DNA of 35,912 nucleotides from an uncultured Myxococcales bacterium (GTDB lineage Bacteria > Myxococcota_A > Polyangia > Palsa-1104 > JAEUJZ01), in contig CALMML010000284.1 in assembly GCA_937868485.1 (NCBI GenBank), forward strand, positions 1-35,912, read 5' to 3'. Position 1 is the first letter of the stretch; the number at the start of each line of letters is the position of its first letter. Shown here one piece after another: positions 1 to 35,912 of the stretch. A model generated the notes under the pieces. It was not told where the DNA came from, made no database searches, and saw only the letters and a list, made by a program, of their open reading frames with translations. Made by a program: the position numbers and the translations under genes.

Positions 1-69
1 CTGGCGCACAAAAGGTGCACGGCCCACAAAAGACGTGCTATAGCGACGGGCGCTAGCGGACCTGGGAAA

Positions 70-290
70 CTATTCCCACATGATGCAGCCGAGCGCGTAC
101 TGATCCAGGCGATGGTCGACGGGGAGTCCCTGCGCTTGTTCCGGTGCCATGTATTCCGCAGTTCCGAGCACCATGCCCGGTGCCGTCAGACGTGCGCTGT
201 TCTGACCTCCCGTTTGCGTGGCGATTCCGAAGTCGACCACCTTGACCACTTCGGCGCCGGACTGCTTGATCACGAAGATGTTGGCTGGCT
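70..290 (-). pseudogene. Ser/Thr protein kinase, C-terminal fragment of interrupted gene
   Basis: This is the second half of a Hanks-type Ser/Thr kinase. On the minus strand it begins exactly at the 10-bp repeat (281-290) and reads PANIFVIK, then the DFG magnesium-binding motif (VDFGIATQ), the activation segment and the MAPEQ substrate-positioning motif, then [11 protein letters not shown] and a TAG stop. The N-terminal half is at 1116-1651; joining the two over one repeat copy gives the in-frame catalytic loop HRDLKPANIFV. No start codon or ribosome site belongs to this fragment; an internal ATG at 273 exists but lacks a visible ribosome site. The kinase also ends early: subdomains after CIMWE (the usual E-LTG-PPF region and the rest of the C-lobe) are missing, so it would be inactive even without the insertion. 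Confidence 0.85.
281..290. repeat. 10-bp direct repeat, left copy (putative target duplication)
   Basis: TTGGCTGGCT here is identical to 1116-1125. Both copies encode part of the kinase KPAN motif on the minus strand. One copy sits at each end of the foreign segment, as expected of a target-site duplication. Confidence 0.75.
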
Positions 291-341
291 GATTCTTTCT
301 GTGGGAATCCTCGTCGACAAAGCGACTCCTTTTGCGCTTCT

Positions 342-367
342 TGGGAAGTGAGAGGGAATCCTTCCCA
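342..367. repeat. Perfect inverted repeat near left end of insert
   Basis: TGGGAAG (342-348) and CTTCCCA (361-367) are perfect complements around a 12-nt loop. The repeat lies about 50 nt inside the left end of the insert, upstream of the cargo gene, and no T-run follows it. Confidence 0.5.
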
Positions 368-460
368 TCTGCGGAATCGGAGTCTGTGCGCGGATGTCTC
401 CAGCACGTTCACGTTTCAGATTCCGCGCTGATCTCAAGCTGCGAAGAGACCGCGTTCCAT

Positions 461-466
461 TATACT
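461..466 (+). promoter_or_regulatory. -10 box of the cargo gene, probable leaderless start
   Basis: TATACT matches the sigma-70 -10 consensus at five of six positions and lies 7 nt before the ATG at 474. That spacing would put the transcript start at or next to the ATG. No ribosome-binding site and no clear -35 box are visible. Confidence 0.45.
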
Positions 467-473
467 TTTGCGC

Positions 474-977
474 ATGTCCGCTGCATACCTTGGGAGCGTG
501 CTTGCACGCGAGGGAAACACCGTCGTCATTCGCATCTATCAACGGCATCCGGACTACGGTCTGGATCCCAAGTACTTTCTCGAAGAGTGGGGGGCAATGG
601 CCGTCGCAGGCTGGGCGTATAGCGAGATCTACGCCCGGACCAACTTTTCGTTGTCGAACACCAGCAACCCAGGCGCGTCGTTTCGGCCCGAAAAGGAATC
701 GACAGCACTGGCTCGCGCCTTTGGTCCGTTTGGCAATCTGTTTGACACACCGGCCAGCGAAGTGCCCGGACTCTCTGTGAAGAAGGTCGAGCTGGTCCGT
801 AGCGCCTACAACGACTCCAATACGGAAGAGCGCTTGGTTGCCGCTGGGTATGATCCAGGCAAGTCGCTGACCCATGATGTCGTGTCGAAGATCTGCGGCA
901 TCTTGGATCTGACAATTGAAGCGGAAGATCCGGCGCTGCTGGATCCGCTGTCCGTCGGTGTGGAGTGGGAATTCTAA
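474..977 (+). CDS. Unrecognised 167-aa protein carried by the insert
   Basis: I do not recognise this protein. It starts MSAAYLGSVLAREG and ends SVGVEWEF, is acidic, and has no signal peptide, membrane segment, coiled coil or cysteine cluster (a single Cys), so it is probably cytosolic. The N-terminus (VLAREGNTVVIRIYQRHP) looks like beta strands, and a central part is rich in aromatic and small residues (EEWGAMAVAGWAYSEIYARTN). The start is ATG 474, because the -10 box at 461-466 leaves no room for a leader; an in-frame TTG at 468 is the only nearby alternative. It is the only gene in the insert and runs opposite to the disrupted kinase. A cargo, immunity-like or accessory role is conceivable but nothing in the sequence shows it. 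Confidence 0.7.
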   Translation: MSAAYLGSVLAREGNTVVIRIYQRHPDYGLDPKYFLEEWGAMAVAGWAYSEIYARTNFSLSNTSNPGASFRPEKESTALARAFGPFGNLFDTPASEVPGLSVKKVELVRSAYNDSNTEERLVAAGYDPGKSLTHDVVSKICGILDLTIEAEDPALLDPLSVGVEWEF

Positions 978-1016
978 GCAGCCTGTCCGTACGTCCAGAC
1001 CTGCGCGGATGAATCA

Positions 1017-1044
1017 GCGAAGGATGCGTCGCAGGCTCCTTCGC
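1017..1044. repeat. Perfect inverted repeat after the cargo gene
   Basis: GCGAAGGA (1017-1024) and TCCTTCGC (1037-1044) form a perfect 8-bp stem around a 12-nt loop, 39 nt after the stop of the cargo gene. It could end transcription, although no T-run follows, or serve as an element-end structure. The loop length equals that of the palindrome at 342-367. Confidence 0.5.
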
Positions 1045-1050
1045 GATGAC

Positions 1051-1092
1051 TGTTCCCCGACCGCATTCCGTCGGTCCAGGGAAGAGGGAACA
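1051..1092. repeat. Nested palindrome near right end of insert
   Basis: An outer 7-bp pair, TGTTCCC (1051-1057) with GGGAACA (1086-1092), encloses an inner 5-bp pair, GACCG (1059-1063) with CGGTC (1072-1076). It ends 23 nt inside the right boundary of the insert. Confidence 0.45.
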
Positions 1093-1115
1093 GCGCCCCG
1101 CGACGCCACCCACGC

Positions 1116-1125
1116 TTGGCTGGCT
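1116..1125. repeat. 10-bp direct repeat, right copy (putative target duplication)
   Basis: TTGGCTGGCT, identical and in the same direction as 281-290. The kinase N-terminal half ends within this copy; read across it, codons AAG CCA GCC AAC continue in frame into the second half. Confidence 0.75.
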
Positions 1126-1738
1126 TGAGATCTCGATGGACGATGCCTTTGCGGTGGACTTCGCCGAGTCCGCAGGCGACTTGAGACGCGAGAAAGCACA
1201 TCCGCGCGGGCGGAATCGGGCCTTGTTCGATCAGCTCTGCGAGCGTCTGACCGACGAGAAATTCCATCACCAAGAACGGCTGATTGGTGCTGAGCACGCC
1301 GAAGTCCACGACATCGACGATGTTGCGATGCCGGACCTGCACCGCCAGCTTTGCTTCGAGGAGAAACCGCTGTCTCGCCGCTTCGTCCTGTGGCTGAAGC
1401 ATCACTTTGAACGCGAGCGGCTTGTCGAGCACGGTGTGCGTGGCCTGATAGACCATGCCCATTCCGCCCTTCGACAGCATTTTGTCGATGCGGTAGCGAT
1501 CATCGATCACCGCGCCTTCGAGCCCATCGTCGGACTTTTCCGTCGAGCCGCCCAGGGGACAGACGTGTCCGGCGCTCTGAAGGTAAGCCGTGCCACACAC
1601 CGTGCAGGTGCGGGCAATGGACTTGGTCGCACCGGATAACGTAGAAGACAAACCGCCCCCCGCTCGCAGTCTCCCTACTAGGTTAAATCGGCGGCAGGGC
1701 CTCTGTCGATGCGTCGCGCACCCTGAAAAAGGAGATCT

Positions 1739-2887
1739 TTATCGACGTTTCTTGGCGGACGCGCGCTTGACCGTAGGTGTAGCTGGTTGCTTGTGCGCGG
1801 TGGTCGGTCGAGGTGCGGGCTGTGGGTCCGGCTCGCTAAACGCGGACGATTCATTTCCTTGCGCCAGCGCATCCTGTGGCGAGCTGCTGCGCAGATCCGC
1901 AGAGACGTTCATCGCCACGTACAGCGCGGGAAACGACAGAAACAGCCCAGCCAGGCCAAACGCGTGCTCGAACAGCACCAGCGACACAATCAGCACAAAC
2001 GACGGCAGGTTGACGTGTCGCGAGGCCAGGCGCGGATTGAGCACGTACGCTTCGACCTTGTGCAGCACAAACGTGCTCACCACAAACACCGCGACGGCGA
2101 CCGGACCTTTGTACACGTAGGCTGCGATGATGAGCGCGGTGCCAGACACCAAGTTTCCAACCACCGGAACCAGCGAGGACAGAAACAGCAGCAGCGTAAA
2201 CCCGAGCAGGTGCGGCAGTCCGAGCAGCACCAAGATCGGCAGCGTGAACACCGTGTTGACGATCGCCACCACCACTTGCAGCGTGATCGTGATCACCACC
2301 GCTTCGCTCAGGAATCGGAAGTAGCGACTCAGCGCTCCGACGATCGACTCGGGATCGAGTTCGCGCAGCATGTCATCGACCGGCTTGCGATCGAGCAAAT
2401 AGATGATCGCCAAGATCACCCCGAGCAGCAGATGCAGCAGCACGCGGCCCGTCGCTCGCAAGTACGTCATCGCCGGAGTCATCAGCTCCGGGATCTTGTC
2501 TTTTAGCTCATCGAAGCGAATCCAGGACGGCATCCGCGCAAGCGACTCACGCTGTAGCTCGTTGATGAGATCCGTCAGCGGTCGTCCCGATCGCAGCGCC
2601 GTCAGCTCCGCGTAGTAGCGCGTGCCCAGATGGAACACGCCCAGGCCCAAGAGCCCGAGGAGGAGCCCAAGCAGCAGCAAGCAGACCATAACGCCCACGC
2701 GCTCACTGCGCTTGAGCAGGCGTCCAAACAGGCCTCCCAGCGCACCAAGACCGCGCGCCAGCACCACCAGCGTCACGCCCACCAGCGCCAAGTGCCGGAA
2801 GCCAACCAGGAGCCCCAGAAACAGAACCAGGGCAAACAGCCGCTTGTAGAGAGGGATCCGACCTAGGCGCGAGAGGGTGTCATGCAT
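1739..2887 (-). CDS. AI-2E family transporter (multi-span membrane permease)
   Basis: A 382-aa inner-membrane protein of the AI-2E exporter/PerM-like family. Hydrophobic segments at about residues 15-50 and 65-90 precede a soluble region (about 90-145) and the long membrane core with family features: a GVILAIIYLLDR segment, LVPVVGNLVSG and LNPRLASRHVNLPSFVL. Family members export autoinducer-2 or ions, or have no known substrate, so the substrate is unknown. The C-terminal 45 or so residues form a Pro/Ala/Lys-rich cytosolic tail ending AKKRR. The ATG at 2887 lies inside the last codons of the upstream KOW gene (8-nt overlap, ATGCATGA), which indicates translational coupling. Confidence 0.85.
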   Translation of the reverse strand: MHDTLSRLGRIPLYKRLFALVLFLGLLVGFRHLALVGVTLVVLARGLGALGGLFGRLLKRSERVGVMVCLLLLGLLLGLLGLGVFHLGTRYYAELTALRSGRPLTDLINELQRESLARMPSWIRFDELKDKIPELMTPAMTYLRATGRVLLHLLLGVILAIIYLLDRKPVDDMLRELDPESIVGALSRYFRFLSEAVVITITLQVVVAIVNTVFTLPILVLLGLPHLLGFTLLLFLSSLVPVVGNLVSGTALIIAAYVYKGPVAVAVFVVSTFVLHKVEAYVLNPRLASRHVNLPSFVLIVSLVLFEHAFGLAGLFLSFPALYVAMNVSADLRSSSPQDALAQGNESSAFSEPDPQPAPRPTTAHKQPATPTVKRASAKKRR

Positions 2888-3854
2888 TCGCTCTTTCCAC
2901 GTCGCTGGCGTCGATCTTGATCACCATCTTGCCGACGATGACCTTGAGCTGGCCCTTGGCATCGACTTCTGCCACGGCTCCATCTTTCCCTGCCAGCATA
3001 CCGCGAACGATGCGAACCCGGTCGCCCTTGTGCAGGCCGCGCTGTCGCCGAACCGCCTTCTCTTTGTCGAGAACCTTGGCCATCGACACGAAGTCGTTTT
3101 CGCGCGTCCACACGATGAAGCGATAGATCGGCAGAAGCTGCTCAAGCTGCGTCTGGACCCATGCGGACTGCTCGTCGGCGGACATCGCAACGAACTCAGC
3201 GGCGGGCAGGCTCTTCGCAATCGAGAACATCTGAACCGGCTGACCGGGAATCGTCAGTCCTCCGCCGGTTCCACTCGGAGGCGGCAGTGATCCGATGATC
3301 TCCGCCAGCTGCTCGATCGCAAAGTCGCTCGCGACCGGCGTCAGGTTCGGCAGCACACCGATCGAAAAGCCTTCAGGAAGCTCATGAAGCAGACCGAGCA
3401 GTCGCTCCGCTTCGTAGTGCTCGTCGAGCTTTCGCTCTAGGTTGTGCCGATCGACGCTCGCATCCGGGTGAATCTTGAGCACCACATCGAGCGATTCATG
3501 CCAAACCGTCACACCCAAAAACAGGTGATTTCGCTGCGGCGTTGGATCGTCCAGCAGCGTCGAGATCGGCTTCTGGCGATCGATAAACCCGTCGAGCTGC
3601 TTGCGCGCTGCTTCGTTGCGCGAAAAGTAGATGCTCTGGCTGTCGACCTGTTTGTGGTTCCAGACGGCGGGATGCTCGACGCTGGCTTCCAAAAACAGCG
3701 GTGCACCGTCAGGCCCGATCAAGCTGGACGTACAGTGTTGGCCCAGCGCGAGGAGCTTTTGACGCACCTCAAGGCGCTCTCGGTTATAGACGTTCGACTT
3801 CCACTTGCGCGCCTCATAGCACGCAAAGTCACTCTGAGTCAGCCCGGCGAACAT
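2880..3854 (-). CDS. KOW-domain protein, NusG-C-terminal-like
   Basis: A 324-aa cytosolic protein. The last 50 or so residues form a KOW/SH3-like barrel: GLHKGDRVRIVRGMLAGKDG, then VAEVDAKGQLKVIVGKM, as in the NusG C-terminal domain, which binds RNA polymerase partners or ribosomal protein S10. The first 250 residues are not recognised; they start MFAGLTQSDFACYEARKW and contain a NRERLEVRQKLLALG helix. It lacks the usual NusG N-terminal (NGN) fold motifs, so it is not NusG itself. No signal peptide or membrane span. It is translationally coupled to the AI-2E-family permease downstream (8-nt overlap), an unexpected pairing of a KOW domain with a membrane protein. The start is the first in-frame ATG; no strong ribosome site is visible. 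Confidence 0.75.
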   Translation of the reverse strand: MFAGLTQSDFACYEARKWKSNVYNRERLEVRQKLLALGQHCTSSLIGPDGAPLFLEASVEHPAVWNHKQVDSQSIYFSRNEAARKQLDGFIDRQKPISTLLDDPTPQRNHLFLGVTVWHESLDVVLKIHPDASVDRHNLERKLDEHYEAERLLGLLHELPEGFSIGVLPNLTPVASDFAIEQLAEIIGSLPPPSGTGGGLTIPGQPVQMFSIAKSLPAAEFVAMSADEQSAWVQTQLEQLLPIYRFIVWTRENDFVSMAKVLDKEKAVRRQRGLHKGDRVRIVRGMLAGKDGAVAEVDAKGQLKVIVGKMVIKIDASDVERANA

Positions 3855-3899
3855 AGCGCGGAGTATGGGGTTTGCCGGTGGGGTGTGTCAACGCTGGGA

Positions 3900-4346
3900 C
3901 TAACGACAGCTTGCGCACAGGCCGCTTGCGTCTTGGCACTCTCGCTCGGCTTTTTTGCAGCTACGCAGGCTGGGTTCGTCGCCCACGCGCTCAGATAGCT
4001 CACAGATGCGACGCGAATAACCGCAGATCGCTTGGGCTGCCACGCAGGCGCCATCACACCGCGACGATGGAGCCGTTCGTGCCGTCGTTGCCGACACCGA
4101 CGGAACCGAATCGGGAGAAGCCGGTGCAGTCGCCAGCGTTGGAATTTGTCGTCGGCGCGAAGAGATGTTTCCTTCGAGCTGAGCGATCTCTGTCCGCGCG
4201 GCTTCAGCTCCAGGGCCGCTCCGAGGCTGATGCGCACAGCCCTGCGTACCCACGAATCCGACGCTGGACAGCAGCCACAGCGCCACAAGCGAGCCTCGTT
4301 GTGCGGACGTGAGGTCCTTGGCCACGTTCACAAAGAGAAGCTTCAT
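3900..4346 (-). CDS. Eight-cysteine putative lipoprotein
   Basis: A 148-aa protein. A hydrophobic stretch (about residues 20-36, SLVALWLLSSVGFVGTQGC) ends in a lipobox-like Cys, so an exported lipoprotein is likely. A Ser/Ala/Pro-rich linker follows, then a compact cysteine domain from CDGAC to the C-terminal CASCR with spacing C-x3-C-x6-C-x6-C-x14-C-x6-C-x6-C-x2-C. The seven-residue periodicity suggests two helices tied by disulfides. I recall similar C-terminal cysteine domains as conserved hypothetical proteins of myxobacteria; no function is known to me. Start is ATG 4346 with a GAGGAG ribosome site formed by the end of the upstream gene (stop at 4351). It is the last gene of the ECF sigma operon. 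Confidence 0.75.
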   Translation of the reverse strand: MKLLFVNVAKDLTSAQRGSLVALWLLSSVGFVGTQGCAHQPRSGPGAEAARTEIAQLEGNISSRRRQIPTLATAPASPDSVPSVSATTARTAPSSRCDGACVAAQAICGYSRRICELSERVGDEPSLRSCKKAERECQDASGLCASCR

Positions 4347-4350
4347 TGCC

Positions 4351-4899
4351 TTAGTGCTCCTCGGGAAGATCGGGCAGAGCCAAAAGCGCTCGTTGCAGGT
4401 GTCGATCGATGGCAATCGCTCGTTCCAGTGCGCGGATCGCTTCTTTGCGCGCTTCCTTGGCCGCAGCCGGATCGGTTACGCGCTTTGCCCGTGCTTCATA
4501 GATTTCAGCAGCAACCGACTCCAGGTGGGCACGAAAAAAGCTGTCCCGTGTCGCGAGCTTACGGCCAGCCTCGATCTGCGCAAACGCTTGATGCTCCGCT
4601 TCTTCTCCGCCCGGAGCCAGCAGCAGCTTGGCCAGCCTGCCATGCGCATCAAGCAGCGTGTCTTCGCCTTCAGAACTGCCCGCTGGAAAGCGAATGCGCA
4701 GCACTTCTTTGACATCGCCGATCGCAGCTGGCGTATCTCCGTCGAGAAGATGCAGATCCGCGCGACGGTGAAGGGCGCGGGCTTCGCTCAGCTGAAGCAG
4801 GACAAGCTCGTCGCTGCGTCCGTTTCCATCTTCTCGGTTACAGGAACCAACCATGCACAGCGCGATCAGCAGCCAGACTTTCCACCCGCGCTGCATCAT
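4351..4899 (-). CDS. Small helical (TPR-like) lipoprotein
   Basis: A 182-aa protein. It starts MMQRGWKVWLLIALCMVGSC, a lipoprotein signal with lipobox VGSC and Cys at residue 20. The mature part is strongly helical, with Ala/Leu/Glu/Arg-rich segments such as ALHRRADLHLLDGDTPAAIG, KEARKEAIRALERAIAIDRH and QRALLALPDLPEE. These match the size and pattern of TPR helices, though no full consensus repeat can be assigned. It is probably anchored in the membrane facing the periplasm. The ATG overlaps the stop of the upstream membrane protein (ATGA, 4899-4896), and its end supplies the ribosome site for the eight-cysteine lipoprotein. Confidence 0.75.
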   Translation of the reverse strand: MMQRGWKVWLLIALCMVGSCNREDGNGRSDELVLLQLSEARALHRRADLHLLDGDTPAAIGDVKEVLRIRFPAGSSEGEDTLLDAHGRLAKLLLAPGGEEAEHQAFAQIEAGRKLATRDSFFRAHLESVAAEIYEARAKRVTDPAAAKEARKEAIRALERAIAIDRHLQRALLALPDLPEEH

Positions 4900-5531
4900 C
4901 GATCACTCGCTGTTCCGACGATCGCCATCGTCGACTGAATCCGATGGTGACGATTGACCAACGTGACGCCGGTTCGCAGACCTTGGCTCCGACGCTGATG
5001 AAGTCGCTCTTGCAGCAGCATGTCCAACCGTGCCGTCGGTGTTTCCCCTTTTCGCAGTGAATCCCGAAGCAGCCACGCGGTCTGTCCCAGCGCGCCGGTC
5101 GTCTGTTTCGATCGCAGCTGGCTTCCCTGATCGAGAATCGCCCACGAAAACAGCAGCAGCATCGCCGCCGCCAGCAGCAGACCGCCCGTTCCGGTCACCG
5201 ATCGTCCAAGCTGTCTCAGCGTCGAGCTTCGCTGCTGCGCTTGCGAGCGCTTGGCCGTCACCTGCTCTTTGGCTGCGCGGGCCAGACCGCGTGCTCGAAG
5301 CTCACCAAGCGACTCCATTTCCGTCGGAAACCGCAGATGCGCAGCCAGCCAGCGAGCTTCCGGTGTGCGCTTACCTTGCGGACGCAGCGGATCGTGATCG
5401 CTTGCTTCTTCCGTCGCGCGCAGTGCGTCTCTCAGCGATCGCGCGGCACGAAGTTCGTCGCTACGCGGTGGCGCATCGGGATCCTCGACGGCTCCTTGGT
5501 TGTCGACGGGTTCGTCACGATCATCCTGCAT
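4896..5531 (-). CDS. One-TM protein, putative anti-sigma factor
   Basis: A 211-aa protein encoded directly after an ECF sigma factor. The N-terminal 110 residues are charged and helical (SDELRAARSLRDALRATEE, EARWLAAHLRFP), resembling the cytosolic sigma-binding part of myxobacterial anti-sigma proteins. One membrane span follows at about 112-132 (TGTGGLLLAAAMLLLFSWAI), then an 80-residue outer part. The classical zinc anti-sigma motif (HxxxCxxC) is absent, so the assignment rests on position and layout. Start is ATG 5531, preceded by GGAGAG and overlapping the sigma gene by 11 nt; an ATG at 5543 is in frame but lacks a ribosome site. Its stop overlaps the next gene start by 4 nt. Confidence 0.7.
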   Translation of the reverse strand: MQDDRDEPVDNQGAVEDPDAPPRSDELRAARSLRDALRATEEASDHDPLRPQGKRTPEARWLAAHLRFPTEMESLGELRARGLARAAKEQVTAKRSQAQQRSSTLRQLGRSVTGTGGLLLAAAMLLLFSWAILDQGSQLRSKQTTGALGQTAWLLRDSLRKGETPTARLDMLLQERLHQRRSQGLRTGVTLVNRHHRIQSTMAIVGTASDR

Positions 5532-6135
5532 CGGGCTCTCCATAGGCTTTGCGGAAGGCACGGACGGCACGCAGCAGCAGCACGTCAAACGTCTCGACGG
5601 AAACGCCGAGCGCAGCTGCACATGCTGCACGCGGTTTTTCTTCACACAGTCGCAGCCGAATCACCGTCGCATAGCGAGGATGCAGCCCGCTTAGCACGGA
5701 CTCAATCCGACGCTGGGCGATCTGACGTTCCTCGGCGGCGGACAGTAAGAGCGGTGCCGTCGCTTCTTCGGTGTCGGATAACTCTGCACGAAGGGCCTGA
5801 CACAGCCGCTTTCTTCGTCCCTGCGCGCGATGAAAGTCGATCACCTTGTTCCAGGCGATCTGTCGCAGCCAGTGATAGATGCTGCGCTGCTGGAATGTGT
5901 ACGTCGAGATTCGCTCCAGCGCCGTCACCAGCGTGTCCTTCAAAATGTCTTCCGCTTGTGCGCGATCTCCGACGCGACCCAAGATGCCCATGAACAGCGC
6001 CTCGGCATGGCTTCCCAGAATCGGTTCGAGAGCAGCCAAGTCACCGGCCTGGGCTTTTTCGACGGCGCGCTTTTCCCGCTGAAGCAGGGCGCTTCGTTCC
6101 GCCGAGTCATCCGGGCCTGTGCGGTCGGGGTGCAC
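5521..6135 (-). CDS. ECF-type sigma-70 family RNA polymerase sigma factor
   Basis: A 204-aa alternative sigma factor. Region 2 spans about residues 35-105: GDRAQAEDILKDTLVTALER is region 2.2-like, and QQRSIYHWLRQIAWNKVIDF covers 2.3-2.4, recognising the -10 element. Region 4 spans about 135-200: LSGLHPRYATVIRLRLCEEK, then the helix-turn-helix AACAAALGVSVETFDVLLLRA that contacts the -35. The linker between them is longer than usual. Start is GTG 6135 with GGAG 12 nt upstream. The gene overlaps its probable anti-sigma partner by 11 nt. The AgmX-like gene lies 94 nt upstream in the same direction and may share its transcript. Confidence 0.85.
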   Translation of the reverse strand: MHPDRTGPDDSAERSALLQREKRAVEKAQAGDLAALEPILGSHAEALFMGILGRVGDRAQAEDILKDTLVTALERISTYTFQQRSIYHWLRQIAWNKVIDFHRAQGRRKRLCQALRAELSDTEEATAPLLLSAAEERQIAQRRIESVLSGLHPRYATVIRLRLCEEKPRAACAAALGVSVETFDVLLLRAVRAFRKAYGEPDAG

Positions 6136-6229
6136 GCGCGTGTTTCTCCGTTCAAACGAGCGAACGTGGCGGACCTTACAGTCGAGTTGTGCTCGCTGGC
6201 CTCGACGACAAAGATCCGATTGGGTCTAC

Positions 6230-7240
6230 TTACTTGAGGGTTAAAGAGAAGGCTGCGACGGTCTTGCCGCAGGTCTTGCACTCGGGGAACTGGATCGACT
6301 GCATCTTGGCGAAGACGCAAGCAGCAACGGGCGAGCTGGTTGATCCGTTGACGCGCACCGACGAAACAGAGCCGGTGCCTTTGACGATGAACTCCAGATC
6401 GATCTTCTTGGTCGTCGGGCTGCGCGCTGCTTCTTCTCGAAGACAGCCCGACAGCACCGAAAACTTCGACATCATCGTCTTCTGAATGTCTTCCGCCGAC
6501 AGCGTGTCACCACCGTCGTTGAAGTCGACATTCTGCGAGTCATCAAATGCGCCGTTCTTCGGTCCCACCTTCTTCTTCTTCTTCGGCGGCGGCGGCGGCA
6601 TCGGCTGCATCGCGATCTGAAGGCCCTTCAGCGGATCGTCGGTAAACTGCGGACCCGCTTGCTTGACCACTTGCGGCTTCGGACGCGTGATCAGCCAGAT
6701 GCCGATGCCCGAGCCGACCACCACCACCGCTGCGAAGATGCCAGCCAGCATCTTGACGACGGCGCGGTTGTACTTGGCTCGCTCGGCTTCTTCTTTCATC
6801 TGCCGATCGAGTTCCATGTGCTTGGCGGTCCACTCTCGGGCCATTTGACCAAGCATTGGATGATCAGCGACGCGACGTTTGTCGTTCGTCTCTGTATCGG
6901 TGATCGTGTGCTCCGCCGAGATCGATCCGCGCTCGATCTGCGCTTTCACATCGCGCAGCGAAAATGGACCGTAGTCCATGCGGTCTTCTTTGGTGATGAG
7001 CCACCGCTCGTGTTCCTCGTCGATGGTTGCGCTGCGAGGAGGCGGTAAGCCGGGCAGTCCTCCTTGGCGCATCGCCGAGATCGATCCGCTCCCGTTGCCC
7101 TGCATGGGCGGGACCGCTCCAGCATCTGGGCCTCGTAAACCAGGGAGAGCGGGTCCACTTGCGGGCTGTGAGCCGCCGGCCTGTACGGGCGCGGCCCCGC
7201 CTTCCGATTCAGTCTGTTCCTTCGCCGAAGTGTCTGACAT
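6230..7240 (-). CDS. AgmX/PglI-type C-terminal domain protein with GYF-like domain
   Basis: A 336-aa one-TM protein. After a Gly/Pro/Ala-rich start, a GYF_2-like domain (WLITKEDRMDYGPFSLRDVK, then ISAEHTITD) lies at about residues 75-130. A membrane span at about 165-190 (MLAGIFAAVVVVGSGIGIWL) leads into a linker with PPPPPKKKKK. The C-terminal 90 residues match the AgmX/PglI TonB-like domain: a SVLSGCLREEA helix, DLEFIVKGTGSVSSVRV strands, a second Cys in AACVF, and FPECKTCGKTVAAFSL. Such proteins occur in myxobacterial gliding and envelope complexes. Here an extra CKTC motif sits near the C-terminus. Start chosen is ATG 7240 (MSDTSAKEQ); an in-frame upstream extension to 7303 is possible but has no ribosome site. 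Confidence 0.75.
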   Translation of the reverse strand: MSDTSAKEQTESEGGAAPVQAGGSQPASGPALPGLRGPDAGAVPPMQGNGSGSISAMRQGGLPGLPPPRSATIDEEHERWLITKEDRMDYGPFSLRDVKAQIERGSISAEHTITDTETNDKRRVADHPMLGQMAREWTAKHMELDRQMKEEAERAKYNRAVVKMLAGIFAAVVVVGSGIGIWLITRPKPQVVKQAGPQFTDDPLKGLQIAMQPMPPPPPKKKKKVGPKNGAFDDSQNVDFNDGGDTLSAEDIQKTMMSKFSVLSGCLREEAARSPTTKKIDLEFIVKGTGSVSSVRVNGSTSSPVAACVFAKMQSIQFPECKTCGKTVAAFSLTLK

Positions 7241-7556
7241 GTCTTTGGGGTAGCGATCACTGTGTTCCGTCGCCCGTTCGGTACAGAGTGAACCGCTCAT
7301 CAATGACGGTCTTTTGCATATCGCCCCAGGATCCAGTTAGACCCCGGACGAGGCTCTCGGGCGGAGCGCCCCGCGTCCATAGTACCGAGTCTTTCTGCCT
7401 CGGGTCAACGTCCGCACAGCGATCGCCTGAGCCCTGTCGTGCGCGGTAGGGATCACGGACCCGCTCAGCGGACCTGGACACACAAAAAACAGACCCAGCC
7501 TGGGCCGCTTCACACTCGAGCGCAGGAAATCTGCGTCCAGGTGCGATGATGAACGC
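7241..7556. other. Intergenic region, no convincing gene
   Basis: This stretch separates the minus-strand AgmX-like gene from the plus-strand tRNA promoter. It should hold the AgmX-like gene promoter, but I see no clear -35/-10 pair. A short CCCA/TGGG dyad near 7488-7500, with a T-run on the minus strand, is too weak to call a terminator. Confidence 0.5.
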
Positions 7557-7586
7557 TTGACACTCAGAATTCACAAATGGTATGAG
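7557..7586 (+). promoter_or_regulatory. Promoter of tRNA-Gln
   Basis: TTGACA at 7557-7562 is a perfect -35 box. After an 18-nt spacer comes TATGAG at 7581-7586, preceded by TGG, which makes an extended -10. Transcription would begin near 7593, just before the tRNA. Confidence 0.65.
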
Positions 7587-7599
7587 GCCGCTGCGCTTT

Positions 7600-7670
7600 T
7601 GGGGCGTCGACAAGCGGTAAGTCACGGGTCTTTGGAATCCGCATTCGTAGGTTCGAATCCTACCGCCCCA
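7600..7670 (+). tRNA. tRNA-Gln (anticodon TTG)
   Basis: The sequence folds as a full cloverleaf: acceptor TGGGGCG/CGCCCCA, D-stem GAC/GTC, anticodon stem CGGGT/ATCCG with loop CTTTGGA (anticodon TTG, reads CAA), and T-arm GTAGG-TTCGAAT-CCTAC. The U1-A72 pair is typical of glutamine tRNAs. The 3' CCA is not encoded (ACT follows). It lies just upstream of prs and may be on the same transcript. Confidence 0.95.
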
Positions 7671-7744
7671 ACTCTTTTCGCTTTTACTGCGGGCACTGCG
7701 GGCGTGGTGTAGGTGCGGATCGCTCGTGCCGGGAAATCCCTCTC

Positions 7745-8692
7745 ATGATCAAAGCCCTCAGCATCTTCTCTGGAAACGCGAATCGCGAGCTGTTCGAGTC
7801 GATCTGCAGCGTGATGGAGGTTTCCCCCGGCGCGTCGCTGGTGAGCAACTTCTCTGACGGAGAGTCTTTCGTAGAAATCCGTGAGAACGTCCGCAACGTC
7901 AACTGCTTCGTCGTTCAGCCAACCAGCTCTCCGGTGAACCAGAACCTGATGGAGCTGCTGATCATGATCGACGCGCTCAAGCGTGCGTCGGCTGGTTCCA
8001 TCGTCGCTGTGGTTCCGTATTACGGCTATGGTCGACAGGATCGCAAGGTCAAGCCACGGACGCCGATTTCGAGCAAGCTCGTCGCCGATCTCATCACCGC
8101 GGCTGGTGCAGATCGCTTGGTGTCGGTCGACCTCCACGCCGGACAGATTCAGGGCTTCTTCAACATTCCCGTCGACCACTTGTATGCAATGCCGGTCTTT
8201 ATCGACTACTTGCGTATGCGTGGTCTGGCTCGCGATGAAGTGGTGGTGATTTCGCCTGATGCGGGTGGTGTCGAGCGAGCGCGTGCCTTCGCCAAGCGGA
8301 TCGAGTCGACCATGGCGATCATCGACAAGCGTCGTCCGCAGCCCAACGTATCCGAGGTGATGAACATCATCGGCGACGTCAAAGGCAAACATGCGGTGAT
8401 CATCGACGACATGATCGATACCGCTGGAACTGTGACGCAGGCTGCCAAGGTTATCCTCGATCGCGGAGCCAAGAGCGTGATTGCCTGCGTGACGCACGGT
8501 GTTCTGTCGGGTCCGGCGATTCAGCGCATCAATGACTCGGTGCTGTCGGATGTGATCATCACCGATACGATTCCGCTGTCGGCAGCCGCGCGAGCCTGTT
8601 CGAAGATTCAGGTTCTGTCGGTGGCCAAGCTGCTGGCGGAGTCGATCAAGCGGATTCACCACGGTGACTCGATCTCCAGCCTGTTTGTGTAG
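7745..8692 (+). CDS. prs: Ribose-phosphate pyrophosphokinase (PRPP synthetase)
   Basis: Makes PRPP from ribose 5-phosphate and ATP, feeding purine, pyrimidine, His, Trp and NAD synthesis in the cytosol. At 315 aa it has the standard bacterial length. Visible motifs are SDGES in the N-terminal domain, the flexible loop PYYGYGRQDRKVKPRTPI, the metal and ribose-5-phosphate region DLHAGQIQGFF, ISPDAGGVERAR, and the PRPP-binding loop IIDDMIDTAGT near residues 220-231. Start is the first ATG of the conserved N-terminus (MIKALSIFSGNAN); the ribosome site is weak. It lies 74 nt after tRNA-Gln and converges on the vWA gene. No terminator is seen after it. Confidence 0.97.
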   Translation: MIKALSIFSGNANRELFESICSVMEVSPGASLVSNFSDGESFVEIRENVRNVNCFVVQPTSSPVNQNLMELLIMIDALKRASAGSIVAVVPYYGYGRQDRKVKPRTPISSKLVADLITAAGADRLVSVDLHAGQIQGFFNIPVDHLYAMPVFIDYLRMRGLARDEVVVISPDAGGVERARAFAKRIESTMAIIDKRRPQPNVSEVMNIIGDVKGKHAVIIDDMIDTAGTVTQAAKVILDRGAKSVIACVTHGVLSGPAIQRINDSVLSDVIITDTIPLSAAARACSKIQVLSVAKLLAESIKRIHHGDSISSLFV

Positions 8693-8710
8693 CGCGTCGC
8701 TCCGGTCGAA

Positions 8711-9922
8711 CTAGAAGTAGTCCAGCCCGATGTCTGCGGCTTGCTTTTTGACCGTTTCGCGGACTCTCCCGTCGAAGCCGCTCGTGCTGGGCGCGTGGTT
8801 TTTGTGGATGTAGTCGTCGCGCTTGGCGGACAGTCTGTTGATTTGGCGCAACACCTCGTCGCGGGCTTTGCGCTTGGCTTCGATGAAGCGGCCTCGTTCT
8901 TCCGCGCTCATTCCTTGCATGGCCTCGGGCAGCGCGCTTGGGGCAACGGCTTCGAGTCGCACTTTGTTGTTTGCGACATCATCAAGCAGATCTCCATCGC
9001 TGAGTGCTGCGGCGCGACCGCGAGTCTTCGCGAGTCCAAACCAGCCTGCGCGTGCGGCCTGCGCTTCAACGGGGGCTTCGAGATTGTTCTCTGCTTTCCG
9101 ACGAATCGATGCGCGACGTTCGGCGTCTCCGTACGGAATCGCTGTCTCGGTCAACGCTCGGTTCAGACCTGCCAGGTCTTCATCGAACGGCGTCCTTATG
9201 TCTTGCATCCCGCCCGACTGCTCGATGGATGAAGAGTCGCCACCGGTGATGCTCGCGATTTCAGTAAACGAGACGCGCGTGTCTTCATCGTGACCGCAGC
9301 GAACGGTGTTGATGCGAATTCCTTGGCTGCTGGCTTCTCGGGCGATGACGCGATGATTGAAGCCATCTTGGTAGTCGCTGTGTGGCGGTGCGTCTCCGAC
9401 GAGATAGACCATCTTGAGCGTGTTCTTTCCAGGCGACCAGCTGCTGCGATAGACCGCATCGTGGAGCGCTTTGGCGACGTGCTCAGGTGTGTCCCCGCCG
9501 CCGGCAGCCGAAAAGGACGCCAGGTTTTGATATACGCCATCCATGTCATCGGTGAGATCGAAGAACTTGGTAACGTACTCATCGCCGACATCACGGTAGG
9601 CCACAAGACCGATGCGCACCGCTGGGGCGGGCTGACCTTGGGCGATGAAGCGCGCCAGCTCCCAGATCTTCTTTTTCGCGCCACTGATGAGTAAGCCCAT
9701 CGATCCGGTGGTATCGAGCACGAACACGACATCGACCTGCGGACGCTGTACGGTCTTGGGCACTTGAACAGGCACAGGCTGCGGCTTTTCAGCGACCGGC
9801 TGCGGCTTTTCAGTGATCGGCGGCGTGGGACGATGCCGAGGCAGCGACAGTGCGGCCCACAGGCCGAGTGCGGATGCGCTGGCAACAACGAGATAGGTCA
9901 GGGTAGGGCGGATGCGCTCCAT
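8711..9922 (-). CDS. von Willebrand factor A (VWA) domain protein, membrane-anchored
   Basis: A 403-aa protein with an N-terminal membrane anchor (about residues 8-26, LTYLVVASASALGLWAALSL) and a Pro-rich linker containing a repeated EKPQPV unit. The VWA domain (about 63-260) has the metal-binding MIDAS residues DTTGSM at 70-75, a conserved Thr in GGGDTPE, and the VGDAPPH strand-turn. The last 130 residues are charged and helical. It probably acts in the periplasm or at the inner membrane face as a metal-dependent protein-binding module; the partner is unknown. Start is ATG 9922 with AGGAG 10 nt upstream. It follows tatT, dctP and a small membrane protein on the same strand, with a 142-nt gap, so it may be a late gene of that unit or separate. 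Confidence 0.8.
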   Translation of the reverse strand: MERIRPTLTYLVVASASALGLWAALSLPRHRPTPPITEKPQPVAEKPQPVPVQVPKTVQRPQVDVVFVLDTTGSMGLLISGAKKKIWELARFIAQGQPAPAVRIGLVAYRDVGDEYVTKFFDLTDDMDGVYQNLASFSAAGGGDTPEHVAKALHDAVYRSSWSPGKNTLKMVYLVGDAPPHSDYQDGFNHRVIAREASSQGIRINTVRCGHDEDTRVSFTEIASITGGDSSSIEQSGGMQDIRTPFDEDLAGLNRALTETAIPYGDAERRASIRRKAENNLEAPVEAQAARAGWFGLAKTRGRAAALSDGDLLDDVANNKVRLEAVAPSALPEAMQGMSAEERGRFIEAKRKARDEVLRQINRLSAKRDDYIHKNHAPSTSGFDGRVRETVKKQAADIGLDYF

Positions 9923-10064
9923 CGACGGTTGCTCCTAATGGCTGGCGATATGCGCATAGAACGCGGCAGAGCACGGACGGATCTAGCTTTCCATGGCGCT
10001 GGTGTTGGCACCACGCTGTCCGTCGCTGTGTAAGGAGCTGGAGCCTGTGTGGGAGCGTGCTCGG

Positions 10065-10277
10065 TTAGGAGCGCTGGCGATAGAAGCGAAGAAAGAAGCC
10101 GAGAACCGGCGTAAGCAGCGTGATGATCGACAGACCGAAGAGCAGGAACGTGATGTCAACGCCGAGAGAGCTGGAGTTTGGATTGAGTCCCCAGCGCACG
10201 GCCAAGATCTTGCCGCGAGAGCGTCGCTGGCTTGGCCGCGCTGGCGTCGGAGCGTCGATCACTTGCCCTGGGCGCAC
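10065..10277 (-). CDS. Small single-TM membrane protein downstream of dctP
   Basis: A 70-aa basic protein. The first 30 residues are hydrophilic (PTPARPSQRRSRGK); one membrane span at about residues 42-63 (ITFLLFGLSIITLLTPVLGF) is followed by a basic end, FLRFYRQRS. The NPNSSSLGVD turn just before the span looks like a conserved loop. The ATG at 10277 lies inside the last codons of dctP (19-nt overlap), which suggests coupled translation and supports a real gene despite its size. It is not a DctQ, which has four spans. A role with the TRAP transporter is inferred only from position. Confidence 0.6.
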   Translation of the reverse strand: MRPGQVIDAPTPARPSQRRSRGKILAVRWGLNPNSSSLGVDITFLLFGLSIITLLTPVLGFFLRFYRQRS

Positions 10278-11293
10278 TCATTGAGCGCTTTGCGGACGTC
10301 GTCGAAGGCTTGCGCGGGAACCACGGTGCCACGCACGGTCTTGTAGACCTCTTCCATCGTCTTTTGCCACTCGGCCTGATCCTTGACCGGCACGAGCGTG
10401 ACGCCTTGCTTCTGTAGCTTCGCGATCGAGTCGTCTTCCATCTTGCGGACTTCTTGATCGATCTTGGCGCTCGCCGACCGGAAGACCTCGATCAGCTTCG
10501 GACGCAGATCCGCCGGAATCTTGTCCCAGACTTCCTTTTTGGCCACCGTCACACCCGTCAGCGGCGAATACGGCATATCGAGCATGTACTTGGCCTTGCT
10601 GTGCATGTTTCCCGCGAGCACCAGCACGGGCGGATAACACAGCGCGTCGATCTTTCCAGTCTGGAGCGACGGAACCAGATCCGCACTGCTCAGCACCACC
10701 GGCTTAAAGCCAGCCGTCTGCCATGCTTTGGTGCTGTCTGGATCGCCTTCCCACGAAAACATCTTCGAGGTCCGCATCTCCGCCAGCGTTGGTCGCGGCG
10801 TCGTCGAAAAGAAACGCGTAAAGCCGATTTCGCCCCACGCCAGCACCACCACCGCAGGCTTTTTCTTCGTCTTGTCTGGCTCGCGATACGGATCGGCCAG
10901 CAGCGCTTCCAGCTTCGGCGTCATCTTGCTGAGCAGACAGCGATACTGCTCACGGTTCTTCGCCAGCATCGGCAGATCGATCGCCTGCGGATCGGGCGCA
11001 ATGACGTGCAGACCGACCGTGCTCACCGCAACCGCTTGCAGCGTGTTGTTGTTCATCTTGGTGAGCATCTCGCCTTCGTCGCCCATCGTGCCGCCAGCGA
11101 AGATCTTCAGCTCAACCTTGCCACCGCTCAGCTCGGCCCACTTCTGCGCGGCCTCTTGTAGGTGCGTGTGCCACGTCGAGCCAACCGGCGCGCGGGTTCC
11201 GAGCTTGATGGTCACTTTGTCTTGTGCGCTCGCGGGCGAAGCTGCGGCGAGGCACAGAACGGAAACGAGCGAGAGCAGGCCTTGTTTCTTCAT
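10259..11293 (-). CDS. dctP: TRAP transporter substrate-binding protein (DctP family)
   Basis: A 344-aa periplasmic binding protein for a TRAP (tripartite ATP-independent) transporter, which uses ion gradients to import organic acids or other solutes. The signal peptide (MKKQGLLSLVSVLCLAAASPASA) is followed by family motifs: IKLGTRAPVGSTWH, a WAELSGGKVELKIFAGGTMG strand-helix and a DALCYPPVLVLAG segment. The ligand cannot be predicted; DctP proteins normally bind carboxylates through an Arg in the cleft. Start is ATG 11293, which begins the signal peptide; a longer frame to 11335 lacks one. It lies after tatT on the same strand with a 126-nt gap, and the fused permease is encoded divergently. 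Confidence 0.88.
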   Translation of the reverse strand: MKKQGLLSLVSVLCLAAASPASAQDKVTIKLGTRAPVGSTWHTHLQEAAQKWAELSGGKVELKIFAGGTMGDEGEMLTKMNNNTLQAVAVSTVGLHVIAPDPQAIDLPMLAKNREQYRCLLSKMTPKLEALLADPYREPDKTKKKPAVVVLAWGEIGFTRFFSTTPRPTLAEMRTSKMFSWEGDPDSTKAWQTAGFKPVVLSSADLVPSLQTGKIDALCYPPVLVLAGNMHSKAKYMLDMPYSPLTGVTVAKKEVWDKIPADLRPKLIEVFRSASAKIDQEVRKMEDDSIAKLQKQGVTLVPVKDQAEWQKTMEEVYKTVRGTVVPAQAFDDVRKALNECAQGK

Positions 11294-11419
11294 GGGTATT
11301 CCTTGCGGGCGTGGGCTCCAGCCAATCGAAGCCACTATGCCATTACATCAGATGTTTTGCGCGTAACGGATAGGACGAAGAACGCCGAGAAACATTTTGA
11401 TCGCGATCGATCGCTCGGG

Positions 11420-12397
11420 TTATTCGGCAAACAGGTCGGACAGCTTGGTCAGCAGCCAGCGGGCGCGCTCTTGGGCGATGATGTTGCTGAGTCGCTGCTT
11501 CTTCCAGGTGGGATCTTCGGAATACACGTCGGTCGCGACGACCTGCTCGAGCATCTTCACAAACTCAGCCTTCTTTTGCTGCGCTTGCAGGACGCCTTCC
11601 GCGTACGACACCACGACGCCAAATCGGCGACCTTGGTTCTGCTTCATCGCGATATCGAGGTGCTTTTTCGACGCCGCCGGTCCGCCGCCCTGATCTTCGG
11701 ATCGCGCCGCGTCATACGACACGTAAAACTCGTGGATCGAGCCTTCGTCGAAGCTTTCGTCTAGCTCCAGCGCGCGATCCATCAGCACGCCAACCATCGG
11801 AAAGTCGCCAAACAGGTTCGGATCGTCTTTGGCAATGCTGATGGCCAGTGCCCAGCCCGCGCCCGCCCAGTACAGCAGTGGAACGTCGTCTTTGGTCAGC
11901 TTCGCGAGCGCCGCTTGCGCCTGGGCTTTGTCTCCCGACAGAACCGCTTTGCGGAATCCTGGATACGTAATATCCAGTCCATCGAGTGCATAGTTTCGAC
12001 CACGCAGATAGAGCCGTCTGGCACGCAGCCACTCTCGCTTGGCTTGGGGAATGCTCTTGTCGGCCAGTCGATCGGCGTCTTGGTTGACGTAGGCGTAGGC
12101 GTACTGAATGAAGCCGCTTGCCAGCGACAGTCGCAGCGGTCGATGCGTCGGCAGACCGTCCGCGAGCGATTCCATCGTCTTCAAACCGAACGGAACCGCT
12201 TGCCGAACCAGCTCGGGATCGTCGTCTGTACCGAAGCCGCCGCCTGTTCCCGAGAGCGCATCTGCCGTCGCTTTCAGCGCATAACCACGAATCGAGCAGC
12301 CGCTCATCGACGAAAGAAACAGACCCGGAATCACCACCGCACAGAGCCAGCGCGAAGACTTCTTCCACAGCCGACTACCGAGAGTCAGAACATGCAT
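11420..12397 (-). CDS. tatT: TRAP transporter T-component lipoprotein (TatT family)
   Basis: A 325-aa lipoprotein resembling the TRAP-associated TatT proteins first characterised in Treponema pallidum, which form helical-repeat trimers with a pore that docks the DctP-like protein. The signal segment SRWLCAVVIPGLFLSSMSGC ends with the lipobox Cys. The body has typical elements: DDDPELVRQAVPFGLKTMES, LASGFIQYAYAYVNQDAD, a YLRGRNYALDGL block, and PLLYWAGAGWALAISI, then LELDESFDEGSIHEF. Start is ATG 12397 (MHVLTLGSRLWKK); an ATG at 12433 would run into the divergent promoter. The neighbouring dctP and divergent dctQM make a complete TPR-associated TRAP system. Confidence 0.85.
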   Translation of the reverse strand: MHVLTLGSRLWKKSSRWLCAVVIPGLFLSSMSGCSIRGYALKATADALSGTGGGFGTDDDPELVRQAVPFGLKTMESLADGLPTHRPLRLSLASGFIQYAYAYVNQDADRLADKSIPQAKREWLRARRLYLRGRNYALDGLDITYPGFRKAVLSGDKAQAQAALAKLTKDDVPLLYWAGAGWALAISIAKDDPNLFGDFPMVGVLMDRALELDESFDEGSIHEFYVSYDAARSEDQGGGPAASKKHLDIAMKQNQGRRFGVVVSYAEGVLQAQQKKAEFVKMLEQVVATDVYSEDPTWKKQRLSNIIAQERARWLLTKLSDLFAE

Positions 12398-12455
12398 CAA
12401 TCGTTGCCTTTGCTTCTCAAAACGTGACGGCACTGTACCATAGGTCCTCTATTGG

Positions 12456-12461
12456 TATACT
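12456..12461 (+). promoter_or_regulatory. -10 box of dctQM in the divergent tatT/dctQM region
   Basis: TATACT lies 13 nt before the ATG at 12475. The region holds an imperfect dyad, CCATAG (12438-12443) against CTATTGG (12449-12455), that overlaps the promoter and could be an operator for the divergent genes. No good -35 box is seen. Confidence 0.4.
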
Positions 12462-12474
12462 GCTTTCACTTCCT

Positions 12475-14613
12475 ATGGTCGATCCCTCGCCTGAAAGCCC
12501 AGCAGCCTCGCCATCTTCAACCCCTTCCAGCGGGCCAAGCGGGCCAAGCGAGACGGGATCTCCCGACGACAACGTCCAGCAAGTAGAAGGAACCGGAGAA
12601 GCGCCACCACCGGCCAGCCGCATCGAGACAGCGGTCATTTGTCTGTTGTCGCTGGCGATCGTGTTTCTGCCGGTTCTGTCGAGTCTCCGCAGCTTGGCCG
12701 ACATGCTGCGCGAGTCCACGAAGCTGCCATGGCTGACGCATTCCTTCGGGTTTGTGCTGCACAAGCTGGTGCCGACGGATCTCGCGTGGGCGTCGGTGTA
12801 TGTGCAGAACATCACGGTGTGGGTCGGGTTTTTGGGCGCGCTGTTGGCCGTCGCGGGCGGCAAGCACCTGGGACTGTCGACGACAGCGTTTATGCGTCGC
12901 GGGCCGCTGCGGAGCGTGCTCGAAGGATTCTGCTCGGTGGTCTTTGTGCTGGTGACGCTGGTGCTGACTTATGCAGCGGCGCGAATGGTGGCGGTCGCTC
13001 GCGCCAACGGAGACAACGATCTGCTTCCCGGCGGCGTTCACAAGTGGCTCGTGCAGCTCGTCATCCCGGTGGTGTTTGGACTGATGGCGCCGCGAGCGGC
13101 CTGGCGAGCGCTCGATCCCAACGCAGCGGGTGGGCACGGTCCAGCCGATGGCGCTCCGCACGTTTCGATGAGCCCGCGACGGAAGCTGATTCGCTGGGTG
13201 ATCTGCGGTGTGATCTTTGCGCTGGCGGTCGCGATGTTTTCGATTGGCTTTGCGCACGATGGCTCGCAGCGGCTGCAAGACTGGGTCAGTCGCGTCGACA
13301 AGCTCGTCGGGGTCGTCAAGTGGCTGGGTCTGCTATCGACGGGCGTTGGCTTCTTCCTGGGTCTGCCGGTATTTGTCGTGATGGCGGGCTTGGCGATGAC
13401 GATGTTCTTTTCGTCGGGAACGCCGATTGCTGCGCTGCCGCTTGAGACGCTGCGCCTGGTTGCCAATCCGTCGCTGCCTGCGATTCCGCTTTTGACGATT
13501 GCTGGCTACATCTTGGCGTCGGGACGATCGTCGCATCGCTTGGTTCGTGCGTACAAGAGCGTGCTCGGCTGGATTCCCGGCGGCATGGCGGTGATGGTTG
13601 TCATCGTCTGTGCGGTCTTTACGACGTTTACCGGAGCCTCGGGCGTGACGATTCTGGCGCTCGGTGGCTTGGTCTATCCGATGCTGGTTCGAGACGGCTA
13701 TCCCAAGGGATTTTCGCTCGGAATGGTGACGGCAGCGGGCAGCTTGGGTCTGCTCTTTCCGCCGAGCCTGCCGGTGATTCTGTACTCGGTGGCAGCCAGC
13801 TCGCCGGGTTCGGTTGCGCCAGTTGCCGTCGACCAGCTGTTCATCGGTGGCTTCTTGCCCGGACTCAGCCTGGTGCTGCTCGTGTCGCTGTACGGCATGT
13901 ATCAAGGTCACAAAGCGGGCGCGCCGCGTCAGAAGCTCGAGTGGAACGAAGCCCGCGCGGCGATGTGGGAAGCCAAGTGGGACATCGTGGTTCCAGTCGT
14001 GGTGATGGGCTCATTTCTGTCGGGCATTGCGACGATCGTGGAGTCAGCGGCCATCGGTGCGGCGTACGCGCTGGTCATCGAGCTGACGGTGTTTCGCAAC
14101 ATGAAGCCGACCAAGGATCTGCCTGCTGCGCTGCTCAATGCCGCGTCGCTGGTGGGCGCCGTGGTGGTGCTGCTCGGGGTGGCGCTGGGACTGACGAACT
14201 ACCTGGTTGAAGCCGAGGTGCCGACCAAGCTCGTCGAGTGGGTTCAGGCGCACATTCACTCGCGCTGGGTGTTCTTGCTGGTGCTCAACATCGGGCTGCT
14301 CATCCTCGGGAGCGTGCTGGAGATTTATTCGGCGATTGTGGTGCTGGTGCCGCTCGTTGCGCCGCTCGGTGTGGCGTTCGAGGTCAACCCAGTTCACCTC
14401 GGTGTCATCTTCTTGGCGAACCTGGAGCTGGGCTTTTTGTGTCCACCGATGGGCCTAAACCTGTTTCTGTCCGCGACGAGATTCCAGAAGCCGCTGCCGT
14501 ATCTGTATCGGGAAGCGCTGCCGTTTTTGGCGATCATGACCGTCGGTGTGTTGTTTATCACCTACGTTCCCGGCGTGACGCTGTGGCTGCTGCATGCGCT
14601 CGGAAAAGGCTAG
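12475..14613 (+). CDS. dctQM: TRAP transporter fused permease (DctQ-DctM)
   Basis: A 712-aa inner-membrane protein. The first 50 residues are a Ser/Pro/Gly-rich disordered cytosolic tail. The DctQ-like small-subunit part (about 50-280) has four predicted spans, starting ETAVICLLSLAIVFLPVLSS. The DctM-like large part (about 285-712) has around twelve spans and family motifs: FFLGLPVFVVMAGLAM, FTTFTGASGVTILALGGLVY, SLGLLFPPSLPVILY, and near the end ELGFLCPPMGLNLFL. DctM is the ion-coupled carrier and uses an elevator mechanism. Start is ATG 12475, behind the -10 box; a frame reaching back to 12118 lies inside tatT. The glycosyltransferase gene starts 6 nt downstream. Confidence 0.9.
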   Translation: MVDPSPESPAASPSSTPSSGPSGPSETGSPDDNVQQVEGTGEAPPPASRIETAVICLLSLAIVFLPVLSSLRSLADMLRESTKLPWLTHSFGFVLHKLVPTDLAWASVYVQNITVWVGFLGALLAVAGGKHLGLSTTAFMRRGPLRSVLEGFCSVVFVLVTLVLTYAAARMVAVARANGDNDLLPGGVHKWLVQLVIPVVFGLMAPRAAWRALDPNAAGGHGPADGAPHVSMSPRRKLIRWVICGVIFALAVAMFSIGFAHDGSQRLQDWVSRVDKLVGVVKWLGLLSTGVGFFLGLPVFVVMAGLAMTMFFSSGTPIAALPLETLRLVANPSLPAIPLLTIAGYILASGRSSHRLVRAYKSVLGWIPGGMAVMVVIVCAVFTTFTGASGVTILALGGLVYPMLVRDGYPKGFSLGMVTAAGSLGLLFPPSLPVILYSVAASSPGSVAPVAVDQLFIGGFLPGLSLVLLVSLYGMYQGHKAGAPRQKLEWNEARAAMWEAKWDIVVPVVVMGSFLSGIATIVESAAIGAAYALVIELTVFRNMKPTKDLPAALLNAASLVGAVVVLLGVALGLTNYLVEAEVPTKLVEWVQAHIHSRWVFLLVLNIGLLILGSVLEIYSAIVVLVPLVAPLGVAFEVNPVHLGVIFLANLELGFLCPPMGLNLFLSATRFQKPLPYLYREALPFLAIMTVGVLFITYVPGVTLWLLHALGKG

Positions 14614-14619
14614 CGACGC

Positions 14620-15693
14620 GTGCTGCTGGTCTTGAGCAGCCTGCTCGGGGCTCCGGGCGGAATCCCGTCGTTTAATCGTCTGCTGTGTCGATCGGCTGCG
14701 GAGTTTGCGGTTTCGACGGGACAGCGACTCCATGTGCTGGCGCTGACCGATCAGCCCGACGCAGAGCCGGACTTTGTGGATTCGCTGCCGCAGACGACGC
14801 AGCGACCGACGTATCACGCGCTGGCTGGTGACAAGGTGGGCTTTGCGACGAGCGTGCTTCGTCACATCGGACGCGAGCGGCTGGTGGTGCTCGGGCATGT
14901 CAACTTGTCGCCGCTCGGGCTTCCGTTTGGACGCTTCGGGGTGATTGCGCACGGAACCGATGTGTGGACGGCGCTGCCTCGCTACAGGCGCTGGGCGCTT
15001 CGTCAGGCCCACGTCGCTGCTGGTGTCAGTGAGCACACGCTCGCACAGCTCTGCCAGGTTCAAGGCGTCTTCGTCGGACACTGTCAGCGGCTGGTGAACG
15101 CGCTCGATGAGCAGAGCCTTGCGCTGGCGGCGCGGAATCCGTCGACGGCTGACGAGCAGAGTGCGCGACTGCGGCTGCTGAGCATCACGCGGCTTCATCC
15201 CGAGGAGCCCAAAGGCATCGATCTGGTGATTCGCAGCCTGCCGAGTCTGCCGCTGGTCGATTACGAAGTGGTGGGCGAGGGTGATGCCAAGCCGCAGCTA
15301 CAGACGCTGGCTCGTGCGCTGGGCGTTGCCGACCGCGTGCATTTCCTTGGGCGTCTGTCTGAATCGGACAAGCATGCGGCCTTGGCGCGCTGTCATGTGC
15401 TGGTCTTGCCGTCGAGCAACGAAGGCTTTGGCATCGTCTATTTGGAAGCGATGGCGCACCAAAAGCCGTGTCTGGCGGCGCGCGTCGGTGGGGCCCCAGA
15501 AGTGGTGCTCGATGAAGTGACGGGACTGGTGACGCTGCCGACCTGGCAAGCCGTGCGCGACGGGATCAATCGACTTCACGATCCTGCGCTGCGACTGCGC
15601 TTGGGGCTTGCCGGGCAGCGTCGTCTGCATCAGTCGTTTACCTATCCGGCGTTTGCTCGTCATGCGTTTGCGCTGTTTTCGCGGCTTGGCTAA
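14620..15693 (+). CDS. Glycosyltransferase family 4 (GT-B fold)
   Basis: A 357-aa enzyme that transfers a sugar from a nucleotide donor; the acceptor is unknown. N-terminal Rossmann half: LLVLSSLLGAPGGIPSFNRL with the glycine-rich GGI donor loop, GVIAHGTDVW and AAGVSEHTL. C-terminal half: LSITRLHPEEPKGIDLVI, YEVVGEGDAKPQLQTLA, VHFLGRLSESDK, and the retaining GT4 E-x7-E motif in SSNEGFGIVYLEAMAHQKP. The domain order and length fit a soluble or peripheral membrane enzyme. It starts at GTG 14620, 6 nt after the dctQM stop, so it is very likely on the same transcript, although a functional link to TRAP transport is not obvious. No other polysaccharide genes flank it directly. Confidence 0.88.
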   Translation: MLLVLSSLLGAPGGIPSFNRLLCRSAAEFAVSTGQRLHVLALTDQPDAEPDFVDSLPQTTQRPTYHALAGDKVGFATSVLRHIGRERLVVLGHVNLSPLGLPFGRFGVIAHGTDVWTALPRYRRWALRQAHVAAGVSEHTLAQLCQVQGVFVGHCQRLVNALDEQSLALAARNPSTADEQSARLRLLSITRLHPEEPKGIDLVIRSLPSLPLVDYEVVGEGDAKPQLQTLARALGVADRVHFLGRLSESDKHAALARCHVLVLPSSNEGFGIVYLEAMAHQKPCLAARVGGAPEVVLDEVTGLVTLPTWQAVRDGINRLHDPALRLRLGLAGQRRLHQSFTYPAFARHAFALFSRLG

Positions 15694-15735
15694 CGGTCTT
15701 TCTCGACGGATACGCTTCCGATTTGTCGAAACTGT

Positions 15736-17037
15736 GTGTTGCGGCGTGCGTGGGCTTTGCTAGGGTGGCGCGGCGTGGCAAAAGCGTCGGGAAGCGGTGT
15801 CGGTCGAGGAATCTGGGCGGTGATCCTGTCGCTGCTTGCGCACGGCCTGCCTGCACTGCTGCTGTCGTCGCTGGCACTGCTGGAAAAGCTGATGCCGCCG
15901 CCGCCTGTGACGTGGGAAATCGTCCCAGCCAAGCCGAAGCCTCCGTCGCTGCTGACTCCGCAACAGGAAGCCGTTGCGCCCGTCGAGCCACAGGCTCCGC
16001 CCGAAAAGCCCAAGCCCGTCGAGCGTGGAAACGGACAAATCGGCAAGCCGAAGCCAGTCAAAGAGAGCAAAGCGCCGAAGCTGCCGGGGCTACGCAGCCT
16101 GCATGGCGTCGGGCCGGAGTCGATCGAGCAAGATCTCGGCTTGCGGCTGCTGCTTCGTCTGCCAGAGGTGGCTCGCTCGTCGCACAGACAAGCGGTGGCT
16201 GGGCTGCTGGGCGCGTTTCCTGACTCGCGACTTCTGACGGCGGGCAGTGGCATTGCGTCGGGCGAAGGGCTGGCGGACGCGCTGTTTCAGTCGGCAGAGC
16301 TGCTGGTGATTGCGACCACCGATCCGTCGGGACAGCGGCGAAGTCAGACGGCACTGCTCGCGCTGGGACGGAAGCTGGATTCGGTCTATCAGCAGCTTAC
16401 GTCGCGACGGGTGCCAACCTGGGATGATCGAGAGCTGCTCTTCGACGGTGGTGATCTGCTCGCGTTTCTGCCCAAGCCGCAGCTCTCGTCGCTGCCCGAG
16501 AGCGTTCCGCCGGATGCTGGGACTTCGCCATCGCCGCCCAGCCTGCGTGAGCAGCTTCCTGCGCTTCGTCGCTCGCTTCCTCGCAGTGGGCCGCCGCTCG
16601 TCGCGGAGATCTTCAATACCCAGCTTCGACTGCGCCTGCGTGGCGGAATTCCGACGCCCAGGCAGCTACAGCTCGCGCTGTCGGCAGATCCCGATCCGCA
16701 AGTGCATGGTCGCTTTGTGCTTGGCTCTACCGAGGAAGCGACGCGATTTCGTGAGTCGCTGCTCCAAGTGTCCGACAAGCTACGCAGCGACTGGCGCTTC
16801 AAGCTGATGGGCTTTTCGACGGTGACGGATCACTTGACGATTGAAGCCAAGGACAGCGACGTGATTGTGACGGGCTTTGTGACGGCTTCTGCGCTTCATG
16901 CGCTGCTTGGTGCCGCGACGGGAGCGCTCCAGATTTTGCCGTCTGGTGCGCCGCCACCACCGCCGGACCTACTTCCGCCACCACTACTGGATGCTGGGGT
17001 TTCCGACGGAAGTGACAGCAGTCCGAGCGTGCGTTAG
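15736..17037 (+). CDS. TonB-like one-TM, Pro-rich protein of unknown function
   Basis: A 433-aa protein with the layout of TonB-like energy transducers. A short basic start is followed by one membrane span at about residues 27-49 (WAVILSLLAHGLPALLLSSL), then a Pro/Lys-rich stretch (MPPPPVTWEIVPAKPKPP to KPKPVKESKAPKLPG, about 53-118). The soluble region (about 120-400) is probably periplasmic and not recognised, and no clear TonB C-terminal domain can be assigned. A Pro-rich end (PPPPPDLLPPPLLDAG) closes the protein. The listed start is GTG 15736; GTG 15775, with AGGG upstream, is a good alternative and would keep the span. It follows the glycosyltransferase by 42 nt and overlaps the convergent rfbC homologue by 4 nt. 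Confidence 0.7.
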   Translation: MLRRAWALLGWRGVAKASGSGVGRGIWAVILSLLAHGLPALLLSSLALLEKLMPPPPVTWEIVPAKPKPPSLLTPQQEAVAPVEPQAPPEKPKPVERGNGQIGKPKPVKESKAPKLPGLRSLHGVGPESIEQDLGLRLLLRLPEVARSSHRQAVAGLLGAFPDSRLLTAGSGIASGEGLADALFQSAELLVIATTDPSGQRRSQTALLALGRKLDSVYQQLTSRRVPTWDDRELLFDGGDLLAFLPKPQLSSLPESVPPDAGTSPSPPSLREQLPALRRSLPRSGPPLVAEIFNTQLRLRLRGGIPTPRQLQLALSADPDPQVHGRFVLGSTEEATRFRESLLQVSDKLRSDWRFKLMGFSTVTDHLTIEAKDSDVIVTGFVTASALHALLGAATGALQILPSGAPPPPPDLLPPPLLDAGVSDGSDSSPSVR

Positions 17038-17663
17038 CCCGTCACAAGCGCGCTGCGTGGATCGGCTTGCCAATCGGTCAGCGACGGAGCAAATCGATCT
17101 TTGTCGGTCATCAGCACGCCCTCGGCGACGACATCAGCAAACAGCTTCGTCAGTGCAGCGTCACACAGCGACCAGTCGAAGTCAGCGGCGAGCGGTGAAA
17201 TGGCAGCCTCGGCAGCAGGATTCCACGACGCGGTGCAAAAGTATTCGATCGTCGTGTCTTCAGGCAGCAGTGTGCCGTGTGCAAAGCCGGGAGGAACCCA
17301 GATCCACTCGGCGAAGTCACGCTCACGCACGGCGGGCAGGTCGTAGCCGATGATCTTACCGAACGTCGACGAGCCAGGCCGGATATCGAGCACAAAATCG
17401 ATGAGTCGTCCCGCGAGCGCTCGCACCAGCTTGCCCATCTTCGGCTGCCACTGAAAATGCAGTCCGCGCAGTGTTCCTCGTCGGGAAAACGCTTCATTAC
17501 ACTGCACAAACGGCTGCGGAATCGCCTGCGCCAGCGTGGGATGACTTTGGAAGTCGCTCGTCCGAAAGTGCTCGCTGAAGTAGCCTCGCTCGTCGCAAAA
17601 GCGCGCAAAGCGAATGACTTTGACGTCGGGAATCGCCAGTGATTGGACGGACAGGATCTTCAT
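17034..17663 (-). CDS. rfbC: dTDP-4-dehydrorhamnose 3,5-epimerase homologue (RmlC/RfbC cupin) with altered active site
   Basis: A 209-aa cupin of the RmlC family, which epimerises dTDP-4-keto-6-deoxyglucose in dTDP-rhamnose synthesis. Visible family motifs: DERGYFSEHFR (residues 24-34), QCNEAFSRRGTLRGLHFQ with the catalytic His at 69, DIRPGSSTFG, WVPPGFAHG (122-130) and LMTDKDRFAPSL near the end. The segment that normally carries the catalytic Tyr (T-GY-P) reads CTASWNP at 143-149, with Trp 147 in its place. The enzyme may therefore epimerise one carbon only or use another dTDP-sugar. No other rhamnose genes are nearby. It is 27 nt downstream of uvrA on the same strand, so it may be co-transcribed. 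Confidence 0.85.
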   Translation of the reverse strand: MKILSVQSLAIPDVKVIRFARFCDERGYFSEHFRTSDFQSHPTLAQAIPQPFVQCNEAFSRRGTLRGLHFQWQPKMGKLVRALAGRLIDFVLDIRPGSSTFGKIIGYDLPAVRERDFAEWIWVPPGFAHGTLLPEDTTIEYFCTASWNPAAEAAISPLAADFDWSLCDAALTKLFADVVAEGVLMTDKDRFAPSLTDWQADPRSALVTG

Positions 17664-17690
17664 AGCAGCCGCCGTTTTCCGTCGCTGAGC

Positions 17691-20600
17691 TTAGCTAAGC
17701 GCGAGCACTTTTTTTAGATACTGGCCGGTGTAGGAACTGGGAACGCGCGCGATGTCTTCGGGCGTTCCGCAGGCCACGACGGTGCCACCGCCTTCGCCGC
17801 CTTCTGGACCCATGTCGACGACATAGTCTGCGGTCTTGATCACGTCGAGGTTGTGCTCGATGACGATGACGGTGTTGCCGGTGTCAACCAGGCGATTGAG
17901 CACTTCGAGAAGCTGCTTGATGTCTTCGAAGTGAAGTCCCGTCGTCGGCTCGTCGAGGATGTAGATCGTTCGCCCCGAGCCTTTTTTGGCCAGCTCTTTG
18001 GACAGCTTGATGCGCTGCGCTTCACCACCGGACAGCGTCGTCGCTGCCTGACCGAGCGCAATGTAGCCGAGGCCCACGTCGCGCAGCGTCTCGAGCTTCT
18101 GACGGACTTTGGGAATGTGCCCGAGGAACTCGCAAGCCTGCGTCACCGTCATGTCGAGCACGTCAGCGATCGAGGCACCTTTGTATTTGACCTCGAGCGT
18201 CTCGCGGTTGTAGCGACGGCCTCCGCACTCTTCGCAGACGACGTAGACATCGGGCAAAAAGTGCATCTCGATGCGGAGAATGCCGTCGCCCTGGCACGCT
18301 TCGCAGCGACCGCCTTTGACGTTGAAGCTATAGCGACCGGCTTTGTAGCCTCGAGACTTGCTGTCGGGCAGCGCCGCAAACAGATCGCGAATGTGGGTAA
18401 AGACGCCGGTGTACGTCGCTGGGTTCGATCGCGGCGTGCGACCGATGGGCAGCTGATCGATGTCGATGACGCGATCGGCGTGGTGAAGACCCTCAATGCC
18501 GTCGTGCGCGCCGACCTGACACTTGGAGTGATTGAGCTTTTGCTTGAGTGCCGCGAGCAGCGTATCGATGACCAGCGTCGATTTTCCCGATCCCGAGACG
18601 CCGGTGACGCAGGTAAAGACGCCGATGGGAAAGCGCACCGTGACGTCGCGCAGGTTGTGCTCTTTGCCGTTTTTGAGGACGAGGTAGCGGTTTTGGCTCT
18701 GACGACGGCTGCGCGGCACTTCGATCTTTTTGCGGCCCGATAGATACGCTCCGGTGAGCGATGCCGTCGAGGACATGATCTCTGCGACGGGGCCTGCTGC
18801 GACGACACGACCACCGAGCACACCGGCGCGCGGACCCATGTCGATGATGTGATCAGCGGCGCGAATCGTGTCTTCATCGTGCTCGACGACGATGACGGTG
18901 TTGCCCATGTCGCGCAGACGGAACAGCGTTTCCAAGAGCCGCTGGTTGTCGCGCTGATGAAGACCAATCGAAGGCTCGTCGAGAACATATAGAACACCGA
19001 CGAGCGAGCTACCGATCTGACTGGCCAAGCGAATGCGCTGACCTTCACCACCCGACAGCGTCGCTGCCGTTCGATCGAGCGTCAGATAATCCAGACCGAC
19101 GTTTACCAAAAACCCGAGTCGATCGCGCACTTCCTTGAGGATTCGCTCGGCAATCTCGGCCTGACGCGAGCTGAGTCGGAGATCCGTAAAGAAGCGATGT
19201 GCGTCGCGAATCGGCTTGGCGGTTAGCTCATTGATCGGCAGGTTTCCGACGCGAACGAAGCGCGCTTCTCGACGCAGCCGCGTGCCTTGGCATTCCTCGC
19301 ACGGCGACTTGTTCATGTACGGCGAAAACTCTTCGTACGCCGCTTCGAAGCTGTCCGATCCCGCCGGTGCAGTGCCTTCTTCGCGACGACGACGCTCGTA
19401 CTCCGACAGCCGTCGCTCGAGGTTTGCGATGACGCCCTCGAACTCTTTTTTGTACGTGTGCCGACGACCGTTTTTTTCGAACCAGAACTCGACTTCTTCG
19501 CCTTTGCTACCGAGCAGCACGATGTCGCGCACGTTCTGCGGTAGATCCGACCACGGCACCGCCATGTCGAAGCCGTAGTGCTGCGCCAGCGCCTCGATGA
19601 TCTGCTGAAAAAACGGTCCGTTGCGCTTTTCCCACGGCTCGATCGCGCCTTCGCGCAGCGCCAGATCGGTGTTCGGAACGATCAGCTCAGGATCGAAGAA
19701 CATCTTGGCGCCGATGCCGTCGCAGGCCGGACACGCGCCCGAGGGATTGTTGAAGCTAAACAGACGCGGCGTGATCTCGGGATAGCTGACGCCGCAGTTG
19801 ATGCAGGCAAAGCGCTCGGAAAAGACGATGTCGCCGCTTTCGTCGGTGATGCCGACGCCTTCGGGCAGCGGATCATCCCCGAGGAGCACCGGCGAGACTT
19901 TGACGATTCCTTCGGCAAGCTGCAGCGACAGCTCGATCGCTTCGGTCAGACGCTGCCTGACATCGGTCTTGACGACGAGACGATCGACGTAGACCTCGAT
20001 CGTGTGCGCTTTGTTTTTGTCGATCTTGATCGTGTCTTCCGACAGATCGAACAGCTCGCCATCGACGCTGACACGACGCAGACCTTGACGACGCAGCGAG
20101 TCGAGCTCTTTTTTGAACTCCCCTTTGCGACCACGAACGATCGGCGCCAGCACCGAAAAGCGCGTCCCTTGCGGCAGCTTCAGCACGCGATCGACCATCT
20201 GCTGCACCGTCTGCGCTGCGATCGGCAGATTGCACGAGTGACAGTAGACGGTCCCGATGCGGGCATAGAGCAAACGCAGGTAGTCGTAGATCTCGGTGAT
20301 CGTTCCGACCGTCGAGCGCGGGTTCTTGCTGGTCGACTTTTGCTCGATCGAGATCGCCGGTGACAGTCCGTCGATCGAGTCGAGGTCGGGCTTGCCCATC
20401 TGCTCGAGGAACTGTCGCGCGTACGTGGACAGCGACTCGACGTAGCGACGCTGACCTTCCGCGTAAATGGTATCGAAGGCCAGCGACGACTTCCCCGAGC
20501 CCGACAGTCCGGTGATGACCACCAGCTTGTCGCGAGGCATCTCGACGTCGATGTTCTTGAGGTTGTGCTCGCGAGCCCCTTTGATGACGATCTTGTCCAT
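17691..20600 (-). CDS. uvrA: UvrABC excinuclease subunit A
   Basis: A 969-aa DNA damage sensor of nucleotide excision repair; dimeric UvrA loads UvrB at lesions. Two ABC ATPase modules are complete: Walker [10 protein letters not shown] (about 31-39) and GVSGSGKST (about 669-677), signature LSGGE in [12 protein letters not shown] and [12 protein letters not shown], and Walker [11 protein letters not shown] and [10 protein letters not shown]. Zinc-finger cysteines are present: CINCG to CPAC in the first module and CEAC to CEECGG in the second. The length is slightly above the usual 940 or so. Start is ATG 20600 ([17 protein letters not shown]) with an AAGG ribosome site. A possible promoter lies at 20674-20701. 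No LexA-type box is recognised upstream. Confidence 0.98.
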
Positions 20601-20911
20601 TCGTTTGCCTTGCCTGCCGCGTCAGTATGTCCGCTTAGGCGGCGAGGACAGATCTGCGCACATAGCAGGCTTGGTCATAGCATGCGCGCAGCTTTTGTCA
20701 CAACCTCTGACATGTAGTGACCGTGCGATTTGTGTAGGGCGCTGCGACTACATCCGTCCCGAATGGATCAGCTTGGTTTTCACGCATTCAAAGACGCGTG
20801 GGATCGCTCCGATTGGGTCGTTTCTGGGCGGATCCTGCGCAGACACGGCGGGTTCGGCTCGTTTTTTGGGGCTTTTTGGCTTCTCGCAGCCAAGCGGGTT
20901 AGCTTCCGCGC
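20601..20911. other. Divergent intergenic region between uvrA and the esterase gene
   Basis: About 311 bp that should hold promoters for both flanking genes. On the minus strand a candidate uvrA promoter is seen (listed separately). On the plus strand no clear -35/-10 pair was found. Short open frames here lack codon or domain support. Confidence 0.5.
20674..20701 (-). promoter_or_regulatory. Candidate uvrA promoter
   Basis: On the minus strand GTGACA (20701-20696) and TATGAC (20679-20674) are separated by 16 nt, with 5/6 and 4/6 matches to the sigma-70 boxes. Transcription would start near 20667, giving a leader of about 67 nt. Confidence 0.35.
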
Positions 20912-22213
20912 ATGGACGATCGCGCGCGCGCTTGGCGCAGGAATGATGGTCTTTGGCTGGGCGTTGGGTCGACGCTGCTCGGCTTGGCGCTGGCATCAGT
21001 TTCTTCGGTCGGCTGTGTGAAAGCGCCGTCGACAAGCGAGCCCAGCGCCGATGAATCGAGCCGTGAGATCGACTTCGCCAGCGTCAGCAAAGATCTGACG
21101 ACCGGCGCCGATCTGGCGGACTCGGATCTGACGGTGCTGCCGGGCGATACGGTCGTGCGCGTTCACTATCCGCGAAATGATGCGCGCTACAGCAAGATGA
21201 CGCTGCGCGGCGACGGAGCGGGCCTCTCGTGGACGACGGGACGCACGATGACCAAGGCCGCCGACGGGCTGTTCGTGACCAAGCTGCGCGGGCTGACTGC
21301 GACGCTGGAGTGGAAGCCGCTCCTTGATGATGCGACGTGGTCCCGAGGTCACAACTTTGTCGTTTTGCCGGGTCAGACCGTCGATGTGTATCCGCACTTT
21401 GTGACGGCGAAGGGTCGATATCTGCGCCTGGATGCGGTGCGATCGACGGTGCTCGGCAATACACGCGGGGTGTGGCTGTATCTGCCGCCGAGCTTCGACG
21501 AAAATCCCGAGGCGCGCTATCCGGTGCTGTACATGCACGACGGACAGAACCTGTTCGATCCGCGCTACGCATTCGGAGGCCGGACGTGGCAGGTGTCGCA
21601 GACGCTCGACGCGGGGATTGATGCGCTAGAGCCCGCTGACAGCCTGCCCGAGGTGGTGGTGATCGGTCCCGAAAACACCGATCGACGACTGTATGAATAC
21701 ACTCCGTCGAAGAGCAGCGAGCCCGCGTATTCCGACAGCGGTGGTGGCGATGCGTATCTGCGCTTTTTGACCGACGAGCTGATGCCGCAGATGAACAACC
21801 TGGAAGCGCCGGTGAAGCTCAAAGGACGACTGCTGGGCGACGCGGCAAAGACTTCGCTTGCTGGATCGTCGCTCGGCGGGCTTATCACGGCGTATGCGGG
21901 AATCAAGAAGCCGGATGTGTTTGGACGGCTCGGGATCTTTTCACCGTCGACGTGGTGGGATGGAACCTTCATCATCGGCGCGGTCAAAGCCAGCGTTCAA
22001 AAGCCGAGTCGGGTCTACATCGACAGCGGCAACTCCGGCGCGAGCGGCGACGACTATCGCAACACCGCCAGCTTGGCTCAGACCTATCGCGACATCGGCT
22101 TTCGCGACGGAGTCAGCCTGAATTACGTGCTGGAACCCGGTGGCGTTCACAATGAAGATGCTTGGGCTCGACGGCTGCCGGGGGCACTTCGCTTCCTGCT
22201 CGCTGGGCTCTGA
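20912..22213 (+). CDS. Lipoprotein esterase, alpha/beta hydrolase (esterase D / Fes-like family)
   Basis: A 433-aa exported hydrolase. A long signal segment ([20 protein letters not shown]) ends in a lipobox-like Cys at 35. Residues about 75-170 look like an N-terminal beta-sandwich ([25 protein letters not shown]). The catalytic domain starts near [20 protein letters not shown], followed by [12 protein letters not shown], which forms the oxyanion region. The nucleophile elbow is GSSLGG with Ser 320, and the His lies in [12 protein letters not shown] near the C-terminus. The family includes feruloyl, acetyl and siderophore esterases, so the substrate is unknown. The start has no strong ribosome site, but no other in-frame ATG precedes the signal peptide. 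cstA follows 36 nt downstream. Confidence 0.82.
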
Positions 22214-22249
22214 TCGCGCAACCCCACGCTCTGGAGGCTCTTTCCGACG

Positions 22250-24058
22250 ATGAGGATCCACGCTTTACCGATTTTTGTCGCCGCAATCTGTATCTTGGCG
22301 ATCGCGTATCGGTTCTACTCGGCGTTCATTGCGGCCAAGGTGTTTGCGCTCGACGGGAAGAACCAGACCCCGGCGCACGCTCGGCGCGATGGCAAAGACT
22401 ACGTTCCGACGAGCCGCTGGGTGCTGTTTGGGCATCACTTTGCGGCGATTACCGGCGCGGGACCGCTGATTGGGCCGGTGCTCGCGGCGCAGTTTGGGTT
22501 TCTGCCCGGACTGCTGTGGATCCTGATCGGCGTGACGCTGGCCGGTGCAGTCCACGACTTTGTGACGCTGTCGGCGAGCGTGCGATCGGGTGGAAAGTCA
22601 CTCGCGGCGATGGCTCGGCAAGAGCTTGGCACGCGCGCAGGCTCGGTGGCGACGCTGGCGATCTTCTTTACGGTGACGGTGGCGATCTCGGCGATGAGCT
22701 TCGCGGTGGTGAAGATCCTCGAAGGCAGTCCGTGGGCGACGTTTACGATCTCGATGACGATCCCGATCGCGCTGCTGATGGGCGCGATCATGCGCGGCGA
22801 AAGTCACGGTCCGAGGCTGCGGATTGCGTCGGTGCTCGGCGTCCTGCTTCTGCTCTTTGCGGTGGTCTATGGCGACACCGTGGCGCACTCGAAGCTGGCA
22901 CCGTATCTGTCGCTGTCGTTTGGAACGCTCGTCGCGTGCGTGGCTGCGTATGGACTGCTCGCGTCGGTGCTGCCGGTGTGGCTTCTGCTCGTGCCGCGAG
23001 ACTATCTGTCGTCGTACATGAAGCTGGGCACGCTGTCGGTGCTGGTGATCGCGATCATGCTGGTCAATCCCGAGCTCAAGATCGAAGCGTTCACGCAGTT
23101 TGTGTACGGCGGCGGACCGATCATCAAAGGAAAGGTCTTTCCGTTTGTGTTCATCACCGTCGCGTGCGGAGCGATCAGTGGCTTTCACTCGCTGATTGCT
23201 TCGGGCACGACACCGAAGCTGATCGACCAAGAGCCCGACTGCCGACCGATCGGCTATGGCGCGATGCTGCTAGAAGGCCTGGTCGGAATTACTTCGCTCG
23301 TCGCTGCGGCCTGTCTCCATCCCGCCGATTACTTTGCCATCAACGTGCCGGAAGCCGCGTTTGCGAAGCTGGGCATGACGCCGGTTGAGATCGATCTGAT
23401 GTCGCAGCTCGTCGGAGAAAAGCTACGCGGACGAACCGGCGGATCGGTGAGCCTCGCGGCGGGCATCGCGCAGATCTTTTCGCAGCTTCCCGGCGCCAAG
23501 GCGCTGCTTGGCTACTTCTATCACTTCATCGTCATGTTCGAGGCGGTGTTCATCCTGACCACCGTCGATGCTGGCACGCGCGTCGCTCGCTTTTTGATGC
23601 AGGACATCCTGGGCCGGATCGATCCGAAGTTTTCTCGTCACGACTACACGCCGGGTGTGTGGCTGGCGTCGATCTTGGTGGTGACGTTTTGGGGTGGGTT
23701 TCTGTACTCAGGGACGATTTCGACGCTGTGGCCGCTGCTCGGGATTTCCAATCAGCTGTTGGCGACGACGGCGCTGGCGGTGGGAACGGCGTTCATCTTG
23801 CGGCTTCATCCCGGAAAGCGGCGCTATGCGCTGGTGACGGCGGTGCCGATGATCGCGGTGGGATGCACGACGCTGACCGCTGGCTGGCAGTCGATCTGGC
23901 ACAACTTCAGCCGCGATCCGAACCGGGTGAAGGCAGTGGTAAACAGTGGTTGTACAGCGATCCTGATGTGCTCCTGCGTGCTGGTGTTGCTGACGCTGGG
24001 CGCGCGGGCGTTTTCGCTGTCGACCAGCCAGGATTCACGTCAAGACTCGGCCTCTTAG
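22250..24058 (+). CDS. cstA: Carbon starvation protein CstA family transporter
   Basis: A 602-aa inner-membrane carrier with about 15-16 spans. CstA and its relative BtsT import pyruvate and possibly peptides during carbon limitation. Family features: N-terminal YRFYSAFIAAKVFALDGK, the strongly conserved YVPTSRWVLFGHHFAAITGAG followed by PLIGPVLAAQFG, AGAVHDFVTLSAS, LPVWLLLVPRDYLSSYMK, and FHSLIASGTTPKLI. The C-terminal half keeps FEAVFILTTVDAGTRVARF and LWPLLGISNQLLA. It is about 100 residues shorter than Escherichia coli CstA, as in the short form of the family. GGAGG lies 12 nt before ATG 22250, a rather long spacing. It follows the esterase gene and may be co-transcribed. Confidence 0.93.
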   Translation: MRIHALPIFVAAICILAIAYRFYSAFIAAKVFALDGKNQTPAHARRDGKDYVPTSRWVLFGHHFAAITGAGPLIGPVLAAQFGFLPGLLWILIGVTLAGAVHDFVTLSASVRSGGKSLAAMARQELGTRAGSVATLAIFFTVTVAISAMSFAVVKILEGSPWATFTISMTIPIALLMGAIMRGESHGPRLRIASVLGVLLLLFAVVYGDTVAHSKLAPYLSLSFGTLVACVAAYGLLASVLPVWLLLVPRDYLSSYMKLGTLSVLVIAIMLVNPELKIEAFTQFVYGGGPIIKGKVFPFVFITVACGAISGFHSLIASGTTPKLIDQEPDCRPIGYGAMLLEGLVGITSLVAAACLHPADYFAINVPEAAFAKLGMTPVEIDLMSQLVGEKLRGRTGGSVSLAAGIAQIFSQLPGAKALLGYFYHFIVMFEAVFILTTVDAGTRVARFLMQDILGRIDPKFSRHDYTPGVWLASILVVTFWGGFLYSGTISTLWPLLGISNQLLATTALAVGTAFILRLHPGKRRYALVTAVPMIAVGCTTLTAGWQSIWHNFSRDPNRVKAVVNSGCTAILMCSCVLVLLTLGARAFSLSTSQDSRQDSAS

Positions 24059-24080
24059 AAAGGGGTCTGCACCGTTACTG

Positions 24081-24109
24081 TTGAACCCAAGCGAAATATT
24101 TGGTGAAAT
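24081..24109 (+). promoter_or_regulatory. Candidate promoter of the PEGA-repeat gene
   Basis: TTGAAC (24081-24086) and TGAAAT (24104-24109) are 17 nt apart, each matching 4/6 of the consensus. The AT-rich stretch between them contrasts with the flanking DNA. The gene starts at 24232, giving a leader of about 115 nt. Confidence 0.3.
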
Positions 24110-24231
24110 TACACGCTAAGAGCTGCGCAGCCCTGTCCTTGGACAACCCTTCATGAGTAGACAATCCCTGTTCATTGGACGTTTTGATGGCGCAGCGAAC
24201 ACTCGACTTTGGAGCAGGAGAACCTGTACCG

Positions 24232-26505
24232 ATGCTCGCTAGCCCCATCAGGATGACGGCATGTGCCTTGTTGATGGCCCTTTTGGCCATCGTTCACCCT
24301 CACACCGCGCAGGCTCAAGTCCCGCCTCGCATCACCATCGAGTCGAACCCTCCGGGGGCGTCGATCTATATCGATGGTGCGATCCAGGCCGAAAAAACCG
24401 GTCCTGCGACGAAGGTTCGTATCACCAAGGGACCGCACAAGCTGAAGCTGGAGCTGGAAGGCTATAAGCCGCTCGAGCAGCAGATCAACATCGGTGCCGC
24501 GCAGAAGCTGTCGTTTGTCTTGGACAAGGCGCAGGCGCGGCTCGATATCAAGTATCCGGCGACGAACGATGGTGCGCGTGGCGCAGAGATCTTCGTCGAT
24601 GGCCAGCCCGCCGGTACGGTGCCGCAGCTGGTGGATCTGCCGGGTGGACCGCACCTGGTGGAAGTTCGGAAGCCTGGCATGAAGGTCTACACGGAGCGAC
24701 TCGAGGTGAAAGCCGGCGAGACGCGTCCAGTGTGGGTCATCATGCAGAGCGACGTGAAGACCGGCACGCTGATTGTTTCAGCCGACGTGGTGGCCGATGT
24801 CGTGATCGATGGTCAGCCGCGTGGTCAAGCGCCGGTGGTGGTCGATAACCTGACCGAGGGTGAGCACGTCGTCGAGGTTCGTCGCACCGAAGCGGGTGCA
24901 ACGCCGTGGCGTCAGAACGTTCGTGTCGTCGGCAATCAGCAGACCAAGGTTCACGCCAACACCACGCCGCCGCCGCCCGCCGCAGGAACCCTGATGGTGG
25001 TGACCAGCGTCGGTGATGCGGAAGTGCAGATCGATGGTGTCTCGAAGGGCGCGCCGGGTCAGCCGATCAGCCTGACGCCCGGCCAGCACTCGGTCAGCGT
25101 GTCGGCCAAGGGTCACAAGACCGTGACCAAGGTCATCGAGATCGAAGCAGGCAAGCCGCGTGTCGAGCGCGTCGAGATGGAAGGCGATGCGGTGACGCGC
25201 AAGGTCGGCACGGTTCGTATCGTGATGGCCAACCCGATCGAGGGTGCGCAGTACTTCATCAATGGTCGTCGCTACGACGAAACGGCTGCGCTGTCGGATT
25301 CCGGCATCGAGATCGCTTCGGGCAAGGTCATTGTCGTCGCCAAGAAAGACGGCTTTGGACAGGACACCAAGGAAGTCACGCTCGCGGCTGGTTCGACGGA
25401 GACGGTGACGCTGAACCTTCGCAACGTCGGCAAGATCTACATCGCGTCGGAGCCCAAGGGCGCGTTCGTCATGCTCGACCGTCAGCTCATCGGTCAGACG
25501 CCGCTCACGCGGGAAAACGTCGGATCGGGTCCGCACACCGTCGAGTTCCAGCTCCCCGGCTTTGACCAAAAGACCGAGCAGTTCAACGTGCGCTCCGGCG
25601 AGACTGAGCAGGTCAGCGTCATCCTGGTGAAGACCAAGGAGCCCGAGCAGGACAAGAAGGAAGTTCGTCGCGGTCTGTCGTCGTTTTCGGCGGTGACCAA
25701 TCCCTACGGCGCGTTTACGGCGGACATGGGCAGCGGTTATCCGTGGCTTGGCAACGTTCGTCTGACCGTCGGTGTGTGGAAGACCAAGCACAGCGTCCTC
25801 GGCGAGCTGGGACTGGACATCGGCACCGAGTTCCGCAGCAACTTCTTCAGCGATCACGAAGTGGCGGGCACGATTCGCTTCCAGATGATGCGCAAGGGTC
25901 CGTTCGCGCTCGGTCTGCACATGCTGGTCGGCGGCGGCGGTGGTCCTCGTGAGCGCAACAGCTTCAGCTGGGAGCTGGGTCTGCCGGTCACGATCCTCGC
26001 GGGCAGCATGGTCAAGCTCACCGGCAAGGCGTACATCCAGGTTTACTCGGATCGTCACTGTCCGTCGGCAGAATCGATTCAGGATCTGTACAAGAACGAT
26101 CGCAGCGAGTTCATTCGTCGTGGCGATCCGCGTGACAGCTCGGACGGTGGTGGCGCCGAGCACGCTGGCGATCGCTGCGTCGGTCGCTCCTACGATCCGA
26201 ACGCGAGCTACCCGAGCCCGTACTACGCCGTCGTCCAGTACAACGGCACCCGCAAGTACGACCCGAACTATCCCGACTTCCAGGTGGATGGCACTGGCGT
26301 GCTGGAGCGCTTCGTCGGCGTGCGCGGCATGCTGCAGGCTGCGGTGGAGCTGGCCATCACCTCGAACGTCAGCGTCTTCGGTCTGCTCGAAGGTGCGCCG
26401 TTCCAGAAGGAGCGTCAGCTCTTCACCGACAAGTTCAACCGACTGTTCCCGATCCATGACACGCCGATCTACGGACGCATGGGTCTGACCGCGAAGTTCT
26501 TCTAG
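24232..26505 (+). CDS. Six-PEGA-repeat protein with outer-membrane-barrel-like C-terminus
   Basis: A 757-aa exported protein. Signal peptide: MTACALLMALLAIVHPHTAQAQ from residue 8. Six PEGA units follow (residues about 32-460), each with the S-P-GA-V-IDG-P-G-TP pattern and a G-H-V-V-GY turn; examples are ESNPPGASIYIDG, SVGDAEVQIDGVSKG and ASEPKGAFVMLDRQLIGQTP. Unit 5 is degenerate. The last 250 residues are rich in alternating beta strands (RLTVGVWKTKHSVLGELGLD, TIRFQMMRKGPFALGLHMLV) and end GLTAKFF with a C-terminal Phe, typical of outer-membrane barrels. PEGA domains usually bind surface or envelope partners, so this may be an outer-membrane protein with a periplasmic PEGA arm. Start is ATG 24232, with AGGAG 11 nt upstream. 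A strong terminator follows. Confidence 0.85.
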   Translation: MLASPIRMTACALLMALLAIVHPHTAQAQVPPRITIESNPPGASIYIDGAIQAEKTGPATKVRITKGPHKLKLELEGYKPLEQQINIGAAQKLSFVLDKAQARLDIKYPATNDGARGAEIFVDGQPAGTVPQLVDLPGGPHLVEVRKPGMKVYTERLEVKAGETRPVWVIMQSDVKTGTLIVSADVVADVVIDGQPRGQAPVVVDNLTEGEHVVEVRRTEAGATPWRQNVRVVGNQQTKVHANTTPPPPAAGTLMVVTSVGDAEVQIDGVSKGAPGQPISLTPGQHSVSVSAKGHKTVTKVIEIEAGKPRVERVEMEGDAVTRKVGTVRIVMANPIEGAQYFINGRRYDETAALSDSGIEIASGKVIVVAKKDGFGQDTKEVTLAAGSTETVTLNLRNVGKIYIASEPKGAFVMLDRQLIGQTPLTRENVGSGPHTVEFQLPGFDQKTEQFNVRSGETEQVSVILVKTKEPEQDKKEVRRGLSSFSAVTNPYGAFTADMGSGYPWLGNVRLTVGVWKTKHSVLGELGLDIGTEFRSNFFSDHEVAGTIRFQMMRKGPFALGLHMLVGGGGGPRERNSFSWELGLPVTILAGSMVKLTGKAYIQVYSDRHCPSAESIQDLYKNDRSEFIRRGDPRDSSDGGGAEHAGDRCVGRSYDPNASYPSPYYAVVQYNGTRKYDPNYPDFQVDGTGVLERFVGVRGMLQAAVELAITSNVSVFGLLEGAPFQKERQLFTDKFNRLFPIHDTPIYGRMGLTAKFF

Positions 26506-26534
26506 TCGATCGACTCGTCGGTTCGCTGTCTCCG

Positions 26535-26567
26535 AAGCCCGCTTTTCCAGGCGGGCTTTTTTATTTT
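26535..26567 (+). terminator. Rho-independent terminator after the PEGA gene
   Basis: AAGCCCGC (26535-26542) pairs perfectly with GCGGGCTT (26551-26558) around an 8-nt loop and is followed by a T-rich run. It closes transcription of the PEGA gene 29 nt after its stop. Confidence 0.9.
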
Positions 26568-26678
26568 CCGCACAACGAAAAGTCCACGCGACCGCTGACC
26601 CAGCGCACGCAGCAGCAGGGGTCTGCAGGGGATCGATTCGTCGAAGGGAAAACGGAGCGGCTCAGACGGAAGGGCTGG

Positions 26679-27638
26679 CTAGAAGAAGCGACGCAGATCC
26701 ATGCCTTGGTACAGCGAGGCGACCTGATCGGCATAGCCGTTGAAGGGCAGGGTCTTGCGACGACGAAGCTCACCGATGCGACGCTCGCTGGCTTGGGTCC
26801 AGCGCGGGTGATCGACCTCGGGATTGACGTTGGCGTAAAAGCCGTACTCGCTCGGTCCTTGCTTGGCCCACGTTGTCGTCGGAAGCTCTTCGGTAAAGCG
26901 GATCGCGACGACGCTCTTGATGCTCTTGAAGCCGTACTTCCACGGCACGATGAGGCGCACGGGCGCACCGTTTTGATTGGGCAGCACTTCGCCGTACACA
27001 CCGAGGCACAGCAGCGTCAGCGGATGCATCGCTTCGTCGATCCGCAGCCCTTCGAGATACGGCCAGTCGAGCACCCAGCTCTTCTGTCCCGGCATCTGCG
27101 CGGTGTCTTTGAGCGTCACAAACTGCACGAACTTGGCTTTTGCCGTCGGCTGAACCAGCTTGGCCAGCTCTGAAAACGAATAGCCGATCCACGGAATCAC
27201 CATCGACCAGGCTTCGACGCAGCGGAAGCGATAGACGCGCTCTTCGAGCGGCGCCAGCTTCAGCAGATCTTCGATGCCAATCGTGCGCGGCTTTTGAACT
27301 TCTCCCTCGATGCGCACGGTCCACGGCCTGGTCTTGAGCGTGTGCGCATTTTCGGCGGGCTGATCTTTGCCGAGCCCAAACTCATAGAAGTTGTTGTACG
27401 TCGTCACGTCTTTGTACGAGTTCGGCGGCTCAGCGACGGAAAACTCTGCGCGCTTTGGTGCGACAAGCTTCTGCTTGCTCTCTGCGCTGGAGCTTCGACT
27501 GCCACCGAGCAGATACGCGCCCGCCAAGCCTCCGAGTCCCGCGATCGTCGTTCCGGCGAGAAACCGTCGTCGATTCATGAAGTTCTCTCGCGAAGTGATC
27601 TCTGACCCCAAGACATCGTCAGGCTTTTTGATCAGCAT
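26679..27638 (-). CDS. msrP: Protein-methionine-sulfoxide reductase catalytic subunit (MsrP / YedY)
   Basis: A 319-aa periplasmic molybdopterin enzyme that repairs oxidised methionine residues. A Tat signal ([20 protein letters not shown], residues 21-40) with the RRRFL twin-arginine motif indicates folded export with cofactor. The molybdenum-ligating Cys is residue 140 in [15 protein letters not shown]. Other family segments: [48 protein letters not shown] and [18 protein letters not shown]. Start is ATG 27638 with GGAGAGG upstream; a frame reaching 27860 would overlap sppA. In most bacteria the heme membrane partner MsrQ is encoded next to it; none is in the window. Confidence 0.95.
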
Positions 27639-27846
27639 GGGCGCGTGTTCCTCTCCTTCTGAGATGGGCTGCAATCTTAGATTCTGCGGTCTCGCGCGGT
27701 TCGTCGCCAGATGTCCGTGCAGTCGAACGTGCGAGCGCGACCGATCCGTGGTTTTTCTTCGCTTTTGACCGAGTGCGGGAATAAACCAGCGCGTAGGTGG
27801 TTGTTTGTCTGACAGCGTGCTGTGTCGTTCAAAGGAGACCTTTTCG

Positions 27847-29628
27847 ATGGGCAAGATCATTCGCGGGTTTTTGACGTGGCTGGGCGCAATCGCAGCGATC
27901 TATCTGATCGTCGCTGGGATTGTCTTTTTGTCGATGAATCGAAAGAAGCCGGTTCCCGACAAGACCATCTTGGAGCTGGATCTAGAGCGCGAGGTGGTTC
28001 AGTTTCAGCCTCGGGATCCACTGGCGCAAGCGACGGGAAGTGATCGCTTGGTGCTGCATGATCTGACGATGGCGCTGGAGCGCGCCGAGCGAGATCCGAA
28101 GGTCGTCGGTCTGGTGGCTCGTCTGGGCGCGGCCAAGATTGGCGTCGCGGACATTCAGGAGATCCGCGCGGCGGTGATGCGCTTTCGTCAGTCGGGCAAG
28201 TTTGCGGTCGCGTTTGCAGAGACGTTCGGAGAGTTCTCAAACGGGCTCGGTGCCTACTATCTGGCGACGGGCTTTGATGAAGTCTGGATGCAGCCATCGG
28301 GCGACATTGGGCTCGTCGGTCTGCATCTGGAGTCGCCGTTTCTGCGCGGCGTGCTCGACAAGCTGGGCGTAAAGCCTCGGCTCGATCAGCGCAAGGAATA
28401 CAAAAATGCGATGAACATGTTCACCGAAAAGGCCATGACGCCCGCGCACCGGGAAGCCATGACCAAGATCGGGGAAGGCGTCTACGGGCAGTTTGTCAAA
28501 GCGGTGAGCGAAGCGCGCAAGCTGTCCGTCGAAGAAGTGCGAGCGACGGTGGACAAAGGTCCGCTGCTGGGTTCGGAAGCGCAGGTGGCAAAGCTTGTCG
28601 ATAAGCTCGGTTATCGCGACGAGTTCTATGGTGCGGCCAAGCAGCGCGCCGGACAAAATGCGCAGCTTCTGTATCTGCACAAGTACGCCGATCGGGTGGA
28701 GCCGCTTCACAAAAAAGGTCCGAAAGTGGCGCTGATCTACGGTGTCGGTGGCGTTGCGCGAGGCAAAAGCTCGACGGATCCGCTGTCGGGAAGCTTTACG
28801 ATGGGCTCGGACACTGTGACGGCGGGCTTTCGGGCTGCGATTGCGGACAAAGACGTCAAAGCGATCCTGTTTCGCGTCGATAGCCCTGGCGGTTCGTACG
28901 TCGCATCCGATGCGATCTGGCAGGAAGTTGGACGCGCGCGACGAGCGGGCAAGCCGGTTGTGGTCTCGATGGGAAATGTCGCAGGCTCGGGTGGCTACTT
29001 TGTCGCGATGGCGGCAGACAAGATCGTCGCGCAGCCGGGCACGATTACGGGATCGATTGGCGTGCTCGGCGGCAAGATGATTCCGACGGAGCTGTGGGAC
29101 AAGATCGGCCTGTCGTTTGACGCGGTGCAGCTTGGCAAAAACGCCGGCTTCTTTTCGATGAACCGCGACTATTCCCCCGAAGAGTGGGCGCGCTTTCAAG
29201 CCTGGCTCGATCGCGTCTACGACGACTTCACGAGCAAGGTGGCGCAGGGTCGGAAGCTCGATAAGCAGCGCGTGCTAGAGCTGGCCAAAGGTCGCATCTG
29301 GACGGGCGAAGATGCCAAAGCGCTGGGTCTGGTCGATGAGCTGGGCGGGCTGCATACCGCGCTCAAGCTGTGCAAGCAGCTTACGTCGCTGACGGACGCG
29401 CAAGAGGTCGAGCTTGTGACGTTTCCGCAGGAAAAAGGCGCGGTGAAGCAGCTCATCGAAAAGCTGACGCAGAGAGACGCGGACAGCTCGGACAAGGAAG
29501 CGGCGGCGGTGCGGGTGAAGTTTTCGTCGGTGGAAGCGGCGCAGTCGGTGCTCAAGACCGCGCAGCAGCTTGGCATCTATGGCAGCCAAGACGTGCTGAC
29601 GATGCCGGTGCTGTCGGACGGACTGTAA
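27847..29628 (+). CDS. sppA: Signal peptide peptidase SppA (67-kDa type)
   Basis: A 593-aa inner-membrane serine protease that degrades cleaved signal peptides. One N-terminal span ([20 protein letters not shown] to about residue 30) anchors two tandem S49 domains facing the periplasm. The catalytic Lys is 186 in [11 protein letters not shown] in the first domain, and the nucleophile Ser is 381 in [13 protein letters not shown] in the second, as in Escherichia coli SppA, where the dyad is shared across domains. [15 protein letters not shown] completes the active-site region. Start is ATG 27847 with AAAGGAG 9 nt upstream (27831-27837). The gene is divergent from msrP and converges on azoR. The C-terminal 70 residues are charged and less conserved. 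Confidence 0.95.
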
Positions 29629-29668
29629 GCGTCTGGGGATGACTCGTCGCTGCGGCGGATGACTGGCT

Positions 29669-30307
29669 TTACAGCTCTCCGCCGAGTGCGCGGGCTTTTT
29701 CGACCGCTGCTTCGAGTGCGGCCTGACCCGCTGCCACGCCCGCCATCATCATCGGCTCTGCGACGACTTCGTGAATCGGCGACAGACCCAAAAATCCCAA
29801 GATCGTGCGCAGATACGGCATCTGAAAGTCGAGCGCAGCCAGCGACGTGCCGGGCGTATACAGACCATCGCGTGAGCTGAGAATGACGGCTTTCCGACCC
29901 GTCAGCAGACCTTGAAACTGACCGCCGACGAACTCAAAGGTCAGGCGACCTTGCACCACGCAGTCGATCCAGCGCTTGAGGTGCCACGGAATCGAAAAGT
30001 TCCACATCGGCGTGCTGATGACGATCAGATCGGCGGCATGAAGCTGATCCGTCAGCTGCGTCAGCGCGTTCCAGCGCTCGGCCCCTTTGTCGTCGAGATT
30101 TCCTTCTCCGTAGAGCATTTCGAACTTCGCGGAGATGTCCCACTCGTCGAACACCGGCAGCGATCGATAGTCTTCCGCGAGGTTGAGCGAGATGCGCTGT
30201 CCGTCGGGATGCTTGGCCTGCCACGCGGCAAAGAAGGCTTCATGAAGCTTGCGGGTTCGAGAGGTCTTTCCTCTCGGTAGGACATTGACATCGAGAGCGA
30301 TTGGCAT
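29669..30307 (-). CDS. azoR: FMN-dependent NADH-azoreductase family flavoprotein (AzoR)
   Basis: A 212-aa cytosolic flavodoxin-like quinone/azo reductase that transfers two electrons from NADH, protecting against electrophilic quinones. FMN-binding P-loop region: LDVNVLPRGKTSRTRKLHEA at residues 4-23. The family hallmark ADLIVISTPMWNFSIPWHLK lies near residue 90, followed by RWIDCVVQGRLTFEF. The dimer region includes YLRTILGFLGLSPIHEV. Start is ATG 30307 (MPIALDVNVLP); an extension to 30466 would overlap the upstream gene. It is 20 nt downstream of the RsbT-like gene and likely co-transcribed with it. The neighbours msrP and sppA also serve redox or envelope maintenance, but no shared regulation is seen. 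Confidence 0.9.
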   Translation of the reverse strand: MPIALDVNVLPRGKTSRTRKLHEAFFAAWQAKHPDGQRISLNLAEDYRSLPVFDEWDISAKFEMLYGEGNLDDKGAERWNALTQLTDQLHAADLIVISTPMWNFSIPWHLKRWIDCVVQGRLTFEFVGGQFQGLLTGRKAVILSSRDGLYTPGTSLAALDFQMPYLRTILGFLGLSPIHEVVAEPMMMAGVAAGQAALEAAVEKARALGGEL

Positions 30308-30327
30308 GGGTTCCTTCAGCGGAGGAT

Positions 30328-30954
30328 TTACGCGACCATCGACTGCGGGCGGCCATGCCAGAACTGAAACTGCGTGCCGGAGATCGCGCGACCACAGCGG
30401 AATCCCTGGGCAAGGTTTACGGTTCCAACGAGCCACGGCGGAGTGGTTGCTTCGGGAGGCGTGCAAGGCCCGAGATCAGCGTTGGCGTAGATCATGAAAA
30501 ACAGGGCGCTGCTGGTGTCTTCGATTTCGACGCGACCACCGCCTTTTTCGACGATAAATCGCGTCAAGTCAGAGATCGCCGACTGAAGCCGCATGCTCTC
30601 GTTCCACGACAGACCGACGCCGGTTGCGAGCTGATGGACCTGGTTTCGAACCGCGATGAGCGAGATCGCATCCTTGAGCGAGATCACGCGCCGACCGGCG
30701 GCAGGACAGTGTGCCGCATGGAGCAGCGCATGTTCCAGTCGCGTGGCGGTGTGAACGCCCGTGTCGCGAAGTGCTCGGACGAACTGCTGAATCAGCGCGC
30801 TCCGTTTTTCGATCGGTAGATCTGCGACGATCCAGTTCGCCTTTCCTCCGATCGAGGAGAGTGCGCCATCGACCGCCGCGTCGGAGACGAACTTGACGGC
30901 GACGCTGTGAGCCAGCTGAGCAAATGTAGAAGAAGTAGTAGTAAGTCGATCCAA
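30328..30954 (-). CDS. Putative RsbT-like (HATPase/GHKL) regulatory protein, degenerate
   Basis: A 208-aa cytosolic protein. Residues about 110-200 resemble anti-sigma/RsbT-type GHKL ATPase folds: VGLSWNESMRLQSAISDLTR, then FIVEKGGGRVEIED, corresponds to the N-box helix and next strand, though the usual Asn is absent (SDLTRFIVEK in place of SELARNI). The glycine-rich ATP-lid motifs are not evident either, so ATP binding is doubtful. The first 105 residues are an unrecognised helical domain with EHALLHAAHCPAAGRRVI. Start is a TTG at 30954, selected by a strong AAGGAG ribosome site 7 nt upstream (30962-30967); no ATG fits. It is probably the first gene of a unit with azoR. The function is inferred from weak similarity. 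Confidence 0.55.
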   Translation of the reverse strand: MDRLTTTSSTFAQLAHSVAVKFVSDAAVDGALSSIGGKANWIVADLPIEKRSALIQQFVRALRDTGVHTATRLEHALLHAAHCPAAGRRVISLKDAISLIAVRNQVHQLATGVGLSWNESMRLQSAISDLTRFIVEKGGGRVEIEDTSSALFFMIYANADLGPCTPPEATTPPWLVGTVNLAQGFRCGRAISGTQFQFWHGRPQSMVA

Positions 30955-31082
30955 AGCAACTCTCCTTGGCGAAGCGTGCTTTGTGATTCATGTTACATAT
31001 TTTCGACGACGCATTGGGAAGAATCATGCGTCACGGGTGTCACGGCGCGTCCACTGTGCGCGTCGCTGTAGGCGCACTGGGC

Positions 31083-32867
31083 TTACTTGTCACACGGAAT
31101 CGACAGTCGCAGCGGCTTGGCAGACATCGTGACGCCGCCTGCACCAAGCTGTCCTCCCGAGCCACTGCCCCAGCAGAAGACTCCGCCGGTCTTCGTCGTA
31201 GCGCACAGAAAGCCGTAACCAATCTTGACGCTTTCGACGCCGGACAGTCCCGCGACCGGCTGGGCTCCTCCGGGCGGCTTCTTTTCGTTGGGCATCGCGA
31301 GCGCACGCAAGGTCTCGCCCCAGCACCACAGCGCGCCGCTGCGCGTCCGGGCGCATGCATCGTGATCGCCAATCGTAACGTCTACGACATCCGACGGAAC
31401 ACCGTCCATCGTGATCGGCGTCTGGCTGCTGACCATCGACGCCGAAAAGAGCCCGACGCCCATGCACTGAAGCTGTCCGTCTTTGCGCAAAAGACAGAGC
31501 TGATTGTGCGCGGCAAACAGATCGACTCCGTCTCCGCTTAGATCGCTGCGTTCCGTCGCTGTGCGCTGTGGCGTTGCGATGTTTTTGCCAAGCGATCCGT
31601 ATTCATCTTTGCCCCAGCAAAACACCTTTCCATCTGCGCGTAAGACACAAGAAAAGTTGTTTCCAGCGACGAGCTTTTTGGCTTCGCCACCGATTCCTAC
31701 CACCGCTTTGGGAGTCTCTGTGTTGTCCGTACTTCCATTGCCAAGCTGACCGACTTTGTTGTCGCCCCAGCACATGACTTCGCCGCTGCGCTTGCGTGCG
31801 CAGGCGTGTGCGGCTCCCATCGCGACTTCGACGACATCTTGACCGAGCGCAGCCAGCTCTTTGGCCCGCCACTCCGTCAGCAAACCACCGGGCGGCACAG
31901 TGAGCAGCGCACGACCCCAGCACCACAGCGCGCCCGATTCTGTCTGCGCGCACAGATCCGCAGCGCCCATGAACAGTCGATTCAGACCGCTTGGGAATCC
32001 GCCAATCCGCTGGGGACTCATCAAGCGTCGACTCGATGATCCATCGTTATCACCGCGCAGACACAAGACGTCACGATCGGTGGTGATTGCGCACAGCTCT
32101 GTGTTCCCAACGCCAATGTGAGACGTCCCTTGCGGCAGCCAGTGCAGCGCACGCGGATAGGAAACTTCATTTCGCTTGGTCTCGGGGTTATAGCCCGGCT
32201 CCGTCTCTCCCCAGCAGTACGGAGTGCCCACGCGATTGAGCACACAGGCGTGATAGTAGCCCGCGGCAAGCTGCGTCAGACACTGCTCTCCGAGCGGCTT
32301 TTGAATATGTTTTAGTCCAAAGCTTCGTTGGATGGATCCAGATCGAACAGTAGGACTTCCTTCAAAGGGCAGCTCTGCCCATAGCTCGATGTGGGAGACT
32401 TTTGTCAGCCGCGATGACAGCGGCTGCTCGCTATCGGGCAGCGGGTAGTGCTGCGCCAGATCTGAAAAGGAAACCTTGGCTTCCAGCTTCTGATTGGGCT
32501 GCAAGATCAGCGGCTCATGATCATGAACGCTGGTGATGTCGATCATGCCGTGAATGGGCACGCGATAGGTCTTCCCACCGTCGATGCGAACTGCAATGTT
32601 GGTGTAAGACTGCCAAGTAATCTGTCCGCACAAAGACGCCGGAATCGTCTTGGTCTGACTGGTGGTGTTGTGCAGCGTCACCTGAAGCGACAGATCGGAC
32701 GGAAAGACCGGCTGCTCAGGACTCAGAGACAGACCAATGCGTACACCTCGCACCTGACTGCCATACACGGGCTCTGGATCGGCTTGGACTGAGTCTATTT
32801 TGAACACCAGAGCCGTCGGAACAAGCAGCGCTGCAAGTCGCACAGAAGATCGCATACGTTCGATCAT
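31083..32867 (-). CDS. Exported RCC1-repeat beta-propeller protein
   Basis: A 594-aa secreted protein. Signal peptide: MRSSVRLAALLVPTALVFKI from the second Met, cleaved near VQADPEP. A beta-rich N-terminal domain (about 30-200) contains VRIGLSLSPEQPVFPSDLSL and DLAQHYPLP segments. From about 210 to the end come eight RCC1-type repeats, each with the pattern HAC-x9-CWG (CWGDNKVGQLGNG, CWGKDEYGSLG, CWGSGSGGQLG are the best). Each repeat has its own C-x9-C pair, eight in all, which fits disulfide-stabilised blades outside the cytoplasm. RCC1 domains of this bacterial type have no assigned activity. Start is ATG 32867; ATG 32855 is equally possible and gives the tighter signal peptide. Confidence 0.85.
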   Translation of the reverse strand: MIERMRSSVRLAALLVPTALVFKIDSVQADPEPVYGSQVRGVRIGLSLSPEQPVFPSDLSLQVTLHNTTSQTKTIPASLCGQITWQSYTNIAVRIDGGKTYRVPIHGMIDITSVHDHEPLILQPNQKLEAKVSFSDLAQHYPLPDSEQPLSSRLTKVSHIELWAELPFEGSPTVRSGSIQRSFGLKHIQKPLGEQCLTQLAAGYYHACVLNRVGTPYCWGETEPGYNPETKRNEVSYPRALHWLPQGTSHIGVGNTELCAITTDRDVLCLRGDNDGSSSRRLMSPQRIGGFPSGLNRLFMGAADLCAQTESGALWCWGRALLTVPPGGLLTEWRAKELAALGQDVVEVAMGAAHACARKRSGEVMCWGDNKVGQLGNGSTDNTETPKAVVGIGGEAKKLVAGNNFSCVLRADGKVFCWGKDEYGSLGKNIATPQRTATERSDLSGDGVDLFAAHNQLCLLRKDGQLQCMGVGLFSASMVSSQTPITMDGVPSDVVDVTIGDHDACARTRSGALWCWGETLRALAMPNEKKPPGGAQPVAGLSGVESVKIGYGFLCATTKTGGVFCWGSGSGGQLGAGGVTMSAKPLRLSIPCDK

Positions 32868-32907
32868 ATCAGGCTCTATCGGTAGTGCAGCGCGCCCGAA
32901 AGGGCAC

Positions 32908-33702
32908 CTACAGCTGATCGTGGAGAATCTGTACGCGACACAGCGGCACAAAGCCAAGTCGGCGCAGAATCGGCTGCGACATGTGTCCTGCTTGGGTCAA
33001 AAGACGCGGCATTCCGTGACGACACGCTTCTTCATAGCGAGCAGAGAGCAGCGCGCGATACACGCCTTGGCTGCGAAACGCTGGATCGGTAGCACCGCCA
33101 CACAGAATCGCTGCTTCTTCGGTAAAGACTACGTCGCCTGCACCCACCACATTTCCGTCGATGGAAGCCGAAAAGCGCAGCCACAGCGGACTGGCTCTGT
33201 AGCAGGCGTAGTCGTTTGATACGGACTCCTCAAAGTCATCCGGGGTGTGACCAAAACAGCTCCAGAACACGCGCTGACTACGTCGATAGGCGTCGAAGTC
33301 TTGGACGCGCTCGATCCGAATCGAATCAGACCACGGTGGCAGCCAACCCGACTTGGGATGCTCCAAAAGGAGCGACTCTGTGACTTGTTCCAGCTCAAAC
33401 GGAAGGACTCCGTGCTGGTGTAGTTGTGTCGCCAAGTCCGTCGGGAAAGCAGACGGACCCACTTCAAACAGCGCTTCTTTGCGACCATACGCGCGGATTC
33501 GCGCACGGATGTCGGACAGAGTCTGTGAAACCTCTCCGTTTGGGATGCGGAATCGCTGCACAACCGTTCCGTGTGGACCTTCCGTTGCGCCAAACACGAT
33601 GACGTAGCGATCGGTCTCGATGCGGAAGTCTCCAGGCCGCAGCGGCATGTGCGTGTTGAGATCTTCAGCCAGTGCCAGCAGCTTTTGGGAATGCGTCTGC
33701 AT
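32908..33702 (-). CDS. GNAT family N-acetyltransferase
   Basis: A 264-aa cytosolic protein. The C-terminal half (about 130-264) has the GNAT fold: the strand VVGAGDVVFTEEAAILCGGA, the acetyl-CoA pyrophosphate loop FRSQGVYRALLSARYEEA, and the end LLTQAGHMSQPILRRLGFVP. The N-terminal half (about 1-125) is a partial domain with strands (RYVIVFGATEGPHGTVVQRF), similar to two-domain GNAT proteins in which only the second domain binds acetyl-CoA. The acceptor is unknown. It starts at ATG 33702 without a clear ribosome site; a TGTGATACA extended -10-like motif 8 nt upstream would make it leaderless. It lies between the serine hydrolase gene and the RCC1 gene, both on the same strand, with gaps of 37-40 nt. 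Confidence 0.8.
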   Translation of the reverse strand: MQTHSQKLLALAEDLNTHMPLRPGDFRIETDRYVIVFGATEGPHGTVVQRFRIPNGEVSQTLSDIRARIRAYGRKEALFEVGPSAFPTDLATQLHQHGVLPFELEQVTESLLLEHPKSGWLPPWSDSIRIERVQDFDAYRRSQRVFWSCFGHTPDDFEESVSNDYACYRASPLWLRFSASIDGNVVGAGDVVFTEEAAILCGGATDPAFRSQGVYRALLSARYEEACRHGMPRLLTQAGHMSQPILRRLGFVPLCRVQILHDQL

Positions 33703-33739
33703 GTTGAATGTGTATCACAGTGCGCGCTCTGTTCCGTGA

Positions 33740-35278
33740 CTACTTGGCGGAAGTACGGACAAACTTGCCATGGTCTCCCAGCGTAAAGGAGACGACTTTC
33801 CCGTCGGGAGAAAGCTGAAGATCACAAGGAACCACACCGAGCGCTGGATCATCAAACTGCATCCGCAAGCGGCTTTTTTGCCAGGGCGAAAGTCGTCCAG
33901 TCAGCGACTTCGCAATCCGAACAGAGAACTCACTTCCATCCTGACGAAGCTCCGCTTCTCCGAGCAGTGCAGAGACATACGTTCCGACCAGCTGACTCGC
34001 GGAGATCTCTGGCTGTGGACTCGGCCCCGCACCGAGCTGCGCTTGGACCGCCGCAGCTTGACGCGCGCGACTGCTCTTAGACATCTGGAGCCGCGTCGCA
34101 ATCCAGTCCTTTCCTGTTGATCCCAGCCAGTCATCCAGCAGCGCGAAGATCAGCGACTCTGGCAGTCCCGTCCACGGCACGTTGGTGAGCACAGCGATGC
34201 CCAGCTTTTCATCAGGAATCATCGCCAGCGAGCAGGAAAATCCGTCGATTCCGCCTGTGTTCCACGCCACCAGACGGCCTCGATGGTCTTGCAGCATCAG
34301 TCCAAGACCGTGCGCCAAAAAGTGACTCTGCGGATACAGCGCTTTGGCCCATGGAGCCAGTCCGACCAGCGTCTGCGGAGTCATCATTGCGTCAATAAGA
34401 GTCTTTGAAAATACCTGTTTTCCGTCCAAGTATCCGTCGCTGGTGAAGATCTTCAGGAGGTTCGCAAGATCCGAGATCGAGGCATAGACACCTGCAGCGG
34501 GTGCGATGTTGTGAAGTACGCGTGGCGCAATCGCGGTGAGGGTTTCATTTCGGATGGTATGTGGTGACGCTGTGTTTCCATCCGGTGCGCTCGGAATCCC
34601 AATTCCTGCGTCAGACAGCTTGGCTGGAATGAAGACTTTTTGATGAAGAAGGGACTCCCAAGAGGCTCCTCCGGCTTTTGCGATCAGCTCCCCCGCGAGC
34701 GTGTACATGACGTTGCTGTAGGCAAAGCGACTGCGAACAAGACTCTCTTGCGGAACGTCTTTGAGCCTGCGCAAGACCTCCTTTCGATCGAATCCTGTGC
34801 CAGTCCAGAGCAGATCCGCAGACTCTGAGATTCCACTGCGATGCGACAGAATGTCCAGCAGCGTAAGCTGCGCGGTGGCCACCGGATCTTGCAGGACGAA
34901 GTCAGGAAGTGACTCTTTGATTGGGCGATTCAGAGACAGTTTTCCTTCTTCCGCAAGCATAACTGCCGTCGCTGCAGTCAATGTCTTGGTCAGCGATGCG
35001 AGCGCAAAGCGGGTATGGACATCAACCCGTGCAGCGTCTCCCACGCGGCGATTCCCATACGCTTGCAGAAGCACGACACTGCCGTTATGAACCATCGCGA
35101 TCGCGATGCCGGGTGCCTGCCATTCCGCGAGGGATCTGAGGGCCAGCCGCTGCACGTTGTCTGTCTGCGCAAGGGAGAGTGCTTTGGCCGGAGTCGGAAT
35201 CGATTCTGCGGAGCTGAGCCTCGGCAGCAAACAGAGCCACGCTGTCAATAGGAGTGCCTGCGGACCACGGAGCATCAT
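33740..35278 (-). CDS. Serine hydrolase, beta-lactamase/transpeptidase-like (class C fold)
   Basis: A 512-aa exported enzyme of the beta-lactamase-related family (esterases, D-peptidases and class C-like proteins). Signal peptide: MMLRGPQALLLTAWLCLLPR, cleaved near SSAES. The active-site motifs are present: S95-L-T-K98 (ALASLTKTL), Y187-S188-N189 (RFAYSNVMYTLAGE), and a variant of the third motif, N340-T-G-G (VAWNTGGIDGFS), where HTGG is usual. A C-terminal beta-rich domain (about 400-512) ends LGDHGKFVRTSAK, like the lipocalin-type extension of Pab87-like peptidases. True beta-lactam hydrolysis is unlikely to be its main role; the substrate is unknown. Start is ATG 35278; ATG 35275 is an equal alternative. 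It lies in a same-strand tandem with the FG-GAP and GNAT genes. Confidence 0.88.
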   Translation of the reverse strand: MMLRGPQALLLTAWLCLLPRLSSAESIPTPAKALSLAQTDNVQRLALRSLAEWQAPGIAIAMVHNGSVVLLQAYGNRRVGDAARVDVHTRFALASLTKTLTAATAVMLAEEGKLSLNRPIKESLPDFVLQDPVATAQLTLLDILSHRSGISESADLLWTGTGFDRKEVLRRLKDVPQESLVRSRFAYSNVMYTLAGELIAKAGGASWESLLHQKVFIPAKLSDAGIGIPSAPDGNTASPHTIRNETLTAIAPRVLHNIAPAAGVYASISDLANLLKIFTSDGYLDGKQVFSKTLIDAMMTPQTLVGLAPWAKALYPQSHFLAHGLGLMLQDHRGRLVAWNTGGIDGFSCSLAMIPDEKLGIAVLTNVPWTGLPESLIFALLDDWLGSTGKDWIATRLQMSKSSRARQAAAVQAQLGAGPSPQPEISASQLVGTYVSALLGEAELRQDGSEFSVRIAKSLTGRLSPWQKSRLRMQFDDPALGVVPCDLQLSPDGKVVSFTLGDHGKFVRTSAK

Positions 35279-35315
35279 GCGTACATCGTACTGTGGATGC
35301 GCGGATTCTGCGAAG

Positions 35316-35873
35316 CTAGGGAGAGATGTTTGGTAGCAGGAGGTACGCGGGAGTCTGGTTGCTTCCGACGACCAGATCCGGCAGTCCGTCAAAGTTCACA
35401 TCAGCCACCGAGACCGCTTGTGCGATTCCGCTTTGATGTGCAGACAGATCAATCGTCTGTCCGTTCTGCAGACCTGTACGTGATCCGAGCAGCAGACCGA
35501 GCTTGTTTTCGCTGGCACTGCTCGTCACGATGTCGGTGTATCCATCACAGTTGACGTCGATGGCGCTTAGCTGCTGCGCGCTGGTTCCGCTGGGAATGGA
35601 AATCGCCGACCCGAACGTACCTTGTCCCTTCCCTGGAATCAGCGCGATGTTTTTCTGTCCGGCCAGCGAAACCACCAGATCAGGGATTCCGTCTCCGCTG
35701 GCTTCTGTGACAAGCACCGACGTCGCCGGAGCAGGAACGCTGACCTGCGCAAGCCGTTGAAAAGACTTACTCCCATTTTGCTGCCACACCTCCACACGCT
35801 GCGCATTCCCCCCCGCCACCACCAACTCCCCCCGACCATCCCCGTTGGTGTCCGTGTAAAGGACCAAATGCAT
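35316..35873 (-). CDS. FG-GAP/VCBS repeat protein, short or 5'-incomplete
   Basis: A 185-aa protein made of FG-GAP (VCBS) propeller repeats with four calcium-binding-like loops: DTNGDGRGELVV, EASGDGIPDLVV, DVNCDGYTDIVT and DVNFDGLPDLVV. Such propellers are usually secreted, and many myxobacterial examples exceed 400 residues. Here the first ATG (35873) sits directly after an in-frame TGA and enters a repeat at once, with no signal peptide, so the gene is either truncated, frameshifted near the window end, or an unusual stand-alone set of blades. The C-rich stretch at 35803-35839 makes a sequencing indel possible. It lies 37 nt upstream of the serine hydrolase gene on the same strand. Confidence 0.7.
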   Translation of the reverse strand: MHLVLYTDTNGDGRGELVVAGGNAQRVEVWQQNGSKSFQRLAQVSVPAPATSVLVTEASGDGIPDLVVSLAGQKNIALIPGKGQGTFGSAISIPSGTSAQQLSAIDVNCDGYTDIVTSSASENKLGLLLGSRTGLQNGQTIDLSAHQSGIAQAVSVADVNFDGLPDLVVGSNQTPAYLLLPNISP

Positions 35874-35912
35874 TCAGACGCAATTTTCTTAATTCTCTCT
35901 CGCTGGAGTGAA

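Follow-up and report, generated by a model that had tools for sequence, protein, structure and literature searches.

Myxobacteria possess many ECF sigma factors, few of which have a known signal or known targets. In E. coli, an operon of comparable layout has the order rpoE-rseA-rseB-rseC, and the regulon is not very small. Two antiparallel helices with disulfides between them are found in CHCH/twin CX9C proteins and in plant alpha-hairpinins. Canonical operons of an ECF sigma factor and its membrane anti-sigma factor comprise a sigma2-sigma4 protein and an adjacent gene for the membrane partner, with autoregulation and a CGT-type −10 box; the pair AAC (−35) and CGT (−10) is a classic ECF feature, which is no longer required (both from PMC8103513). 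The CorE-type Cys-dependent ECF sigma factors of Myxococcus carry a Cys-rich domain inside the sigma factor itself (PMC8999054).

The locus described here lies in a window (the whole stretch of DNA analyzed) of 35,912 nucleotides from an uncultured Myxococcales bacterium. An earlier note, made from the letters of this DNA, had described a row of four genes at 3900-6135, encoding a sigma factor, a one-TM protein, a lipoprotein, and an eight-Cys lipoprotein, and all were recovered at these positions on the minus strand, together with the overlapping gene ends (sigma/TM 11 nt, TM/third gene 4 nt) and the 4-nt gap before the last gene. The features of the locus are as follows:

6155..6180, minus strand: predicted ECF-type promoter of the operon, from comparison of sigma upstream regions (TGTAAG at 6180-6175, spacer of 16 nt, CGTT at 6158-6155; 19 nt to the sigma start codon)
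5521..6135, minus strand: ECF sigma factor with sigma2 and sigma4 only (204 aa, GTG start; Pfam)
4896..5531, minus strand: putative anti-sigma factor, with one TM segment and lacking the zinc motif (211 aa; position and single TM kept in relatives, Myxococcaceae sigma4-TM fusion)
4351..4899, minus strand: TPR-like lipoprotein (182 aa; lipobox VGSC; TPR_2 below cut-off)
3900..4346, minus strand: Cys-hairpin lipoprotein (148 aa; lipobox TQGC; alignment, AlphaFold model)
3903..4067, minus strand: eight-Cys helical hairpin domain, residues 94-148 (profile match, pLDDT)
3862..3891, minus strand: sigma70-like promoter TTGACA-18-CATACT ahead of the next gene (consensus match only)

The start of the TM gene was counted from the ATG at 5531 (an alternative ATG lies 12 nt upstream). 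The sigma70-like promoter (one found, versus a mean of 0.4 in shuffles) points to the Cys gene as the last one of the operon. The sigma factor matched Sigma70_r2 (35.2 bits; cut-off 24) and Sigma70_r4_2 (29.6 bits; cut-off 25.7) of Pfam and sigma70-ECF of NCBIfam (63 bits; cut-off 42.9); with sigma2 and sigma4 as its only sigma regions, it belongs to the ECF sigma factors (group IV). The third protein, "helical lipoprotein" in the earlier note, can be refined to a TPR-like lipoprotein: TPR_2 was found in the window protein at E 4e-4 with 20.6 bits, which is under the Pfam cut-off of 27, and one relative (L175) exceeded the cut-off for TPR_1 (32.7 versus 27.8 bits) while another (L217) stayed below.

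The locus shares with the canonical ECF operons (PMC8103513) the sigma2-sigma4 protein, the adjacent gene for a membrane partner, autoregulation (here predicted), and, in its predicted promoter, the CGT-type −10 box, but differs from them in a predicted −35 box that reads TGTAAG instead of AAC, a partner without known anti-sigma domain, two appended lipoprotein genes, and almost no other predicted target. Like the E. coli rpoE operon (RseB: PMC8103513), it unites in a single operon the genes for a sigma factor, a (here putative) regulator with one TM segment, and a periplasmic partner; unlike there, the RseA and RseB families are unmatched by Pfam, the extra proteins are lipoproteins (TPR-like and Cys-hairpin), and the predicted regulon is very small. 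With the CorE type, it has in common that a myxobacterial ECF system contains a Cys-rich element, which here, however, is a separate lipoprotein (PMC8999054).

Conservation was assessed in 83 loci fetched on a match to the Cys domain and holding 111 Cys genes. Sigma and TPR matches were present upstream on the same strand in 56 of them, and in 46 of the 61 loci with at least 3.5 kb of room; eight of the 56 (L092-L095, L099, L103, L111, and L117) lie outside the class. A profile started from the window's TPR-like lipoprotein matched 94 ORFs in the fetched loci. In the phylum, the Cys-domain profile had matches at E 1e-4 in 50 of 377 genomes; in the class, a broader profile had them at E 3e-4 in 110 of 317. 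Because these profiles match many genomes and the gene order recurs, the layout is more than chance. The four-gene order is kept far beyond close relatives; its absence there was one of the two outcomes that the earlier note had named as refuting its reading. Of that reading, the ECF sigma module whose one-TM partner is of a non-zinc kind is supported. The Cys gene was not detected in three operons keeping sigma, TM, and TPR genes (L066, L070, and L071), and Cys genes were also found free-standing, apart from the rest of the operon. No conserved wider neighborhood emerged, the commonest flanking cluster occurring in just 14 of 83 operon-bearing loci. When genome contigs were scanned for the exact Cys spacing, at least 119 stretches were found; among the matches listed, nine held real family members, all of them from Myxococcota, and the other 110 were without family match. 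Literature searches, at the level of search results, brought up no paper that deals with this operon or with the Cys family. The putative circuit recurs across the myxobacterial phylum and appears to be experimentally unstudied.

The pattern TGTAAG-N15..18-CGTT occurred in 44 of 80 regions upstream of sigma genes, as opposed to one occurrence on the other strand and none of the reversed pattern, the motif having been derived from the same regions in which it was counted, many of which are related. Its CGTT fits the classic CGT −10 box, with TGTAAG as the −35 box, and the promoter is predicted purely from conservation, which is evident in the compared upstream sequences. The full motif was missing from the remaining 36 regions, and no substitute promoter was found in the 19 f8-type loci lacking it. 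From this conserved upstream promoter, positive autoregulation of the sigma factor is predicted. Other targets appear to be rare. Five genomes of family f14 contained seven sites, five of them ahead of this operon (reversed control, two), and the window's own genome contained the strict motif twice (control, one), at this operon and within a long ORF. The loose pattern TGTAAGN{16,17}CGTT showed no genome-wide excess; it was rarer than its reversed control in each genome tested of the source organism's family (7 versus 13 in G000, 5 versus 14 in G001, 10 versus 16 in G002, 4 versus 14 in G003, and 3 versus 4 in G004).

Ahead of free-standing Cys-lipoprotein genes, the full motif was present in three of 27 loci (L079, L255, and L282, two of them congeners) and absent from 24, the reversed and other-strand controls being zero in the 21 loci checked. 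In G000, G001, and G002, which belong to the window's genus, it also precedes a second lipoprotein gene; in L103, it precedes a (second) Cys gene sitting directly ahead of sigma. As the motif lies before some free-standing Cys-lipoprotein genes and the second lipoprotein gene, the sigma factor may have the lipoproteins both as partners and as output. With the predicted promoter before the operon and some free-standing Cys genes, the Cys protein seems, at least in part, to be made by the circuit.

The TM gene directly follows sigma in 83 of 85 loci, and 81 of 83 TM proteins have a single TM segment. The zinc anti-sigma (ZAS) motif HxxxCxxC was found in none of the 83; the window protein is devoid of Cys, which bears out its description in the earlier note as lacking this motif. 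No Pfam family and no relevant NCBIfam match were found for the window protein, no known anti-sigma domain by Pfam in the TM proteins, and no match to the RseA/RseB Pfam families among the window proteins or 43 TM proteins (alignments A7 and A8). The AlphaFold model was poor and uninformative (pLDDT 53). By position, topology, and the fusion described below, the TM protein is a likely, putative anti-sigma factor, which would bind and inhibit its cognate sigma factor. Of 30 TM proteins that were aligned, 19 have R[I/L]D within a motif of a C-terminal helix in the periplasm (aRIDxIxxDRLxgYR; ARLDMLLQERLHQRR in the window), a plausible docking site. This, and the fact that the TPR and Cys genes lie beside the TM gene, would suit an RseB-like arrangement, in which both lipoproteins are mainly sensors that bind the periplasmic helix of the anti-sigma factor and control its proteolysis, autoregulation only keeping the parts proportionate. 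Since Cys genes, a few of them behind the sigma-type promoter, exist outside the operon and three operons lack a detected one, such an arrangement is possible but rather doubtful.

The cysteines of the last protein are spaced as the earlier note had given them (C97-x3-C-x6-C-x6-C-x14-C-x6-C-x6-C-x2-C147, plus the lipobox Cys, C37). AlphaFold confidently placed them in a helical hairpin inside a three-helix bundle (helices at 94-121 and 124-147; block-mean pLDDT 94-97 over residues 101-140), so that a Cys hairpin within a lipid-anchored three-helix bundle is predicted. No relative was found in Pfam, NCBIfam (searched with the window copy), or the PDB, where the Cys domain had one chance match (E 1.5), to a designed repeat protein. 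Fold relatives were common three-helix bundles alone (best Foldseek E 0.13; best Z 10.2, and values under ∼13 may reflect merely a common arrangement for helical bundles). CHCH/twin CX9C proteins and alpha-hairpinins resemble it in the antiparallel helix pair and, as predicted here, the disulfides, but not in the four predicted cross-links at heptad spacing, the third helix, or the nature of a bacterial lipoprotein, and no sequence match was found in Pfam or the PDB.

When C1 was present, C2 was accompanied by at least two terminal Cys in 121 of 121 domains, and absence of C2 by one terminal Cys in 16 of 17 (two truncated domains dropped; related sequences counted as independent, the matched loss apparently confined to about four lineages). 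Where lineages are short of cysteines, the missing ones mostly form matched pairs, C2 with C7 and C1 with C8; exceptions are L269 (without C2, yet two terminal Cys), L083 (without C1, yet three), and L273, whose C1 is shifted by one. The pairing of the outer cysteines is evident in this comparison, and, because matched-pair loss fits them, four nested cross-links can be proposed, most simply structural disulfides, the inner pairs being extrapolated. Cu(I) thiolate pairs would covary as disulfides do.

The earlier note had suggested that the periplasmic thiols next to a transmembrane anti-sigma factor form a redox- or disulfide-sensing surface module; the Cys lipoprotein would then signal to the anti-sigma factor, which would suit an exported lipoprotein that has eight conserved Cys and a transmembrane protein at its side. 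This reading is not supported, and a redox-sensor role is improbable: loss of outer Cys mostly affects matched pairs, the pattern of structural cross-links, and not one special reactive Cys, the model is all-helical without a thioredoxin-like fold, the Cys gene was not detected in three otherwise retained operons, and the circuit itself seems, at least in part, to make the protein. Equally improbable is that the hairpin binds Cu(I) or Zn via paired thiolates for storage or sensing, the operon being a metal response in a layout comparable to CnrYXH. Pairwise loss and helix spacing of the i/i+4/i+7 type also fit thiolate pairs, but the Cys chain is exported as a lipoprotein, and thiols of exported lipoproteins are usually oxidized. 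Moreover, a Pfam scan of 20 domain members gave just three chance families, each hit by one member, and none for copper storage or other metal binding, the profile of the cysteine-rich copper storage proteins (Csp, DUF326) matched none of the 20 at E 1 or better, and no metal-transport gene was recognized by eye in the 18 commonest neighbor clusters.

In four Myxococcaceae loci, the protein encoded before the Cys gene combines sigma region 4 with a hydrophobic segment; as read from the sequences, a sigma4-TM fusion replaces the separate sigma and TM genes there. That the TM protein is a structural partner of the lipoproteins, with sigma controlled only by its own transcription, would suit the lack of a Pfam anti-sigma domain and the poor model, but is improbable given this fusion and the near-constant position behind sigma.

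A self-contained envelope-response circuit is proposed, which as a whole we consider about equally likely to be right or wrong. The one-TM protein, as anti-sigma factor, would hold the ECF sigma factor until an envelope signal, presumably stress, frees it; free sigma would transcribe its own operon from TGTAAG-N16-CGTT and little else, and so raise the levels of sigma, anti-sigma, the TPR-like lipoprotein, and one or more Cys-hairpin lipoproteins. In some species, it would also transcribe Cys-lipoprotein genes that stand free of the operon, or a further lipoprotein gene. The hairpin would be stapled by the nested cross-links C1-C8, C2-C7, C3-C6, and C4-C5, most likely disulfides formed after export. 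On this view, the Cys lipoprotein would be no thiol switch but a robust envelope effector, which might in addition pair with the periplasmic helix of the anti-sigma factor for feedback.

The Cys hairpin defines a lipoprotein domain family missing from the searched family databases, and, with the operon, its probable promoter, and its likely targets at hand together, the circuit becomes directly testable. The Myxococcaceae provide a case of a sigma factor seemingly turned into a membrane-anchored fragment. Quite tentatively, and with some doubt, the system may be a phylum-wide "selfish-regulon" homeostat, its sigma factor serving a single operon, from which come its own regulators and disulfide-laddered surface lipoproteins, with the lipoprotein pool as the regulated quantity; in Myxococcaceae, sigma minus region 2, fused to the membrane partner, would then be a non-transcribing, membrane-tethered sigma4 beside the same Cys lipoprotein.

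The window sequence bore out the earlier note on all four genes, on how they overlap and on the cysteine spacing. In the sigma factor, both sigma2 and sigma4 exceed the Pfam cut-offs. The third product, previously called a helical lipoprotein, is indeed a lipoprotein and could be refined to TPR-like on the basis of a weak TPR_2 match in Pfam (of its relatives, that in locus L175 scored above the cut-off and that in L217 did not). The window copy of the TM protein yielded a single chance match in Pfam (E 3) and none in NCBIfam; the Cys protein matched nothing in either collection. One Cys gene of this kind was found in the same genome, four further matches all having E >1. A sigma70-like promoter lies before the gene that follows the Cys gene, pointing to the latter as the last gene of the operon. 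An apparent TRAP-type transporter cluster (binding protein, permease, TatT-like lipoprotein) was recognized by eye from the translations of window positions 10259-14613.

The gene order, whose conservation across Myxococcota the earlier note had named among its checks, proved to be widespread. Among 58 relatives searched, sigma and Cys protein shared contig and strand, ∼1.5-3 kb apart, in many genomes. Across the phylum, a Cys-domain profile had matches in 50 of 377 genomes, 12 of these outside the class, and a broader profile matched 110 of 317 genomes of the class. Upstream of the Cys gene, 56 of 83 loci fetched on a Cys match contained both sigma and TPR genes, four TPR only (with scant upstream sequence remaining) and 23 neither (several of them at a contig end); where there was room of at least 3.5 kb, both were present in 46 of 61 loci. 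Excluded from the 83 were L254 and L258 (both genes) and L097 (neither), the same places having also been fetched by pattern, as well as L075-L077, Cys matches fetched earlier, none with both genes; 40 loci (L243-L282) were our selection among the listed matches of the broader profile. When all 149 Cys genes in fetched loci were considered, a set including some loci fetched for their sigma gene, same-strand upstream matches to sigma and TPR were found for 108, and for the other 41 sigma only (1), TPR only (5) or neither (35). At least two Cys genes were present in 22 operon loci. Named holders of the operon are Paraliomyxa miuraensis (L147) and a Kofleriaceae MAG (L217); in the latter the TM and TPR genes overlap by 4 nt, just like their window counterparts, and the TPR and Cys genes are 7 nt apart.

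Upstream of sigma, TGTAAG was the standout hexamer, present in 49 of 82 regions versus 2.5 expected from shuffled 3-base blocks. When 48 distinct windows were aligned on it, a second box, CGTT, emerged 16-17 nt further 3′, with T at its most conserved position in 46 of 48. TGTAAG-N15..18-CGTT occurred on the coding strand of 44 of 80 regions (the 82 minus two duplicate loci), on the other strand in one and as the reversed pattern in none, a count that describes rather than independently tests the motif because it was derived from the same, often related regions. The 80 include L255, where a lower-scoring ECF gene lies on the strand opposite to the Cys genes. In the window, this motif falls at:

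6180-6155, predicted promoter site upstream of sigma

One of two operon types in family f8 (L058, L059, L062, L080, L086, L245, L247 and others) has conserved genes and no TGTAAG promoter, and no substitute motif was found for it. L103 comes from a genome that does not belong to the class; there, at 6121-6894 (minus strand), an additional Cys-lipoprotein gene lies directly 5′ of sigma, and the TGTAAG/CGTT promoter precedes this gene instead of sigma.

Predicted targets beyond the operon were few. TGTAAGNTN{13,15}CGTT was present seven times across five genomes assigned to family f14 (reversed control, two), and five of the seven sites were the operon's own promoter, one in each genome; f14 is taken to be Kofleriaceae because G440, an f14 genome, yields the same TM protein as L217. 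In the window's own genome, TGTAAGNTN{14,15}CGTT gave two sites (control, one), the operon promoter and one within a long ORF. The looser TGTAAGN{16,17}CGTT occurred seven times there versus 13 for its control, and stayed under its control in four relatives as well, which argues against a broad regulon defined by this motif. Among 28 scanned loci with Cys genes lacking upstream sigma or TPR, four carried the full motif; since the Cys gene of L103 sits directly before sigma, its motif is an operon promoter, leaving three of 27 free-standing loci (L079, L255 and L282, the last two from congeners), with no control hit (reversed, other strand) in 21 loci checked. The motif also lies upstream of a second lipoprotein gene in all three genomes of the window's genus (L311, L303, L301), in the window's own genome at:

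G000:C453:9126-9151, minus strand, motif before the second lipoprotein gene (L311)

This protein comprises 328 aa and has no Pfam match; a relative in G001 weakly matches DUF6068 (E 0.009). In G004, from another genus of the same family, a matching promoter (L292) precedes an apparent internally shortened copy of the gene, and the Cys gene (L047) is interrupted by a stop as well, which hints that both lipoproteins share one function.

Where a TPR match lay within 2.5 kb of sigma, an ORF with a TM segment was found between them in 83 of 85 loci (one a duplicate). By hydropathy, 81 of the 83 proteins have one such segment and two have two. As the earlier note had stated for the window protein, the zinc anti-sigma motif is absent (HxxxCxxC in 0 of 83), and 73 are free of cysteine. 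The family is diverse (mean column identity 21% in A7, an alignment of 30 members), with an invariant Glu (E26), A30 and R181 at 90%, and R[I/L]D within the C-terminal 90 residues of 19 of 30 members, in a helix resembling RIDxIxxDRLxgYR. Pfam returned nothing useful for the proteins in A7 and the further alignment A8, and an AlphaFold model from three sequences was uninformative (pLDDT 53). That the putative anti-sigma is something else appears improbable, a doubt counted apart from the other readings. In Myxococcaceae, region 4 of the window's sigma subfamily is fused to a C-terminal hydrophobic segment directly 5′ of the Cys gene:

L200:6843-7487, fusion protein before the Cys lipoprotein gene, Corallococcus sp.
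L237:3425-4000, fusion protein before the Cys lipoprotein gene, Myxococcus dinghuensis (Myxococcaceae)
L171:7491-8000, fusion protein before the Cys lipoprotein gene, Archangium MAG, cut by contig end
L212, fusion protein before the Cys lipoprotein gene, Myxococcaceae MAG

By joining region 4 to a hydrophobic segment (17-residue mean hydropathy 1.4-1.9), these proteins link sigma and the TM partner. Region-4 profile E-values were 2e-17 (L200), 7e-11 (L237), 9e-8 (L212) and 1e-6 (L171) when nothing but these four sequences was searched; in a larger set, L200 alone fell under 1e-12 (5.5e-14), and Pfam detected sigma4 weakly and only in L200. Region 2 was matched in none of the four, L171 being incomplete at the contig end. 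Lysine 2,3-aminomutase-like radical enzymes were seen by eye near the Cys gene in L171 and L200 and in free-standing f16 loci (L110, L259).

The outer cysteines vary mostly in a paired manner among 145 distinct domains, in which C3-C6 were demanded by the alignment rule, so that no claim is made on their variation; two truncated domains (L067, contig end; L047, stop) were dropped from the counts. When C1 and C2 are both present, at least two terminal cysteines follow (121 of 121); when C1 is present and C2 absent, one does (16 of 17), in 15 of 17 at C6+11, the mirror of C1 at C3-11. Of the two outer pairs, L049 retains just C1 and C8 (no C2 or C7) and L082 just C2 and C7 (no C1 or C8), and L050 and L051 lack C1 and have a single terminal cysteine; L083, L269 and L273 (C1 shifted by one) do not fit simply. 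The Fisher value of 5e-20 is not to be taken literally, as it rests on a small number of independent events, which we place in about four lineages. AlphaFold, given ten sequences, predicted helices at 45-72, 94-121 and 124-147 (block-mean pLDDT 94-97 for residues 101-140), and Foldseek found no match in the PDB at E 0.001 or better. We infer disulfides in the domain. Most f14 domains (L055, L056, L057 and other loci) have an extra cysteine beside C7 (RCC); the copies looked at have another further upstream, which would leave the total even. In E. coli, the +2 residue of a lipoprotein guides membrane sorting. Where a rough pattern recognized the lipobox (110 of 149 Cys and 57 of 94 TPR lipoproteins), 79 of the 110 Cys proteins had A or G at +2 and three had D, as did 12 of the 57 TPR proteins. 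Read by the E. coli rule, these residues point to the outer membrane as the main destination of the Cys protein and to mixed sorting of the TPR protein.

Viewed as a sigma/anti-sigma operon, the locus represents a known type in variant form. Literature searches returned no published account of the Cys-hairpin lipoprotein family, and neither the TGTAAG/CGTT promoter with its almost one-operon regulon nor the sigma4-TM fusion was among their results. The lipoproteins might serve mainly as RseB-like sensors, a reading that ranks second and seems rather unlikely. Because three operons (L066, L070, L071) yielded no Cys gene and because the gene also stands alone elsewhere, its product is unlikely to be the essential sensor. 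That the Cys lipoprotein is a redox sensor or, with the same slim chance, a metal protein appears improbable. Ranked first, at roughly even chances, the lipoproteins would be the output of the circuit, with possible feedback. The data favor a minimal autoregulatory ECF circuit that produces the proteins regulating it along with lipid-anchored ones.
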